From assembly GCF_038024035.1 (NCBI RefSeq), contig NZ_CP150664.1, forward strand, positions 1,922,001 through 1,986,000: a stretch of DNA of 64,000 nt, read 5' to 3'. Of the stretch, positions 1 through 64,000 are shown piece after piece. The notes under the pieces are model-generated. The model worked only from the letters and a program-made list of their open reading frames with translations, had not been told where the DNA came from and made no database searches. Made by a program: the position numbers and the translations under genes. The stretch is from Polaribacter pacificus. GTDB lineage: Bacteria; Bacteroidota; Bacteroidia; Flavobacteriales; Flavobacteriaceae. Positions within the stretch are counted from its first letter, which is position 1. Each line of letters starts with the position of its first letter.

Positions 1-1
1 T

Positions 2-541
2 ATTGGTTTGTTAGACAATCCAAGCTCTGGAACCTATCATTTTAACGGCGTTGAGGTTGGTAAATTAAAAGAAAACAAACGAACCAAATACAGAAAAGGC
101 AATGTGGGTTTTGTCTTTCAGAGCTTTAATTTAATTGATGAATTAACAGTTTATGAAAATGTTGAACTGCCATTAATTTATTTAAACATCAAGGCAAAAG
201 AGCGTAAAAGAATGATTGTTGAGGTGCTAGAGCAGATGGATATGGGACATAGAATTAAGCATTTTCCAAAACAACTTTCTGGAGGGCAGCAACAGCGTGT
301 GGCCATTGCTAGAGCTGTGGTGGCAAATCCAAAATTGATTTTAGCAGATGAGCCTACAGGAAACCTAGACTCAAAAAACGGAATTGAGGTAATGAACCTA
401 CTAACCAAATTAAACCGTGAAGGAACCACTATTATTATGGTTACGCACTCAGACAGAGATGCTGCATATGCACATAGAACCATTCAATTGTTTGATGGGC
501 AAATTGTGGCAGAAAATATAAAAGACAAAGCTTTGGTGTAA
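2..541 (+). CDS. ABC transporter ATP-binding protein, LolD/MacB type (5' end outside window)
   Basis: ATPase subunit of an ABC transporter of the LolD/MacB/FtsE class, which powers partner permeases of the FtsX type at the inner membrane. The reading frame is open from the left edge, so the start codon and the Walker A motif lie outside the window. Visible in order are the Q-loop (QSFNL), the signature [14 protein letters not shown], the Walker B segment [12 protein letters not shown], and the switch histidine in VTHS. Four large permease genes follow on the same strand, the first only 37 bp downstream, so this subunit probably serves one or all of them. MacB-like assignment is by motif and neighbour; the substrate is unknown. 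Confidence 0.93.
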
Positions 542-578
542 TCAACCTCAGGATACATTTAACAAATACGCTTACACC

Positions 579-2987
579 ATGCTTATACATTATATAAAAC
601 TTAGTCTTAGAAATTTTCGCTCGAATGCAATTATCTTTTGGGGTAGCTTGCTAACACTTTGTTTGGGGGCCTTGTGCATCTCATTGTTGTTTTCTTATGT
701 AAACAATGAGGTTAGCATGGATAATTTTTATAAGAATAAGGAAGACATGTATTTGTTAACCTTGAAGAGTTCTCCTAAAGGAGGATGGACGTCAATTCGT
801 AGATTTGAAGCCAAAGAATATCCAGAGGTTAAAAATGCAACGACTTTAAAAAATTATAAAGAAGATGAGTTAAAGCTTAGTTATAATAACAACACTTTTA
901 CTCCGAAAGGTATCGTAATCGATAGTAGTTTTTTTAAAGTGTTTACCTTTTCTTTAAAGCTCGGACAATTAGACGGATTGGCAGAAGATAGAGAAGCTAT
1001 TGTTTTAAGTGAAACGTATAGCAAAAAAATATTTGGGGATAAAAATCCAATTGGGAAGAGCTTGAAGGTCGTGATGGAGTATTATGAAGGAGTTCGCATT
1101 GTAAAAGGTATTGTCAAAATACCCCCAAACAGTTCATTATCGTTTGACTATTTATTACCAGCAGGAAGAAGCAATTTTGGAAGCAATGAGTTTAACAGAA
1201 TGGGTATTGATTTTATCCGTGTAAATGATCAATTTAACCCAGAAGCATTTAATGAAAAAATTAAGCACATAAATAACAATGTGCCAAGGTTTTACCCTCA
1301 ATACACAAAAAGCATTACCAAAGTGGTGCCTTTTAAAGACTTGTATTTGGACAGTCAATACAAAACCATAGTTAATCGCACCCATCTTAACACTGGAGAT
1401 AAAAACAACAACAATATTTTAAAAATAATCATTTTAGTTGTTTTTTTAGTTTCCATGCTAAACTATACTAGTTTGCAGATTGTGAATACACATTCTGTGA
1501 CTAAAAATATTATTATTTCTAAGATAAATGGCGCACTAAAAAAACACATTTACATTCAAAAAATCGTTGAAACCCTAATAATTGTTGGCCTCTCCGCATT
1601 GATAATTACCTTCTTTTACAACCTCATTTCACCTTCTTTTAATGCATTTGTAAAGGTAAATTTGGCACCACCTCTTTGGAAAATACTTTTAGTGAACAGT
1701 ATTATTTTAGCGGCCATCGCCTTTTTAGGTTTGGTGTATCCAATGATCATCATTCATCGTTTTTCTGATGTTAAAAACCTAAAACAAAATAACAGTTCGC
1801 AAAAAATTAATGGCAAACAATTTATTGTCATTGGACAATTTGCCTTGGCTTTTGTATTGCTTATTTCTTCTGTTATAGTTCATCGGCAATTGCAACTAAT
1901 GCTTAATAAAGATTTGGGTTTTAGTAGCGAGGATATTGTTAGAGTCAAACTTTTTTATGAAACACCCTATAATCCAGAGATTAGATTTTGGAGTGATGAG
2001 CGAAAAAAGCAAGAGACTGAAATGCTTCAAAAAATACCTCAATATATAAATGATCAATTGGCTTCTTTTTCTTCGGTAGAAAAAGTTGCTCAGGGCTATT
2101 CTCCTTTAGATCCTTTTACAATTGATTGGAAGAACAAAGAAAACAATGAGCAACTTGAACCTTTTCATACCTTAATTATTACACCAGGTTACTTAGACAT
2201 GTTTAATTTACAGGTTACGCAAGGTCGATTTTTTGATAAGACGAAAGACAAACCAAGAAATAATATTATAATGCTAAATGAGGCTGCTGTAAAATATTGG
2301 AATATTACAGACATCAATAGCACCCGAATATTGGGAAGATCTTGGGGAGGAGCAGAAGGTTATCAAATTGTTGGAGTGGTAAAGGATTTTAATTTTCAAC
2401 ACCTATCAGCAAAACCAAAACCATTAATGATGCTTTATTGGGCAGACCCAGACGCTGATTATTTTATAAAATTTACTAAGAACAGTACACAAGAAGGATT
2501 ACAACAGCTAGAAAAATTATTTAAAGAAATAAATCCTAATCAAACGTTTAGCTACTCTTTTTTAAGTAATGAATTGGATGCCTTATATATAAAAGAAAGA
2601 CGCTTGAGCACCATTTATATTTTCTTTACCATCATTGCCTTACTCATCTCAGCCATTGGGTTGTTTACCATCGCCTTGTATGATACAAGACGAAGAATAA
2701 AGGAAATAGGCATTCGCAAAGTAAACGGAGCAACGAGCACAGAAATTGTCACTATGCTTAACAAAGATTTTATGAAATGGGTATTTATCGCGTTTATCAT
2801 TGCCACCCCAATTGCTTATTATGCGATGAATAGTTGGCTGATGAATTTTGCCTATAAAACAGCCTTGAGTTGGTGGATATTTATTGTGGCTGGGTTGTTT
2901 ACATTGATTATTGCCTTGTTTACGGTGAGTTGGCAAAGTTATTTTGCCGCCAAGAAAAATCCAGTAACGGCTTTACGAGATGATTAG
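579..2987 (+). CDS. MacB/FtsX-family ABC transporter permease 1
   Basis: An 802-residue permease with the duplicated layout of long Bacteroidota FtsX proteins. It has one membrane segment near residues 18-40, an extracytoplasmic MacB_PCD-like domain, three helices around 285-395, a further helix near 418-437, a second extracytoplasmic domain, and three C-terminal helices after about 680. The C-terminal FtsX signature RRRIKEIGIRKVNGA is clear. The start follows the ATPase gene closely. It is the most diverged of the four tandem permeases: its N-terminus differs from the other three, while the C-terminal block (MNSWLMNFAYKTALSWWIF) is recognisably related. It probably moves a lipophilic compound, peptide or drug, or transmits force across the membrane. 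Substrate cannot be inferred. Confidence 0.9.
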   Translation: MLIHYIKLSLRNFRSNAIIFWGSLLTLCLGALCISLLFSYVNNEVSMDNFYKNKEDMYLLTLKSSPKGGWTSIRRFEAKEYPEVKNATTLKNYKEDELKLSYNNNTFTPKGIVIDSSFFKVFTFSLKLGQLDGLAEDREAIVLSETYSKKIFGDKNPIGKSLKVVMEYYEGVRIVKGIVKIPPNSSLSFDYLLPAGRSNFGSNEFNRMGIDFIRVNDQFNPEAFNEKIKHINNNVPRFYPQYTKSITKVVPFKDLYLDSQYKTIVNRTHLNTGDKNNNNILKIIILVVFLVSMLNYTSLQIVNTHSVTKNIIISKINGALKKHIYIQKIVETLIIVGLSALIITFFYNLISPSFNAFVKVNLAPPLWKILLVNSIILAAIAFLGLVYPMIIIHRFSDVKNLKQNNSSQKINGKQFIVIGQFALAFVLLISSVIVHRQLQLMLNKDLGFSSEDIVRVKLFYETPYNPEIRFWSDERKKQETEMLQKIPQYINDQLASFSSVEKVAQGYSPLDPFTIDWKNKENNEQLEPFHTLIITPGYLDMFNLQVTQGRFFDKTKDKPRNNIIMLNEAAVKYWNITDINSTRILGRSWGGAEGYQIVGVVKDFNFQHLSAKPKPLMMLYWADPDADYFIKFTKNSTQEGLQQLEKLFKEINPNQTFSYSFLSNELDALYIKERRLSTIYIFFTIIALLISAIGLFTIALYDTRRRIKEIGIRKVNGATSTEIVTMLNKDFMKWVFIAFIIATPIAYYAMNSWLMNFAYKTALSWWIFIVAGLFTLIIALFTVSWQSYFAAKKNPVTALRDD

Positions 2988-3060
2988 TTTAGAGAGAAAA
3001 TAGAGAAGAGAAAAGAGAAAACTGACAAAAATAATATGGTATTAGAAAAAGCAAAATAAG
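2988..3060 (+). repeat. Purine-rich spacer repeat, copy 1
   Basis: This spacer is made of AGAGAAGAGAAAAGAGAA-like units followed by a CTGACAAAAATAATATGGTATTA block. The same combination recurs after the next permease genes. The sequence lies directly between the stop of permease 1 and the start of permease 2. No terminator-like hairpin is visible, which suits read-through transcription of the array. Confidence 0.75.
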
Positions 3061-5454
3061 ATGTATCTACTTAAAATCATAAAAGAATACCTGCGAAGAA
3101 TCCTTCGGAATTACAAAATTTATGCAATTACCATTTTGGGGATGAGCATTGCTATTATTGCTAGTTTTCATATTTACTTTTTTGTAGCCAAAGAGTACAG
3201 TGTTAATGCTTTTCATGAACATAAAAAAGATATTTATCGGGTTGTTTTAAAAAACACTAATAGTAATTATAGGTACAATGGCTGTTCTGTTCCTGTGGCT
3301 AAAATTTTAAAAGAGCAATTACCAGAAGTGGTCGATTATGTACGAATAGAAGATTCTTTTAATTTTAAAATAAACATAGGTGGGAATGATGTAGACAAAC
3401 GTTTTACAGTCATTGACAAGTCTTTTTTTAACCTGTTTGATTTTAAGTTGATTCAGGGAGATATTACACAGTTTAATAACTCAACTAATGGGATGATTAT
3501 TTCTCAAAAGATGGCAAAAATGCTCTTTGGAAATGAAGACCCAATTAATAAAGTAATCCAAGATGTTGGAAGAGCCAATAGTTCTTTTCGGGTTCTAGGA
3601 GTTATTGATGATATCCCAAGAGAATCCACCATACAGGGTGATTTTTTTGTACCCTTTCGGTTTTTAGAATCCATTATGTCAGAAGGAAGTGAGTGGTCTG
3701 AACTAGCAGAAACATATCTTTATATACCAAATTTAGCAGATGAGGATGCCTTTCTAGAAAAAGCATATGCTGTTTTATTGGAAGCCAACAAAAAATTAAA
3801 AAAGGATTTTTTAAGTTATGATTTACAGCGATTGGATGAGGTATACCTGCATTCAGAAGATGTGAGAAATCAAGAAGTAAAAGGCTCGTATCAATATGTA
3901 ATGATATTATTTATAGTTTCTTTACTGCTGTTGCTCCTAGCCTCTGTTAACTATGTGGTTATGAATCTTGGTTTAAATTTAAATAGAATAAAAGAGTTTC
4001 AATCTCGTAGATATTTAGGAGCCACCAAAAATAATTTATACTTACAACTACTTACAGAATCTATTGTAAACGTAAGCATCTGTTTTTTACTAACCTTAGT
4101 TTCGTATTCTTTTCTGAGTGATTTTGTTTCCAGTATTTTAGATTTTGACTATAAATTATCGTTTCAAAAAGATGTATTTATTTTACTTAGTTATTACCTG
4201 TTTTTATTAGGGATCGCCTTTGTAACCTCGTTCGCTCAGTTTTTGTTATTGTATAAACCCGTTTTTAATTCATTCTCTTTAAAAACAAAGGCCTCAGGAT
4301 TTGGAAAAAAGTTTCTTATCACCAGCCAACTAGTGTTGTTTTTGGTGACTTTGATGATGGCATTTTTTGTAAACAAACAGCTAAATTTTATCCAACAAAC
4401 AGAGGTGGGTTTTCAAAAGGACAACATATTTTCTGTGAGCACCTATCCAGGGGCAAACCAAGTGAAAGATTTTCTACAATCAAGACCCTATGTCAATTCT
4501 TTTACTAGAGGAAACTCATTGTTTTATAGAACCTTTAATTTATATGACGTTAACGTACTAAAAACCAATACAAGCATAAAAGCAAGTCTTTTAATAGGTG
4601 ATCCAAATTATGTTAAAACGCATGGCTTAGAAATTGTAGCAGGAAATGATTTTAATCCAAACCTAGTGAGGGATTTTGACGATAAAGAAAAAAACAAAAC
4701 CAGAGGAAAAGAAATCATAGAGGTCATAGTCAATGAAGAGTTTGTAAAAAATGCAGGCTTAGAAAACCCTATAGGAACGATTTTAAAATACAAGTCCTAT
4801 TTAGACAAAAGAGATGATGCAAAAATTGTCGGTGTTTTTAAGAATGTATACAACACACCTCTATACAATGCAGCCCATCCAATAGTTGTTGGGTACAATT
4901 ACAGTGGGTTGTATGTGCATATTTTTCAGGTAAACATCCATCCAAAAAATAGAGAGCAATTTAAACAAGAGTATAACCAGTTTTTTGAGTCTAGAACAAA
5001 AACAAAAAATGGATTTGATAGAAATGTTTCACAAGTCAATTACGATGAGGTGTATGAAAAAGAGATTCACTTAAAAAGAATCTTACAGTTTTTCTCTGTA
5101 ATTGTAATGATAATTGCCTCATTAGGGCTTGTTGCTATTAGTCTTTTTATTACACAAAACCGCACCAAAGAAATAGGGGTCCGCAAGATCAACGGAGCAA
5201 CGATTTTAGAGATTTTAAAAATGCTCAACAAGAGTTTTGTAATCTGGGTAGGCATTGCCTTTGTGGTAGCGGTGCCAGTAAGTTATTTGGCCATGCAAAA
5301 ATGGCTGCAAAATTTTGCTTTTAAAACGGCATTGAGTTGGTGGGTTTTTGCACTGTCTGGTTTGTTGGTTTTATTAATTTCATTGCTAGCAGTGAGTTGG
5401 CAAACCTATAAGGCAGCTACGCAGAATCCAGTGGAAGCTTTGCGGGATGAATAG
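3061..5454 (+). CDS. MacB/FtsX-family ABC transporter permease 2
   Basis: A 797-residue permease with the two-half FtsX architecture. The first ~57 residues (MYLLKIIKEYLRRILRNYKI onward) and the last ~100 residues (from QNRTKEIGVRKINGAT to the stop) are nearly identical to those of the two following genes. The middle, including both extracytoplasmic domains, is clearly different. The FtsX motif NRTKEIGVRKINGA and three terminal helices are present. It probably pairs with the upstream ATPase. It is either a separate permease isoform or a partner in a heterodimer, and the sequence does not decide between these. Confidence 0.9.
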   Translation: MYLLKIIKEYLRRILRNYKIYAITILGMSIAIIASFHIYFFVAKEYSVNAFHEHKKDIYRVVLKNTNSNYRYNGCSVPVAKILKEQLPEVVDYVRIEDSFNFKINIGGNDVDKRFTVIDKSFFNLFDFKLIQGDITQFNNSTNGMIISQKMAKMLFGNEDPINKVIQDVGRANSSFRVLGVIDDIPRESTIQGDFFVPFRFLESIMSEGSEWSELAETYLYIPNLADEDAFLEKAYAVLLEANKKLKKDFLSYDLQRLDEVYLHSEDVRNQEVKGSYQYVMILFIVSLLLLLLASVNYVVMNLGLNLNRIKEFQSRRYLGATKNNLYLQLLTESIVNVSICFLLTLVSYSFLSDFVSSILDFDYKLSFQKDVFILLSYYLFLLGIAFVTSFAQFLLLYKPVFNSFSLKTKASGFGKKFLITSQLVLFLVTLMMAFFVNKQLNFIQQTEVGFQKDNIFSVSTYPGANQVKDFLQSRPYVNSFTRGNSLFYRTFNLYDVNVLKTNTSIKASLLIGDPNYVKTHGLEIVAGNDFNPNLVRDFDDKEKNKTRGKEIIEVIVNEEFVKNAGLENPIGTILKYKSYLDKRDDAKIVGVFKNVYNTPLYNAAHPIVVGYNYSGLYVHIFQVNIHPKNREQFKQEYNQFFESRTKTKNGFDRNVSQVNYDEVYEKEIHLKRILQFFSVIVMIIASLGLVAISLFITQNRTKEIGVRKINGATILEILKMLNKSFVIWVGIAFVVAVPVSYLAMQKWLQNFAFKTALSWWVFALSGLLVLLISLLAVSWQTYKAATQNPVEALRDE

Positions 5455-5514
5455 TTAAGAGAGAGAAGAGAAAAGAGAGAAGAGAAAAGAGAGAACTGAC
5501 AAAAATAAAATTAG
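5455..5514 (+). repeat. Purine-rich spacer repeat, copy 2
   Basis: This 60-bp spacer is almost wholly GAGAGAAGAGAAAAGAGAGA-type sequence ending in GAACTGACAAAAATAAAATTAG. It is homologous to the spacers before and after it. It joins permeases 2 and 3 with no terminator in between. Confidence 0.75.
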
Positions 5515-7938
5515 ATGTATCTATTTAAAATCATAAAAGAATACCTGCGAAGAATTGTACGAAACTACAAAATCTATGCAATCACCATTTTAGGAATGAG
5601 CATTGCTATTATTGCGAGTTTTCATATCTATTTTTTTGTAGCCAAAGAGTACAGTGTTGATGCTTTTCATGAACATAAAAAAGATGTGTATCGGGTTCTT
5701 AGTACTGGTAAGTACAGTAATCTTCGCCAAAAAAGCAACGTAATGCCTTTTGGTCAAAAAATCAAAGAAAAAATCCCAGGGGTAAAGAACTATGTAAGAG
5801 TATTGACCGATCGATTTGTACTTTCTCAAGATGGCCAAAAAACAGAGACACTTTTTCAAATGACTGATCCTGCTTTTTTTGAACTTTTTAGCTTCCCTTT
5901 AAAACAAGGAAATGTTTTGGATTTTAAAAATAAACCGAATGGGGTTGTTTTATCCGAAAAGAAAGCAAACGAATTGTTTTTAAATCAAAACCCGATAGGA
6001 AAGGTTTTAAATATTTCTAAAGAAAATTTTAGAACAAAGGCCATTGAAAGTTGGCAATTAGAGGTTGTTGGGGTGCTAAAAGACATCCCAAAGACCTCCA
6101 CCATCCAAGGTGATTCTTTTATTAATATCGCTTTTTTTACACAGGTGTATAAAGATGATTTTGAGGTTGGATGGAACTCTTCTTTCCCTGAATTGTATCT
6201 ACAGGTCCCAGATTTACAAAATAAGGCAGCTTTTGAAACCCAAATTTCAAAGTTGTTCCTTGAAAATTATAATTTAAACAATCCTGTTAAATTTCACCAA
6301 AAAGAAGGTGATCAGAAATTTTCGATCCAACGACTAGATGCTATTTATTTTGATTCTGAAGATGTAGATCGTCAAGTTTTAAAAGGATCAAGACAATTTG
6401 TAAACGTGTTGTGGTTAATTGGGTTCTTAACCCTACTCTTAGCAACAACCAATTATATAATTATGAATTTAGGATTGAACCTAAACCGAGCAAAAGAGTT
6501 TCAATCAAGGCGTTACTTAGGGGCTAGTAAGTTGAATATATTAGGGCAATTAAGTCTTGAGTCAATAATCAATGTAAGCCTCTGTTTTGTGATTGCCTTA
6601 CTTACCTATCCGTTGTTTAGTGATAGTGTTGCAAGCCTGCTAGATTTCACTTACCAATTAAACTATATAACAGATATAGGTATCGTCTTATCCTTTTTTG
6701 CCATTCTTGTATGTATTGCTTTTATGACGGGATTATTACAATACCTTATTTTATACAGTGCAATTTTTGCGAGTACGAAAGGTGCTAAAAAAATAAATTT
6801 TTCGATTAGCGCTATCATCAAAGGGCTTATTGGACTTCAATTATTTTTATTTATTACAATTATCTGTTGTGCCATTATAGTGCAAAAGCAAAACACGTTT
6901 TTACAAAACAAAGATTTAGGGTTTAATCCAGAAAACATCATTTCTATCTACCCAAACAGAGAGAATGAAGCCATTAGAGATTTATTAGCGAGTAAAAGTT
7001 ATGTCGCTTCATTTTCACAAGGCGAAGAATTGTTTCGGACAGAATTTCGATTGGATGAATACGAAGTAGGGACAGAAAAGCAAAAAATAAGTGCAACTAT
7101 TATTCAAGGAGATGGAAATTATGTTAAAACACACGGAATAGAGCTTGTACAAGGAAGAAATTTTCAACCCTTTTTAACATATAAAACTCTTTTTGATTGG
7201 GATGAGCGTAAAAAAATGGACATAGTTGAGGTGATTGTCAATGAAGAATTTGTTAGAAAAGCCAACTTAAAAAACCCAATAGGGACTCTAATTTCGAATA
7301 GGGATTACAAAATAGTAGGTGTTTTTAAGAACACCTATAATACGCCGTTGTACAATCCAATTCAACCAACAATTTTAGGCTTTGATTTTTCCTTTAGCTC
7401 AAACAAATATCAAATAGCATACAATCCGACATTTAAAAAAGAATTGTTAAATGATTTGTATGCCTTTTTTGAAAAATTTGAGCTTAGCAAAGCAGTGTAT
7501 CAAAATTACATCCATGAATTTGATTATAAAGAGGTCTATAAAAAAGAGGTGCAATTAAAAAACCTCTTGCAATTGTTTACAGGTATTGTATTGGTTATAG
7601 CTGTACTAGGTCTTTTTGCCATTAGTTTATTCATCACTCAAAACCGCACCAAAGAAATTGGGGTTCGCAAGATCAACGGAGCAACTATTTTAGAGGTTTT
7701 AAAAATGCTCAACAAGACTTTTGTGTTTTGGGTCGCTATTGCCTTTGTATTTGCCGTGCCTATTAGCTATATCATCATGCAAAAATGGCTGCAAAATTTT
7801 GCTTTTAAAACGGCATTGAGTTGGTGGGTTTTTGCACTGTCTGGTTTGTTGGTTTTATTAATTTCATTGCTAGCAGTGAGTTGGCAAACCTACAAGGCAG
7901 CTACGCAGAATCCGGTGAAGGCTTTGCGGGATGATTAG
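5515..7938 (+). CDS. MacB/FtsX-family ABC transporter permease 3
   Basis: An 807-residue permease. Its first ~60 residues match permease 2 almost exactly (IIKEYLRRIVRNYKIYAITI, then AKEYSVDAFHEHKKD). The last ~150 bp of coding DNA differ from permease 2 at only a handful of positions. Between these blocks the extracytoplasmic domains have diverged strongly. Helix arrangement and the NRTKEIGVRKINGA motif are the same as in its neighbours. The pattern of conserved ends and variable core suggests duplication followed by diversification, or gene conversion of the ends. The ligand is unknown. Confidence 0.9.
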   Translation: MYLFKIIKEYLRRIVRNYKIYAITILGMSIAIIASFHIYFFVAKEYSVDAFHEHKKDVYRVLSTGKYSNLRQKSNVMPFGQKIKEKIPGVKNYVRVLTDRFVLSQDGQKTETLFQMTDPAFFELFSFPLKQGNVLDFKNKPNGVVLSEKKANELFLNQNPIGKVLNISKENFRTKAIESWQLEVVGVLKDIPKTSTIQGDSFINIAFFTQVYKDDFEVGWNSSFPELYLQVPDLQNKAAFETQISKLFLENYNLNNPVKFHQKEGDQKFSIQRLDAIYFDSEDVDRQVLKGSRQFVNVLWLIGFLTLLLATTNYIIMNLGLNLNRAKEFQSRRYLGASKLNILGQLSLESIINVSLCFVIALLTYPLFSDSVASLLDFTYQLNYITDIGIVLSFFAILVCIAFMTGLLQYLILYSAIFASTKGAKKINFSISAIIKGLIGLQLFLFITIICCAIIVQKQNTFLQNKDLGFNPENIISIYPNRENEAIRDLLASKSYVASFSQGEELFRTEFRLDEYEVGTEKQKISATIIQGDGNYVKTHGIELVQGRNFQPFLTYKTLFDWDERKKMDIVEVIVNEEFVRKANLKNPIGTLISNRDYKIVGVFKNTYNTPLYNPIQPTILGFDFSFSSNKYQIAYNPTFKKELLNDLYAFFEKFELSKAVYQNYIHEFDYKEVYKKEVQLKNLLQLFTGIVLVIAVLGLFAISLFITQNRTKEIGVRKINGATILEVLKMLNKTFVFWVAIAFVFAVPISYIIMQKWLQNFAFKTALSWWVFALSGLLVLLISLLAVSWQTYKAATQNPVKALRDD

Positions 7939-8023
7939 TTTGGTGAGAGAAGAGAAAAGAGAGAATAGAAAATAGAAAAGAGAACTGACAAAAATAATAT
8001 GGTATTAAAAAAACAAAATTTAG
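7939..8023 (+). repeat. Purine-rich spacer repeat, copy 3
   Basis: The spacer carries GTGAGAGAAGAGAAAAGAGA units, then AACTGACAAAAATAATATGG and an A-rich run before the next start codon. The second part matches the spacer at 2988-3060 closely. It is the third copy in the array. Confidence 0.75.
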
Positions 8024-10360
8024 ATGTATCTATTTAAAATCATAAAAGAATACTTAAGAAGAATTGTACGAAACTACAAGATTTATGCAATTACCATTTT
8101 GGGGATGAGCATTGCTATTATTGCGAGTTTTCATATCTATTTTTTTGTACAAAAAGAGTACAGTGTTGATGCTTTTCAGGAAAATAAAGAAGATTTGTAC
8201 CGGGTTTTAAATACCGAACAGACATTTAAGTCTGAGATGGTTTTTATTGGAATGGCTGAATTTTTAAAAGAAGAGTTTCCAGAAGTAGTCGATTATATTA
8301 GAATTACAGGTAATAGTTTTAAAGTAAAAAATATTTCTGAAGAGGAATGGCAAGTTTTTAATAAAGTAGACAAATCGTTTTTTGAGTTGCTCAATTTTCC
8401 CATAATTAACGGAAGTACTGCTTCTTTTGACAATAAAGTTAACCATATTGTTATTTCAAAAAAAATAGCCACCAAGCTTTTTGGCAATGAAAATCCTGTT
8501 GGTCAAACTATAGAAGCTACTCAGTTTAATCAAAAGATTCCTCAATCTTTTATTGTTATTGCCGTAATGCAAAATATTCCTAAGGAGTCTACAATAGTTG
8601 GTGATTTTTTCTTGCCTTTTGCAAAACGTAAATCCATTTGGGAAGGAGGTCCTGAGGTTACCGCCTACTTATTTATGCCTAATTTAATAAGTCAAAAAGA
8701 ATTTATTGAAAAGGCTATAGCCAAGCTAGATAAAATCTTGTCTTTTAAAGACAATAGTTTTGAGCTTCAAAAACTAAAGAATGTTTATTTAAATTCAGAA
8801 GAAGTTGCATACCAGAAGATTAAAGGATCTAAGCAATTTGCAGATATTTTATTTATAGTTTCCCTGCTGCTTTTGTTTTTAGCATCCATTAATTATGTAG
8901 TAATGAGCTTAGGACTCAACCTTAGTCGAATAAAGGAGTTTAAAGCAAAACGATATTTAGGCGCAACAAGATTAATTCTGTTTTATCAGCTTTTAGTAGA
9001 ATCATTGTTAAACATTTTTATCTGTTTTGTATTTACCTTACTAACATATCCTTTGTTTAGTGATTTTATAAAATCCCTTTTAGGCTTCACTCATAAATTT
9101 TCTTACGCCAACGATATTTCTATTCTAGTTAATTATTTTCTCTTTTTAGTTTTCATTGCTACACTAACCTCGAGTATTGAGTTTTTAGTATTGAAAAGGA
9201 ATATAACTAAATTCACAAAAGGAGCTACAAAAAAGACAAATACGAATGTACCAATGTTAATTGGATTTCAATTGGTTTTGTTTGTTTCTATAATCTGTGT
9301 AGCATTATTTGTTAATAAGCAAATCAACTTTATCCAAGCCAAAGATCTTGGTTTTGATAATGAAGATATTTACACTATTAATAATACAATGCGTAAGGAT
9401 AAAGAAATAGAAGATTTCTTAGAGAAGAATGCAAAAGTAAATGAGTTTACTAGGGGTAAGAGGTTGTTTTACGAGGTGCCTGACCTTAAGGATATAAAAA
9501 TAGTAAACACAAATACAACAATAAAAGCAAATATTAAATTGGGGTATCCCAAATATGAAAAAACACATCAGCTAACTATACTACAAGGCTCCGTGCTAAG
9601 AAAATTACCAGGAATCATTGATAGTGAGAGTATAGGTGAGGTTGTCGTAAATGAAAAGTTTATAAAACAGGCAAACTTAAAAAACCCGATAGGTACTATA
9701 ATTCAAAATTCTTACTTTAATAATCACAAAGCAGAAATCATAGGAGTGTTTAAAGACGTTCATAACATGCCACTCTATAACCCAATGGAGCCTATTGTTG
9801 TCGGCACATTTAACATTAAAGTTAATGGTTTTATATTAAATATTGACAAAATAAATATTGATGCGTTTAAAAAGGAGTATGACATTTTTCAAAAGAATTT
9901 ACTTGTTGAATTCAAGGATATTTCTTCAGATGTTTTGAGTGTAGATTATGCAAAAATTTATGAAAAGGAGACAAACTTTAAAAACCTTTTGATATTCTTT
10001 GCGTTTATTGTTATAACGATTTCAGTTCTAGGCTTAATTGCTACAAGTGTCTACGTAACCCAAAACCGCACCAAAGAAATAGGTATTCGTAAAATAAATG
10101 GAGCAACCACCTTACAAATTCTAAAAATGCTCAATAAAAGTTTTGTGTTTTGGGTGGGTATTGCTTTTGTATTTGCAGTTCCCGTTAGCTATATCATCAT
10201 GCAAAAATGGCTTCAAAATTTTGCTTTTAAAACGGTATTGAGTTGGTGGGTTTTTGCACTGTCTGGTTTGATTGTTTTAGTGATTTCATTGCTTGCGGTA
10301 AGTTGGCAAACCTATAAGGCAGCTACGCAGAATCCGGTGAAGGCTTTGCGAGACGATTAG
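8024..10360 (+). CDS. MacB/FtsX-family ABC transporter permease 4
   Basis: A 778-residue permease, the shortest of the array. The N-terminal ~55 residues and the C-terminal ~100 residues again match permeases 2 and 3 closely, while the extracytoplasmic regions are shorter and different. The FtsX motif reads NRTKEIGIRKINGA, and the final residues VKALRDD are those of permease 3. The gene closes the transporter operon: a bidirectional terminator follows at about 10440. Function beyond ABC-driven export or mechanotransmission cannot be stated. Confidence 0.9.
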   Translation: MYLFKIIKEYLRRIVRNYKIYAITILGMSIAIIASFHIYFFVQKEYSVDAFQENKEDLYRVLNTEQTFKSEMVFIGMAEFLKEEFPEVVDYIRITGNSFKVKNISEEEWQVFNKVDKSFFELLNFPIINGSTASFDNKVNHIVISKKIATKLFGNENPVGQTIEATQFNQKIPQSFIVIAVMQNIPKESTIVGDFFLPFAKRKSIWEGGPEVTAYLFMPNLISQKEFIEKAIAKLDKILSFKDNSFELQKLKNVYLNSEEVAYQKIKGSKQFADILFIVSLLLLFLASINYVVMSLGLNLSRIKEFKAKRYLGATRLILFYQLLVESLLNIFICFVFTLLTYPLFSDFIKSLLGFTHKFSYANDISILVNYFLFLVFIATLTSSIEFLVLKRNITKFTKGATKKTNTNVPMLIGFQLVLFVSIICVALFVNKQINFIQAKDLGFDNEDIYTINNTMRKDKEIEDFLEKNAKVNEFTRGKRLFYEVPDLKDIKIVNTNTTIKANIKLGYPKYEKTHQLTILQGSVLRKLPGIIDSESIGEVVVNEKFIKQANLKNPIGTIIQNSYFNNHKAEIIGVFKDVHNMPLYNPMEPIVVGTFNIKVNGFILNIDKINIDAFKKEYDIFQKNLLVEFKDISSDVLSVDYAKIYEKETNFKNLLIFFAFIVITISVLGLIATSVYVTQNRTKEIGIRKINGATTLQILKMLNKSFVFWVGIAFVFAVPVSYIIMQKWLQNFAFKTVLSWWVFALSGLIVLVISLLAVSWQTYKAATQNPVKALRDD

Positions 10361-10394
10361 TTTGGTGAGAGAAGAGAAAAGAGAAGAGAGAAGT
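10361..10394 (+). repeat. Purine-rich spacer repeat, copy 4 (terminal)
   Basis: After the last permease the same GTGAGAGAAGAGAAAAGAGA tract appears once more, without the CTGACAAAAATAATATGG block. This copy marks the 3' boundary of the repeated array. Confidence 0.65.
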
Positions 10395-10401
10395 TCTCGA
10401 T

Positions 10402-10418
10402 CTGCCTATCGCAGGTAG
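10402..10418. repeat. Small imperfect palindrome CTGCCT-ATCGC-AGGTAG
   Basis: The six-base arms can pair with one G-T mismatch around the loop ATCGC. It resembles, in degenerate form, the CTGCCTGCCGGCAGGCAG palindrome found in the tRNA region at 63396-63415. Relationship between the two is an inference from the shared CTGCCT/AGGCAG core. Confidence 0.4.
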
Positions 10419-10430
10419 GTGTAATATTCC

Positions 10431-10461
10431 AAAAAAAAACCACGCAGGTTGCGTGGTTTTT
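10431..10461. terminator. Bidirectional terminator between permease 4 and bacilliredoxin
   Basis: A perfect 7-bp stem (CCACGCA / TGCGTGG, loop GGT) is flanked by nine A on the left and five T on the right. It can therefore stop transcription of both convergent genes. Confidence 0.85.
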
Positions 10462-10520
10462 AGATCTTATTATTTCTACTTAAAAACACTTTCCAAAGGA
10501 AAAGATTTAGGATAGGAAGT

Positions 10521-10931
10521 TTAACAAAATTCGTCGTAAGCTTGTGCTAAGTTTTGCGCAATCATCTGTGCAGAACGTCCTTCAATATGGTGACGCTCTA
10601 GCATGTGAACCAAGTTCCCATCCTTAAACAAGGCAATGGCTGGTGATGATGGAGGAAAAGGAATCATATGTTCTCTTGCTTTTTGAGTCGATTCTTTTTC
10701 TACACCTGCAAAAACAGTTGTTAAATTTGTAGGTCTTTTGTCTGCGCCTAATGAAGCAATCGCTCCAGGTCTAGCAGTACCTGCTGCACAACCACAAACA
10801 GAATTTACCATAACTAAGGTTGTTCCTTCTTTTGCCAATGCATTGTCTACATCTTCAGCAGTATATAAAGCTTCAAAACCAGCGTTGATCAATTCATCAC
10901 GCATTGGTTTTACTAATTCTTCTGGATACAT
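10521..10931 (-). CDS. BrxA/BrxB family bacilliredoxin (UPF0403)
   Basis: A 136-residue thioredoxin-fold protein of the YphP/YqiW family. In Firmicutes these proteins remove bacillithiol from mixed disulfides or act as weak disulfide isomerases. The diagnostic CGC motif is at residues 46-48 (NSVCGCAAGTARPGA). Length matches the family (~135-145). It is transcribed alone on the minus strand and faces the permease array. A TACCTTTG box on the minus strand (10951-10958) may be its promoter. Whether this organism makes bacillithiol cannot be judged from the window, so the thiol partner is open. Confidence 0.9.
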   Translation of the reverse strand: MYPEELVKPMRDELINAGFEALYTAEDVDNALAKEGTTLVMVNSVCGCAAGTARPGAIASLGADKRPTNLTTVFAGVEKESTQKAREHMIPFPPSSPAIALFKDGNLVHMLERHHIEGRSAQMIAQNLAQAYDEFC

Positions 10932-10950
10932 AATTTAAAATTTTAAGCTA

Positions 10951-10958
10951 CAAAGGTA
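10951..10958 (-). promoter_or_regulatory. Putative -7 box (TACCTTTG) for bacilliredoxin gene
   Basis: It matches the Bacteroidota -7 consensus TAnnTTTG on the minus strand, about 20 bp upstream of the start codon. No clear TTG -33 element is seen at the right distance. Confidence 0.45.
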
Positions 10959-11029
10959 CAGATAAAAATTAGGATTTAAAAGTCTAAGAATCTAACAAAG
11001 CGTTAACTTTTAGATCAGGTTTTTATGCC

Positions 11030-11037
11030 TATATTTG
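11030..11037 (+). promoter_or_regulatory. Putative -7 box (TATATTTG) for the TerB-DnaJ gene
   Basis: It fits TAnnTTTG exactly and lies 19 bp before the ATG of the TerB-DnaJ gene. The -33 element is not obvious. Confidence 0.5.
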
Positions 11038-11056
11038 ACACCTTAAAAAGATAAAA

Positions 11057-11800
11057 ATGGGAAATTTTACCAAATGGTTAGGAGCAGGATTGGGTTTTAC
11101 CTTAGGTGGGCCAATCGGGAGCATCATTGGGTTTGCAGTAGGAAGTTTTGTAGATGGATTTAGCAAAGAAGACATACTTAAAGAAGCACAGTCTGCCAGA
11201 GGTCGTTCTGCAGGAACGCAATCGGGAGATTTTGAAATAAGTTTATTGGTTTTGGCCTCTGTTGTGATAAAGGCTGATGGAAAGGTAGATCAACGAGAAC
11301 TCGATTATGTAAGAACTCAGTTTGTAGGCATGTACGGCAAGGATCGTGCAAACAATGCATTTCGTTTGTTTAAAGGCATCATCAAAGAACAAGTGTCTTC
11401 TTACCAAGTTTGTATGCAAATAAGACAGCATATGCCACATGCTTCTCGATTGCAATTGCTTCACTTTTTGTTTGGGATAGCCAAATCAGATGAGCACGTT
11501 ACAGAAGTTGAGGTTATAGAAATTAAAAAAATAGCAGGGTATTTAAACATCAATCCACATGATTTTGAATCGATCAAGGCCATGTTTTTTGACAGCTCTG
11601 ACAATGCCTATAAGATTTTAGAAATCACCAAAGATGCCACCAATGATGAGCTTAAAAAAGCCTACCGAAAAATGGCTAAAAAATACCATCCAGACAAGCT
11701 GCAAGATTTAGGAGAAGAGCATTTAAAAGGCGCACAGGATAAATTTTTACAGATTCAAAATGCCTACGAAAAATTAAAGAAAGAGCGAGGAATGAATTAG
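11057..11800 (+). CDS. TerB-DnaJ protein (DjlA-like co-chaperone)
   Basis: A 247-residue protein with three parts. A glycine-rich hydrophobic N-terminus (about residues 8-35, glycine-zipper-like) is followed by an all-helical TerB-like domain (about 55-165). A C-terminal J domain (about 180-245) contains the HPD tripeptide ([11 protein letters not shown]), which stimulates Hsp70 ATPase. This order is that of DjlA, a membrane-associated DnaK co-chaperone. The N-terminal segment may anchor it to the inner membrane. It stands alone between two intergenic regions. Family assignment is secure; its client is unknown. Confidence 0.9.
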
Positions 11801-11878
11801 AAAAGCATCGTCTGTATTGCAAGTTCTCAATCGTATACTTTATAGGTTAGAACCGCTGTAAGGCTGCGCCATTCTCCC

Positions 11879-11920
11879 TTGGCAACTTTGTCCTTTTGAA
11901 CCTTTGCAACTTTAGCCCTT
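11879..11920 (+). repeat. Short degenerate repeats of an AACTTTG/AACCTTTG motif
   Basis: Within the 181-bp gap before ileS the words CAACTTTG, GAACCTTTG and CAACTTTAG follow one another at roughly 12-16 bp spacing. This looks like a degraded short tandem repeat. The rest of the gap shows no gene or strong hairpin. Confidence 0.35.
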
Positions 11921-11981
11921 CATTTATCAAAAATTACAAGAAAATATGTAATTTCGCACATTGATTAAAGAGCAGGAAAAA

Positions 11982-14900
11982 ATGAGCACGAAATTTACTG
12001 AGTATAAAGGACTTGACCTACCAAAAGTTGCCGAAGAAATCTTAGATTATTGGAACACAGAAAACATCTTTGAAAAGAGCATTAGCTCTCGAGAAGGAAA
12101 CAAACCGTTTGTGTTTTTTGAAGGGCCTCCATCAGCCAATGGGTTGCCAGGAGTTCATCACGTATTAGCTCGTTCTATTAAAGATATTTTTCCACGCTAT
12201 AAAACCATGAAAGGTTTTCAGGTAAAGCGTAAAGCAGGATGGGATACTCACGGTCTTCCAATTGAGTTGGGTGTAGAAAAAGAATTGGGAATCACCAAAG
12301 AAGATATCGGAACCAAAATATCTGTAGAAGCCTATAATGAAGCTTGTAAAAAAGCGGTGATGCGCTATACGGATATCTGGAATGATATGACCAATAAAAT
12401 TGGATATTGGGTAGATATGGAAGATCCATATATTACTTACAAATCTAAGTATATGGAGAGTGTTTGGTGGTTGTTAAAGCAGATTTACAATAAGAATTTA
12501 TTGTACAAGGGCTATACCATTCAGCCCTATTCTCCAAAAGCAGGAACAGGTTTAAGTTCACATGAGTTAAACCAGCCTGGAACCTATCAAGATGTTACAG
12601 ATACGACTGTTGTCGCGCAATTTAAAACGATAAAAGACAGCCTGCCAGAATTTTTACAAGTTGATGGCGATGTACACTTTTTAGCATGGACAACAACACC
12701 TTGGACCCTGCCCAGCAATACTGCATTAACCGTTGGGCCAAAAATTGACTATGTGCTAGTTGAAACTTTTAATCAGTATACTTTTGAGCCGATAAAAGTG
12801 GTGTTGGCTAAAAGCTTAGTTGCAAAACAATTTGCTGGAAAAAAGTTTAATCAAGTTAAAGATGTAGCCGATTTAAAAAGCTACACAGAAGCAGACAAAC
12901 AAATTCCATATTTGATTTTAAACGAATTTAAAGGGAAAGATTTAGTCGGAATAAAATACGAGCAGTTATTAAAATACGCCTTGCCTTATGAAAATCCAGA
13001 AAATGCTTTTCGAGTAATTTCAGGAGATTTTGTAACCACAGAAGACGGAACCGGTATCGTACATACTGCACCCACATTTGGTGCTGATGATGCCTTGGTT
13101 GCCAAACAAGCGAGTCCAGAAATCCCACCTTTATTGGTTTTAGATGACAACGGAAATCCAGTTCCATTGGTAGATCTACAAGGAAAATTTAGACCAGAGT
13201 TGGGTGAGTTTGCCGGGAAATATGTAAAAAATGAATATTATGCTGATGGTGAAGCACCAGAGAAATCTGTAGATGTAGAATTAGCCATCAAATTAAAAAC
13301 AGAAAATAAAGCCTTTAAGGTTGAGAAGTATGTGCACAGTTATCCAAATTGTTGGAGAACTGATAAGCCAATCTTATACTACCCATTAGATTCTTGGTTT
13401 ATCAAAGTGACCGATGTAAAAGATCGAATGCATGAATTAAATGAAACCATTAATTGGAAACCAGAATCTACAGGGACAGGACGCTTTGGAAATTGGTTAA
13501 AAAATGCCAATGATTGGAATCTTTCACGTTCTCGTTACTGGGGAATCCCATTGCCAATTTGGAGAACCGAAGATGGCAAAGAAGAAATCATGATCGGTTC
13601 TGTAGCAGAATTGAAATCTGAAATGGCAAAAGCCATTAGTGCAGGCCTGTTAAAAGAAGATATTTTTGCTGATTTTGAGGTAGGAAACATGTCTGAAGAA
13701 AACTATGATACCATTGATTTACACAAAAACATTGTAGATCAGATCGTTTTGGTTTCTAAATCAGGTAAACCGATGAAACGCGAAAGTGATTTAATTGATG
13801 TCTGGTTTGATTCTGGGTCGATGCCTTACGCACAATGGCATTATCCATTTGAAAATAAAGAATTAATAGACAATAAAGAATTTTATCCAGCTGATTTTAT
13901 CGCCGAAGGTGTAGATCAGACAAGAGGCTGGTTTTATACATTGCATGCAATCGGAACCATGGTTTTTGATTCTGTAGCCTATAAAAATGTAGTTTCAAAC
14001 GGTTTGGTTTTAGATAAAAATGGTCAAAAAATGTCGAAGCGCTTAGGCAACGCCACAGATCCTTTTGAAACCTTAAAAACCTATGGCGCGGATGCCACAC
14101 GTTGGTATATGATTAGCAATGCCAATCCTTGGGATAATTTAAAGTTTGATGTGGATGGGATTGCAGAGGTCTCTCGAAAATTTTTCGGGACGCTTTACAA
14201 TACTTATTCGTTTTTTACGCTTTATGCCAATATCGATAAGTTCTCTTATAAAGAAGCAGATATTCCATTAGAAGAACGTCCAGAAATTGATCGTTGGATT
14301 TTATCAGAATTGCACTCTTTGATTGCGCGTGTTGATGGATTTTATGGAGACTACGAGCCAACAAAAGCCACGAGAGCTATTTCTGATTTTGTTCAAGAAT
14401 TATTGAGTAACTGGTATGTTCGTTTGTGTAGAAGACGTTTTTGGAAAGGAGAGTATGAGCAAGATAAAATTTCTGCATATCAAACACTCTACACGTGTAT
14501 GTTAACGGTAGCCAAATTATCGGCACCGGTTGCGCCATTCTTTATGGATCGTTTGTATAAAGATTTAACCAGCGTAACGGGCAAAGAAACTTTTGAGAGT
14601 GTGCACTTAGCAGATTTCCCAGTGTATGATGCTGCTTTTGTAGATGCATCTTTAGAGAGAAAAATGGAGAACGCCCAGATTATCTCTTCATTGGTCTTGT
14701 CATTAAGAGCCAAAGAAAAAATCAAAGTTCGTCAGCCATTACAGAAAATAATGATTCCTGTATTGGACGCTCAACAAAAAGAAGAAATTTTAGCCGTTTC
14801 TCAGTTAATTAAACACGAGGTAAACGTTAAAGAAATAGAATTGTTAGATGATGCTTCTGGCATCTTGGTCAAGCAAATTAAACCGAACTTTAAAACTTTA

Positions 14901-15389
14901 GGACCAAAATTTGGAAAAGACATGGGCCTAATTTCTAAAGCAATTCAACAATTTTCGCAGGATGACATCATCAAAATAGAAAAAGATGGAAATTTGATGA
15001 TACAAATTGCCGGAAAAAGTATAAATTTGGAAACCTCAGATGTAGAAATCTCATCAAAAGACATTGAAGGTTGGTTGGTAGCAAATGCTGCTGGATTAAC
15101 AGTCGCTTTGGATGTGCATATTTCTGAAGATTTACGAAAAGAAGGAATTGCTAGAGAATTGGTCAATAGAATTCAAAATTTGCGTAAAGATTCTGGTCTT
15201 GAGGTTACAGACAAAATACAATTGACTGTTTTAAAGTTTGAAAACTTAGAGGCAGCAGTGCTGGAAAATAAAGACTATATCATGAGTGAAACACTTACCA
15301 AAGAACTCAATTTTGTTAGTACTTTAGAGAATGGTACAGATATTGAGTTTGATGATATAAAAAGTAAAATTATAATCCAAAAAATGTAA
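11982..15389 (+). CDS. ileS: Isoleucyl-tRNA synthetase, IleRS2-like, with GxHH signature
   Basis: Charges tRNA-Ile with isoleucine in the cytoplasm. The 1135-residue protein has the class I Rossmann core, a CP1 editing domain in the middle, KMSKR at residues 683-687, and a long C-terminal anticodon-binding region. The size and the editing/C-terminal layout fit the eukaryote-like IleRS2 branch. The HIGH motif is replaced by G57-V58-H59-H60 (ANGLPGVHH), with the first and third positions exchanged. The ATG at 11982 is preferred over an in-frame TTG at 11961 because homologues begin near MSTKF. A TAATTTCG element (11949-11956) resembles the -7 box with one mismatch. The dksA-like gene follows after 3 bp. 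Confidence 0.97.
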   Translation: MSTKFTEYKGLDLPKVAEEILDYWNTENIFEKSISSREGNKPFVFFEGPPSANGLPGVHHVLARSIKDIFPRYKTMKGFQVKRKAGWDTHGLPIELGVEKELGITKEDIGTKISVEAYNEACKKAVMRYTDIWNDMTNKIGYWVDMEDPYITYKSKYMESVWWLLKQIYNKNLLYKGYTIQPYSPKAGTGLSSHELNQPGTYQDVTDTTVVAQFKTIKDSLPEFLQVDGDVHFLAWTTTPWTLPSNTALTVGPKIDYVLVETFNQYTFEPIKVVLAKSLVAKQFAGKKFNQVKDVADLKSYTEADKQIPYLILNEFKGKDLVGIKYEQLLKYALPYENPENAFRVISGDFVTTEDGTGIVHTAPTFGADDALVAKQASPEIPPLLVLDDNGNPVPLVDLQGKFRPELGEFAGKYVKNEYYADGEAPEKSVDVELAIKLKTENKAFKVEKYVHSYPNCWRTDKPILYYPLDSWFIKVTDVKDRMHELNETINWKPESTGTGRFGNWLKNANDWNLSRSRYWGIPLPIWRTEDGKEEIMIGSVAELKSEMAKAISAGLLKEDIFADFEVGNMSEENYDTIDLHKNIVDQIVLVSKSGKPMKRESDLIDVWFDSGSMPYAQWHYPFENKELIDNKEFYPADFIAEGVDQTRGWFYTLHAIGTMVFDSVAYKNVVSNGLVLDKNGQKMSKRLGNATDPFETLKTYGADATRWYMISNANPWDNLKFDVDGIAEVSRKFFGTLYNTYSFFTLYANIDKFSYKEADIPLEERPEIDRWILSELHSLIARVDGFYGDYEPTKATRAISDFVQELLSNWYVRLCRRRFWKGEYEQDKISAYQTLYTCMLTVAKLSAPVAPFFMDRLYKDLTSVTGKETFESVHLADFPVYDAAFVDASLERKMENAQIISSLVLSLRAKEKIKVRQPLQKIMIPVLDAQQKEEILAVSQLIKHEVNVKEIELLDDASGILVKQIKPNFKTLGPKFGKDMGLISKAIQQFSQDDIIKIEKDGNLMIQIAGKSINLETSDVEISSKDIEGWLVANAAGLTVALDVHISEDLRKEGIARELVNRIQNLRKDSGLEVTDKIQLTVLKFENLEAAVLENKDYIMSETLTKELNFVSTLENGTDIEFDDIKSKIIIQKM

Positions 15390-15392
15390 GCA

Positions 15393-15770
15393 ATGACAGA
15401 GAATAAAATTAGATACTCAGATGCAGACTTACAAGAGTTTAAAGAAATCATCTTAAAAAAAATCGCTAGAGCAGAAGAAGATCTAGCGCTCTTGGAAAGT
15501 TCTTATAAAAACGGAGCTAATAATGACACCGATGACACTTCTCCTACCTTTAAGTCGTTTGAAGAAGGTTCAGACACTATGAGCAAAGAAGCCAATGTGC
15601 AATTGGCTATTCGTCAAGAAAAGTTTATCCGTGATTTAAAGAATGCTTTGTTACGTATAGAAAACAAAACTTATGGAGTTTGTAGAGTTACCGGAAACTT
15701 GATCCAAAAAGAACGTTTAAAATTGGTTCCGCATGCTACCTTAAGCATCGAAGCCAAAAGAAAACAATAA
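15393..15770 (+). CDS. TraR/DksA-family regulator lacking the zinc finger cysteines
   Basis: A 125-residue DksA-like protein. Such proteins enter the RNA polymerase secondary channel and alter initiation, often with ppGpp. The coiled coil spans roughly residues 10-85 and carries acidic residues near its tip (NNDTDDTSPT). The globular C-terminus keeps the DksA fold signature (YGVCRVTGNLIQKERLKLVP) but has only one of the four usual zinc-binding cysteines. It is co-transcribed with ileS (3-bp gap), and a strong terminator follows immediately. The loss of the finger appears to be a variant of the family and not a frameshift, because the reading frame is intact to the end. Confidence 0.9.
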   Translation: MTENKIRYSDADLQEFKEIILKKIARAEEDLALLESSYKNGANNDTDDTSPTFKSFEEGSDTMSKEANVQLAIRQEKFIRDLKNALLRIENKTYGVCRVTGNLIQKERLKLVPHATLSIEAKRKQ

Positions 15771-15773
15771 ATA

Positions 15774-15802
15774 AAAAAGCAGCGAGTTTCGCTGCTTTTT
15801 TT
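15774..15802 (+). terminator. Rho-independent terminator of ileS-dksA operon
   Basis: A perfect stem AGCAGCGA / TCGCTGCT with loop GTT is followed by seven T and preceded by A residues. It can work in both directions, serving also the convergent DCC gene. Confidence 0.9.
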
Positions 15803-15813
15803 ATGGGTTATTT

Positions 15814-16260
15814 TTAAGGTAAAAATCGTGCCTTTAGTTGAGGTGTCGGAATATAACAGGCTTCTTTTTTGCCGTACCAAGCATACCTGTTTCTTGCAAT
15901 ATAATCATAGACGATGTTTCTGAGTCCTGCAGGCAAAATTAAAAAAGGCGTCAAAAGATTGGTAGGAAAACCCAGTCTTGAGGCTATTTTAAGTGCTGCT
16001 GTTGATTTGTAAAATATTTTTTTGTCTGAGGTATACAGAATAATAGAGTCCATTTTTGCCACATCTACTTTAAAATGTGCTAAAATGGCTTGTCCAGTTT
16101 CTCCCTGTAATGAGGTAAAGAGAAAGCGTTGCTTTGTGTCCTTGCCAAGCACGTATTGTACAGAGCTGTTACAAAGATTGCAAACTCCATCAAAAAGAAT
16201 TAATTGTGTTCCCTCTGGTAGTATTGGTAGCATTTGCTTATCTGTTAAATGGGACTTCAT
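15814..16260 (-). CDS. DCC family thiol-disulfide oxidoreductase (DUF393)
   Basis: A 148-residue protein with the family's defining motif near its N-terminus (LILFDGVCNLCNSSVQYVL), where CxxC is the presumed redox pair. It also has the usual second half with the YAWYGKKEAC segment. It overlaps the end of the upstream DoxX-like gene by 23 bp, so the two are translationally linked. An internal ATG (residue 10) would remove most of the overlap and is a possible alternative start. DCC proteins are commonly found beside DoxX/HTTM membrane proteins; their substrates are not established. Confidence 0.88.
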   Translation of the reverse strand: MKSHLTDKQMLPILPEGTQLILFDGVCNLCNSSVQYVLGKDTKQRFLFTSLQGETGQAILAHFKVDVAKMDSIILYTSDKKIFYKSTAALKIASRLGFPTNLLTPFLILPAGLRNIVYDYIARNRYAWYGKKEACYIPTPQLKARFLP

Positions 16261-17536
16261 TGATCCAATGAAAACCTCGGTTAGTTAGTAAAAATTTCTC
16301 TCTATAATCTAGGGTTCGTTTCGTTTTAATTGAAATTGTATCTTTATTATAGAGACCGTTGAGGTAAAAATCACCGTCCACCCCTTCATGATAGGTAAAA
16401 GTATATTCTTTTAAATCTGCAGAGGTACTTTTTAGCTGTAAACTTTTCGCAAGACTGTCAATTTTTACAGTAAACCAAAGTTTTTCTCCATTTTTATATT
16501 GGATTAGCGCATATTCTTTATGATCTATGAGCAAGTTTTTCCACCCGTTAATTTCTGTCGGTGAATCTGATATTTCCTTACCTTTTTGAATGCTCACTTC
16601 TTCTATTTCATACAAACCTCTTAAAGGAAGTGCGGCCTTTGCTTGTATAGAGCGTTCTTTAGAGGCCATTGCATTTATGGTTCCATAACCCAATACATAG
16701 CTGAGAAGCAAAATTTTAGCAGCGATTAAGAAAATCTTAAAGCCTTTTTTAAATGGAGGCTGGTAGATGCTGGTTAAAGAAACAGGTTTTCTAAAAAAGA
16801 AAAATTGCCATGCTTTATTAAAATCACGTGCAAACAAAAAGGCAGCCATCAAAAATAAATGGGTGGATAATAACTTTACAGGTACATCGTAAAAATAATT
16901 TACAGCCATTACATTGGCAGTCGTCATAAGTGTAATGATTAGACCAAAAGTGAGTGTTCTTCTAAATAATAACAAAACGGCTGCCACTTCTGCAAGTCCC
17001 ATAAAGAGGTTATAGCCTTTTGAAAATCCTAAAAAAGTCCATGCCAGACCCATTGGAGAGGCTTCTCCAAAAGTTTGCGTTAATCGCGAGAAACTCGGTG
17101 GTGAAAATTGCAATTGAATTACTTTGACCAGTCCGTAATTGATAAGCATTAATCCAACATACAATCGCAATGAAAGGCTCAACCAATAGTACATTTTAAG
17201 GTAATTCTTTGATTTTTTGTCAATCAAACTCCAAATAAGCGTGCTAAAAATTGCTATCAAAGCAATGCTAAATACCAACACATAATCATAGGTAGTATCT
17301 CCACTTCCAGAAGGTCCTGTTGGAATTTTAACCTCAATTCCAAAGAAGGTTTTTCCAATCCCGGGAACAAAATTGTAGAACAGGTTTTTAAAAAAATTAC
17401 CAATAAACCCAAAATATGGATAAGCACCATTGTTTTGTAATAGGATAAACAATGAGAAATAACTAAAGAAAAAACGGAAACTTATTTTTTTTAAAAAAGA
17501 CCAATGGGTGTTTTCTGACGGGCTTATAGTGTTCAT
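16238..17536 (-). CDS. DoxX-like integral membrane protein
   Basis: A 432-residue protein with about seven or eight predicted helices in the first ~290 residues and a soluble C-terminal domain (about 310-432) of beta-rich appearance. The middle part (LMLINYGLVKVIQLQF and GLAEVAAVLLLFRR) resembles DoxX-type membrane proteins of respiratory or sulfur metabolism. It is the first gene of a two-gene minus-strand unit with the DCC oxidoreductase, suggesting that the pair forms a membrane redox system. The pair lies between dksA and lspA, which are otherwise often close to ileS. The exact function is unknown. Confidence 0.75.
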   Translation of the reverse strand: MNTISPSENTHWSFLKKISFRFFFSYFSLFILLQNNGAYPYFGFIGNFFKNLFYNFVPGIGKTFFGIEVKIPTGPSGSGDTTYDYVLVFSIALIAIFSTLIWSLIDKKSKNYLKMYYWLSLSLRLYVGLMLINYGLVKVIQLQFSPPSFSRLTQTFGEASPMGLAWTFLGFSKGYNLFMGLAEVAAVLLLFRRTLTFGLIITLMTTANVMAVNYFYDVPVKLLSTHLFLMAAFLFARDFNKAWQFFFFRKPVSLTSIYQPPFKKGFKIFLIAAKILLLSYVLGYGTINAMASKERSIQAKAALPLRGLYEIEEVSIQKGKEISDSPTEINGWKNLLIDHKEYALIQYKNGEKLWFTVKIDSLAKSLQLKSTSADLKEYTFTYHEGVDGDFYLNGLYNKDTISIKTKRTLDYREKFLLTNRGFHWINEVPFNR

Positions 17537-17716
17537 AGTTAGTGGGTTATTGAGTTTGGTAAAACTAAAGTACTATAGATTTATTAAATAATTGAGAATA
17601 GTAGAGACATTAACTTTATTTTATACTTTGTTGTAAAGTAGTTGTTAATTTTATTGGTTTTAATGCCCAGAAAAAACACTCGCCATAAAAAGAAAGAAGA
17701 ATCTTAATAATATTCT

Positions 17717-17724
17717 TATTTTTG
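17717..17724 (+). promoter_or_regulatory. Putative -7 box (TATTTTTG) for lspA
   Basis: It matches TAnnTTTG and lies 21 bp before the lspA start. The rest of the 209-bp gap between the divergent DoxX and lspA genes shows no other feature I can support. Confidence 0.4.
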
Positions 17725-17745
17725 ACAAAATAATTAAGCAGATAC

Positions 17746-18324
17746 ATGTCAAAAAGAAATATAGCCATCCTCACCATTTTTTTAGCACTACTTATAGATC
17801 AAGCGTCTAAAATTTATGTAAAAACTCATTTTTCTATCGGTGAAGAAGTGACTGTGTTTTCTAATTGGTTTTTACTTCATTTTACAGAAAACAACGGAAT
17901 GGCCTGGGGCTTTGAGTTTGGAGGAAAATCAGGCAAGTTATTTTTGACAATTTTTAGAATATTCGCTGTTTTTGGAATTCTGTACTGGCTGATTAGCAGT
18001 ATCAAAAAAAATACCCATACCGCTGTCATTATCGCTATTGCATTGGTGTTTTCTGGCGCTGTAGGAAACATCATTGATTCTGTATTTTACGGAGTTATTT
18101 TTGACGCGCCAGCTTATGGGGTAGCCACCTTATTTGCAGAGAATCCTTATGGAGAACTTATGCACGGAAGGGTTGTTGATATGTTGTATTTCCCTATCTA
18201 TGAAGGTGAAAACTTTACCTTTTTTAACGCTATTTTTAATGGAGCAGACTCGTTTATTACCATAGGTGTTATTCTGTTGTTTTTATTTAACAAACAAGCG
18301 TTCCCAAAAGAAACTGAAAAATAG
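17746..18324 (+). CDS. lspA: Lipoprotein signal peptidase (signal peptidase II)
   Basis: A 192-residue inner-membrane aspartyl protease that removes the signal peptide from prolipoproteins after lipidation. It has four hydrophobic helices. The catalytic aspartates are in the conserved boxes GNIIDSVFYGV and FNGADSFI. The conserved box LLHFTENNGMAWG is also present. There is an insertion around residues 110-140 (FDAPAYGVATLFAENPYGEL) compared with short proteobacterial LspA, which is usual for Bacteroidota. The gene is followed by uvrC after 53 bp. Confidence 0.96.
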   Translation: MSKRNIAILTIFLALLIDQASKIYVKTHFSIGEEVTVFSNWFLLHFTENNGMAWGFEFGGKSGKLFLTIFRIFAVFGILYWLISSIKKNTHTAVIIAIALVFSGAVGNIIDSVFYGVIFDAPAYGVATLFAENPYGELMHGRVVDMLYFPIYEGENFTFFNAIFNGADSFITIGVILLFLFNKQAFPKETEK

Positions 18325-18377
18325 AAAATCAGCCTTAGGTTTCAAATTTACTGGCAAAAAAATGGTATTTTCGTAAG

Positions 18378-20174
18378 ATGCCAACAGCTTTAGAAATTCA
18401 AGTAAAAACCCTGCCAGACTCTCCTGGAGTTTATCAGTATTATGATAAAGAAGGGCTTATTTTGTATGTTGGTAAAGCCAAAAATTTAAAAAAACGCGTA
18501 GCTTCTTATTTTAACAAACAACAAGACAATGGTAAAACTAGGGTTTTGGTTAAAAAAATTGCATCTATCAAGCACATAGTTGTCAACACGGAGACCGATG
18601 CACTTTTATTAGAAAACAATCTTATTAAAAAGTACCAGCCAAAGTACAATGTCATGCTCAAGGATGATAAAACCTATCCTTGGATTTGCATAAAAAAAGA
18701 GCGGTTTCCCAGAATTTTTCTTACCAGAAACGTCATTAAAGATGGGTCTGAATATTTTGGACCATACACTTCTGTTAGAACGGTAAAGGCCCTGCTTGAT
18801 CTTATCAAAGAGCTCTATACCTTAAGAACTTGTGCCTATGATCTAAGCAAAACCAATATTAGCAATCACAAATACAAGGTTTGTTTAGAATATCATTTAG
18901 GCAACTGCAAGGCGCCCTGTGAAAACTTACAAACCGAGGAGAACTATTTAACAGACATAGAAGCCATTCGGAATATTATCAAAGGGAATTTTAAAGAATC
19001 CCTAGAGAAGTTTTCTGAGTTGATGCAAACCTTTGCTGGGCGAATGGAGTTTGAAGAGGCACATAAAATTAAAGAGAAGATAGATCTCTTGGCCAATTAT
19101 CAATCAAAATCTACGGTGGTAAATCCGAGCATTACCAATGTAGATGTGTTTTCTGTAATTTCTGATGAAAGCTATGCCTATGTCAATTTTTTTAAAATAG
19201 CCAATGGGGCTATCATACAATCGCATACTTCAGAAATAAAAAAGAAATTAGACGAAACAGATAAAGAACTTTTAGAACTGGCAATTGTAGAGATCCGTCA
19301 GCGATTTCACTCTCAATCCAAAGAAATTTACACCCCTTTTAAGGTAGACCTTGGCGGTGATATTAAAGTAACAGTTCCTAAACTGGGAGATAAAAAAAGA
19401 ATTGTAGAGCTTTCTATCAGAAATGCTCGGTATTACAGACAAGATCGATTTAAGCAAATAAAAATTGTGGATCCAGATAGGCATGTTAAGAGAATAATGG
19501 CTCAGATGCAAAAAGATTTGCGCCTTTCTTCACCCCCTAGACATATTGAGTGTTTTGACAATTCAAACATTCAAGGAACACATCCTGTGGCTGCCTGTGT
19601 GGTTTTTAAAGATGGGAAACCCAGCAAGAAAGACTACAGGCACTACAATATAAAAACAGTAGAAGGTCCAGATGATTTTGCCTCGATGGAAGAGGTTGTT
19701 TTTAGGCGATATAAGCGCTTATTGGCAGAGAATGAGCCATTGCCTCAGTTAGTTGTTATTGATGGCGGAAAAGGACAGCTATCGTCGGCATTAAAAAGCT
19801 TAGATTTATTGGGTTTACGAGGTAGGATTGCCATTATCGGAATTGCCAAAAGGCTCGAAGAAATTTACTATCCAGAAGATCCAATTCCATTGTATTTGGA
19901 TAAAAAATCAGAGAGTCTTAAGATCATTCAGTTTTTGAGAAATGAGGCCCACAGATTTGGAATTACTTTTCATAGAAATAAAAGAAGTAAAAGCGCTATC
20001 CAATCAGAGTTAGAGCAGATTCCAAGCATTGGTAACCAAACCATAACAGTTTTATTGCGAAAATTTAAATCAGCAAAAAGAGTTAAAAGCGCTACATTTG
20101 AAGAACTTAAGGCAGAAATCGGAGCCGCTAGGGCTCAGAAAATTATCGATTATTTTAAAGCAGCTTCAATATGA
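18378..20174 (+). CDS. uvrC: Excinuclease ABC subunit C
   Basis: The 598-residue nuclease of nucleotide excision repair, which makes both incisions beside the lesion held by UvrB. Domains in order are a GIY-YIG endonuclease (SPGVYQYY...LYVGKAKNLKKRV, residues ~12-95), a UVR motif binding UvrB (~200-240), an RNase H-like 3' endonuclease domain (IECFDNSNIQGT, VIDGGKGQLSSA), and C-terminal helix-hairpin-helix motifs. The stop codon overlaps the ATG of the patatin gene (ATGA), so the two genes are coupled. A TATTTTCG element at 18366-18373, one base off the consensus, may be its own promoter. Confidence 0.97.
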   Translation: MPTALEIQVKTLPDSPGVYQYYDKEGLILYVGKAKNLKKRVASYFNKQQDNGKTRVLVKKIASIKHIVVNTETDALLLENNLIKKYQPKYNVMLKDDKTYPWICIKKERFPRIFLTRNVIKDGSEYFGPYTSVRTVKALLDLIKELYTLRTCAYDLSKTNISNHKYKVCLEYHLGNCKAPCENLQTEENYLTDIEAIRNIIKGNFKESLEKFSELMQTFAGRMEFEEAHKIKEKIDLLANYQSKSTVVNPSITNVDVFSVISDESYAYVNFFKIANGAIIQSHTSEIKKKLDETDKELLELAIVEIRQRFHSQSKEIYTPFKVDLGGDIKVTVPKLGDKKRIVELSIRNARYYRQDRFKQIKIVDPDRHVKRIMAQMQKDLRLSSPPRHIECFDNSNIQGTHPVAACVVFKDGKPSKKDYRHYNIKTVEGPDDFASMEEVVFRRYKRLLAENEPLPQLVVIDGGKGQLSSALKSLDLLGLRGRIAIIGIAKRLEEIYYPEDPIPLYLDKKSESLKIIQFLRNEAHRFGITFHRNKRSKSAIQSELEQIPSIGNQTITVLLRKFKSAKRVKSATFEELKAEIGAARAQKIIDYFKAASI

Positions 20175-22354
20175 TTAAGAAATGCATCCTCTTTTTTTTA
20201 ATAGGAACTCTTTCCGTTTTTAGTCAAGAAAGACAGCCAAAAGTAGGCTTGGTTCTTAGTGGAGGTGGAGCTAAAGGCTTTGCTCATATTGGTGTTTTAA
20301 AAGCCATTGAAAAAGCCGGAATTCAGATCGATTATATTGGAGGTACTAGTATGGGTGCTATTATCGGAGGTTTGTATTCAGCGGGTTATTCTGCTAGTCA
20401 AATAGAGAAAATTATTCTGGACACTGATTTTTATGCCTTGTTGCAAGATAAAAACCCACGAAGAACAAAAACACTTTTCGAAAAACAACACGGAGAAAAA
20501 CACGCAGTAGTTTTACCAGTAAACAAAGGTAAAATTGGACTGCCAAAAGGAGTTTCAAAAGGACAAAATGTATTAAATTTCCTTTCCTATCTTTTATCTC
20601 CTGTAGATTCTATCACAGATTTTTCTAAATTACCTATTCCTTTTTTCTGTATTGCAACTGATGTTGAAACTGGAGAAGAGGTGGTTATTAATAAGGGGTC
20701 ACTAGCCTTGGCGTTAAGAGCCAGTGGATCTTTCCCTACTTTATTAAACCCCGTTGAAATTGATGGCAAGTTGTTGATCGATGGAGGTGTTTCAAATAAT
20801 TTCCCTGTGGATATTCTTAAAAGCAAAGGAGTTGATATTATTATTGGTGTAGATGTTCAAGGAAAATTATACAACAAAGAAGATATAAACTCTGTATTAG
20901 ATGTGCTCAATCAGGTAACCAGTTATCAGATGTACAAAAAATCTTCAGAGCAATCTAAAGAAGTAGATGTATACGTTAGGCCTCAAGTAACTGATTATTC
21001 TGTGGTGTCTTTTGAAGACTCTAAAAGTATTTTAGAACAAGGAAGATTAGCCGCCGATTTACACTCCAAAACTTTTGATAGTATTGCTGCTTTGCAAAAA
21101 GTTAGGAAGCCCATCCCTCAAATAAAAACCAAACGCGTTAAATTTCTTTTAGATAAAATAGAGATATCAGGGAATGAAAATTATACAAGAGCTTTTGTTT
21201 TAGGAGCGATGAAAATTTCTGAAGGTGATTCTATTACCGCAAAAGCAATTTCAGATAAAATCAACTATTTGTCATCGACCAATAATTTTCAGCGAATCGA
21301 TTTTAATTTGCAAAATACGGATCGAGGAAAAAAGTTAGAGCTAAAAGTAAAAGAGAGCACCCAAAAAGCCAATATCAAACTCGGAATCCATTATGATTTG
21401 CTTTATGAATCTGCTGTACTAGTTAATTATACCCATAAAAACCTATTGGTTAAAAATGATGAGTTAACACTTGATTTTATCATAGGTGATTCTCCTAGGT
21501 TTAACCTAGACTTTTTTGTGGATAATGGTTTTTATTACAGTTATGGGTTTTCTAGTAGATACAATAGCTTTAATACCAATATTGCTATAGATGACCCTCT
21601 ACTTAATTCTATGAATGTTCAATTTACTGATTTTACTAGTAATGCCTATATGCAAACAACTTTTGATAGGAAGTTTGCTATAGGAATTGGCCTTGAATAT
21701 AAAAAACTAAAATACAGTTCAAAAAATGTTACCGGCGCCAACAATCAACCAATAATTTTTGACAACAGTCATTACTTTAATGCAATTTCGTATCTAAATT
21801 TAGATACCTATGACGATAAAAATTTCCCAACCAAAGGGTTTTATCTAGACGCAAAATACACCTGGTACTTTTGGTCTTCTGACTACCTTAATAACTTTGT
21901 TCAGTTTTCCCAAATTAAAGGAAAGCTAGGTTTTGTTAAGAGCTTATCACCTAAATTTAGTTTTGAGTATGTTTCTGATGCTGGGTTTACCTTAGGTAAG
22001 GTTGCTTCAGAGGTTTTTGATTTTTCTTTGGGTGGATACAATCAAAATTTCATTAACAACTTTACTCCACTCTACGGATATGATATTAAAAGTTTATCAG
22101 ATCAGGCTTTTGTTAAGTCTACATTTAATTTTAGATATCAATTATTAAAAAACCACTATGTCAGTTTTTTAGCTAATTACGCACGGGTTGCAAGCAGTGT
22201 TTTTAAAAATGGAGATTTCTTTCAAGACACAAAATCAGGTTATGCAGTAGGGTATAGTTTAAAAACTTTTTTAGGCCCGATAGACTTAAAATACTCTTGG
22301 TCTCCAGATACAAAAAACCATTATTGGTATTTTAATTTGGGTTTCTGGTTTTAG
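20171..22354 (+). CDS. Patatin-like phospholipase fused to POTRA and outer-membrane barrel (PlpD-like)
   Basis: A 727-residue secreted protein. A signal peptide (residues 1-18) precedes a patatin domain (~24-230). This has the oxyanion motif GGGAKG, the nucleophile in GTSMG (Ser60), and the catalytic aspartate in the LLIDGG box. A POTRA-like segment follows (about 325-400), and the C-terminal third looks like a 16-stranded BamA/FhaC-type barrel ending in an aromatic residue. This architecture is that of PlpD, the type Vd secretion family, although in Bacteroidota the lipase may stay surface- or periplasm-attached. It probably acts on phospholipids. Overlap with uvrC is probably positional and not functional. 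Confidence 0.9.
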   Translation: MIKKCILFFLIGTLSVFSQERQPKVGLVLSGGGAKGFAHIGVLKAIEKAGIQIDYIGGTSMGAIIGGLYSAGYSASQIEKIILDTDFYALLQDKNPRRTKTLFEKQHGEKHAVVLPVNKGKIGLPKGVSKGQNVLNFLSYLLSPVDSITDFSKLPIPFFCIATDVETGEEVVINKGSLALALRASGSFPTLLNPVEIDGKLLIDGGVSNNFPVDILKSKGVDIIIGVDVQGKLYNKEDINSVLDVLNQVTSYQMYKKSSEQSKEVDVYVRPQVTDYSVVSFEDSKSILEQGRLAADLHSKTFDSIAALQKVRKPIPQIKTKRVKFLLDKIEISGNENYTRAFVLGAMKISEGDSITAKAISDKINYLSSTNNFQRIDFNLQNTDRGKKLELKVKESTQKANIKLGIHYDLLYESAVLVNYTHKNLLVKNDELTLDFIIGDSPRFNLDFFVDNGFYYSYGFSSRYNSFNTNIAIDDPLLNSMNVQFTDFTSNAYMQTTFDRKFAIGIGLEYKKLKYSSKNVTGANNQPIIFDNSHYFNAISYLNLDTYDDKNFPTKGFYLDAKYTWYFWSSDYLNNFVQFSQIKGKLGFVKSLSPKFSFEYVSDAGFTLGKVASEVFDFSLGGYNQNFINNFTPLYGYDIKSLSDQAFVKSTFNFRYQLLKNHYVSFLANYARVASSVFKNGDFFQDTKSGYAVGYSLKTFLGPIDLKYSWSPDTKNHYWYFNLGFWF

Positions 22355-22405
22355 CCCAATGTTAATTTAATGTTACCAAAATGTTTTTTTATTGTAAAAA
22401 AATGC

Positions 22406-22413
22406 TATATTTG
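22406..22413 (+). promoter_or_regulatory. Putative -7 box (TATATTTG) for the YwqK-like gene
   Basis: It matches TAnnTTTG and lies 30 bp before the ATG at 22444. An upstream TTG at 22392 is too close to be the usual -33 element. Confidence 0.5.
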
Positions 22414-22443
22414 TGTCAGTTGTTAACATTAAATATACAGAAC

Positions 22444-22797
22444 ATGAAAAAAATAGCCACCTTAATTTTAGTATTTGCAGTTGCATTTACATACGCTCAA
22501 GAAAAAAGTCCAGTATTTGAAAAAGCAGGAGATTTGGTCAAGGCAACCTATTTTTATGAAGATGGTTCTGTAAAAGAGCAAGGCTTCTTTAAAGATAAAA
22601 AGCTTACTGGTCAATGGGTTCAGTTTGATCAACAAGGAAACAAAACCATGATCGCTCAATACAAAGAAGGAAATAAAGTTGGAAGATGGTTTTCTTTAAA
22701 GGGAAATCTTATTAAAGAAATTAACTTTCAAAAGAATGTGATTGTAAGTGTTAAGAGCATTGATAGAGAAACTGTATTGGCCCTAAATAACGATTAA
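22444..22797 (+). CDS. Secreted YwqK/MORN-variant repeat protein
   Basis: A 117-residue protein with a signal peptide (residues 1-18, cleavage after TYAQ). Two or three short repeats of the form YEDGSVKEQGFFKDKKLTG and YKEGNKVGRWF follow. This repeat type occurs in proteins labelled YwqK family antitoxin or MORN-variant, but no toxin gene lies nearby, so an antitoxin role is doubtful. The start at 22444 is chosen over upstream in-frame codons because it directly precedes the signal peptide and lies downstream of the TATATTTG box. It is a single-gene unit with its own terminator. Its role is unknown; probably a periplasmic or surface protein. Confidence 0.85.
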   Translation: MKKIATLILVFAVAFTYAQEKSPVFEKAGDLVKATYFYEDGSVKEQGFFKDKKLTGQWVQFDQQGNKTMIAQYKEGNKVGRWFSLKGNLIKEINFQKNVIVSVKSIDRETVLALNND

Positions 22798-22823
22798 GGG
22801 ATACACTAAAATAAAGATTTATA

Positions 22824-22850
22824 AACCTCGACCTTTTGGTCGGGGTTTTT
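22824..22850 (+). terminator. Terminator of the YwqK-like gene
   Basis: The stem CCTCGACC / GGTCGGGG (one T-G pair) with a TTTT loop is followed by TTTTT. It stops plus-strand transcription before the convergent RNase G gene. Confidence 0.85.
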
Positions 22851-22868
22851 TATGCTCAAAATTTTGCA

Positions 22869-22899
22869 TAAAAAAAACCGCATCTATTGGATGCGGTTT
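22869..22899 (-). terminator. Terminator of the RNase G gene
   Basis: A perfect 10-bp stem (AAACCGCATC / GATGCGGTTT, loop TATTG) is preceded on the plus strand by a run of A. This gives the minus-strand transcript its T-tract. Confidence 0.85.
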
Positions 22900-22921
22900 C
22901 TAGTTTTTGATATTTATTGCC

Positions 22922-24457
22922 TTACTTACTTTTCTTATATTCAAATTTAAATTGTAAGTACTGATAAGCATCTCTTGGTAATACTCGAATCCACTTTTTG
23001 TATTTTAAAAACCATCTAAAACGAATAGATGTTACACCTTGTTTAAGGTATGATGCAATAAAAGGATGTGCGTTTATCGTTATATCCTTTAAGTCTTTAC
23101 CACTAGAAATTAATTTTTCTAGATCAGCTTCAATTTTATCAATTAAAACAATAGGGGCTTCAACTTCTCCATTTTTATTGGGGTTGGGCTCACGTGTTTT
23201 AATTTCTAATTCTGGCCTCACTCTTTGTCTGGTTATCTGAACCAGTCCAAATTTACTTGGAGGTAGGATCTTGTGCTTGGTCCTATCATAAGACATTTCA
23301 TCTTTTAAGCATTGGTACAGCTTTTGTCTATTTTCTGCACTTTGCATATCGATGAAATCCACTACGATAATTCCACCCATATCTCGTAACTGTAATTGTC
23401 TGGCAATCTCTTTTGCAGCAATTAAGTTAACCTCTAGGGCTGTATCCTCTTGTGAATTAGCTTTGTTTGATCTGTTACCACTATTTACGTCTATAACATG
23501 TAATGCTTCGGTGTGTTCAATCACTAAATAAGCTCCTTTGCTCATTGAGGTTGTTTTACCGAAAGAAGTTTTAATTTGACGCTCTATCCCATATTTTTCG
23601 AAAATGGGAGTACTAGAATCGTGTAATTTTACAATTTTCTCCTTTTCAGGATTGATTTCTTGTAAATATTCTTTAATTTCTACATACAACGTTTCATCGT
23701 TGGTAACAATATTTGTAAAAGAATCATTCATAACATCTCTTAAAATAGAAGATGCTCTGTTTAACTCACTTAAAATTTTGGTTGGTGTGTTTTTATTAGT
23801 AATGCTTTTGCACATACTCTTCCAACGTTCTAATGAGTTTTGTAAATCTCTATCAAGTTCTGCTACCTTTTTTCCTTCAGCAACAGTTCTTAAAATAACA
23901 CCAAAACCTTTAGGCTTGATGCTTTGAGCTAATCTTTTTAAACGTTCTTTTTCTTTGGAATCTTCTATTTTTTGTGAGACAGAAACTCGATTAGAAAAAG
24001 GAACTAAAACTAAATACCTACCAGCTATTGAAAGCTCAGAACTCAAACGTGGTCCTTTAGTAGATATGGGTTCTTTTACAATTTGTACTAATAAATTCTG
24101 TCCTGTTTTAATGACATCATTTATGCTTCCGTTTTTGTCAATGTCGTTTTCAAAACGGAAATTTTTGAGTGTGAATTCTTTGTAATTACCTGTGCTTACT
24201 TTCTTAAGGAATGTGTTTAAAGAGTTTACCTGTGCACCTAAATCATGATAGTGCAAAAAGCCATCTTTAGGATAGCCTACATTTACAAAAGCAGCATTTA
24301 AGCCCGACAACACTTTTCCTACTTTGGCGAGAAAAATATCGCCTACAGAAAACTTGTTATCGTTTGTCTCTTTATTTAATTCAATAAGTTTACCATCTCT
24401 TAGTAAGGCAAAATCAATATCAGAAGAATTTGAACGAATAATTAATTCTGTTTTCAT
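22922..24457 (-). CDS. rng: RNase E/G family endoribonuclease (RNase G-like)
   Basis: A 511-residue endoribonuclease acting in rRNA maturation and mRNA turnover. The N-terminal S1 domain (residues ~35-130) is followed by the RNase H-like and DNase I-like catalytic parts. The metal-binding aspartates are seen in VIDVNSGN and IIVVDFIDM. It has the length of RNase G and no C-terminal scaffold. Unusually, the zinc-link CPxC that joins RNase E/G dimers is absent: only scattered cysteines (MCKSI, YQCLK) remain, and the expected place reads RPELEIKTREPNPNKNG. It is the last gene of a minus-strand unit HU, 29-residue basic protein, rng. Confidence 0.93.
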   Translation of the reverse strand: MKTELIIRSNSSDIDFALLRDGKLIELNKETNDNKFSVGDIFLAKVGKVLSGLNAAFVNVGYPKDGFLHYHDLGAQVNSLNTFLKKVSTGNYKEFTLKNFRFENDIDKNGSINDVIKTGQNLLVQIVKEPISTKGPRLSSELSIAGRYLVLVPFSNRVSVSQKIEDSKEKERLKRLAQSIKPKGFGVILRTVAEGKKVAELDRDLQNSLERWKSMCKSITNKNTPTKILSELNRASSILRDVMNDSFTNIVTNDETLYVEIKEYLQEINPEKEKIVKLHDSSTPIFEKYGIERQIKTSFGKTTSMSKGAYLVIEHTEALHVIDVNSGNRSNKANSQEDTALEVNLIAAKEIARQLQLRDMGGIIVVDFIDMQSAENRQKLYQCLKDEMSYDRTKHKILPPSKFGLVQITRQRVRPELEIKTREPNPNKNGEVEAPIVLIDKIEADLEKLISSGKDLKDITINAHPFIASYLKQGVTSIRFRWFLKYKKWIRVLPRDAYQYLQFKFEYKKSK

Positions 24458-24583
24458 TCTGAAGTTGGTTTTAAACTACACGGCGAAATGCCAGTGTAGA
24501 TGGTTAAAATAATGTACAGGGTTTTGCCTGTATGAAGTGTTTAAACTTCTTGTCAATGAACTTGTGAGCTTTTTTTAAAGCAA

Positions 24584-24619
24584 ATAAGAAAAAGTAAGCG
24601 GATGCTTACTTTTTCTTAT
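24584..24619 (-). terminator. Long perfect stem-loop overlapping the end of the 29-residue gene
   Basis: A perfect 16-bp inverted repeat (24584-24599 with 24604-24619, loop GGAT) includes the stop codon and last three codons of the small basic protein gene. On the minus strand its descending arm is T-rich (CTTACTTTTTCTTAT). It may act as a terminator or attenuator between the small gene and rng, or protect the mRNA end. Confidence 0.7.
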
Positions 24620-24695
24620 GTCTGTTTGCTCTTGCTCTTTTCTTACGTTTGTGCGTAGAGATTTTTGCTCTCTTTCTTTTTTTACCACTTGGCAT
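24606..24695 (-). CDS. 29-residue highly basic, probably ribosomal, protein
   Basis: The full product is 29 residues, beginning MPSGKKRKRAKISTHKRKKR and ending RHKKK, with 16 Lys or Arg. It resembles the conserved small basic proteins of Bacteroidota and the KRKR...HKRKK core of the AURKAIP1/COX24 family (bS22/mS38). It is therefore very likely a ribosomal protein, and the reported Bacteroidota ribosome-specific small proteins should be compared. The gene is too short for most gene callers. It sits between HU and rng on the same strand with a stem-loop over its stop codon. The ribosomal role is inference from composition, motif and context. Confidence 0.85.
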   Translation of the reverse strand: MPSGKKRKRAKISTHKRKKRARANRHKKK

Positions 24696-24744
24696 AATTA
24701 AAGTGTTTTAAAAACCAATTAAGGTTTTGATTAATAATGTTATA

Positions 24745-25035
24745 TTATTTTACTAATACGTTATTTTTTACTCCTTCAGTAAAAGTTTTTGCTGGTTTAA
24801 AAGCAGGAATGTTGTGAGCAGGAATCTTGATCGTTGTGTTTTTAGAAATATTTCTACCTGTTTTTTCTGCTCTTGTTTTGATAATAAAACTACCAAAACC
24901 TCTTAGGTATACATTATCTCCATTTTCCAATGCATCTTTAACCTCATTCATAAATGCTTCAACTGTCGCCAAAACATCTGTCTTTTCTATTCCAGATTTA
25001 TCCGAAATTTTTGATACGATATCTGCTTTCGTCAT
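24745..25035 (-). CDS. HU family DNA-binding protein
   Basis: A 96-residue histone-like protein that bends and compacts DNA. The HU/IHF signature GFGSFIIKTRAEKTGRNISK is followed by the beta-arm and the PAFKPAKTF end. Length is normal. The promoter on the minus strand (25075-25102) is one of the clearest in the window. It is the first gene of the unit HU, 29-residue protein, rng, and is divergent from mutY. Confidence 0.96.
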   Translation of the reverse strand: MTKADIVSKISDKSGIEKTDVLATVEAFMNEVKDALENGDNVYLRGFGSFIIKTRAEKTGRNISKNTTIKIPAHNIPAFKPAKTFTEGVKNNVLVK

Positions 25036-25074
25036 GTTACTATATTTGTTTGTTTATTTTCAAAATTGCGGGTG

Positions 25075-25102
25075 CAAATATATGATAATTAATCTATTTC
25101 AA
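25075..25102 (-). promoter_or_regulatory. Promoter of the HU gene (TTG-N17-TATATTTG)
   Basis: On the minus strand TTG (25102-25100) is followed after 17 bp by TATATTTG (25082-25075) and then GCACCCGC. The same initial GCACCCGC follows the rplU and tRNA promoters. Confidence 0.75.
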
Positions 25103-25164
25103 AAAGTTAAACACCTAAAATTATGTGAATATTATGATGTAATTTTGCGAGAATAATCATTTAC

Positions 25165-26217
25165 ATGACTTTTTCTAATAAATTAATATTCTGGTATTTA
25201 CAAAACGATCGAGATTTACCTTGGCGAAAAACACGAAATCCATATTTTATTTGGCTTTCTGAAATCATGTTACAGCAAACTAGAGTTCAACAAGGCTTGT
25301 CATACTATTTGGTTTTTACCAAAGAATTTCCAACTGTTTTCGATTTGGCAAATGCATCCGAGTCAAAGGTACTCAAATTATGGCAAGGATTGGGATATTA
25401 TTCAAGAGCAAGAAATTTACATGCAACCGCCCAATACATTGCTTCTGATTTAAATGGCATTTTTCCAGATAACTATACAGATTTAAAAAAACTAAAAGGA
25501 GTTGGTGATTATACAGCTTCTGCAATTGCCTCCATTTGTTACGAACATCCAGAGGCAGTAGTTGATGGTAATGTATACAGAGTTTTAGCGCGACATTTTG
25601 GAAGGCAAACGGCCATAAACTCGAGCTTGGGGATTAAAGAATTTAAAGCGCTAGCGCAAGAGTTAATAGACCCTAAACAACCAGGAACGTTTAACCAGGC
25701 AATTATGGATTTTGGAGCCTTACACTGCAAGCCACAAAACCCTTTGTGCACTAGTTGTCCGCTCCAAAACAGCTGTGTAGCTTTTACAACCAATACGGTA
25801 AAAGAGTTACCAGTTAAAGAAAAAAAGACCAAAGTTAAGCAGCGTTATTTTAATTATTTGGTGCTGCTTACCAAAGAAAATAAGACCGTATTTACAGAAA
25901 GAAAAGGCAAGGGAATTTGGCAAGGACTCTATGAGTTTCCACTTGTAGAAACTACGAATTCTGTAGAAGAATCAGAGCTGGTTTATGCTGCTGAATTTAA
26001 AAAATACATTAAAGAAGAAGCAAAAATTGTGTTGTTTAACAAAGAAGATACTGTACACAAACTTTCACACCAACATTTGCATACCAAATTTTGGCTGGTA
26101 AAATTAGATGAGCATAAGGATGCAGAAATCTCATGGGATACACTTCAAAAGTATCCTGTACCTGTATTGATTGCTAATTTTTTAGAAGAGTTGGATACTT
26201 TAAATGGATATTTTTAG
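25165..26217 (+). CDS. mutY: A/G-specific adenine glycosylase
   Basis: A 350-residue base-excision repair enzyme that removes adenine opposite 8-oxoguanine. Visible are the helix-hairpin-helix LKGVGDYTASAIAS, the catalytic aspartate in AVVDGNVYRVLARHFG, and the four-cysteine iron-sulfur loop (CKPQNPLCTSCPLQNSC, spacing 6-2-5). A C-terminal NUDIX-like domain (~230-345) recognises 8-oxoG. It is followed by ssb and gldE on the same strand, the usual flavobacterial order. Confidence 0.96.
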   Translation: MTFSNKLIFWYLQNDRDLPWRKTRNPYFIWLSEIMLQQTRVQQGLSYYLVFTKEFPTVFDLANASESKVLKLWQGLGYYSRARNLHATAQYIASDLNGIFPDNYTDLKKLKGVGDYTASAIASICYEHPEAVVDGNVYRVLARHFGRQTAINSSLGIKEFKALAQELIDPKQPGTFNQAIMDFGALHCKPQNPLCTSCPLQNSCVAFTTNTVKELPVKEKKTKVKQRYFNYLVLLTKENKTVFTERKGKGIWQGLYEFPLVETTNSVEESELVYAAEFKKYIKEEAKIVLFNKEDTVHKLSHQHLHTKFWLVKLDEHKDAEISWDTLQKYPVPVLIANFLEELDTLNGYF

Positions 26218-26248
26218 TACATTTGATAGGTTGAAAAACAGATAAGTT

Positions 26249-26677
26249 ATGGCTGGAACATTGAACAAAGTGATGCTTATAGGGCATTTAGGAGATGAAG
26301 TTAAGATGCACTATTTTGAAGGTGGAAATTCGATTGGTCGGTTTCCAATAGCGACCAATGAAAGTTTTACTAACAAACAAACTGGAGAAAAAGTAACCAA
26401 CACAGAATGGCACAATGTGGTCGTTAGAAATAAGTTGGCCGAGATTTGTGAAAAATACCTTAGCAAAGGCGATAAAGTTTATTGTGAAGGCCGGATCAAA
26501 ACAAGACAATGGGAGCAAGATGGCCAGAAAAAATACACCACAGAAATTCATGTTGTCGATATGACTTTTTTAAGCACTAAAAAAGAAACAACAAAACCAG
26601 AATCACAGAACCAACAGCAGCCGAATTCTTCTAGCAATCCATCCGATAGCCAAGAAAATGACGACCTGCCATTTTAG
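26249..26677 (+). CDS. ssb: Single-stranded DNA-binding protein
   Basis: A 142-residue protein. The OB fold occupies residues 1-108 (NKVMLIGHLGDEV, EWHNVVVRNKLAEICEKYL, YCEGRIKTRQWEQDG). A Gln/Ser/Asn-rich linker leads to the acidic protein-interaction tip DDLPF. The gene lies 31 bp after mutY and 18 bp before gldE. It functions in replication and repair. Confidence 0.96.
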   Translation: MAGTLNKVMLIGHLGDEVKMHYFEGGNSIGRFPIATNESFTNKQTGEKVTNTEWHNVVVRNKLAEICEKYLSKGDKVYCEGRIKTRQWEQDGQKKYTTEIHVVDMTFLSTKKETTKPESQNQQQPNSSSNPSDSQENDDLPF

Positions 26678-26695
26678 ATTTAAAAACCTTTAGAA

Positions 26696-28036
26696 TTGGA
26701 CCCAGAACCCGCGAGTATATTTTTAACGATTGCATTTAGCATTGATTGGTTGCTAACTTTTGACAGTATCGGATTGGTACTTTTATTAATTTGTTCTGCT
26801 TTAATTTCGGGGACCGAAGTTGCTTTTTTCTCTCTTTCACAAACTGTTTTAGACAAGCATGCCGAAGAAACAAAAGGCGAGAGTCTTGTTATTCGATTGT
26901 TGCAAAGACCTAAGAAACTATTAGCAACCATTTTAATTACAAATAACTTTATTAATATCTTAATTGTTTTGTTATTTGCAAATCTTGGAGGAATTCTCTT
27001 CTCTGAGATTAATTACAATCTAAACCTCTATTTCTTTGAGGTTTCAGTTCGCTTTTTAATAGAAGTTGTTCTGGTTACCTTTTTAATTCTTTTGTTTGGA
27101 GAGGTCTTGCCAAAGGTCTATGCCACCAGAAACTCCTTGAAGTTTGCGCTACTAATGTCAAAACCAATTAAGGCACTTAATGTTGTTTTAAGTCCTTTAA
27201 GCTTGCCTCTAATAAGGCTTACAAAGATTGTAGAAAACAGATTGGGAGATCGAAGTCATGATTTTTCTGTAGAGAAATTATCACAGGCACTAGAGCTTAC
27301 CTCAGACAATGGTTCTAGTAAAGATGAGCAAAAAATATTAAAAGGAATTGTCTCTTTTGGAAATACAGAAACGGTGCAAATAATGAAGCCTCGGATTGAT
27401 ATTTTTGCCATTTCTGATGAAGAACCCTATGAAGAAGTCTTGGCTAAAATTTTAAAAAATGGGTATTCAAGAAACCCAGTATACAAGAATTCTATTGATA
27501 ATATTACAGGGGTTTTGTACGCCAAAGATTTGTTAGCTCATTTAGATAAAACAAAACTTAAATGGCAAGACCTGCAAAGAGATCCATTTTTTGTCCCTGA
27601 AAACAAAAAATTAGATGATTTGCTCAGCGAGTTTCAAGACAAGAAAAATCACTTAGCAATTGTTGTTGATGAGTATGGTGGTACTAGTGGAATTGTTACC
27701 TTAGAAGATGTTATAGAGGAGATTGTTGGGGATATTAACGATGAGTTTGATGATGAAGATCTATCGTACTCTAAATTGGATGAAAACAATTATGTTTTTG
27801 AAGGGAAAACCACCATCAAAGATTTTTGTAAGGTGATGCATGTTAAGGATGAATCTGTTTTTGAAGAAGAAAAAGGAGAGTCAGAAACCTTGGCTGGTTT
27901 TATCTTAGAAGTTTACGGAAGGTTCCCTAAAAAGGGAGAGAAAATTAGCTTTCTTAACTTTTTATTTACCATAGAGGTTCTAGATAGAAAACGCATCAAG
28001 CAGGTAAAAGTCACTCGAACACCTACTAAAGTTTAG
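26696..28036 (+). CDS. gldE: Gliding motility-associated protein GldE (CNNM/CBS family)
   Basis: A 446-residue membrane protein with a DUF21/CNNM transmembrane region (residues ~20-190), a CBS pair (~215-335, including ILKNGYSRNPVYKNSIDNIT and VVDEYGGTSGIVTLEDVIEE), and a CorC_HlyC C-terminal domain. In gliding flavobacteria GldE works with the lipoprotein GldD. The only sensible start is TTG at 26696 (MDPEPAS), as no ATG occurs before the first helix. The mutY-ssb-gldE order supports the name, but gldD does not follow. The next gene is convergent ctaA with a 4-bp overlap. A generic ion-transport CNNM role is the alternative. Confidence 0.88.
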   Translation: MDPEPASIFLTIAFSIDWLLTFDSIGLVLLLICSALISGTEVAFFSLSQTVLDKHAEETKGESLVIRLLQRPKKLLATILITNNFINILIVLLFANLGGILFSEINYNLNLYFFEVSVRFLIEVVLVTFLILLFGEVLPKVYATRNSLKFALLMSKPIKALNVVLSPLSLPLIRLTKIVENRLGDRSHDFSVEKLSQALELTSDNGSSKDEQKILKGIVSFGNTETVQIMKPRIDIFAISDEEPYEEVLAKILKNGYSRNPVYKNSIDNITGVLYAKDLLAHLDKTKLKWQDLQRDPFFVPENKKLDDLLSEFQDKKNHLAIVVDEYGGTSGIVTLEDVIEEIVGDINDEFDDEDLSYSKLDENNYVFEGKTTIKDFCKVMHVKDESVFEEEKGESETLAGFILEVYGRFPKKGEKISFLNFLFTIEVLDRKRIKQVKVTRTPTKV

Positions 28037-29076
28037 GCGCCAATCTCTTTTGCCTTTCTGCTTTGTAGCCACAAATAACATTGCAATCCAAATAAAACAG
28101 CTCCTGCTAGTAAATGAGTTGCTTGTGTTCCTAAAGGGAAGGAAGCATAATACATTAAGATCCCAGTTAAAGTTTCTAAGAAGAGTAAGCCTAGAATCCA
28201 ATTAACTAAAGAGTAGCCTAGATTTTTAACCTGATTGATATAAAACAATCCAAGATTTACTGCTATTATGGCGATGGTAAATGATCGGTGAAAGTAAAAC
28301 TTAAAGTTTGGATTTAACAGGCTGTAATTTTTATTCTCAAAACCAAATAATTTAACCTGCTCATCTATAAATTGACGTACCTGAGTTCCCAACGCAATCT
28401 GTATCAAAGAGAAAACGACAGAGATAATAAGTAATTTATTAAATAAAGAATGGTAAGGATGTGCTTTTTTAGGTTTTGAACTCAACGTTGTTGCGGAGAT
28501 ATACATCAAACGCAGTAAGATTCCAATAATTACTAATCCACCGACCATGTGTATGGTAATAATGGTAGGTTTTAGATTCGAATCTACGACTGTTTTTCCT
28601 AGCCATGCTTGCACGAGCATTAAGAAAAAGGCCAAGAAAGAAAGCGCGACTATTTCTTTGTTTTCTTTTCTGTAAGCCCAAGCGCTAATAAGTAAAAAAA
28701 CAAAAGCAAACCCAGCAAGTACAGAAGTTAATCGGTTAATGTATTCTGTCCAGGTGTGATATTTGTTAAAGCTTGCGTAATTGTGTTTGGTGTATTTTTC
28801 CCAGTTATTTAAATTAAAATTGGCACCAGAAGTCAATCTTTTTTGAGCGACAAAAAGTGCCTTATCCTTAATGATAATCATGCCTTTGTTGTATGCTGCA
28901 TCTGGTTTCCAGGTAATCTGATCTTCAGAGGTGGGTGGAATATAATAGCCAAAACACTTTGGCCAATCAGGGCAGCCCATCCCAGAGCCAGTCATACGAA
29001 CAACAGAGCCTGCTAAAAAAATAACATAGACTGATATAAGAGCAATCTTAACAAATAAAGGGAAGCGTTTTTTCAA
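28033..29076 (-). CDS. ctaA: Heme A synthase (CtaA/COX15 family)
   Basis: A 347-residue inner-membrane enzyme that oxidises heme O to heme A for cytochrome oxidase. It has about eight helices in two four-helix halves. Expected heme-ligand histidines occur in the context HTWTEYINRLTSV, IHMVGGL, YFHRSF and ATHLLAG. The start of the protein has the cysteine-containing MTGSGMGCPDWPKCFG loop typical of the Bacteroidota form. An HMA-domain lipoprotein gene is just upstream (13 bp) on the same strand. The heme O synthase gene ctaB begins at 63734 of this window. Confidence 0.94.
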   Translation of the reverse strand: MKKRFPLFVKIALISVYVIFLAGSVVRMTGSGMGCPDWPKCFGYYIPPTSEDQITWKPDAAYNKGMIIIKDKALFVAQKRLTSGANFNLNNWEKYTKHNYASFNKYHTWTEYINRLTSVLAGFAFVFLLISAWAYRKENKEIVALSFLAFFLMLVQAWLGKTVVDSNLKPTIITIHMVGGLVIIGILLRLMYISATTLSSKPKKAHPYHSLFNKLLIISVVFSLIQIALGTQVRQFIDEQVKLFGFENKNYSLLNPNFKFYFHRSFTIAIIAVNLGLFYINQVKNLGYSLVNWILGLLFLETLTGILMYYASFPLGTQATHLLAGAVLFGLQCYLWLQSRKAKEIGA

Positions 29077-29089
29077 AATCAGCTGATTT

Positions 29090-29458
29090 TTATTTACCCG
29101 GAGTTTCTTCTAGAACTTCTTTAACCTCTTTTACAGTGTACAAATCACCACCAGCGATTCCATTGACAAAGGTTTCAATTTCTTTGGCAGATATTTGGTT
29201 TGCATCATATTCTACAAGACCTAAACTGTCTGTAAAGATTACTTTAGCATTGGTAATTCCCGCCATTTTTGAAAGTTTTGATTGGATGGTTTTTGCGCAG
29301 CCAATTTCACAGGTCATTCCAGAAATAGCTAAAGCTATTTTTTTTGGATTAGGTTCTTTTTGAACAAGGACTTCGTTGGTATTTTGTGTTTCTGATTTAC
29401 AAGAAATAAGTGTGCTAGTTGCAAGTAAAACAGCAAAAACTAGTTTGTGAATTTTCAT
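29090..29458 (-). CDS. Lipoprotein with heavy-metal-associated (HMA) domain, CX3C variant
   Basis: A 122-residue protein. A lipoprotein signal (lipobox ending TLISC, Cys20) is followed by a short linker and one HMA domain (~residues 38-105). The metal loop reads GMTCEIGC, with cysteines 50 and 54 separated by three residues instead of the usual two. It precedes ctaA in a probable two-gene unit, which suggests delivery or sensing of copper for heme-copper oxidase assembly at the membrane surface. That role is inference; metal specificity cannot be read from the sequence. Confidence 0.85.
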   Translation of the reverse strand: MKIHKLVFAVLLATSTLISCKSETQNTNEVLVQKEPNPKKIALAISGMTCEIGCAKTIQSKLSKMAGITNAKVIFTDSLGLVEYDANQISAKEIETFVNGIAGGDLYTVKEVKEVLEETPGK

Positions 29459-29558
29459 AATTGAAAGAAGTTATTTTAAGATAGTACAAAGTTATTAATA
29501 AATTGCTTTAAAACGGTATTTTTGAGCGATTTTTGCACTGTCTTAAATAGCATATAGT

Positions 29559-30431
29559 ATGAAAGTAGCCTATCAAAAATGGTTATATTTAAGTATCCTA
29601 GCATTGGTGTGGGGTAGCTCTTTTATTTTGATGAAAAAAGCGCTTATAAGCCTAAGTCCAATTCAGTTAGGTGCTTTGCGAATCGTAATAGCAGCACTTT
29701 TTTTATTTCTTATCGGATTTAAGAGTCTAAAGAAGATTCAAAAAAAACATTGGAAGTACATTCTTGCCACTGCGCTATTTGGTACTTTTTTTCCTGTTTT
29801 TTTATTCGCTTATGCGGTTAAAGGTATTGATAGTTCTATCGTTTCAATACTTAATTCACTAACGCCATTTAATACATTGCTCTTTGGTGCTTGGGTCTTT
29901 GGATTCCATTTTAAAAAGGGGCAATTAATTGGAGTGTTTATCGGATTGATAGGAACTGTTCTTCTAATTTTAAACGGCGCTGATTTGCATCCAAACCAAA
30001 ATTATGCTTCTGCTTTTTTAATTGTAATCGCCTCTGTGGGCTATGCTTTTAATGTAAACATTGTTAAGAAGTATTTGAGTGATTTAAGTGCATTAAGCAT
30101 TGTGGTTGGAAATTTTTTAATCTTATTTATACCAGCGTTAATCGTACTTGCTTCTACAGGGTTTTTTACAGACTTTGAATTGAAAACTCCTCAGTTACAC
30201 TCGTTAGGGTATATTACCATATTGGCGATTTTTGGTACCGGTATCGCAAAGGTGATATACAATAAAATGGTGCACTTAGCCAATCCTCTTTTTGCTTCTT
30301 CTGTTACCTATCTTATTCCAATAGTCGCTGTGATGTGGGGCATGTTAGATGGTGAGCAATTAAGTTTGACTCAGCTCTTAGCAGGAGGTATTATATTGTT
30401 TGGGGTGTATTTGAGCAATACCGCTAAGTAA
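29559..30431 (+). CDS. EamA/DMT family transporter
   Basis: A 290-residue inner-membrane protein with ten predicted helices made of two EamA repeats (residues ~8-140 and ~150-288). It starts with KWLYLSILALVWGSSFILMKK, a typical EamA opening. Members export amino acids, metabolites or nucleosides, and the substrate is not evident here. It is a single gene between the divergent HMA-lipoprotein gene and the rplU promoter. Confidence 0.92.
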   Translation: MKVAYQKWLYLSILALVWGSSFILMKKALISLSPIQLGALRIVIAALFLFLIGFKSLKKIQKKHWKYILATALFGTFFPVFLFAYAVKGIDSSIVSILNSLTPFNTLLFGAWVFGFHFKKGQLIGVFIGLIGTVLLILNGADLHPNQNYASAFLIVIASVGYAFNVNIVKKYLSDLSALSIVVGNFLILFIPALIVLASTGFFTDFELKTPQLHSLGYITILAIFGTGIAKVIYNKMVHLANPLFASSVTYLIPIVAVMWGMLDGEQLSLTQLLAGGIILFGVYLSNTAK

Positions 30432-30491
30432 GGTATTTGTTCTCTGAGTTTTATAAAAGCTTGAGGCAGAAAAAATTACTTTTTATAAAAA

Positions 30492-30521
30492 TTGTAAATT
30501 CACAATAAAAATGTATATTTG
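30492..30521 (+). promoter_or_regulatory. Promoter of rplU-rpmA (TTG-N19-TATATTTG)
   Basis: TTG at 30492-30494 and TATATTTG at 30514-30521 are separated by 19 bp, the ideal Bacteroidota arrangement. GCACCCGC follows directly, leaving a leader of about 55 nt before rplU. Confidence 0.8.
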
Positions 30522-30580
30522 CACCCGCATTTTCATTAAGAAGATGCATTCATAAAGTATTAATACGCAAAACTAATAGT

Positions 30581-31084
30581 ATGTACGCAATCGTAGAGAT
30601 AGCAGGGCAGCAGTTTAAAGTAGCAAAAGACCAAAAGGTATACGTTCATCGTTTACAAGGAGAAGAAGGATCAAAAGTAACTTTTGATAATGTTCTTTTA
30701 GTAGCAGATAATGGAACGGTAACTATTGGCGCCCCAGCTATAGAAGGAGCCGCAGTAACGGCTAAGATTTTAGGTCACCTTAAAGGTGATAAAGTAATCG
30801 TTTTTAAGAAAAAACGTAGAAAAGGTTACAAAAAGAAAAACGGACATCGTCAGTATTTGAGCGAGATTCAAATTGAATCTATCGCTTCAACTGGTGCTAA
30901 AAAAACAGCAAAAAAAGAAGCAGCTCCTAAAAAAGCAGCTCCTAAAGCTGAGGTAAAAGAATCAGCTACTGTTGATTATAGCTCAATGACTGTTGCAGAA
31001 TTAAAAGCTGCCGCTAAAGAACAAGGTATCTCTGGATATACTTCTTTAAAGAAAGCAGAATTAATTGAAGCGTTAACTAAATAA
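30581..31084 (+). CDS. rplU: 50S ribosomal protein L21 with C-terminal SAP/Rho-N-like extension
   Basis: Residues 1-103 are ordinary bL21 (MYAIVEIAGQQFKVAKDQKV, then KKKRRKGYKKKNGHRQYLSEIQI). Beyond these the protein continues for ~64 residues. A Lys/Ala/Pro-rich linker (AKKEAAPKKAAPK) leads to a small helical domain, VAELKAAAKEQGISGYTSLK, ending ELIEALTK. This resembles the SAP/Rho N-terminal motif known to bind nucleic acid. Total length is 167 residues against ~103 usual. The gene is followed by rpmA after 26 bp. The extension is in frame and looks intact. Confidence 0.95.
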   Translation: MYAIVEIAGQQFKVAKDQKVYVHRLQGEEGSKVTFDNVLLVADNGTVTIGAPAIEGAAVTAKILGHLKGDKVIVFKKKRRKGYKKKNGHRQYLSEIQIESIASTGAKKTAKKEAAPKKAAPKAEVKESATVDYSSMTVAELKAAAKEQGISGYTSLKKAELIEALTK

Positions 31085-31110
31085 GAAACCAATTTTAAAA
31101 CCATAGAATC

Positions 31111-31371
31111 ATGGCACATAAAAAAGGAGTAGGTAGTTCGAAGAATGGTAGAGAATCAGAATCGAAACGACTAGGAGTTAAAATTTTTGGAGGACAAGCT
31201 GCAATTGCAGGAAATATCATTGTTCGTCAAAGAGGAACCACGCACAACCCAGGAGAGAATGTATATATGGGGAAAGACCATACTTTACATGCTAAAGTTG
31301 ATGGAGTTGTACAATTTCAAAAGAAAAGAGATAATAAATCATATGTTTCTGTAGACCCATTTGAGGTTTAG
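31111..31371 (+). CDS. rpmA: 50S ribosomal protein L27
   Basis: An 86-residue protein of the large subunit near the peptidyl-transferase centre. It starts [20 protein letters not shown] and has the conserved [16 protein letters not shown]. There is no N-terminal cleavable extension of the Firmicutes type. It is the second gene of the rplU-rpmA operon and is followed by a strong terminator. Confidence 0.98.
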
Positions 31372-31393
31372 TAGACTAGATTTTATAATTATT

Positions 31394-31430
31394 AAAACCG
31401 CTTAAACATTTATTTGTTTAAGCGGTTTTT
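31394..31430 (+). terminator. Terminator of rplU-rpmA
   Basis: A perfect 15-bp stem (AAAACCGCTTAAACA / TGTTTAAGCGGTTTT) with a six-base loop ends in a T-run. Confidence 0.9.
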
Positions 31431-31498
31431 GTTTTCTAGCAAACTTTGTTTTATATCTAACAATCTTTGGTTAACTTTAAAGTCTAAATCAGCTACAA

Positions 31499-33436
31499 AT
31501 GAAATTTACATTAAGGCTCTTTCTCTTGTTTTTTTATAGTTATACAACTGCTCAAGTAGTATTGCCAAAAATATCAGAGTTACCAGAGACTAAAATTAAG
31601 ATTGAAAAATTTATCATTGAGAGTCAACTTGATTCTGCTTCTTATTATTTAAGACAACTAGAAGAAGACGATTATGATAAAGAGATCTACACAGAGTTAA
31701 TTGAAGGGAATCAAATATCATATAAAGATTTTTACAGTTTTGTTTCTAGGCTAGGAAATAGACGTTCTTTATATTATGACAAGGTTTCTGATTTTATAAA
31801 TCGCTTTTTAATACCACCTACAGACACAAAAAAAATTAATCTTGATTATGTTGAGATTAAATGGACTCAAATTACCAAGCTAAGAGACGATGTTAGTTTG
31901 GAGAAAGCATCTAAAGAACAAGAGAAGGCATTGCAGTACGTGTCTAAATTTGATCCATCCGATAAAGATGTTCAAAGAACACTTATAAAAATGAACACAC
32001 ATCCTATCGTGATGTATTTGATTCAAAAAGATATAAAAAAAGGAAAAGAACTTACCTTACAGAGTTTAGAAACGGCTAGACAACTAGGAGATATACAGTT
32101 AGAAATTGGATTTTTATACCATTTATCAGATTTTTTACTTTTAGAAAGAAATCTAGATGAGTATATAAAAATCAGTGAAGAAAGTCTTCTTTTAGAAGAG
32201 AAATTACCAAGAGTAAGCTCATACTACCACAGTACTGTTGAGCATTTAATAGATGCATATATTTTTAAAGGAGGTCATAATGAAAGAGTAGTTTCGTTGA
32301 TTCATATTTTAAATGATGATTTTGAAACAACAATGTACACTTCAATTTTATATGCAAAATTAATTACCAAACTCGAAAAGAACTCTCCATTAAAAAATGA
32401 AATTTTACAAAAATTTGAGGCAAAAGACATTCCGACTTTAGTTGGTAAATTAGATATTTTAGGCAAAAATTTAAATTCAAACGATTTGTTTAGATTGTAT
32501 ACTGAATGTTCTAATGTATTGGAAGTGTATGGTTTTTATCCACAGGCTATTGCATATAAAGACAAAGCTATTGAGCTGAACAGAAAAATTTACTCTGAAG
32601 AACTGTCCAATTCTTTGGCAAACTTTAAAACAGAACAAGCTGTTGCCGTTAAAGAAAAAGAAATTGACTTTGAGAAAGAAAAAACAAAGCTGTATGGTGT
32701 GATTGCAGGTTTAGCAGGTTTATTTTTACTGATAAGTTTGTATGTTATTATTAAAATGAGAAAGCAATCTAAAGAATTGTCAGAAAAAAACAGAATTATA
32801 AAAAAGGCCTTAAAAGAAAAAGAGTTTTTAATTAAAGAGGTACATCATCGCGTTAAAAATAACTTCCAAGTAGTATCGAGTTTATTAGAACTGCAAAGCA
32901 AAGGTATCGAAGATAAAAAAGCCTTAGAGCTTGCTAATGAAGGGAAAAACAGAGTCAAATCAATGGCTTTGATTCATCAAAAATTATATCAAAACAACAC
33001 CGGGTTGGTCGATTTTGATGAGTACATTCGCCTTTTGGTAAAAGAGCTTTCCTCTTTAAATACAGATGGGAAAGAAGTGCAAACCAACATTGAATCTAAG
33101 CATATGTTTTTTGATGTTGATACTGCCATACCACTTGGGCTTATCATCAATGAAATTATCACCAACAGCTATAAGTATGCCTTTTCTAAAGACAGGAGCA
33201 ACACCCTAGACATCTCTATACAAAAGGATGGTGATGATGACTATACCTTAACGGTATCAGACAATGGGCCAGGAATTGATAGTGCTGTTGAAACAAGAAA
33301 ATCAAAAAGCCTCGGTTTGCGTTTAATTTCTAGGTTGGTAAAGCAGCTTCAAGGAACTCTTGAGCAGACCAATTCTGGTGGCGCAAAATTTACCATTCAT
33401 TTTAAAGATATTAGAATTAGACATGCAGTAGATTAA
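31499..33436 (+). CDS. Sensor histidine kinase (HisKA_2 type) with TPR-like sensor region
   Basis: A 645-residue two-component kinase. A signal peptide (1-18) precedes a long helical, TPR-like extracytoplasmic region (~20-385). One membrane helix lies near 400-420 (LYGVIAGLAGLFLLISLYVI), followed by a HisKA_2 dimerisation domain (EVHHRVKNNFQVVSSLLELQ, histidines 449/450) and a HATPase domain (NEIITNSYKYAF, SDNGPGID). The LytTR response regulator follows after 79 bp and is surely its partner. The sensed signal is unknown; TPR-type sensors in Bacteroidota often couple to envelope state. Confidence 0.92.
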   Translation: MKFTLRLFLLFFYSYTTAQVVLPKISELPETKIKIEKFIIESQLDSASYYLRQLEEDDYDKEIYTELIEGNQISYKDFYSFVSRLGNRRSLYYDKVSDFINRFLIPPTDTKKINLDYVEIKWTQITKLRDDVSLEKASKEQEKALQYVSKFDPSDKDVQRTLIKMNTHPIVMYLIQKDIKKGKELTLQSLETARQLGDIQLEIGFLYHLSDFLLLERNLDEYIKISEESLLLEEKLPRVSSYYHSTVEHLIDAYIFKGGHNERVVSLIHILNDDFETTMYTSILYAKLITKLEKNSPLKNEILQKFEAKDIPTLVGKLDILGKNLNSNDLFRLYTECSNVLEVYGFYPQAIAYKDKAIELNRKIYSEELSNSLANFKTEQAVAVKEKEIDFEKEKTKLYGVIAGLAGLFLLISLYVIIKMRKQSKELSEKNRIIKKALKEKEFLIKEVHHRVKNNFQVVSSLLELQSKGIEDKKALELANEGKNRVKSMALIHQKLYQNNTGLVDFDEYIRLLVKELSSLNTDGKEVQTNIESKHMFFDVDTAIPLGLIINEIITNSYKYAFSKDRSNTLDISIQKDGDDDYTLTVSDNGPGIDSAVETRKSKSLGLRLISRLVKQLQGTLEQTNSGGAKFTIHFKDIRIRHAVD

Positions 33437-33515
33437 TTAGTATTGCAACTTTTGATTAAGATTTTTAAAGCATTTGTATAAAATAAAATTGATTAATACG
33501 TATCTTCGTTTATAG

Positions 33516-34238
33516 ATGGAAAAAGTTAAAATTTTAGTAGTAGAAGACGAAATCATTATTGCAGATAACATCTGTGATACACTAGAAGATTTAGGATATG
33601 AGTGTTTAGAGCCTGCAATTAATTATACTGAGGCTATCGCTATTATTGAGTCTACTGTACCTGATATTGCAATTTTAGATGTTCAACTTGCAGGTGCTAA
33701 GACAGGTATAGACCTTGCAAAAACAATCAAAGAGAAATACAATTTTCCCTTTATCTTTTTAACGTCTAATGCCGATGCTGCAACTGTAAATTTAGCCAAA
33801 GAAGTGATGCCTCCTGCTTATTTGATTAAGCCATTTAGCAAAGATGATTTGTATACCTCAATTGAGATTGCACTTCATAATTTCTCTAAAAAAATAGGGG
33901 ATATTAAAGACAATAATTTGGTCATTAAAGATTCTCTTTTTGTAAAGGATAAAGGCTTTTATAAAAAAGTGAAGTTTGAAGATATTTTATATGTAGAAAG
34001 TTCTCATGTTTATGTAGAAATCTTCCTGGCGAATAATCAGAAATTATTGGTTAGAACAAGTTTAAATGAGATACTAAATAACTTAAATGATAATTTTATA
34101 AGAGTTCATCGGGGTTATATAATTAATACAAATCACCTAAGTCAAATTAGTAGTACTGTGGTGATGGTTGCTGATAAGAATATCCCGATTGGGAAGAAGT
34201 ATCGAGAGGATATTTTAACAAAAATAAACCTAGTTTAA
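33516..34238 (+). CDS. LytTR-family response regulator
   Basis: A 240-residue regulator. The receiver domain (1-125) has the acidic pair E10/D11, the phospho-acceptor D55 (AILDVQL) and the lysine of the YLIKPFS motif. A LytTR DNA-binding domain (~140-238) shows FEDILYVESSHVYVEIF and NFIRVHRGYIINTNHLSQI. It is paired with the upstream HisKA_2 kinase. Target promoters are not evident in the window. Confidence 0.94.
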   Translation: MEKVKILVVEDEIIIADNICDTLEDLGYECLEPAINYTEAIAIIESTVPDIAILDVQLAGAKTGIDLAKTIKEKYNFPFIFLTSNADAATVNLAKEVMPPAYLIKPFSKDDLYTSIEIALHNFSKKIGDIKDNNLVIKDSLFVKDKGFYKKVKFEDILYVESSHVYVEIFLANNQKLLVRTSLNEILNNLNDNFIRVHRGYIINTNHLSQISSTVVMVADKNIPIGKKYREDILTKINLV

Positions 34239-34436
34239 GTAAATAAAGAGATTTAACTGGCTGATAAACAGATAAAACAGCTAAAAAAAACGTTTGAGAA
34301 CAAAAAACTGCAGTTTTAGAACATTTTCTATTATTTAAACAGATACATTTTTAACTTTACTTCAAAGTCTTAAACAGTTTAAATGTTATTGGGGGATAAT
34401 TATTTTAAATTTGTTAAAGAAAGATTCAGAAAAGAA

Positions 34437-34468
34437 AGCTGTTTGCCTAAGGTAGACGGCTTTTTTTT
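34437..34468 (+). terminator. Terminator before waaA
   Basis: An 11-bp stem (AGCTGTTTGCC / GGTAGACGGCT, with G-T pairs, loop TAA) is followed by eight T. The ~200 bp between the regulator gene and this hairpin hold no other supported feature. Confidence 0.7.
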
Positions 34469-34516
34469 GTAGTAAACTTAACAATGCTACTTGTTACAAT
34501 TTTGTACCTTTACGGT

Positions 34517-35758
34517 ATGAGATATATCTACAATGCACTGGTTTTTATAACGACAATTCTCCTGTCGTTGGTAGCGCTATTTCATAAAAAAATTAACCTT
34601 TTTGTAGCTGGTAGAAAACAAACTTTTGAAAAACTAACTGCTGTAAAGAATGCTCAAAATACTATTTGGTTTCACGCTGCTTCACTGGGAGAGTTTGAGC
34701 AAGGTAGACCTGTGATGGAGGCTTTTAAAGAGCAGTATCCAACATATAAAATTGTCCTTACTTTTTTTTCTCCTTCGGGATATGAAGTTAGAAAGGATTA
34801 TGGTCTGGCAGATGTCGTTTGCTATTTGCCAGTAGATTCAGAAAAGAATGTCCAGCAATTTTTAGATTTAGTGAAGCCTAAAATGGCTATTTTTATTAAG
34901 TATGAGTTTTGGCCAAATTTTTTAAACGGGCTTAAATTAAGAGAGATTCCTACCATACTTATCTCAGGCATTTTTAGACCCAATCAAATTTTTTTTAAAA
35001 AGCACGGCGGGTTTATGCTAAAAGCGTTAAAAACTTTTGATCACTTTTTTGTTCAAGATCAATCATCCAAAGAGCTCTTAAATACCTTTAATATTAACAA
35101 TGCTTCCATTTCTGGCGATACACGTTTTGATAGGGTTCACGCTATTTTAGATCAAAAAAACGATTTAGATTTTATCGATGCTTTTAAAAACAAACACTAC
35201 ACGGTTGTTGCTGGAAGTACTTGGAAAGAAGATGAAAAATTATTGGTAGACTATATCAATTCTGAGGCTTCAGAAAACACCAAATTTATCATTGCACCTC
35301 ATAATATTGTCGCTAAAGACATTGAGGCTTTAAAAAAATCGTTACAAAAAACCTGTGTCTTGTATTCGTCCAAATCAGGAAAAAATTTAGCAGACTATCA
35401 AGTTCTAATAATAGATACGATAGGTCTGCTAACAAAAATCTATTCAGCTGCAGATGTTGCTTATGTTGGAGGAGGTTTCGGTAAATCTGGGGTTCATAAT
35501 ATTTTAGAACCAGCCACATTCGGGATTCCTATAATTATAGGGCCCGTTTATGAAAAATACAAAGAAGTAGTAGACTTGGTTGCTTTAAAAAGTTGTCTTG
35601 TCGTTTCTGATAAAGAAACTTTTTCAAGTACCTTTACACAAGTGCGGACAGATGAAACATATAGGTCTCAGCTTGGTAAAACTAATCATGAGTTTATCCA
35701 AAATAATCTAGGAGCAACAAAAATGATCATGGAATATATTAATACACAATTAAAATAA
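34517..35758 (+). CDS. waaA: 3-deoxy-D-manno-octulosonic acid transferase
   Basis: A 413-residue inner-membrane-anchored enzyme that adds Kdo to lipid A in lipopolysaccharide synthesis (KdtA). An N-terminal anchor (RYIYNALVFITTILLSLVAL) is followed by the Kdo-transferase N domain (IWFHAASLGEFEQGRP, with the catalytic glutamate) and a GT-B C domain with YVGGGFGKSGVHNILEPA. The ATG at 34517 is preferred over 34484. Homologues start at the hydrophobic segment, and a TACCTTTA element (34505-34512) immediately precedes it. It is followed by the YeeE/YedE genes 1 bp after its stop. Confidence 0.94.
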   Translation: MRYIYNALVFITTILLSLVALFHKKINLFVAGRKQTFEKLTAVKNAQNTIWFHAASLGEFEQGRPVMEAFKEQYPTYKIVLTFFSPSGYEVRKDYGLADVVCYLPVDSEKNVQQFLDLVKPKMAIFIKYEFWPNFLNGLKLREIPTILISGIFRPNQIFFKKHGGFMLKALKTFDHFFVQDQSSKELLNTFNINNASISGDTRFDRVHAILDQKNDLDFIDAFKNKHYTVVAGSTWKEDEKLLVDYINSEASENTKFIIAPHNIVAKDIEALKKSLQKTCVLYSSKSGKNLADYQVLIIDTIGLLTKIYSAADVAYVGGGFGKSGVHNILEPATFGIPIIIGPVYEKYKEVVDLVALKSCLVVSDKETFSSTFTQVRTDETYRSQLGKTNHEFIQNNLGATKMIMEYINTQLK

Positions 35759-35759
35759 T

Positions 35760-36317
35760 ATGGAGTTTATAACACAAGCCTGGCCTTGGTATGTGTCGGG
35801 TCCAAGTATTGCATTTATTCTTTTTCTGGTATTTTATTACGGGAAGAACTTTGGAGTGTCAACAAATTTAGAAACCTTTTGTACAATTGGTGGGGCAGGA
35901 AAATTTTCTGACTACTTTAAAACCGATTGGAAAGAACGAAAATGGAGTTTGTTTTTTGTGGCAGGAATTGTTCTTGGAGGTTTTATTTCTCATCAGTTTT
36001 TAATGCCTTCAGAGGCTATTGCTTTAAACCCAGAAACCATCAAAGAATTAAATCAATTAGGTTTTGAACAGGCAGGGAAAAGCTATTTGCCTGCAGAGAT
36101 ATTTAGTCTAGAGCAACTCGGAACCGTAAAAGGCTTTTTAATTCTATTGGTATCAGGAATTTTGGTTGGTTTTGGTTCTCGGTATGCTGGAGGTTGTACT
36201 TCTGGGCATACGATTACGGGGATTAGTAGTTTTCAAAAACCATCAATGTTAGCAACTATTGGTTTTTTTGTAGGAGGTTTGCTCATGGTTTGGTTTTTAA
36301 TTCCTTTAATTTTTTAA
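35760..36317 (+). CDS. YeeE/YedE family transporter, first half-protein
   Basis: A 185-residue membrane protein with about five helices. The conserved cysteine motif RYAGGCTSGHTITGISSF lies near residue 145. YeeE/YedE (TsuA-like) proteins move thiosulfate or related sulfur compounds through cysteine relays. In many bacteria two half-length proteins replace one long one, as here with the next gene. It starts 1 bp after waaA and is followed within 2 bp by its partner. It heads a tightly packed stretch leading into the molybdenum cofactor genes. Thiosulfate as substrate is inference. Confidence 0.9.
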   Translation: MEFITQAWPWYVSGPSIAFILFLVFYYGKNFGVSTNLETFCTIGGAGKFSDYFKTDWKERKWSLFFVAGIVLGGFISHQFLMPSEAIALNPETIKELNQLGFEQAGKSYLPAEIFSLEQLGTVKGFLILLVSGILVGFGSRYAGGCTSGHTITGISSFQKPSMLATIGFFVGGLLMVWFLIPLIF

Positions 36318-36319
36318 CG

Positions 36320-36733
36320 ATGAAAAACATTAGATTTTTAATCATAGGCCTTCTTTTCGGAATTATATTAAGCAAATCAGAAGTGGTTTCTTGGTATCGA
36401 ATTTATGAAATGTTTAAGTTTCAATCGTTTCATATGTATGGGATTATTGGAAGTGCAATTTTTATTAGTATTATTTTGATGCAGCTTTTTAAAAAAGGCA
36501 CTATAAAGAATGTTGATGGAAATCAAATTACAGTAAAAGAAAAGAAAAAAGGAATTGTAAGAACGCTGTTAGGCGGGATTATTTTTGGTTTGGGCTGGGC
36601 GCTTTCTGGAATCTGTGCTGGACCAATCTTTGTTTTATTAGGTCATGGCTCACTTCCTATTTTAGTGGTGTTATTAGGGGCTATTTTAGGCGCTTTCTTA
36701 TACGGATTGATAAGTAAAAAACTACCTCATTAA
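36320..36733 (+). CDS. YeeE/YedE family transporter, second half-protein (DUF6691-like)
   Basis: A 137-residue membrane protein with about four helices and the second conserved cysteine motif LGWALSGICAGPIFVLLGHG. It complements the preceding half. The ATG at 36320 is chosen because it follows the partner's stop by 2 bp; an upstream in-frame start would overlap. Its stop TAA overlaps the ATG of the next gene (TAATG), implying translational coupling with the unknown 136-residue protein. Confidence 0.88.
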   Translation: MKNIRFLIIGLLFGIILSKSEVVSWYRIYEMFKFQSFHMYGIIGSAIFISIILMQLFKKGTIKNVDGNQITVKEKKKGIVRTLLGGIIFGLGWALSGICAGPIFVLLGHGSLPILVVLLGAILGAFLYGLISKKLPH

Positions 36734-37143
36734 TGGAAGCTCATTGGACTTTATCAGATGCACAGTTTGAGGACCAATTTACATTTGGGACTTTTAAACC
36801 TCTTTGGTTTAGTCATGAGGCACATTTGAGATTGGCCTGGATGTATATCACAAAGTATGGAGTTCAAAAAGCTTTTGAAATGTATAAAAGTCAATTGCTT
36901 GCTTTTGCCGTTAAGCATTTGGCAAAAAACAAATTTAATCTCACTGTAACCTATGCATCAATTAAAGTTGTAGCTGGCTATTGTGAACGATCCAATTCAA
37001 GCAATTTTAAAGATTTTCTTCAGGAATTTCCAGAACTCAAAACCAATTTTAAAGAGCTTTTAAGTGCACACTATTCTATAAATATTTTTAGTGATTCTGT
37101 TGCCAAGCAACAAATCTTAGAACCTGACCTAGTTCCTTTTTGA
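36733..37143 (+). CDS. Conserved-looking protein of unknown function between YeeE/YedE and moaA
   Basis: I do not recognise the family. The 136-residue product is soluble, without signal peptide or membrane helix. It is predicted mainly helical, with a striking motif FSHEAHLRLAWMYITKYG near residue 25 and a second histidine further on (AVKHLAKNKFN). The paired histidines and HEAH pattern could bind a metal, but this is a guess. Its start overlaps the stop of the YeeE/YedE gene, and its stop overlaps the ATG of moaA (TGATG). It is thus coupled on both sides, which argues for a role in the same process. Confidence 0.85.
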   Translation: MEAHWTLSDAQFEDQFTFGTFKPLWFSHEAHLRLAWMYITKYGVQKAFEMYKSQLLAFAVKHLAKNKFNLTVTYASIKVVAGYCERSNSSNFKDFLQEFPELKTNFKELLSAHYSINIFSDSVAKQQILEPDLVPF

Positions 37144-38135
37144 TGAGCACACTTATTGACAGTTTTGGAAGACAAATAAATTACGTGCGTTTGGCCGTAA
37201 CGGATCGCTGTAATTTGCGTTGCCAATACTGCATGCCTGCTCACGGCATAGAGATAGTTCCTCGTAAAGAGTTATTAAGCTACAAAGAAATGTATCGGGT
37301 AATCCGCGTACTCACAGAGTTGGGTGTCAATAAGATTCGCTTAACAGGTGGCGAGCCTTTTGTGCGTAAAGATTTTATCGGTTTTTTAGAAATGTTATCG
37401 TTTAATGATTTGTTAGACGATATCAATATCACTACAAATGGTGCACTTATTTACAATCATATAGAAACCTTAGAAAAGCTTAAAAAAGTAAAGAATATCA
37501 ATTTGAGTATTGATAGTTTACAGGCGGATAAATTTAATGAGATAACACGCAGAAATGTATTTGATGAGGTTTTTAAGACCATGGAGGCTTTAGAAAAGAG
37601 CAGCATGAATTTAAAACTAAATGTGGTTGTACAATCTGGGATTAACACCGACGAAATTACAGATTTTGTTCGATTGACAAAAGACAAAGACATCGCCGTT
37701 CGATTTATCGAAGAAATGCCTTTTAACGGAAAAGGGCAACGTGAAATGCAAGAAGCGTGGAATTATAATACGATCTTAAACGAGATAAAATCTGAGTTTG
37801 ATGTTACAGAAATGAAATCCGAAAAATCATCAACATCACGTAATTTTTTGATAGAAAATCACAAAGGTTCTATCGGAATTATTCCTGCATTTACAAGGAC
37901 TATTTGTGGCGATTGTAACAGAATTAGAATTACATCAACCGGCACTTTTAAAAACTGTTTGTTTGATGATGGTGTTTTTAATTTAAGAGATTTTATAAGA
38001 AATGGTGCTTCTAACCAAGATTTAAAAGAACTTTTTTTAAGTTTAGTAAAAGAAAAGCCAGAAAATGGTTTTGTTGCAGAAGCAAACAGAACCAAAGGGA
38101 ATGTTTCTGAAAGTATGAGTACAATTGGAGGGTAG
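37143..38135 (+). CDS. moaA: GTP 3',8-cyclase MoaA
   Basis: A 330-residue radical SAM enzyme for the first step of molybdenum cofactor synthesis (GTP to 3',8-cyclo-GTP). The N-terminal 4Fe-4S/SAM motif is C23-x3-C27-x2-C30 (TDRCNLRCQYCMP). The C-terminal cluster motif is ICGDCNRIRITSTGTFKNC. The terminal Gly-Gly needed for activity is present (STIGG). The start is the ATG at 37143 overlapping the previous stop. The next ORF begins 1 bp after its stop. Confidence 0.97.
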   Translation: MSTLIDSFGRQINYVRLAVTDRCNLRCQYCMPAHGIEIVPRKELLSYKEMYRVIRVLTELGVNKIRLTGGEPFVRKDFIGFLEMLSFNDLLDDINITTNGALIYNHIETLEKLKKVKNINLSIDSLQADKFNEITRRNVFDEVFKTMEALEKSSMNLKLNVVVQSGINTDEITDFVRLTKDKDIAVRFIEEMPFNGKGQREMQEAWNYNTILNEIKSEFDVTEMKSEKSSTSRNFLIENHKGSIGIIPAFTRTICGDCNRIRITSTGTFKNCLFDDGVFNLRDFIRNGASNQDLKELFLSLVKEKPENGFVAEANRTKGNVSESMSTIGG

Positions 38136-38136
38136 T

Positions 38137-38355
38137 ATGGAGCGTTTAAAAAATATTTTTGAAATTCATGCAACAGAAACAGGTATATTTATTGTAGCTC
38201 TTTGTTTATTATTAATAATTATTGAAATTATTACTTTAGTTAAGCCAGACACAGATAATTCAAAATTTATAACATTAAAATCTTTTTTTAAAGATTGGTT
38301 CTTTTTATTATTAATGCTATTTCTTGGATTACATCTTATATTTAAAAACGTATAA
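38137..38355 (+). CDS. Small two-helix membrane protein between moaA and moeA
   Basis: A 72-residue protein of unknown family with two hydrophobic helices (GIFIVALCLLLIIIEIITLV and FFLLLMLFLGLHLIF). The linker between them is short and polar. The ATG at 38137 follows the moaA stop by one base, and a GGAGGG stretch lies just before it. Its stop TAA overlaps the moeA ATG. Its position inside the Moco genes suggests a membrane tether or accessory role, but nothing in the sequence proves it. Confidence 0.75.
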   Translation: MERLKNIFEIHATETGIFIVALCLLLIIIEIITLVKPDTDNSKFITLKSFFKDWFFLLLMLFLGLHLIFKNV

Positions 38356-39542
38356 TGATTTCAGTAGAAGAAGCTTTACAAATTGTTATAGACTCAGCAC
38401 AAGATTTTGGTGTTGAAGAGATTCCGTTTATCCAATCTGCTGGGAGAATCCTAAAAGAACAGATAAAAGCTGATAGAGATTTCCCGCCTTTCAATAGAGT
38501 TGCTATGGACGGAATTGCCATTGCGTATTCATCATTTAAAAACGGACAAAGAAGTTTTAAAATTGAAGGAATTCAGGCGGCAGGAAGTGAGCAAATTAGC
38601 TTGCAAAATTTAGAAAATTGTATCGAAGTAATGACAGGTGCTGTGTTGCCAAACAAATGCGATGCAGTTATTCGGTATGAGGATGTTTTCATCGAAAATG
38701 GAATAGCAACAATTAGCATTGATGCTGTTACGGATGGACAAAATATTCATCAAAAAGGAAAAGATGAAAAGGCAGGAGATGTATTAATCAAACAAAACAC
38801 AATCATTTCTGCAGCAGAAATTGGCGTCTTGGCAACGGTTGGAAAATCAACAGTAAAAGTTGCCAAACAACCCAAAGTGATGATTGTTTCGACGGGTGAT
38901 GAATTGGTTGCTGTTGATGATGTTCCTTTAGCTCATCAAATTAGAAGAAGCAATGTGTTTACTTTAGTTTCTTTGTTAGAAAAATTGCATATTCCTTCAG
39001 AAACAGCACATCTTACAGATGATAAACCCATCTTAAAAGAAAAAATAAAATCCTTTTTAGCAACCTACGATGTTTTACTTTTTAGCGGAGCGGTAAGCAA
39101 AGGAAAATTTGATTTTTTACCAGAAGTTTTAGCAGAGTTGGGAGTGGTTAAAAGTTTTCACAAAGTAGCACAAAGGCCAGGAAAACCCTTTTGGTTTGGA
39201 CAAACTAAAAACTCTAGTGTTTTTGCATTTCCGGGGAACCCAATTTCTACCTTTGTCAATTGTTTGGCGTATTTTTATCCTTGGTATTTCAAATCTATTG
39301 GTGTTGAACTACAAGAAGAGAATGCAATTTTATCAGAAGACGTTTCTTTTAAACCAAATTTAGCATACTTTTTGCAAGTACAATTAAGCTATCGTTATGG
39401 GCATTTAATTGCCTCACCAATTACAGGAAATGGTTCTGGCGATTTGGCAAGTTTGGTAAAGGCTGATGCATTTATCCAATTGCCAGCAAATCAGAATGAG
39501 TTTAAAAAAGGAGAAGTTTTTAAGATAATTCGCTATCGCTAA
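38355..39542 (+). CDS. moeA: Molybdopterin molybdotransferase MoeA
   Basis: A 395-residue enzyme that inserts molybdate into adenylylated molybdopterin. The MoeA core is seen in RDFPPFNRVAMDGIAI, EVMTGAVLPNKCDAVIRYED and VMIVSTGDELV, then RRSNVFTLVSLLEKL, LLFSGAVSKGKFDFLPEVL and the FAFPGNPISTFVNC box. It is translationally coupled to the small membrane protein. After moeA the dense gene packing is interrupted by a 210-bp gap carrying an inverted repeat. Confidence 0.96.
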   Translation: MISVEEALQIVIDSAQDFGVEEIPFIQSAGRILKEQIKADRDFPPFNRVAMDGIAIAYSSFKNGQRSFKIEGIQAAGSEQISLQNLENCIEVMTGAVLPNKCDAVIRYEDVFIENGIATISIDAVTDGQNIHQKGKDEKAGDVLIKQNTIISAAEIGVLATVGKSTVKVAKQPKVMIVSTGDELVAVDDVPLAHQIRRSNVFTLVSLLEKLHIPSETAHLTDDKPILKEKIKSFLATYDVLLFSGAVSKGKFDFLPEVLAELGVVKSFHKVAQRPGKPFWFGQTKNSSVFAFPGNPISTFVNCLAYFYPWYFKSIGVELQEENAILSEDVSFKPNLAYFLQVQLSYRYGHLIASPITGNGSGDLASLVKADAFIQLPANQNEFKKGEVFKIIRYR

Positions 39543-39596
39543 TCAATGATGATTATGAAAAACTTCCTAATTTAGCAAAGAAGAAGTTTAAATAGC

Positions 39597-39708
39597 TTCT
39601 CGATACAATTTTCTCATAAAATCGAAAATCACTCGAAGTACTCGAAGTAACAATACGCACTGTCAGTTTGAGTTAATTTGAGAGGAACGAACAAATTTGT
39701 ATCGAGAA
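39597..39708. repeat. Inverted-repeat element between moeA and moaC
   Basis: The 112-bp element has near-complementary ends, TTCTCGATACAATTTT at the left and AAATTTGTATCGAGAA at the right. Internal pieces CACTCGAAGTACTCGAAGTA and TGTCAGTTTGAG resemble the dispersed flavobacterial intergenic repeats built on TCGAGTGA/TTTGTATCGAGAAC words. It could fold into a long hairpin in RNA. It makes up more than half of the 210-bp gap; no gene is seen in the rest. Confidence 0.7.
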
Positions 39709-39752
39709 CACTTAAACTAAAAATTAAGCACTTAACATTTATAACTTCAAGC

Positions 39753-40229
39753 GTGAGCGACTTTACACATATAAATAAAAAGAACAATCCTAAAATGGTA
39801 AACGTTTCTGATAAGAAAATTACCAAGAGAACAGCCACAGCAAAAGCAAGCATGTTTTTAGGGTCAGAAATCATTTCTCATTTTACAGATGATGAGTTAG
39901 TCACCAAGAAGGGGCCTGTTTTTCAGACGGCAATTATTGCTGGAATTCAAGGTGTTAAAAAAACCTCAGAACTAATACCCATGTGTCATCCATTATTAAT
40001 TAACGGAGTAGATATTGATGTTGAAATTGTGGATGAAGAGAACATAGAAGTTTTTTGCAAAGTAACTATTGAAGGAAAAACTGGTGTAGAAATGGAAGCC
40101 CTAACAGGCGTAAATATTGCTTGTTTAACCATTTATGATATGTGTAAAAGCATTTCGCAAAAGATGCTGATTAAAGAAGTGAAACTGCTAGAAAAAACGG
40201 GAGGAAAATCGGATATTAAGAATGACTAA
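39753..40229 (+). CDS. moaC: Cyclic pyranopterin monophosphate synthase MoaC
   Basis: A 158-residue enzyme for the second Moco step. The conserved start FTHINKKNNPKMVNVSDKKI is followed by KTSELIPMCHPLLINGVDID and the VEMEALTGVNIACLTIYDMCK box. GTG at 39753 is chosen because it places the SDFTHI motif at the N-terminus, as in homologues. An ATG-like start further upstream would read through the repeat element, and the next ATG (39795) would cut the motif off. Unlike many Bacteroidota forms there is no fused MoaB domain. Its stop overlaps the mobA start by 8 bp. Confidence 0.93.
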   Translation: MSDFTHINKKNNPKMVNVSDKKITKRTATAKASMFLGSEIISHFTDDELVTKKGPVFQTAIIAGIQGVKKTSELIPMCHPLLINGVDIDVEIVDEENIEVFCKVTIEGKTGVEMEALTGVNIACLTIYDMCKSISQKMLIKEVKLLEKTGGKSDIKND

Positions 40230-41325
40230 ACACACAAAACATACAAATTTAGAAAGACGAGATAACGATCTTTTTGCGCCCAATGAAATTTCTTTTGTGG
40301 GTGCAAATTGCAATAGTATTTCTGATTTGGTTAAAGCGATTTCTCAAAAGTTACCTAGGTATAAGCTAGCCTACTTTGATGCTTCTCATGCAAAAGATGT
40401 TCAAGAGACAAACGTATCAGAATTTGTATTTCACCATCGTGGAAATTTACAAGTGTCTACCACAAGCCCTGTAAACACCTATTTGCAACGACTTCAATTT
40501 TCACAATTTGATTGTATTTTTATCAATGGGAATCATTATAAAGCGGCAAAGCAGATCCTAATTTTAGACCCACAAAAAGAGGCGTCTGTATTAAAAAGAT
40601 TGGATCAATTAGATCGCATTCAATTTGTGATAAAACTTAATAAAGACACGGAGTATTTTTCTTTTTTAGAAAAGAAATTCCCAAAAATTAAAAATTTAAT
40701 CTGTTATACTATCGATGAGGTAGATAAGATATCTCATCAAATAGATCAGTTAATCCAAGAGAAAATAGCCCCAGTAAAAGGTCTGGTATTGGTTGGTGGT
40801 AAAAGCACTAGAATGGGGAAAGATAAATCAACCTTGGATTATTTTGGGAAGCCTCAAAAACAGGCTGCAAAAGAACTCTTAGTAAGCAATAATTTAGAAA
40901 CGTATTATTCTGTACAAAAACAGACAGATAAAGCAGACGAAATTTCTGACACATTTTTAAATTTAGGCCCTTTTGGAGGCATCTGTTCTGCCTTTCAAAA
41001 AAATCCAAATGTAGCCTGGTTGGTCTTAGCGACTGATCTTCCTTTTGTAGATTCTAAGCTTATCCAATTATTGTTGCAAAAACGCAACCCTAGTAAAGTT
41101 GCTACAGCAATTAAAGGCAAGGGCAATCAGTTTGTAGAGCCGTTAATTACCATCTACGAGCCCAAAGCTTATCCACTATTGCTGCAGTATTTAGCACAGG
41201 GCTATTCATGTCCTCGAAAAATGCTGATCAACTCTGATGTAGAAATAGTTGAGGTGGATGCTGCTTTTATTAGAAATGTAAATACACCAGAAGAGTTTGA
41301 ATTAGCAAAAAAAGAGCTTCAATAA
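40222..41325 (+). CDS. mobA: Two-domain molybdenum cofactor guanylyltransferase (MobB-like N-domain + MobA)
   Basis: A 367-residue protein, about twice the usual MobA length. The C-terminal part (~186-367) is MobA: the nucleotide loop LVLVGGKSTRMGKDKSTLDY, then NLGPFGGICSAF and VLATDLPFV. The N-terminal part (~20-175) begins with a Rossmann-like strand and helix (ISFVGANCNSISDLVKAI) and a second strand YKLAYFDASHAKD. This pattern recalls MobB but lacks the GKT/S of a working P-loop. I infer a degenerate MobB-like domain that lost GTP binding. The first 8 bp overlap moaC. Confidence 0.88.
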   Translation: MTKHTKHTNLERRDNDLFAPNEISFVGANCNSISDLVKAISQKLPRYKLAYFDASHAKDVQETNVSEFVFHHRGNLQVSTTSPVNTYLQRLQFSQFDCIFINGNHYKAAKQILILDPQKEASVLKRLDQLDRIQFVIKLNKDTEYFSFLEKKFPKIKNLICYTIDEVDKISHQIDQLIQEKIAPVKGLVLVGGKSTRMGKDKSTLDYFGKPQKQAAKELLVSNNLETYYSVQKQTDKADEISDTFLNLGPFGGICSAFQKNPNVAWLVLATDLPFVDSKLIQLLLQKRNPSKVATAIKGKGNQFVEPLITIYEPKAYPLLLQYLAQGYSCPRKMLINSDVEIVEVDAAFIRNVNTPEEFELAKKELQ

Positions 41326-41352
41326 AAGAAACTGAAACCAGTTCAGCAGACA

Positions 41353-42441
41353 ATGAAACCCACAAAAGATCAACTTTTTAAACGGCAAATTACCTTATCA
41401 GAAATAGGTGAGATTGGGCAGCAAAAACTACAAAAGGCTTCTGTTGTCGTTGTTGGCTGTGGCGGCTTGGGAGGTCCAATTGCTGTGCATTTGGCCACCA
41501 GTGGCATTGGAAAACTTCACTTGATAGATTTTGACACCATTGATCTGAGTAATTTGCATAGACAGGTCTATTTTTCTTTAGCGGATGTAGGAAAATACAA
41601 AGCTGCTACTTTGGCAAAATTTATAGAAAAAAGAGCGCCGTTTACTCAGGTAAAATACACGCTTGATCCCATTGCCAAAAGCAATGTTTTTGACTTGATT
41701 TCTGAGGCTGATATTGTTGTTGACGGTACAGATTCATTGCCCACAAAATACTTATTAAACGATGCCTGTGTACTTAAAAACAAAGCACTTGTGTATGGCT
41801 CATTGTACAAGTATGATGGCTATGTTGCCAGTTTTAACATCGCACAAGGTGCAGGAGCCTATTCAGCCAATTTACGAGATGCATTTCCTACCATGGCAAC
41901 AGATGTTCCTAATTGTGAAGAAGCAGGAACCTTAAATTCTATCGTTAGCTTTATTGCAGCTCAACAAGTAAACGAAGTATTAAAACTGGTTTTAGAAATC
42001 GGAAAACCACTGGTCAATCAAGTGTTGATTTATAATTCATTGCAAAACTCACAATTAAAAATGAAGCTTACTAACCAAGTTTCAAAAGCAGCTATAGAAG
42101 AACTATTTTTTAGAGAATCCTACTTTGATGCTAGTTGCCAAGTACAAAATAGTGATTGGTTAATTTCTGCAGAAAAATTGAAGCAACTAATCTCAGATCC
42201 CGAGCGCAGAAAAAGCATTCAAATTATAGCTGTACTAGAAAATTTAAAAACGCCATTTGAGGTAGATCAGACCATTCCTTTTTTTTCAGCAGCTATTGAA
42301 AATTTTAAGATAGACAATAATAAAGAGTATGTACTGGTGTGTCAAAAAGGAATTACCAGCTACAGCGCAACAATAAAATTAAAAGAAAGCTTTCCTACAG
42401 CAACAATACTTAGTTTAGCTGATGGAATCAACAATTATTAA
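41353..42441 (+). CDS. moeB: MoeB/ThiF-type adenylyltransferase with C-terminal rhodanese-like domain
   Basis: A 362-residue E1-like enzyme that adenylates the C-terminus of MoaD so that it can be loaded with sulfur. The ATP-binding motif is VVVGCGGLGGPIAVHLATSG, with LIDFDTIDLSNLHRQ and the later VPNCEEAG. The usual zinc-ribbon CxxC pair before PNC is missing (GAYSANLRDAFP). A rhodanese-like domain occupies about residues 265-362, with the loop CQKGITS near residue 330. The fusion resembles MOCS3/Uba4. It is followed with no gap by the MutS-like gene. Confidence 0.92.
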   Translation: MKPTKDQLFKRQITLSEIGEIGQQKLQKASVVVVGCGGLGGPIAVHLATSGIGKLHLIDFDTIDLSNLHRQVYFSLADVGKYKAATLAKFIEKRAPFTQVKYTLDPIAKSNVFDLISEADIVVDGTDSLPTKYLLNDACVLKNKALVYGSLYKYDGYVASFNIAQGAGAYSANLRDAFPTMATDVPNCEEAGTLNSIVSFIAAQQVNEVLKLVLEIGKPLVNQVLIYNSLQNSQLKMKLTNQVSKAAIEELFFRESYFDASCQVQNSDWLISAEKLKQLISDPERRKSIQIIAVLENLKTPFEVDQTIPFFSAAIENFKIDNNKEYVLVCQKGITSYSATIKLKESFPTATILSLADGINNY

Positions 42442-44214
42442 ATGACGACAAATCCTACCCATTTTTATACCCAAGAAAAGTTAGCACTCGAAACAGCATT
42501 GGCTAGTTTAAAAAAAACACTTTCTCTGATTAGTGTTTTTCGCTTGGCAATTTTTATCGCATCAAGTATTGGCATTTATTTTTTTATAGGCAATGGACTC
42601 ATTGCTACTGTTATTGGATTTGTCGGTTTTGTAATTTTTGCCATTCTGTTGGTCAAAAACTCAAAATTACAATCAACTAAAGAAATGTTGCTTGCTAAAA
42701 TAAAAATCAACACCATAGAATTAGCTGCCTTAGAAGGGAATTTTAAAGACTTAAAAGATGGGAGTGAATTTATAGATCCACATCATTTTTATAGCAATGA
42801 TATTGATTTGTTTGGAAAAGGTTCTTTTTTTCAATATTCAAACAGAACTGCTACTCAAGAAGGCGCAAAGGCTTATGCAACAATTTTAACAGCCAATACT
42901 ATCAATGATATTACGGAAAAACAAAAAGCAATTATTGAACTAGCTGGAGAGGCAAAATGGCGTCAACATTTTTCTGCGATTGCCAGTTTGGTTGATGTAA
43001 AGTTGAGTGCAAAATCAATTTTAAATTCTATAAAAAATTACGAAACTGTTTTGCCGAATTTCTTTGGAAACTTGGTGAAGGTCTTTTCTGCGGTATCCAT
43101 TGTGTTAATCGCTTTGGTGTCTTTTAATATTTTGCCGTTTTCAGCTATTGTAATTTGGTTTTTTATGGGATTGTTTATCTCTGGATCACAACTTAAAAAG
43201 ACCAATACTATTTATGCGATTTCTGGCAATGCAAAAGAAATATTTAAGCAGTATTACCAATTATTAGCAGCCATAGAAGAGCATACTTTTGCTGCTAAAA
43301 TACTTGTCAAAAAACAAGAAGAGATACAATCAGAAAAAGAAAAAGCATCGACGGTGTTTCAAAAATTTTCTAGAATTTTAGATTCATTTGATCAACGAAA
43401 TAATATTGTCATCGCTATTTTTGGAAATGCCTTATTTCTTTGGGATATTCAAAATGCTGTAAAAGTAGAAAACTGGATTTCTCAGTATAAACACACCGCA
43501 GAAAATTGGTTTGATGTCATTAGCTTTTTTGATGCTCAAAACACATTGGCAAATTTTTCTTTTAATCATCCAGCTTTTGTACTCCCAACAATTAGCAATG
43601 AAAAGCGCGTACTAGATGTCGAGCAATTAGGACACCCATTATTAAATTCAAGCAAAAGAATTGACAATGATTTTGCTATAGACCAAGAACAATTTTTTAT
43701 TATAACGGGAGCAAACATGGCAGGAAAAAGTACTTTTTTAAGAAGTCTATCTTTAACCATACTCATGGCCAATATTGGCTTGCCTGTTTGTGCGAAAAAG
43801 GTAACATACAGTCCGATAAAATTAATTACAAGCATGCGAACTTCTGATTCTTTAGCAGATGATGAATCGTATTTTTATTCAGAGTTAAAACGACTTAAAT
43901 TTATTGTTGATCAGATAGCGTCAGAACCTTATTTTATCATCTTAGATGAGATTTTAAAGGGAACAAACAGCAAAGACAAAGCCATTGGGTCTAAAAAATT
44001 TATTGAGAAATTAAACAAGTCCAATTCAACCGGTATTATTGCAACCCATGATGTAAGCTTGTGTGTCTTGGAAGAAGAATATACAACCATCAAAAATTAT
44101 TACTTTGACGCTCAGATAAAAGATGATGAATTGTATTTTGATTATACCTTAAAAAAAGGGGTCTGTACCAATATGAATGCTTCTTTTTTATTGACTAAAA
44201 TGGAGATTATTTAG
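42442..44214 (+). CDS. Membrane-anchored MutS-family ATPase
   Basis: A 590-residue protein. Two hydrophobic helices lie at about residues 30-70 and two more at ~210-250. A helical lever/clamp region (~270-400) leads to the MutS ATPase domain: Walker A GANMAGKST (~422-430), the loop MRTSDSLADDESYFYSELKR, Walker B FIILDEIL (~497) and the switch ATHD. The mismatch-recognition and connector domains of MutS are absent. It begins directly at the moeB stop and ends the plus-strand Moco series. Its link to cofactor synthesis is by position only, and it may act on membrane-associated DNA. Confidence 0.9.
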   Translation: MTTNPTHFYTQEKLALETALASLKKTLSLISVFRLAIFIASSIGIYFFIGNGLIATVIGFVGFVIFAILLVKNSKLQSTKEMLLAKIKINTIELAALEGNFKDLKDGSEFIDPHHFYSNDIDLFGKGSFFQYSNRTATQEGAKAYATILTANTINDITEKQKAIIELAGEAKWRQHFSAIASLVDVKLSAKSILNSIKNYETVLPNFFGNLVKVFSAVSIVLIALVSFNILPFSAIVIWFFMGLFISGSQLKKTNTIYAISGNAKEIFKQYYQLLAAIEEHTFAAKILVKKQEEIQSEKEKASTVFQKFSRILDSFDQRNNIVIAIFGNALFLWDIQNAVKVENWISQYKHTAENWFDVISFFDAQNTLANFSFNHPAFVLPTISNEKRVLDVEQLGHPLLNSSKRIDNDFAIDQEQFFIITGANMAGKSTFLRSLSLTILMANIGLPVCAKKVTYSPIKLITSMRTSDSLADDESYFYSELKRLKFIVDQIASEPYFIILDEILKGTNSKDKAIGSKKFIEKLNKSNSTGIIATHDVSLCVLEEEYTTIKNYYFDAQIKDDELYFDYTLKKGVCTNMNASFLLTKMEII

Positions 44215-44249
44215 GGAAATTCTACAGTCAAATTTTTCTTAATCACTGT

Positions 44250-44672
44250 CTAAGGATGCGCATTTACCCAAACTTCTCCATCAGAAAAATATTCTTTTTT
44301 CCAGATAGGCACTGTTTCTTTTAGAGTATCTATAGCAAACTGACACGCATCAAAAGCAGCCTTTCTGTGTTTTGCAGAGGCTGTAATAATTACAGGTATT
44401 TCGCCAACTTGTAACATGCCTTCTGCATGGTGTATGGCAATTTTTACAATGTCAAATTTTTCCAAAGCTAGTTGTGCGATTTTTCCCATTTCTTTTAGGG
44501 CCATGGGTTTGTAGGTAGAGAAATCTAATCGTAGCACTTCTTTTCCCTTTGTGTCATTTCTAACCGTTCCGATAAAAGCAGAAATACCTCCACAGCCATC
44601 ATCGCTAACAAAATCATAGCACTGCTGTAAGTTGAGTTTTTCTGAAGTAATTTTTATCGATGTTTTAGGCAT
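44250..44672 (-). CDS. moaE: Molybdopterin synthase catalytic subunit MoaE
   Basis: A 140-residue large subunit of molybdopterin synthase, which transfers sulfur from MoaD to cyclic pyranopterin monophosphate. Conserved features are FIGTVRNDTKGKEVLRLDFS, IHHAEGMLQVGEIPVIITAS and HRKAAFDACQFAIDTLKETVPIWKKE, the last with the active-site lysines. It lies on the opposite strand to the main Moco series and is divergent from the DUF3817 gene. Its partner MoaD is 0.3 kb away on the same strand. Confidence 0.95.
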   Translation of the reverse strand: MPKTSIKITSEKLNLQQCYDFVSDDGCGGISAFIGTVRNDTKGKEVLRLDFSTYKPMALKEMGKIAQLALEKFDIVKIAIHHAEGMLQVGEIPVIITASAKHRKAAFDACQFAIDTLKETVPIWKKEYFSDGEVWVNAHP

Positions 44673-44701
44673 ATCTGTTACAAAAATAGCAAATCAAAAC
44701 G

Positions 44702-44709
44702 TATCTTTG
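44702..44709 (+). promoter_or_regulatory. Putative -7 box (TATCTTTG) for the DUF3817 gene
   Basis: It matches TAnnTTTG and lies 26 bp before the ATG at 44736. No convincing TTG is seen 17-19 bp upstream. Confidence 0.45.
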
Positions 44710-44735
44710 CCTTGCTAATTTTAGAAGTTTATAAA

Positions 44736-45011
44736 ATGAAGGGTATCTTTAGAATTGTCAGTTTTTTAGAAGGAATTTCTTACTTGTTATTGTTGTTTAT
44801 TGCAACGCCTATAAAATATTTTGGAGAGGATGAAAGCTATGTAAAAATGCTAGGAATGCCTCATGGAATTTTATTTATGGTCTATATTATTTTAGCAATT
44901 ATGTTAAAAGCTCCAGAAAAATGGAGTGGTAAAACACTAGGTATTGTATTGGTGGCATCTATTCTGCCTTTCGGAACCTTTTATATAGATAAAAAATATT
45001 TACAAAATTAG
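44736..45011 (+). CDS. DUF3817 family small membrane protein
   Basis: A 91-residue protein with three helices. It has the family pattern FRIVSFLEGISYLLLLFIATPIKY, a central MLGMPHGILFMVYI and a final GTFYIDKKYL. DUF3817 proteins are of unknown function. The ATG at 44736 lies downstream of the TATCTTTG box, so the longer upstream reading is rejected. Its 3' end overlaps the convergent moaD by 4 bp. It separates moaE from moaD. Confidence 0.88.
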   Translation: MKGIFRIVSFLEGISYLLLLFIATPIKYFGEDESYVKMLGMPHGILFMVYIILAIMLKAPEKWSGKTLGIVLVASILPFGTFYIDKKYLQN

Positions 45012-45250
45012 CCTCCACTCACTGGTGGAATAATGGCTACAACATCATTTTTATGTATTGTGATTTGATCTGAAGCATAGGCTTCATTTACTGCAACAGC
45101 ATATGAATTGATGTTCTCCAACTTTGGATATAGTTTTGCAAGCTCTTTTTTAAAAGTAGCTACAGTACAATCTTCTGAGATCTCAATCTCTAGGGATGAT
45201 GTTTCAAGTAGGTCTGTTGCAATCCCGAAAAGTAAAACCTGTATGTTCAT
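45008..45250 (-). CDS. moaD: Molybdopterin synthase sulfur carrier subunit MoaD
   Basis: An 80-residue ubiquitin-like sulfur carrier ending in the essential Gly-Gly (AIIPPVSGG). Its C-terminus is adenylated by MoeB and thiocarboxylated, then serves MoaE. It starts 10 bp after the stop position of nothing on its own strand and precedes no coding overlap except the 4 bp shared with DUF3817. The DUF5686 gene is just upstream (9-bp gap) on the same strand, so moaD may be expressed from that promoter. Confidence 0.94.
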   Translation of the reverse strand: MNIQVLLFGIATDLLETSSLEIEISEDCTVATFKKELAKLYPKLENINSYAVAVNEAYASDQITIHKNDVVAIIPPVSGG

Positions 45251-45259
45251 ACTTCAAAG

Positions 45260-47728
45260 TTAATTAAACAAACTCAAACCAAAGACAAAACCACTTTGCT
45301 TTTGATTGATTCCTCCTTTAGAGATGACATAATCAACACGTAAAAAACGCCATTTTCCCCAACCGATATTGCTAAGTCCAAAAGAGGCTTCTGAATAGGG
45401 TTTACGATCTCCGGTAAATAGGCCCTTAGCTCCTACAACTAAATGAAAATTTAATCGGTTAATCAGCGGAATCTTGTTTAAGAAAAACCCTTTAAAATTA
45501 TGTTCTCCATGAAATTCTGCAAATTTATCGTTGGTGCTGTATGCGTAATAATCCAATAAATTAAAATGGTTTAAATAGTTGGTAGAAGGCGATACAGAAA
45601 GCTTGTTTCCATTAAAATGTTCGTAATCAATAAAAGAGATGTTCTTTTGCTCTAAAAAGAGCCCTCCTTTTACTTTATAAGAAAAAGCACCAAGATTCCC
45701 CAAAGAAGCACGTTGCCTTACTTGTCCAACGATTAGATCTGAATGTAAGTCGCTATCTCCAGAACCAAAAGTTTTTCGGTAAGCAACATACAGTGAAGGG
45801 TATTTGTCATTGTAAACAGTTATTTTACTATCGGGATATGAGAGGTATTTTGTTCCAAAATTAATTGTACTTCCCAAGCTCCAAGTCCATAAATGATGTG
45901 GTGTAAATGAGGGAGTAAAATTAGTAGCATCTTGTGGGTCATTAGACGTATAACTGCGATCCTCAATATTTCTTGCGCTATAATCTGTAGTATTTACCAA
46001 GGGTTTTCTGTCAGCATATTCTAAAGTGGTAGAAAAATTGACGCCATTTGTTAGCTCTCTAGAAAAGCCAATGTTTGCAAAAGTTTTTTCATAAATCTTT
46101 AAATAGTTTCTTTCAAAATAAGCTGAGTTAATGGTATTCATAAATTGAGAAATAGGGTTTTTACCATTAAATTGTGCTGTGGTGTTTCCTCCAGAAAAGC
46201 TGATCATTGGACGGCTTAAATTATCCCATTTATAAGTAAAATTAACGGTAGGGCGTATTTTTTTATCAGAAAAACCGTACTTAAAATTGGTAGAAACTCG
46301 AACCCATTTTCCCTGCTCATTTAATTGATTAAAGAAAGAAATACCCATTCCGGTATTCCATCCTTGCACCGTATTAAAGTTTAAATCTGATAGGGGTGAG
46401 TCTATAAACAAAGACCAGTTTTTATAAGAATTTTGAAAGCGGTATCCCGAGAGCAGATCTCCTAAAGAAAACTTGTTAGATTTTTGATCTATAGAGTCTA
46501 GATATTGTTTAGAGTTTCTAACTAGTTGAATACTGTCTTTTATTATGTAATCGGTTACTTCTTCTGTGGTTAACGGAACAGGTCTTAAGGATTTCCAATA
46601 GCTTGAATCTTTTTCTGTTGCTTCTTTGGCAAAAGATAAGATTTCTTTGCCAAAGGTGTTGCTGTCAAAAATTGGAGAAAAATTATAATTGTTATAAGCA
46701 GAGGTAAATCGACCATCAATATTAAAACCAAACAGCCCAATTTTAAAGTCGATGATCTGAGAAATAACCACCCAAAGATCTTCTGAAGCTGCATAATTGT
46801 AATCCTGTTTAAAGCGAAGAACGTCTACCATTGGCAGATTTATTTGTGCCCCAGTAATAGTTATATCTGAACCATAAATGGCCCAATCATCTTCTACGAT
46901 ATAAATAAAGCCATTAAAAACTCGATCATTTTTTCTTTTAGGTGTCAACTCAATTTTATTAATCAGTTTGCCTTGTTTGTCATAAAAGGTTCCCACTAAT
47001 TTGAAGTTATAATAGCTAAAGGCGTAATTGGCTAAAGGTGAAATTACTTCGGCGCCAAAATCAATCGTATTTTCATACAGGTTAAAGTTTACATCTTCTG
47101 CTCTGTTAAAGCTCACGCCATTATCGCTCCCACTAACCTTAGAAGCCACAATGTGTTCTTTAAAGCTCGAAGGTCGTTTAAAAGCAATTTTTGAAACAGT
47201 TTCTGATAAATAAATGATTCCGCTTCTGGTAGAATCTAAACCTCCACCAAGATCTCCTAAGTCTTGTCCTAATATTTTTTTGGGTGCATTCTTAACTTTA
47301 TACAAACCTCTAGAGTAAAAATCTGCAGTGTATTGTTTTAGTTTTTCCTGATTTTTACTCTTGTTTTGAATAACACTTCTAATAATCTTATCGGCTAAGT
47401 TTTCTTTGCTATCAATCACAACCTCATCAAGTTCAAACTGTTCTTCAATCATTTTGATGTCTAAAACATAGGGTAATTTAACTACAGAAATTTTCTTTTT
47501 GATGGTTTTAAAACCTAAGAATTGAAAAACCACAGTATAATTACCAGTACTTTTTAAGGGCAATATATATTCACCATTGTCATTACTTGTAGTCCCTGCA
47601 ATCGTGTTTTCTAAATAGACACTCACAGATGATAGGGGTTCATTTTTTATGTCCACTACTTTCCCTTTAATTTGAGCACTAAGGATTGTTGTAAAAAAAA
47701 GAGAAAATAGAATGGTAGCTTTTTTCAT
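45260..47728 (-). CDS. DUF5686 family outer-membrane protein with carboxypeptidase-regulatory-like domain
   Basis: An 822-residue protein. A signal peptide (1-18, ends LSAQ) is followed by a CarboxypepD_reg-like/TonB-plug-style beta-sandwich (~20-95: IKGKVVDIKNEPLSSVSVYL). A long DUF5686 region then looks like a beta-barrel and ends in the aromatic VFGLSLFN. Such proteins sit in the outer membrane of Bacteroidota; function is not established. It is preceded by a 254-bp gap divergent from maeB and is followed by moaD after 9 bp. Confidence 0.88.
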   Translation of the reverse strand: MKKATILFSLFFTTILSAQIKGKVVDIKNEPLSSVSVYLENTIAGTTSNDNGEYILPLKSTGNYTVVFQFLGFKTIKKKISVVKLPYVLDIKMIEEQFELDEVVIDSKENLADKIIRSVIQNKSKNQEKLKQYTADFYSRGLYKVKNAPKKILGQDLGDLGGGLDSTRSGIIYLSETVSKIAFKRPSSFKEHIVASKVSGSDNGVSFNRAEDVNFNLYENTIDFGAEVISPLANYAFSYYNFKLVGTFYDKQGKLINKIELTPKRKNDRVFNGFIYIVEDDWAIYGSDITITGAQINLPMVDVLRFKQDYNYAASEDLWVVISQIIDFKIGLFGFNIDGRFTSAYNNYNFSPIFDSNTFGKEILSFAKEATEKDSSYWKSLRPVPLTTEEVTDYIIKDSIQLVRNSKQYLDSIDQKSNKFSLGDLLSGYRFQNSYKNWSLFIDSPLSDLNFNTVQGWNTGMGISFFNQLNEQGKWVRVSTNFKYGFSDKKIRPTVNFTYKWDNLSRPMISFSGGNTTAQFNGKNPISQFMNTINSAYFERNYLKIYEKTFANIGFSRELTNGVNFSTTLEYADRKPLVNTTDYSARNIEDRSYTSNDPQDATNFTPSFTPHHLWTWSLGSTINFGTKYLSYPDSKITVYNDKYPSLYVAYRKTFGSGDSDLHSDLIVGQVRQRASLGNLGAFSYKVKGGLFLEQKNISFIDYEHFNGNKLSVSPSTNYLNHFNLLDYYAYSTNDKFAEFHGEHNFKGFFLNKIPLINRLNFHLVVGAKGLFTGDRKPYSEASFGLSNIGWGKWRFLRVDYVISKGGINQKQSGFVFGLSLFN

Positions 47729-47831
47729 TGGGTTTGGTTTTGATCGATAAACAAACTTAAGGATTAAAAACAGCCTAAGTTGTTTAAATGCTGTTAAAGA
47801 AGTACTATAGTTATCATAAAACTATGTTACT

Positions 47832-47848
47832 GTCTCTTGTTAAGAGAC
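47832..47848. other. Short hairpin in the DUF5686-maeB intergenic region
   Basis: A perfect 7-bp stem (GTCTCTT / AAGAGAC, loop GTT) lies in the 254-bp divergent gap, without a T-run, so it is not a terminator. It could be an operator or chance. Apart from this and the maeB -7 box I see nothing else in the gap. Confidence 0.3.
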
Positions 47849-47949
47849 GCCTCTAATTATAAAAAGGTTGCTTGCTAAACTTCTTTAAAATCAGAATAGA
47901 TCAAAGAATAAAGACCTCTAAAATGAATATAGGCCTTGTTAAAAAAGAG

Positions 47950-47957
47950 TATATTTG
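47950..47957 (+). promoter_or_regulatory. Putative -7 box (TATATTTG) for maeB
   Basis: It matches TAnnTTTG and lies 25 bp before the maeB ATG. A TTG at 47936 is closer than the usual -33 spacing. Confidence 0.5.
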
Positions 47958-47982
47958 TAAGTTCTTATAAACAGCAAAAACT

Positions 47983-50259
47983 ATGAGTGATTCTAGAAAA
48001 AGGCATGAAGCTTTAATATACCACGCAAAGCCACAACCAGGGAAAATAGAAGTTGTTCCGACAAAAAAATATGCCACTCAGCATGATTTATCATTGGCCT
48101 ATTCACCAGGAGTTGCAGAACCTTGTTTAGAAATAGAAAAAGACCCAAACAATGCTTATAAGTATACAGCAAAGGGTAATTTAGTTGCTGTAATTACTAA
48201 TGGAACCGCTGTTTTAGGTCTCGGAAATATTGGGGCATTGGCATCCAAACCAGTAATGGAAGGAAAGGCATTGCTTTTTAAGATTTTTGCAGACATAGAT
48301 GTGTTTGATATAGAAGTTGACACTACTGATATTGATAAATTTATAGAAACGGTCAAGGCAATTGCTCCAACTTTTGGAGGGATTAATTTAGAAGATATTA
48401 AGGCGCCAGAAGCCTTTGAAATAGAAAGACGATTAAAAGAAGAATTAGACATTCCCGTAATGCACGATGACCAGCATGGAACGGCTATAATTTCTGCAGC
48501 CGCGCTTAAAAATGCCATCGAAATTACAGGTAAAAATATAAAAGATATACAAGTTGTAATTAATGGAGCAGGTGCTGCAGCCATTTCTTGTACCAAATTA
48601 TATTTAAAATTAGGCGTACAAGTGTCTAATGTTGTGATGTGTGATAGCAAAGGTGTCATTAGAAAAGATCGCGATAACTTAAACGAACAAAAGCAAGAGT
48701 TTGCGACCAATAAAGACATTCATACTTTAGAAGAGGCCATGCACAATGCAGATGTTTTTATCGGTTTGTCTAAAGGAAATGTTGTGAGTCCAGAGATGTT
48801 ATTATCTATGGCCAAAGACCCAATAGTTTTTGCAATGGCAAATCCAGTTCCAGAAATTTCATATGATGTTGCAGTCGCAACTAGAAAAGATATTATTATG
48901 GCTACCGGTCGTTCTGACCACCCTAATCAGGTAAATAATGTTCTTGGATTTCCATTTATTTTTAGAGGAGCGTTAGATGTTAGGGCTACTAAAATAAATG
49001 AAGAAATGAAAATGGCAGCAGTGCACGCCTTAGCTGAATTGGCCAAAAAAACGGTTCCAGAACAAGTGAATATTGTATATGATGAAATTAGTTTGTCATT
49101 TGGTAAAGAATACATCATCCCAAAACCTTTTGACCCTAGATTGATTTATGAAATACCTCCAGCAATTGCAAAAGCAGCCATTGATTCTGGTGTAGCTCTA
49201 GAGCCAATTACTGATTGGGTAAAATACCAAGAAGAACTGATGGATCGTTCTGGTACAGGTAGTAAAGAAATCCGATTGTTGCACAACAGAGCAAAAAACA
49301 ACCCAAAGAGCATTGTTTTTGCAGAGGCAGATCATTTAGATGTATTAAAGGCTGCACAGCGAGTACATGATGAAAAGATTGGTTTCCCTATTTTATTGGG
49401 TAGACGTGAAGTTATTTTAGAGTTAAAAGAAGAGATTGGTTTTCATGCTGATGTACTTATCATTGACCCTAAAACCGATGAAGAAGAAGAGCGTAGAAAT
49501 CGTTATGGAGAGATCTATTGGAAATCAAGACAACGCAAAGGAACTACACTTTTTCAGGCTAGAAAAATAATGAGAGAGCGCAATTATTTTGCTGCCATGA
49601 TGGTTAATTCAGGTGAGGCAGATTCATTAATTACAGGGTACTCTAGATCATATCCTTCAGTGGTAAAACCAATGCTAGAACTGATAGAAAAAGCAAATGG
49701 AGTTACCCGAGTTGCTGCGGCTAATTTAATGTTAACCAAACAAGGTCCCTTGTTTTTAGCAGATACAACCATTAATATCAATCCTACTGCTAAAGACCTG
49801 GCAAAAATATCTCAATTAACCTATTCACTGGCTAGAATGTTTGGAGTAAAACCCAATATAGCCATGCTGTCTTTTTCTAATTTTGGTTCATCAGAATCAG
49901 AATCAGCGGTTAAAATTAGAGAAGCTGTGGCTTATATTCACAGACATTTTCCTCAGGTAGTTATTGATGGAGAGCTTCAGGCAGACTTTGCTTTAAACAG
50001 AGAAATGCTTGCCAAAGAATTTCCATTTTCTAAATTGAATGGACAAAAAGTAAATGTGCTAATTTTCCCAAATTTAGATGCGGCAAACATTACCTACAAA
50101 CTAATGAAACAAGTTGATGAAATTGAGTCTGTAGGGCCTATTTTAATGGGACTTAAAAAACCGGTTCATATTCTACAGTTAGGAGCAAGTGTTGATGAAA
50201 TGGTGAATATGGCTGCTGTAGCAGTAGTAGATGCACAACAAAAAGGAAAGCATAAATAA
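47983..50259 (+). CDS. maeB: NADP-dependent malic enzyme with phosphotransacetylase-like domain
   Basis: A 758-residue MaeB-type enzyme converting malate to pyruvate and CO2 with NADP. The malic enzyme domain (~1-420) shows LSLAYSPGVAEPCLEI, VMHDDQHGTAIISAAALKNA, VVINGAGAAAISC and MATGRSDHPNQVNN. The phosphotransacetylase-like domain (~430-755), usually regulatory and inactive, has ADTTININPTAKDLA and ANLMLTKQGP. Length is typical. RuvA follows after 7 bp. Confidence 0.96.
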   Translation: MSDSRKRHEALIYHAKPQPGKIEVVPTKKYATQHDLSLAYSPGVAEPCLEIEKDPNNAYKYTAKGNLVAVITNGTAVLGLGNIGALASKPVMEGKALLFKIFADIDVFDIEVDTTDIDKFIETVKAIAPTFGGINLEDIKAPEAFEIERRLKEELDIPVMHDDQHGTAIISAAALKNAIEITGKNIKDIQVVINGAGAAAISCTKLYLKLGVQVSNVVMCDSKGVIRKDRDNLNEQKQEFATNKDIHTLEEAMHNADVFIGLSKGNVVSPEMLLSMAKDPIVFAMANPVPEISYDVAVATRKDIIMATGRSDHPNQVNNVLGFPFIFRGALDVRATKINEEMKMAAVHALAELAKKTVPEQVNIVYDEISLSFGKEYIIPKPFDPRLIYEIPPAIAKAAIDSGVALEPITDWVKYQEELMDRSGTGSKEIRLLHNRAKNNPKSIVFAEADHLDVLKAAQRVHDEKIGFPILLGRREVILELKEEIGFHADVLIIDPKTDEEEERRNRYGEIYWKSRQRKGTTLFQARKIMRERNYFAAMMVNSGEADSLITGYSRSYPSVVKPMLELIEKANGVTRVAAANLMLTKQGPLFLADTTININPTAKDLAKISQLTYSLARMFGVKPNIAMLSFSNFGSSESESAVKIREAVAYIHRHFPQVVIDGELQADFALNREMLAKEFPFSKLNGQKVNVLIFPNLDAANITYKLMKQVDEIESVGPILMGLKKPVHILQLGASVDEMVNMAAVAVVDAQQKGKHK

Positions 50260-50266
50260 AGCAGAT

Positions 50267-50848
50267 ATGATTACTCAAATTAAAGGTAGATTGGTAGAGA
50301 AAAATCCCACTTATGTGGTGATAGACTGTAATGGTGTGGGGTATTTACTACACATTTCATTGCAAACTTTTTCTGCACTTCCAGATCATGAAGCAATTAC
50401 CCTATTTACGCATCTTTCTGTAAAAGAAGATGCACATACGCTCTACGGATTTATTGATAAGACAGAGCGTGAAATCTTTAGGTTGCTAATTTCTGTTTCG
50501 GGAGTTGGACCGAGCATCGCTAGAACCATGTTGTCTTCTATGACTACCGATGAGATTCAACAAGCCATAGCTTCAGAAAATACAGCGGTAATTCAAGGAG
50601 TTAAAGGAATAGGAGCTAAAACAGCCCAAAGAGTCATTATAGACCTAAAAGATAAAATTTTAAAAACGTTCGATATGGACGTAATTTCCGTTGGACAAAA
50701 CAATACAAACAAAGAAGAAGCGTTATCTGCATTAGAAGTACTAGGCTTTAATAGAAAACAATCAGATAAAGTAGTTAATACCATTTTAAAAGAGCACCGT
50801 GATGCAACGGTAGAGTTTTTAATAAAAAAGGCATTAAAAAGTTTGTAA
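50267..50848 (+). CDS. ruvA: Holliday junction branch migration protein RuvA
   Basis: A 193-residue protein that binds Holliday junctions and loads the RuvB motor. The N-terminal OB domain (MITQIKGRLVEKNPTYVVID), the two helix-hairpin-helix motifs (LISVSGVGPSIARTML, IQGVKGIGAKTAQRVII) and the small C-terminal domain III (EALSALEVLGFNRKQSDKVV) are all present. The ATG at 50267 is the homologous start; a longer reading would overlap maeB. sprA follows after 5 bp. Confidence 0.96.
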   Translation: MITQIKGRLVEKNPTYVVIDCNGVGYLLHISLQTFSALPDHEAITLFTHLSVKEDAHTLYGFIDKTEREIFRLLISVSGVGPSIARTMLSSMTTDEIQQAIASENTAVIQGVKGIGAKTAQRVIIDLKDKILKTFDMDVISVGQNNTNKEEALSALEVLGFNRKQSDKVVNTILKEHRDATVEFLIKKALKSL

Positions 50849-50853
50849 TAAAT

Positions 50854-53800
50854 TTGAAAAACGTGAAGTTTCATAGGTTTTTATGCTGTGCCATTATTGC
50901 ATTTTTAGCAACTGCGACTTCCTACTCACAAACCAAAACCACAGCTAGAGATTCCATTGTTAAAGACACGGTTTCTCCGCTTAGATATACCTTTAAATCT
51001 TCTCAACAAGGGAGTCTCTTTTTAAACAAACCATCTAGCATAGAAGTAAGGTTTGATAAGGGTTTAAACAAGTATATCATCCAAGAAAAAATTGGTTCTT
51101 ATAAAATTGGAAACCCCAAATATTTATCACTTAAAGAGTATCAAGAATATCGCTTAAAAAATGATGTAAAAAGTTATTTTAAAAATAAGATTGATGCTTT
51201 AAACAGTAAAAAGAAAGGAGTAGACGATGTGCAAAAGAACCTTCTACCTACTTACTATGTCAATTCTAAATTTTTTGAATCTGTTTTTGGTAGCAATAGT
51301 GTAGAAGTAACTCCAACAGGTAGCATTTCTCTTAAATTTGGTGGAATTTATCAGAATGTAGACAATCCTCAAATATCAGAAAACAACCGAAGTAGTTTTA
51401 CTTTTGATTTTGATCAGCAAATTACAGCAAGCATCACCGCTAAAATAGGTGAACGATTAAAAGTTACCGCAGATTATGATACGCAGGCCTCTTTTGATTT
51501 TCAAAACCTTTTTAAATTAGAATACACGCCAACAGAAGATGATATTATTCGGAAAATTGAGGCAGGAAATATCTCAATGCCGATTAAAAATTCGCTGATC
51601 AATGGTGCTCAGAGTTTGTTCGGAGCAAAAACTGAATTGCAATTTGGAAAGACCAAAGTTACTGCTGTAATTTCTCAGCAGAATTCAGAAAGCAAGAACA
51701 TCGTTTCTGAGACAGGAGGCTATATTACTCCTTTTGAACTGCGTGCAACTGATTATGATGACAATCGTCATTTTTTCTTGGCTCAATATTTTAGAACCCA
51801 ATACAAAACAGCTTTACAAAATTACCCACTAATTAGTAGCCCAATTAAGATTACCCGATTAGAAGTTTGGGTGACTAATAAAAATGCCAATACAGAAAAC
51901 TTTAGAAATATTGTTGCCTTTGCAGATCTTGGAGAATCTGAACCAAATGAGTTTGTTAACTCAAACATAAACCCAACGAGCCCACCAACAGTTCTCGGTA
52001 AAAATATCCCTGCAAATGAGGCAAATGAGCTCTCGTCATTTTTAGTACTCAATAGCCCAATTAGAGATATATCAACTGTTGATGATGCCCTAAGTTCTAG
52101 TTTTAATATGAAACAAGGAACCGATTATTCAGTTTTACAGAACGCAAGAAAATTAAATGAATCAGAGTATACATTTAACTCACAACTGGGGTTTATCTCT
52201 TTAAATAGAAAACTAAATGAAGGAGAAGTATTAGCAGTTGCCTATGAGTACACTGTGGTCGGTAGTGATAAATCGTCTTATAAAGTTGGAGAGTTTACCA
52301 ACGACGGAATTGTGGCACCAGAAAACTTGGCCGTAAAATTATTGCGAAGTGAAATCATCACCACAAAGAGAACGGTTGCTGGAGTCGAAGAGCAGTTTCC
52401 TCTTTGGAAATTGATGATGAAAAACGTGTATGCTTTAGGTGTGTTTCCGATCAACCCTAATGGTTTTAGATTTGAAGTTTTATACAGAGATGACCTTACA
52501 GGGATCTCAACTAATACACTTCAGAACGCGAGTACTCCAGACATCAATACAAAGCCATTGTTGAAAGTGCTTAATCTAGATCAATTAAATCAAAGTTTGA
52601 TCACGGTTCCCAATGGAGATGGTTTCTTTGATTTTGTAGAAAACATTACGGTAAATTCAAGCAAGGGTTTTGTAATTTTTCCTGATACAGAGCCTTTTGG
52701 AACAGGCTTAAAAAGCGTATTAACAACTGCAAGTGATCAAAGCAGCTATGTTTTTAGCGAGTTGTATAGCAATACCAAAGCGCAGGCAAAAAACAATTTT
52801 CAAAACAAGGACAAATTTCTTTTAAAAGGATACGCCAAAACAGAAAATAATGGCAGTATTTCTTTAAATGCATTTAATGTTCCTCAGGGTTCTGTAAAGG
52901 TCACAGCTGGAGGAAGACAGCTGGTAGAAGGAATGGATTATACTGTTGATTATCGATTTGGAAAAGTACAGATTATTGATGCAGGGCTACAAGCATCTGG
53001 AATTCCAATTAATGTATCAACAGAAAATAATGCTGTTTTTAATCAGCAACGTAAAACTTTTTTAGGTCTTGATATTGAGCATCAATTTTCTGATGAATTT
53101 ATAGTTGGAGCAACGGTGGTAAATGTCAATGAACGACCGGTAACTCAAAAAGCAAATTACGGACAAGATCCAATAAACAATACCATGTTTGGTTTAAATG
53201 TGGATTATGCTACAGAAGTTCCGCTTTTTACAAGACTTGCTAATAAACTCCCTTTTGTAAGTACAGATGTTCCTTCTAATTTGTCCATTAGAGCAGATAT
53301 GGCTTATTTATTACCTGGGACTCCTAGCGGGATAGATGTCAACGGACAGGCCACTACCTATGTTGATGATTTTGAAGCTTCACAGATTCCAATTGATTTG
53401 CTGTCGCCTTTAAGTTGGTTTACGGCGAGCACGCCTGATACTCCAACTTTTCCTAATTTTAATGGTGATAAAAAAAATGACCTTTCTTATAACAATCAGC
53501 GGGCAAAATTATCTTGGTATTCTGTAGATCAAATTTTTTATGGAAATGGTGCTAAACCAGCAAACATAGACAACGTAGAACTGTCAAGAAGTGAAGTTCG
53601 TCAAATTGGGTATGCAGAATTGTTTCCCAATACTGATTTGGACATTACTCAAAACACCTTGGTAAGAACCTTAGATTTGGCATATTTTCCTTCAGAAAGA
53701 GGGACTTATAATATGGATGATACCAATGCAAATGGAACTGTTTTAAATAATCCAGAAACTAGGTGGGGTGGTATCATGAGACCTTTAACCACCAATAATT

Positions 53801-56800
53801 TTGATCAAGCAAATGTTGAGTACATTCAATTTTGGATTAAAGATCCCTATCAAGATTATTCCATCACCAATGAAGAAGGTCTTCCAATAGGAATAGATCC
53901 TAAGAATCCATTAAATCAGGTTGGAGATTTGTATTTTAACTTGGGAAACATCTCTGAGGACATTTTAAAGGACAATCGTAAAATGTATGAAAATGGGCTG
54001 CCTACAGATGGATCAACCAGAAATACGATACCAACCAATTGGGGTAATATACCCTTAAATCAATCCATTGTTTATGCTTTTGATGAGAATGATTTATCTC
54101 GAAAAAATCAAGATATTGGTTTAGATGGAATTAAAAATGAAGATGAAGCAGCATTTTTCTCTAATTTGGGAATCAATATTGCCAATTTAAACCCTAAAGA
54201 TATTGCTTCTGATAACTTTCAATATTTTAGAGGAAGTGATTTAGATGCTAAGAATGCAACTATTTTAACTCGATATAAAAACTTCAACAATACCGAAGGG
54301 AATTCACCAACAGCAAACCAATCTTTAGAACCCTATCCAACTTCTGCAAGTTCATATCCAGATACAGAAGACATTAATAAGGATCAAACCATGAACACTG
54401 TTGAGAGTTATTTTGAATACAAGATATCCCTCGATAAAAATAATTTGGTAAAAGGAGTCAATAATATAGTTGATGAAAAAGAAACAACTGTAACCTTACC
54501 TGATGGTAGTTCTAGACGAACCAAATGGTATCAGTTTCGAATTCCAGTTAGAAGTGGCGTTCCTATTAATGGGATCACAGATTTTAATAGCATTCGATTT
54601 ATCAGAATGTATTTAACCAAATTTAAAATGCCGGTAGTTTTGCGTTTTGGTCAATTAGAGTTGGTTAGAAGTGATTATAGACGTTATACAAAAACCTTAG
54701 ATCCTTCTGTTAGTCCACAAAAAGAGTTAACCCAACAACAGGTAAATGATTTTGAAGTCGGGGTGGTAAATATTGAACAAAATGAAGGTAGATATGTGGT
54801 TCCTCCAGGAATAATAAGAGAACAATTACAAGGAACATCAACCATACAACAGCAAAATGAACAATCTGTTTCTATCAAGGTTTCAAATCTAGGACCCAAT
54901 GAAATTAGAGCTATTTATAAAAATGTAAGTGTAGATTTGCGGATGTATAAAGAACTTCAGATGTTCTTGCACGCAGAACCTTTGGTAACCGGAAGTATTG
55001 CAGATGATGATTTGGTGGCAATTGTGAGATTAGGGACAGATCTAGATGAAAATTTTTACCAGTTAGAAATCCCTTTAAAAATTTCTCAAAATGGAAGCCT
55101 GGTCCCGACAAGTGTTTGGCCCGAGGCCAATAACTTACAAGCGACTTTAGAAAAATTAGGACAGCTTAAACTACAAAGAGATGCTAATATTCTTAACTCT
55201 GGTGGAGCGGTAGCGGTAAACAAATTATACCCATTTCCTTCAGGTTCTGACCCTAAAGAGTTAATCCTACGGGTTAAGGGGAACCCCACATTGGCATCGG
55301 TTAGAACCTTAATGTTAGGGGTTAAAAATAGTGCTACCACAGCTAAAAGTGCCGAAATTTGGTTTAATGAGCTTCGCGCCGCAGGGTTTGACAATCAAGG
55401 AGGGTGGGCAGCAGTTATAAGTGCTGATACAAATTTTGCAGATGTCATTGATTTGTCCTTAACCGGGAAAGTGCAAACCATGGGCTTTGGGAATGTAGAG
55501 GATCGTGTAAATCAAAGGAGTATAGAAGAAGTAAAACAATACGATTTTTCAACCAATATTAAACTCGGAAAGATGCTTCCTCAACATTGGGGCATCCAAT
55601 TGCCTTTAAGTTATAGTATAGGAGAAGAGTTTAAAGACCCCAAATATGATCCACAGTATCAAGATGTAAAGTTTGCAGATGCCAAAGACAGCAATCCAAA
55701 TAGTATTAATGCACAAGATTACACCATTAGAAAGAGTGTTAGTTTTATAAATGTAAAAAAGAAAAAGAATCCAAAATCAACCAAAAAACCAAAATTCTAC
55801 GATGTAGAAAACCTGTCTTTTTCTTATGCCTTTTCTGAAGAGTTTCACAAGGATTATACGATAGAAAAGTACCTAAATAAAAATTTAACAACCTCAGCAA
55901 GTTATAATTTTCAGATTCAATCAAAATTTTTAGAACCTTTTAAAAACAGTAAAATGTTTGCTAAAAGCAAGTATTTTCAATTTATAAAAGATATAAACCT
56001 TAAGCTATTGCCAACAAGTTTTGGGGTAAATTCTCGTATTACTCGTAGTTTTAATCAACAAAAATCAAGAAACTTAATAGAAGGTCTGTCATCTCAGCCA
56101 ACGCTTACTCAGCGTAAATTTTTATTTGATTGGGATTATACGGTTGCTTTTGATTTGACAAAATCTCTAGAATTAAACTTTAACGCAAACAACAACTATA
56201 TAAATGATGTTTTAGATTTTAAGGAAGATGACGGAATCTATACTGGCTTCTTTAACATTGGTAGACCTAATCATTATAACCAAAACTTAAAAGCAACCTA
56301 TAAACTGCCTCTTGATAAATTTCCTTTTTTAGGTTTTGTCAATTCACAGTACTCTTACAATGCAACTTTTGATTGGCAAGCGAGTTCACAGACCTATCAA
56401 GATAAAATAGGAAACCTATTACAAAACTCAAACACACATAATTTTAATAGTAAGTTTAATTTTACAAAATTGTATCAAGATCTTGGGCTTAAAAAGTTGT
56501 TTGTTCGTGCTCCAAAGCCAAAAAAACCGACTATTAACAGCAACCCGAGACTTCCTAGTATCAGAAAAGCTACTATAGATGATGTAGCCCCCCCCGAAAC
56601 CTTTAAGGATAAATTTTTATTAGGGATGTACAATTTTCTTACCATTGTTAAAACAGGGCAGCTGAGTTACGCTTCAAACAACGGGACCTTACTACCTGGA
56701 TATACAGGTACTGCTGGCTTTTTGGGGACTGATCAAATTAACGGAGGATTAGCACCTTCTTTAGGTTTTGTTTTTGGAAGTCAGGTAGATATCAGAAACA

Positions 56801-57966
56801 CAGCTTTATCTAAAGGATGGCTAGTAGCACCAAGAAATCAAAATACAGGAGAGTATTATAATAAAACTTATAGCAACACATCGTATAATAAATTTGATCT
56901 CTCGGTTTCTATTCAGCCAATAAAAGATTTAACTGTAGAGCTGTTCGGAAATAAAATTCGTACTAAAAACATTTCACAGCAACTCGATATTATAGATGAT
57001 GGTAGCACTTTTGGAGCTTTGGCAGAGACACCACTCTTTGAAAGCGGGAATTTTAGCACTAGTTATTCTATGCTTTCTACCGTTTTTAAAGACTCAGATG
57101 TTTTATTTCAAAATCTATTAAATAATAGAACTGAGATTGCTCAAAGATTATCTGATCAATCAGGGCTTCCGTTAAATGGTTTTAAGGAAAGTGGACAACA
57201 AGTTTTATTACCCGCTTTTGTGGCCGCCTATTCTGGAGAGAGTTCAAGTAAGGTTGGGCTTGGCGTTTTTAAAAACCTCCCGATTCCAAACTGGACTTTT
57301 CGATATAGAGGCTTGATGAATCTAGATTGGTTTAAAGATAATTTTTCAAGTTTTGTAATTTCTAACGGATACAAATCTTCCTACACAGTAGCAAATTACA
57401 CCAACAATCTTCAATTTGATGCTAGTAAACCAACTCAAGTAAATGCTTCGGGTAATTACCAACCAGAGTTGTTGGTTTCTTCTCTAAGTTTAATTGATGA
57501 GTTTTCTCCCCTAATTAAAATTGATGTAAAAATGAGAAATTCATTTTCTTTTGTGGGTGAAATAAGAAGAGATAGAACGCTAACTCTAAACTTTGACAAT
57601 AGTACTTTAACAGATGTAAAAGGGACAGAATTTATCGTTGGCTTGGGCTATAAGATCTCAAATGTTGGCTTTAGAACCAACTTTATTGGAAAGAATCAAC
57701 AGTTAAGAGGTGATATCAACCTGCGCGCAAATCTTTCAATTAGAGATAATTTAACCATGATTCGTTCTTTAGATGTAGAAAATAATCAAATAAGTGGTGG
57801 TCAAAAACTTTTATCTATTAAATTTGCGGCAGATTATAAATTAAATACTAGTTTAACGGCTTCGTTTTATTACAATCACAATACTTCGAAATATGCCATT
57901 TCAACAACCTTTCCGAGACAGACAATCAATGCAGGGTTGAACATAATTTACAATTTAGGAAACTAA
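50854..57966 (+). CDS. sprA: Cell-surface protein SprA, type IX secretion translocon
   Basis: A 2370-residue outer-membrane protein that forms the giant barrel through which type IX secretion cargo leaves. A signal peptide (about 1-26, ends TSYSQ) precedes several long SprA repeats, for example the segments around AGNISMPIKNSLINGAQSLF and YVDDFEASQIPIDLLSPLSWF. The C-terminal end IYNLGN is barrel-like. The size matches SprA of F. johnsoniae (~2400). TTG at 50854 is used as start, with GTG at 50863 as an alternative; both directly precede the signal peptide. The ruvA-sprA-gcvH order is usual in flavobacteria. The frame is open throughout. Confidence 0.96.
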   Translation: MKNVKFHRFLCCAIIAFLATATSYSQTKTTARDSIVKDTVSPLRYTFKSSQQGSLFLNKPSSIEVRFDKGLNKYIIQEKIGSYKIGNPKYLSLKEYQEYRLKNDVKSYFKNKIDALNSKKKGVDDVQKNLLPTYYVNSKFFESVFGSNSVEVTPTGSISLKFGGIYQNVDNPQISENNRSSFTFDFDQQITASITAKIGERLKVTADYDTQASFDFQNLFKLEYTPTEDDIIRKIEAGNISMPIKNSLINGAQSLFGAKTELQFGKTKVTAVISQQNSESKNIVSETGGYITPFELRATDYDDNRHFFLAQYFRTQYKTALQNYPLISSPIKITRLEVWVTNKNANTENFRNIVAFADLGESEPNEFVNSNINPTSPPTVLGKNIPANEANELSSFLVLNSPIRDISTVDDALSSSFNMKQGTDYSVLQNARKLNESEYTFNSQLGFISLNRKLNEGEVLAVAYEYTVVGSDKSSYKVGEFTNDGIVAPENLAVKLLRSEIITTKRTVAGVEEQFPLWKLMMKNVYALGVFPINPNGFRFEVLYRDDLTGISTNTLQNASTPDINTKPLLKVLNLDQLNQSLITVPNGDGFFDFVENITVNSSKGFVIFPDTEPFGTGLKSVLTTASDQSSYVFSELYSNTKAQAKNNFQNKDKFLLKGYAKTENNGSISLNAFNVPQGSVKVTAGGRQLVEGMDYTVDYRFGKVQIIDAGLQASGIPINVSTENNAVFNQQRKTFLGLDIEHQFSDEFIVGATVVNVNERPVTQKANYGQDPINNTMFGLNVDYATEVPLFTRLANKLPFVSTDVPSNLSIRADMAYLLPGTPSGIDVNGQATTYVDDFEASQIPIDLLSPLSWFTASTPDTPTFPNFNGDKKNDLSYNNQRAKLSWYSVDQIFYGNGAKPANIDNVELSRSEVRQIGYAELFPNTDLDITQNTLVRTLDLAYFPSERGTYNMDDTNANGTVLNNPETRWGGIMRPLTTNNFDQANVEYIQFWIKDPYQDYSITNEEGLPIGIDPKNPLNQVGDLYFNLGNISEDILKDNRKMYENGLPTDGSTRNTIPTNWGNIPLNQSIVYAFDENDLSRKNQDIGLDGIKNEDEAAFFSNLGINIANLNPKDIASDNFQYFRGSDLDAKNATILTRYKNFNNTEGNSPTANQSLEPYPTSASSYPDTEDINKDQTMNTVESYFEYKISLDKNNLVKGVNNIVDEKETTVTLPDGSSRRTKWYQFRIPVRSGVPINGITDFNSIRFIRMYLTKFKMPVVLRFGQLELVRSDYRRYTKTLDPSVSPQKELTQQQVNDFEVGVVNIEQNEGRYVVPPGIIREQLQGTSTIQQQNEQSVSIKVSNLGPNEIRAIYKNVSVDLRMYKELQMFLHAEPLVTGSIADDDLVAIVRLGTDLDENFYQLEIPLKISQNGSLVPTSVWPEANNLQATLEKLGQLKLQRDANILNSGGAVAVNKLYPFPSGSDPKELILRVKGNPTLASVRTLMLGVKNSATTAKSAEIWFNELRAAGFDNQGGWAAVISADTNFADVIDLSLTGKVQTMGFGNVEDRVNQRSIEEVKQYDFSTNIKLGKMLPQHWGIQLPLSYSIGEEFKDPKYDPQYQDVKFADAKDSNPNSINAQDYTIRKSVSFINVKKKKNPKSTKKPKFYDVENLSFSYAFSEEFHKDYTIEKYLNKNLTTSASYNFQIQSKFLEPFKNSKMFAKSKYFQFIKDINLKLLPTSFGVNSRITRSFNQQKSRNLIEGLSSQPTLTQRKFLFDWDYTVAFDLTKSLELNFNANNNYINDVLDFKEDDGIYTGFFNIGRPNHYNQNLKATYKLPLDKFPFLGFVNSQYSYNATFDWQASSQTYQDKIGNLLQNSNTHNFNSKFNFTKLYQDLGLKKLFVRAPKPKKPTINSNPRLPSIRKATIDDVAPPETFKDKFLLGMYNFLTIVKTGQLSYASNNGTLLPGYTGTAGFLGTDQINGGLAPSLGFVFGSQVDIRNTALSKGWLVAPRNQNTGEYYNKTYSNTSYNKFDLSVSIQPIKDLTVELFGNKIRTKNISQQLDIIDDGSTFGALAETPLFESGNFSTSYSMLSTVFKDSDVLFQNLLNNRTEIAQRLSDQSGLPLNGFKESGQQVLLPAFVAAYSGESSSKVGLGVFKNLPIPNWTFRYRGLMNLDWFKDNFSSFVISNGYKSSYTVANYTNNLQFDASKPTQVNASGNYQPELLVSSLSLIDEFSPLIKIDVKMRNSFSFVGEIRRDRTLTLNFDNSTLTDVKGTEFIVGLGYKISNVGFRTNFIGKNQQLRGDINLRANLSIRDNLTMIRSLDVENNQISGGQKLLSIKFAADYKLNTSLTASFYYNHNTSKYAISTTFPRQTINAGLNIIYNLGN

Positions 57967-57994
57967 ACATTAACAATTATAAAATTAGATTACA

Positions 57995-58375
57995 ATGAAC
58001 ATTCCATCAGAATTAAAGTACACCAAAGACCACGAATGGGTTAGAGTAGAAGGCGACACAGTAACTATTGGAATTACTGATTTTGCACAAAGTGAATTAG
58101 GGGACATCGTATATGTAGATGTTGACACATTAGACGATACTGTAGAAAAAGACGAAGTTTTCGGATCTGTAGAAGCTGTAAAAACAGTTTCAGATTTATT
58201 TATGCCAGTTACTGGAGAGGTTACTGAGTTTAACGAAGGTTTAGAAGATGAACCAGAATTAGTAAACAAAGATCCCTACGGAGCAGGATGGATGATTAAG
58301 GTGACTGTTTCTGATGCTTCTCAACTAGATGATTTATTAGATGCTGAAGCTTATACAAACCTTATACAAGGATAG
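57995..58375 (+). CDS. gcvH: Glycine cleavage system H protein
   Basis: A 126-residue lipoyl carrier shuttling the aminomethyl group between P and T proteins. The lipoyl-lysine motif is [21 protein letters not shown], and the N-terminal [14 protein letters not shown] is typical. It overlaps the following vanZ-like gene by 35 bp. The other glycine cleavage genes are not in the window. Confidence 0.97.
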
Positions 58376-58718
58376 GTTTATATATGTAGCCATTGCTGTT
58401 ACATGTCTAATTGCTTTTTTAAGTTTAATCCAATTGGGTAAAGCCCCCATTTCGGTTTCACATGCAGACAAGTTTCAACATGCAATTGCGTATTGTACTC
58501 TGGGCTTTACTTGGATTTTGGCAATTAAAAAAGCACATCAAAATCTCAAAGTTAGGTATCTAATTGCAATCGCCTGTGTAATTTATGGCATACTTATTGA
58601 AGTCTTACAAGAAACCACAACAAGTTATCGGACTGCTAGCGTCCTTGATGTAGTAGCAAACGTGGTTGGAATTTGCATCGCTTTATTGCTTTTTAAGTTA
58701 ATTTTTAAAAAAAATTAA
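58341..58718 (+). CDS. VanZ family membrane protein
   Basis: A 125-residue protein with about four helices. The VanZ pattern includes [45 protein letters not shown]. It starts with ATG inside gcvH, so the pair is translationally coupled. Family function is unclear outside the teicoplanin-resistance VanZ. Confidence 0.88.
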
Positions 58719-58791
58719 GCGAAATAGTAAGAAGGCTTGCATAAGTCATAAGAATTTAATTAAATTAGCGAACTATTTAAAACAAACTAGG

Positions 58792-59511
58792 ATGGAAATT
58801 AAAAAAAATCCAAAATCAAATCTTGAGAATTACTCTAAATTGTTTATTCAATTAGGTTTGGTTTTAGCACTTTTTGTGGTGTATGTATCAATGGAAAACA
58901 AAACTTACGACAAGCAAGTTGGATCGTTAGGTGATGTAACTATGGAAGATCTTTTAGAAGAGGATATTCCAATTACAGAGCGTGTTGAGCCAGAAATTCC
59001 AAAAGCAACACCTCCACCAGCACCAGAAGAAATTGAAGTTGTTGAAGATGAAAAAGAAGTTGAGGAAACTGTAATTGAAACTACTGAAACTGATGAAACT
59101 GAAGCAATTGAGGTTGAAGATATTGTAGAGGCAGAAATTGAGGAAGATATTCCAGAAGATGTACCTTTTAATATTATTGAAGAAGTTCCAGTTTTTCCAG
59201 GATGTTCTGGATCAAAACAAGAACTAACAGACTGTCTTAATGAAAAAATTAGAAGTCATGTTTTGAAAAAATTCAATAATGAATTGGCTGCAGATTTAGG
59301 TTTGCCTCCAGGGAAAAAGAAAATTTATGTTGTTTTCCGTATAGATCCTAAAGGAAACATTACAGAAATTAACGCAAGAGCTCCACACCCTAGATTAAAA
59401 CAAGAAGCAATTAGAGTAGCAAAAACACTACCTAAAATGACTCCAGGTAAACAAAGAGGGAAACCAGTAGGGATGAGATACACCTTGCCAATCTCTTTTA
59501 ACGTAGAGTAA
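58792..59511 (+). CDS. tonB: Energy transducer TonB
   Basis: A 239-residue protein. An N-terminal membrane anchor (LFIQLGLVLALFVVYVSM) is followed by an acidic, Pro/Glu-rich periplasmic linker (~65-125, VEPEIPKATPPPAPEEIEVV). The C-terminal TonB domain (~130-239) starts VPVFPGCSGSKQELTDCLNE and ends PVGMRYTLPISFNVE. The two cysteines flanking this domain's start are common in Bacteroidota TonB proteins. It transmits proton-motive force to TonB-dependent receptors. A strong terminator follows. Confidence 0.93.
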   Translation: MEIKKNPKSNLENYSKLFIQLGLVLALFVVYVSMENKTYDKQVGSLGDVTMEDLLEEDIPITERVEPEIPKATPPPAPEEIEVVEDEKEVEETVIETTETDETEAIEVEDIVEAEIEEDIPEDVPFNIIEEVPVFPGCSGSKQELTDCLNEKIRSHVLKKFNNELAADLGLPPGKKKIYVVFRIDPKGNITEINARAPHPRLKQEAIRVAKTLPKMTPGKQRGKPVGMRYTLPISFNVE

Positions 59512-59522
59512 AGAAAAATACA

Positions 59523-59558
59523 CAAAAAAAAGAGCAACCGTGGTTGCTCTTTTTTTTT
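59523..59558 (+). terminator. Terminator of tonB
   Basis: A perfect stem AGAGCAACC / GGTTGCTCT with loop GT is flanked by A on the left and nine T on the right. Confidence 0.92.
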
Positions 59559-59667
59559 GCTCTAAAAACAGTTAAATTAGATTCTGTTTTTTAGTAGTGT
59601 TAAGCTCAGCTGTTTTAATAAAAAGAACGGTATTTATTTAGTATTTTTGTTGTACAAAAACAAAATA

Positions 59668-60411
59668 ATGAGACTGGCCAACTATATAGATTCTACCTAT
59701 TTAAAAACATCGAGTCAAGCAGGTGTTTCTTCTCAGGAAACACGAAATCTAGTTAGTGCTCTTGTTAATGAAGCAATTGAGTATCAATTTAAGGCGGTGA
59801 TGATTCGATCTCAATTTATTCCTTTGGCAAAAAATTTGATTCAAGAAGCCAAATCTAAGGTACTTGTTGGAACAGTGGTTTGTTTTCATGAAGGCAACTG
59901 TACTGTTGATGAAAAACTAAAAGAGATTAAAGAAGCATTAGCTCTAGGGGCAGATGAAGTTGATGTTGTTGTTAATTACAAAGCCTTTAAAAATAATCAG
60001 ATTGCATTGGTTAGTAATGAGCTTGTTCAGTGTACGCGCCTGGCTTTAGAGAGTGGTAAAGTCATAAAATGGATTATAGAAGTAGCTGCTTTGACAACAA
60101 GTGAGATTGCAGAAATCTCTAGTTTGATAAAAGATTTGGTGTTAGAAAAGTTTTCTTTAGCAGCAGTAGAAAGTGTTTTTGTAAAATCCTCAACAGGTTT
60201 TTATCATACTGTTGATGGAGTTCCAAATGGTGCAACGTTTACAAGTATTAGAACCATGGCAGAAAACGCAAAACCACTTAAAATTAAAGCAGCGGGCGGT
60301 ATAAAAACCAAAGGAGATCTATTAAAAATGATTACTTTAGGGGTCGATAGAATCGGGACTTCATCAGCAAAGCAGCTGATAGAAGAAACTAAGCACAGTT
60401 CAAACTATTAA
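59668..60411 (+). CDS. deoC: Deoxyribose-phosphate aldolase
   Basis: A 247-residue class I aldolase splitting 2-deoxyribose 5-phosphate into glyceraldehyde 3-phosphate and acetaldehyde. The Schiff-base lysine is in VFVKSSTGF, the catalytic aspartate in GADEVDVVVNYKAFK, and the second lysine in IKAAGGIKTKGD. The ATG at 59668 is the homologous start. A TATTTTTG element at 59642-59649 is a possible promoter box. The acetyltransferase gene follows after 3 bp. Confidence 0.95.
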   Translation: MRLANYIDSTYLKTSSQAGVSSQETRNLVSALVNEAIEYQFKAVMIRSQFIPLAKNLIQEAKSKVLVGTVVCFHEGNCTVDEKLKEIKEALALGADEVDVVVNYKAFKNNQIALVSNELVQCTRLALESGKVIKWIIEVAALTTSEIAEISSLIKDLVLEKFSLAAVESVFVKSSTGFYHTVDGVPNGATFTSIRTMAENAKPLKIKAAGGIKTKGDLLKMITLGVDRIGTSSAKQLIEETKHSSNY

Positions 60412-60414
60412 AAA

Positions 60415-60990
60415 ATGGATTCATATTTTGCTCATGAAACAGCAGTGATAGACAAAGGGTGTATCATTGGTAAAGGAACAAAAATTTGGCATTTTAGTCA
60501 TATCATGCCTGAGTGTACTATTGGCAATAATTGTAATATTGGTCAGAATGTAGTAGTGTCTCCTAAGGTTGTTTTAGGAAGCAACGTTAAGGTGCAGAAT
60601 AATGTTTCTATTTATACAGGTGTTGTTTGTGAAGATGATGTCTTTTTAGGTCCCTCTATGGTGTTTACCAATGTGATCAATCCTAGGAGTGCGATTAATA
60701 GAAAAAATGAATATGTGGCGACCCGTGTTAAAAAAGGAGCGAGTATTGGCGCTAATGCAACGATTGTATGTGGACATGATATTGGAGAATATGCTTTTAT
60801 TGGAGCGGGAGCAGTTGTTGTAAAAGAAGTGCTACCTTATGCCTTAGTCGTTGGAAATCCTTCAAAGCAAATCGGTTGGATTAGTGAGTATGGCCACCGA
60901 CTCGTTTTTGATGAACAAAATTTGGCAGCATGCCCAGAAAGTGGAGATAAGTATCTACTTAAAAATAATCAGGTAACAAAAATTAAATAG
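60415..60990 (+). CDS. Left-handed beta-helix N-acetyltransferase (WbpD/WlbB-like)
   Basis: A 191-residue hexapeptide-repeat acyltransferase. The repeats (DKGCIIGKGTKIWHFSHIMP, CTIGNNCNIGQNVVV and IGANATIVCGHDIGEYAFIGAG) form the LbH core. Related enzymes acetylate UDP-3-amino-glucuronate for O-antigen. It lies between deoC and remB rather than in a sugar gene cluster, so the substrate is uncertain. The 3-bp gap to deoC suggests one transcript. Confidence 0.88.
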   Translation: MDSYFAHETAVIDKGCIIGKGTKIWHFSHIMPECTIGNNCNIGQNVVVSPKVVLGSNVKVQNNVSIYTGVVCEDDVFLGPSMVFTNVINPRSAINRKNEYVATRVKKGASIGANATIVCGHDIGEYAFIGAGAVVVKEVLPYALVVGNPSKQIGWISEYGHRLVFDEQNLAACPESGDKYLLKNNQVTKIK

Positions 60991-61012
60991 CCCTCTTAAT
61001 TGCTTTAGACAG

Positions 61013-63082
61013 ATGAAAAAAAATATACTATTAGTAAGCTTGTTTTTGCCGTTTTTATTGATGGGACAGGTAGAGAAATTACCCGTTTTTAAAAGCTGTA
61101 CAACTCAAGATTCTTTATCTCTTGAGGATTGTTTTTATGCAGAAACAAAAAAAGCATTTTTTAAAGAATTTAAAACGCCAAGCGTTCTAACAACTGATCG
61201 TTTTACTGGTGCAGTCACAGCTACTTTTGTGGTAACTACCGAAGGGAAATTTCGCTTAATTTATCTCAACTCACCTTATATAGAACTCAAAGAAGAGGTA
61301 GAAAGAAGCTTTCTTAGGATGGAATCTGTTGCGCCCGCAATGTACAACAACAATAAAGTAGAAATGCGCTTTCAACTTCCTTTGCAATTTCCTACTGAAA
61401 ATGGAGGTAAAATTAGTGAATCAAAAAAAGCTGTTGAATCAAAAATTAAGCAGCCTAAAAGTGATTTAAGAAAAGTGATAGCTCAGGCTCGTGATGCGAG
61501 TGAATATAATGAACATAGAAGTCAATTAAACATTCCTTTTAATCATATCAAATATATAGATTACGATTATCAGCTTAACAAAGCATCCGAAACACATACA
61601 GCATTTAAACCTTATACTTATAGCTTTGTTAATGCGTATGTTGATCTTGATCAGGAAAAGCAAAAATTTTTAAAGCCCAATAAAAAAACGTGGTTAGGGA
61701 AAAAATTATGGAATGAACATTTGTTGTCTATTGAGGGAGATGGTTATTGGTTAAATATGGATGTCTTAGCTGATATTCAGTTAGGAAAAGCAAATAGAGG
61801 TAGTACATTTACATACAACAACACAAGAGTCTTAACTGTAAATGGAGGTTTGGGAGATAAATTTTCTTTTTCAACTACTTATTATGAAAGTCAAGGAAGA
61901 TTTGCGGGTTATATTAATGATTATATAAGCAATCGCTCAGATACTTTTAAACCAGCTTTTTCAGAAGGTTTAGTGCCAGGAAGAGGCAAGGCAAAGGGTT
62001 TTGGTTCTGATGCGTATGATTATCCTGTAGCAGAAGGGTATTTGGCCTATACGCCTAATAAATTCTTGCAGTTTCAGTTTGGGAACGGAAAAAACTTTAT
62101 CGGAGATGGGTATCGATCTTTATTGCTGTCTGATGCTACTGCACCGATGACCTATTTTAAAATGAACTTTTCTATTTGGAAGTTTAATTATACCAATCTA
62201 TGGCTTTGGGGTACAGATGTTAGAGCACCAGTTGTGGTAAACAATGAACACGCTAGAAAATATGTAGCCATACATTATTTGAGCATCAATATTACGGATC
62301 GTTTAAATCTTGGCTTATTTGAGACCGCTGTTTCTAAAGGGGATCAAGGCTTTGATGTGGGCTATTTAAATCCCGTTATTTTTTACCGTTCTATAGAGTT
62401 TAATAGAGGAGAAGACTCTGGTAATGCCATGATTGGGTTGACGGCAAAATACAAGTTAAAAGAAAATATTCACTTATATTCTCAGCTTATTGTCGATGAA
62501 TTTTCTTTTGGGAAAATCAGTGACTTAGGGTACTGGGGGAATAAATTTGGAGTTCAATTAGGTGCTAAATACTTTAATGCTTTTGATGTTGATGACTTAT
62601 ATCTTCAGGCAGAGTTTAACACAGTGAGACCCTATACTTATGCGCATAAAGACCCTGTTTTAAATTACGCAAATTACAGTCAGCCTCTTGGTCATTCTTG
62701 GGGAGCAAACTTCTGGGAAGCCCTAGTAATTGCTAATTATAAGTTTGATCGTTGGACTACCAGTGCAAAATTTATTTTAGGACAAAAAGGCTTTGATCCA
62801 GATGATACTATTAGTTACGGAGGTGACGTTTATAAGAGCTATGATACCCGTAGAGGAGATAATAATAATGAGTTAGGTCAAGGGAATAAAGCAACTATTT
62901 TTATTGCAGATTTACAGGCTCGTTATTTGTTAAACCCTTCAAATAATCTAAGTTTGTTTACCGGCCTGACAATCAGAAAATTTTCAGCAGAAACAACTAC
63001 ACCTAATTTTGAAAGCTCAAACGATGTTTGGTTTACACTTGGTATTAAGGCTGATTTGTTTAACTGGTATTTTGATTTTTAA
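61013..63082 (+). CDS. remB: Gliding motility protein RemB (TonB-C-like domain + Wzi-like barrel)
   Basis: A 689-residue outer-membrane protein. A signal peptide (1-19, ends LLMGQ) precedes an N-terminal domain (~21-128) that aligns by eye with the TonB domain of the TonB protein 3 kb upstream (PVFKSC, DCF, then TFVVTTEGKF...NNKVEMRFQLPLQFP). The rest (~190-689) resembles Wzi-type capsule-assembly barrels and ends in the aromatic NWYFDF. The gene order sprA-gcvH-vanZ-tonB-remB supports the RemB name; RemB was found in flavobacterial motility screens. Function at molecular level is unknown. Confidence 0.85.
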   Translation: MKKNILLVSLFLPFLLMGQVEKLPVFKSCTTQDSLSLEDCFYAETKKAFFKEFKTPSVLTTDRFTGAVTATFVVTTEGKFRLIYLNSPYIELKEEVERSFLRMESVAPAMYNNNKVEMRFQLPLQFPTENGGKISESKKAVESKIKQPKSDLRKVIAQARDASEYNEHRSQLNIPFNHIKYIDYDYQLNKASETHTAFKPYTYSFVNAYVDLDQEKQKFLKPNKKTWLGKKLWNEHLLSIEGDGYWLNMDVLADIQLGKANRGSTFTYNNTRVLTVNGGLGDKFSFSTTYYESQGRFAGYINDYISNRSDTFKPAFSEGLVPGRGKAKGFGSDAYDYPVAEGYLAYTPNKFLQFQFGNGKNFIGDGYRSLLLSDATAPMTYFKMNFSIWKFNYTNLWLWGTDVRAPVVVNNEHARKYVAIHYLSINITDRLNLGLFETAVSKGDQGFDVGYLNPVIFYRSIEFNRGEDSGNAMIGLTAKYKLKENIHLYSQLIVDEFSFGKISDLGYWGNKFGVQLGAKYFNAFDVDDLYLQAEFNTVRPYTYAHKDPVLNYANYSQPLGHSWGANFWEALVIANYKFDRWTTSAKFILGQKGFDPDDTISYGGDVYKSYDTRRGDNNNELGQGNKATIFIADLQARYLLNPSNNLSLFTGLTIRKFSAETTTPNFESSNDVWFTLGIKADLFNWYFDF

Positions 63083-63132
63083 GATAAAATCATAAAAATT
63101 TCTTAAAAAGAATAACTTATCCAAAAAACTTG

Positions 63133-63211
63133 TATATTTGTTACGTGGTGTAAAAACCACTTTCTTTTTCATAGCAATTTTCCCACTCTTTCTTAAGAGT
63201 GGGTTTTTTTT
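63133..63211 (+). ncRNA. Candidate small RNA with own promoter box and terminator
   Basis: Between remB and the tRNA cluster a TATATTTG box (63133-63140) precedes a hairpin (GTGGT / ACCAC, 63145-63160, loop GTAAAA). A pyrimidine-rich, apparently unstructured stretch follows (CTTTCTTTTTCATAGCAATT). A perfect 9-bp terminator stem (CCCACTCTT / AAGAGTGGG) with eight T ends at 63211. The predicted transcript would be roughly 65-70 nt. No good -33 TTG is seen. The alternative is that the last hairpin simply terminates remB. Confidence 0.55.
63182..63211 (+). terminator. Terminator downstream of remB / end of small RNA
   Basis: A perfect stem CCCACTCTT / AAGAGTGGG with loop TCTT is followed by eight T. 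Confidence 0.9.
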
Positions 63212-63268
63212 GTGATCAAAATTTAGGCATAAAAAAAAGTCTTAACAAAAATGTTAAGACTTCTTTAG

Positions 63269-63354
63269 TACTCAAGATGGGATTTGAACCCATACGGACC
63301 TTACAGTCCACTGGATTTTAAGTCCAGCGTGTCTACCAATTCCACCACTTGAGC
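63269..63354 (-). tRNA. tRNA-Leu (TAA anticodon)
   Basis: The 86-nt gene folds as a class II tRNA. It has a 7-bp acceptor stem (GCTCAAG / CTTGAGT, first pair G-U) and discriminator A. The anticodon arm CTGGACTTAAAATCCAG carries TAA, a variable arm is present, and the T-arm has GGGTTCAAATCCC. CCA is not encoded. It is the last gene of the minus-strand tRNA unit. Confidence 0.95.
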
Positions 63355-63373
63355 ATTGGTATCTATTCTATAG

Positions 63374-63436
63374 AGCGAAAGACGGGATTTGAACCCCTGC
63401 CTGCCGGCAGGCAGGCGCGACCTTGGTCGCTCTATT
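63374..63436 (-). pseudogene. Broken tRNA-Gly copy carrying a 20-bp palindrome
   Basis: The 3' half matches the functional tRNA-Gly (acceptor 3' strand and T-arm), but the T-arm is split by a 20-bp palindrome at 63396-63415. Removing the palindrome restores the intact sequence GAACCCGCGACC exactly. The anticodon arm has lost most of its stem (GACCTTGGTCGCTCTA in place of the full arm), and no acceptor 5' strand is recognisable. It cannot be charged or read codons. Confidence 0.85.
63396..63415. repeat. 20-bp GC-rich perfect palindrome of the PAGRQ-coding type
   Basis: The sequence is self-complementary around CTGCCTGCCGGCAGGCAG and strongly GC-rich in an AT-rich surrounding. Palindromes of this kind are scattered in Bacteroidota genomes and, when read in frame, give LPAGRQ peptides. 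It lies cleanly inside the tRNA-Gly copy. Confidence 0.85.
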
Positions 63437-63480
63437 AATTCCAAACACAAATTTCTAAATGAAATTCTATTTGTAAGTAG

Positions 63481-63552
63481 AGCGAAAGACGGGATTTGAA
63501 CCCGCGACCCCCACCTTGGCAAGGTGATGCTCTACCCCTGAGCTACTTTCGC
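63481..63552 (-). tRNA. tRNA-Gly (GCC anticodon)
   Basis: The 72-nt gene has a perfect acceptor stem (GCGAAAG / CTTTCGC), discriminator T, anticodon arm CACCTTGCCAAGGTG with GCC, and T-arm CGGGTTCAAATCCCG. CCA is not encoded. It is the first gene after the minus-strand tRNA promoter. Confidence 0.97.
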
Positions 63553-63593
63553 AGTCATTCGTGAATGAACGTGCATGTCTTTCAATGCGGGTG

Positions 63594-63622
63594 CAAAGTT
63601 AATACAAAAAAGGAATTGACAA
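63594..63622 (-). promoter_or_regulatory. Promoter of the tRNA unit (TTG-N18-TAACTTTG)
   Basis: On the minus strand TTG (63622-63620) is followed after 18 bp by TAACTTTG (63601-63594) and then GCACCCGC, as at the HU and rplU promoters. It would drive tRNA-Gly, the broken copy and tRNA-Leu. Confidence 0.75.
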
Positions 63623-63703
63623 AGGTTTTTTTAAAAAAAAATCAAATCATTAATCAGTTGTTATTTATCTCTTAAAAATCATAGAGATTCGTGAATAATA
63701 AAA

Positions 63704-63711
63704 TATCTTTG
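63704..63711 (+). promoter_or_regulatory. Putative -7 box (TATCTTTG) for ctaB
   Basis: It matches TAnnTTTG and lies 22 bp before the ATG at 63734. It is divergent from the tRNA promoter; no TTG -33 element is clear. Confidence 0.5.
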
Positions 63712-63733
63712 CAAAATAATTGAGCAGATAAAA

Positions 63734-64000
63734 ATGAGTGCTATTTCGTCTATAGAGAAAAAATCTTCCTTAAAAAGTTTTTTGACAGATTTAAAGCAAC
63801 TTACCAAAGTAGGTTTGTCTCTTAGCGTTGTCTTTTCTTCTGTTGCAGGTTACTTACTTGCAGCCGATATTGTATCGCTCAATATCTTAGTAATTCTTTC
63901 TATAGGTGGTTTTTTTATGGTTGGTGCATCTAACGCATTCAATCAAGTAATAGAAAAGCAAACAGATGCTTTGATGAAGAGAACAATGAACAGGCCTCTT
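63734..64000 (+). CDS. ctaB: Protoheme IX farnesyltransferase, N-terminal part (continues beyond window)
   Basis: The first 89 residues are visible. A short N-terminal segment leads into the UbiA-type start LKQLTKVGLSLSVVFSSVAGYLL. The first prenyltransferase motif follows as GASNAFNQVIEKQTDALMKRTMNRPL, matching the NxxxDxxxD pattern with Q/E variation that ends in MxRTxxRPL. The enzyme converts heme B to heme O, the substrate of the CtaA encoded at 28033-29076. The gene is cut by the right edge. Confidence 0.92.
   Translation, partial: MSAISSIEKKSSLKSFLTDLKQLTKVGLSLSVVFSSVAGYLLAADIVSLNILVILSIGGFFMVGASNAFNQVIEKQTDALMKRTMNRPL

Follow-up and report, generated by a model that had tools for sequence, protein, structure and literature searches.

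Introduction

The closest described systems are isoleucyl-tRNA synthetases of type 2 (IleRS2) in which the first and third residues of the class I signature HXGH are exchanged. This G/AXHH motif was named by Brkic et al. (2023; PMC10485003), who tied it to inhibition constants (Ki) for mupirocin in the mM range and determined the structure of a type 2 enzyme in a GVHH variant (PDB 8c8w). According to their paper, the role of the first histidine of HXGH is to stabilise the transition state during activation, and in IleRS2 the signature is shifted so that a histidine at position three fits and assumes this role. The same histidine clashes with mupirocin in a model. The Ki for mupirocin lay at 0.2 to 1.1 uM in natural IleRS2 enzymes with HVGH, at 35 and 460 uM in two GVHH enzymes made in the laboratory and at 6.6 mM in a natural enzyme with ALHH. 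The catalytic efficiency of a natural non-canonical enzyme was similar, and motif-exchange experiments linked the motif to resistance directly. The C-terminal domain of IleRS2 is described there as being without the zinc-binding motif of IleRS1.

The G/AXHH enzymes of D. radiodurans (ALHH) and S. griseus both had a measured Ki in the mM range (PMC10485003). In the same paper, P. megaterium has a natural IleRS2 with HVGH as well as an IleRS1, and the HVGH of T. thermophilus IleRS2 belongs to a clade that is read as a natural reversion. The GXHH motif, its link to resistance and the mechanism have been published since 2023, and in a full-text search of one literature library for GXHH together with aminoacyl-tRNA synthetase PMC10485003 was the sole match. 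The strings 'Bacteroid' and 'Flavobacter' do not occur in its main text; its tree with 86 G/AXHH IleRS2 enzymes may well include Bacteroidota.

The signature motif of the isoleucyl-tRNA synthetase

The window is the whole stretch of DNA that was analysed, 64,000 nucleotides from Polaribacter pacificus. The original prediction had read the signature of its ileS gene as HXGH with positions 1 and 3 exchanged.

11982..15389, + strand: ileS, isoleucyl-tRNA synthetase type 2 (IleRS2), 1135 aa (TIGR00392; PF00133, PF08264, PF19302; 100% own-genome match)
12150..12161, + strand: GVHH signature motif, residues 57-60 (translation, HMMER alignment)

Translation of 11982-15386 from the ATG at 11982 gave 1135 amino acid residues, which are numbered from this ATG as before; the mechanically called open reading frame begins seven codons upstream at TTG 11961 and has 1142 residues. 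The sequence ggagttcatcac at 12150-12161 (+) consists of the codons GGA GTT CAT CAC and encodes G57-V58-H59-H60. In HMMER alignments, this stretch matched without gaps the HVGH of P. megaterium IleRS2 (8c8u) and of T. thermophilus IleRS2 (1ile) and the identical GVHH of 8c8w, the chain that we take to be the P. megaterium variant of PMC10485003. Besides the motif letters, 8c8w shares the preceding 'ANGLP' and homology over nearly the whole length. E. coli IleRS1 has HIGH in the columns that hold GVHH here. Since the alignment to the HXGH of solved enzymes is gapless, GVHH occupies the class I signature site, and precisely its first and third residues are exchanged. The comparison with IleRS1 and IleRS2 references that the original prediction had proposed as a check put the motif exactly on the HXGH signature and nowhere else. 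The enzyme has the glycine at position 1 and the histidine at position 3 that define the G/AXHH IleRS2 enzymes. With D. radiodurans and S. griseus IleRS2 it shares the type and the exchanged positions, a likeness of motif and type and not of compared sequences.

GVHH is neither a chance finding nor a sequencing error, because GXHH stood at the same position in 60 of 60 phylum loci, read by alignment, and in 12 further phylum genomes, read by a pattern on the frame. Nothing was found in favour of a misplaced motif or an error, with the true signature elsewhere; this is scarcely credible in view of the gapless alignments to solved IleRS2 enzymes and of the GXHH that near and remote relatives share.

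Enzyme type and copy number

The ileS protein scored 995.8 bits with the isoleucyl-tRNA synthetase model TIGR00392 (cut-off 621.4). Its Pfam domains were PF00133, PF08264 and PF19302, the last at residues 941-1134, and no zinc-finger family appeared in its Pfam table. The protein thus has the C-terminal domain of type 2 and no reported counterpart of the zinc-binding motif of IleRS1. PF19302, which would be a marker of type 2, was also present in IleRS2 relatives from Paenibacillus and Clostridia. The best solved relatives were P. megaterium IleRS2 chains, of which the GVHH variant 8c8w scored 804.5 bits and the other three 793-800 bits, followed by T. thermophilus IleRS2 with 711 bits. IleRS1 catalyses the same reaction with a related catalytic core, but S. 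aureus IleRS1 (1ffy) reached just 319 bits and E. coli IleRS1 formed a long branch apart in the tree, so both bit scores and tree place the protein closer to IleRS2 than to IleRS1. Based on bit scores and domain make-up, the enzyme is a housekeeping IleRS2 with a G/AXHH signature.

The check for a second ileS that had been proposed with the motif gave a single copy. The genome is one contig of 2,718,534 bases and 99.63% complete, and a profile search found exactly one place over the IleRS cut-off. Eight weaker places fell in three genes, those of ValRS, LeuRS and MetRS by NCBIfam, LeuRS being called from a partial frame. These three enzymes retain HMGH, HVGH and HIGH, respectively, so that of the four class I enzymes examined IleRS alone has the exchange. 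An Rfam search of the window at gathering thresholds gave two tRNA genes only and thus no T-box at ileS.

Predicted consequence for mupirocin

The identical motif letters and the clear homology make a strong case for carrying the published mechanism over to this enzyme. His59, at signature position three, would assume the catalytic role of the first histidine of HXGH. It would also clash with mupirocin and thereby raise the Ki, which lies in the mM range in natural examples. The Ki values among GXHH enzymes spread from 35 uM to 6.6 mM (PMC10485003), and therefore the motif alone does not set the degree of resistance. KMSKR and Leu675, in which the protein departs from P. megaterium IleRS2, also count against carrying the mechanism over.

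The original prediction stated that the altered motif was known from IleRS2 enzymes in connection with mupirocin resistance of a very high degree, and PMC10485003 bears this out. It had further predicted intrinsic mupirocin insensitivity in this organism. An insensitive target is a fair prediction here, because the enzyme is an IleRS2 and is the sole ileS of the genome, but this is not specific to the organism, as the motif was found phylum-wide in the members read. The predicted insensitivity of the target may extend to the whole phylum. A literature search for a mupirocin Ki or MIC of any Bacteroidota gave none, only resistome surveys and other papers; in PMC7564983 mupirocin was tested for Staphylococcaceae. 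Taken together, it is very likely that the organism has a single housekeeping IleRS2 with a G/AXHH signature, present throughout the phylum in the members read and inherited within it, and that the published histidine mechanism raises the Ki of this enzyme for mupirocin.

Distribution of GXHH in the phylum and beyond

A search of 58 genomes of the genus gave a match in 55. GXHH was read in all 29 of the best-scoring loci from this search, with the own locus as the thirtieth, in all 80 named loci (the best 80 of 592 confirmed relatives) and in 60 of 60 loci from 198 phylum genomes searched; the three sets may share species. Among 8000 scored proteins, the top 120 also had GXHH; two of these 120 were the window's own. 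The named loci were titled Bacteroidota, mostly Flavobacteriaceae, and among the best matches the closest by name were Polaribacter and Tenacibaculum.

The first 60 phylum loci were listed, better-scoring and unsplit matches with at least one per family where possible, a choice that leaned towards alike relatives. Eight genomes with a low score or a split match (G099, G152, G203, G223, G228, G236, G061 and G134) and four with a split match (G064, G246, G113 and G159) were added. All 12 had GXHH, which gives 72 of the 72 genomes read among the 198 searched, and each of the 39 families of the 198-genome draw had at least one GXHH reading. The second residue of the signature was Ile in 51, Val in 7, Met in 1 and Leu in 1 of the 60 aligned loci.

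Some genomes gave no match. In the phylum search one of 198 (G232) stayed under the strict cut-off; its best IleRS scrap was a 74-residue frame at a contig end, and an assembly gap is likely. The three genomes of the genus search without a match (3/58) were all 53-80% complete. In the class search 94 of 99 genomes were over the curated cut-off. Two (G287 and G323, with a completeness of 99% and 95%) gave no match at 1e-100, and closer inspection turned up neither an IleRS1 nor an IleRS2 over the cut-off; they are taken, without proof, as assembly gaps. The motif was read in those class-search genomes that also belonged to the phylum set.

Outside the phylum, GXHH was present in the best 120 relatives of an Acetoanaerobium (Clostridia) enzyme and in one actinomycete (Nonomuraea). 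HXGH was the state in one plasmid copy of Sutcliffiella and in the best 120 relatives of a Paenibacillus enzyme.

A few loci were unusual in other respects. In one genome of the same genus (G028:C1:2187602-2191004; loci L195 and L198), ileS is split over two frames of 748 and 425 aa and reads GIHH; the split may be due to a frameshift, to an error in sequencing or to a programmed event. Housekeeping-like ileS genes were found on plasmid-labelled records (NZ_CP072187.1, NZ_OY725767.1 and others) of Riemerella, Parabacteroides, Bacteroides and Phocaeicola, which may be mislabelled pieces of chromosome. Two unannotated records from human faeces titled 'Bacteriophage sp.' (MT835484.1 and MT835536.1) contained a nearly full-length IleRS with about 40% identity, either a phage-borne synthetase or host DNA inside the record.

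The second signature motif and the residue before it

14004..14006, + strand: Leu675 (alignments to P. megaterium IleRS2 and E. coli IleRS1)
14028..14042, + strand: KMSKR, residues 683-687, second class I signature, its last Ser replaced by Arg (translation)

The protein differs from the P. megaterium chains in its length (1135 against 1032 residues), in KMSKR against KMSKS and in Leu675, which aligns with the His before KMSKS in P. megaterium and with the Phe in E. coli IleRS1. Within the own class, own family and order counted in, 31 of 33 loci had KMSKR, whereas only 1 of 27 loci from other classes of the phylum had it and 24 of these 27 had KMSKS. Among the eight genomes added later, all from other classes, KMSKS occurred in 7, KMSKT in 1 and KMSKR in none. 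GXHH was found both with and without KMSKR. PMC10485003 does not mention KMSKR.

The position of Leu675 probably corresponds to His582/Phe586 of PMC10485003, where the roles of these residues are described. A co-variation of the signature with the residue before KMSKS was considered and dropped, as the contrast came from very few independent lineages. The residue was His in all of the best 120 relatives of the Paenibacillus HXGH enzyme and mostly Leu in GXHH enzymes. GXHH together with His was seen in 5 of 60 phylum loci and in 1 of 120 Clostridia proteins, Met was present in 2 of 60 phylum loci, and the T. thermophilus enzyme (1ile) likewise has Leu, with HVGH.

Descent of ileS

A quick maximum-likelihood tree of 94 rows was computed, in which the root is for drawing only and the long outgroup branches meet. 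The 74 phylum rows formed one group (support 99, starred), all with GXHH, and the nearest rows of the own enzyme were Flavobacteriaceae. The inner groups mostly tracked genus, family and class. As exceptions, rows of the same genus were not all together and one family (f3) was split into two distant places. Two of its loci (L124 and L126) grouped near Flavobacteriales, apart from the f3 rows L130, L131 and L136; the family may be mixed, or the gene may have been transferred inside the class. In PMC4861432, ileS2 is reported to track the species tree at short distances only and to have undergone ancient transfers. As far as the tree can tell, GXHH in this organism was most likely inherited within the phylum and is not the product of a recent resistance event. 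Some transfer of ileS within the class may have taken place; the 94-row tree gave no indication of a recent acquisition from outside the phylum.

The gene behind ileS was also compared.

15393..15770, + strand: DksA/TraR-family protein (PF01258, 28.7 bits, cut-off 24.9)

It starts 3 bases past the ileS stop and is possibly co-transcribed with ileS. A DksA/TraR-family gene was directly behind ileS in 78 of the 80 named loci, and it was again next in line at the plasmid-labelled ileS of Riemerella. These data bear on the idea that ileS is a mobile, acquired determinant of mupirocin resistance like mupA or mupB. The MupB and MupA models did match the protein with 766.8 and 733.4 bits, as is expected of any IleRS2, but both scores are far under the curated NCBIfam cut-off of 1900 and the protein does not belong to MupA/MupB. 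The sole copy in the genome, the nearest tree rows and the conserved gene behind ileS also argue against an acquired determinant, which we regard as extremely improbable.

Inheritance within the phylum leaves the age of the motif and the cause of its upkeep to be considered. It is an even call whether GXHH was fixed in the ancestor of the phylum (a GTDB phylum, Bacteroidota by its named members) and not lost in the lineages read. Insensitivity of the target to mupirocin would then be an ancient trait of the phylum, its upkeep perhaps little tied to mupirocin, to which the own class adds the change from KMSKS to KMSKR. A compatible proposal, which concerns only the cause of upkeep, is that GXHH became fixed for catalytic or structural reasons or by historical accident, with insensitivity as a by-product; we rate it as plausible, if slightly short of an even prospect. 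The motif occurred without exception in the 72 phylum genomes read and in the best 120 relatives from Clostridia, a pattern that sits uneasily with constant exposure to one antibiotic, and the similar catalytic efficiency reported in PMC10485003 fits as well. Against it, the motif-exchange experiments of that paper tie motif and resistance together directly. In addition, thiomarinol, a mupirocin hybrid, is made by marine Pseudoalteromonas (PMC3069032), and exposure of marine relatives is therefore conceivable.

GXHH at this locus looks like the normal inherited state of the phylum, with no special resistance event. The original prediction read a known motif well but is no discovery, and the phylum-wide fixation is a small addition to the published work, perhaps not even that. 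Where resistome surveys score a Bacteroidota ileS as mupirocin resistance, they may be counting the housekeeping enzyme of the phylum. The phylum offers many natural GXHH enzymes for asking why a highly conserved class I signature rearranges and persists.

Other genes around ileS

In the window at 10521-17536, the neighbours include a disulphide isomerase family protein (PF06491), a TerB plus DnaJ protein and a DCC1-like oxidoreductase. A 432-aa protein at 16238-17536 matched no Pfam family. The DksA/TraR-family protein at 15393-15770 has a single cysteine, in CRVT at the place of the CxxC with which a C4 zinc finger begins. Of the 78 matched DksA/TraR-family stretches behind ileS, 77 likewise contain just one cysteine. 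A form of this family without the full zinc site appears to be conserved in Flavobacteriaceae.
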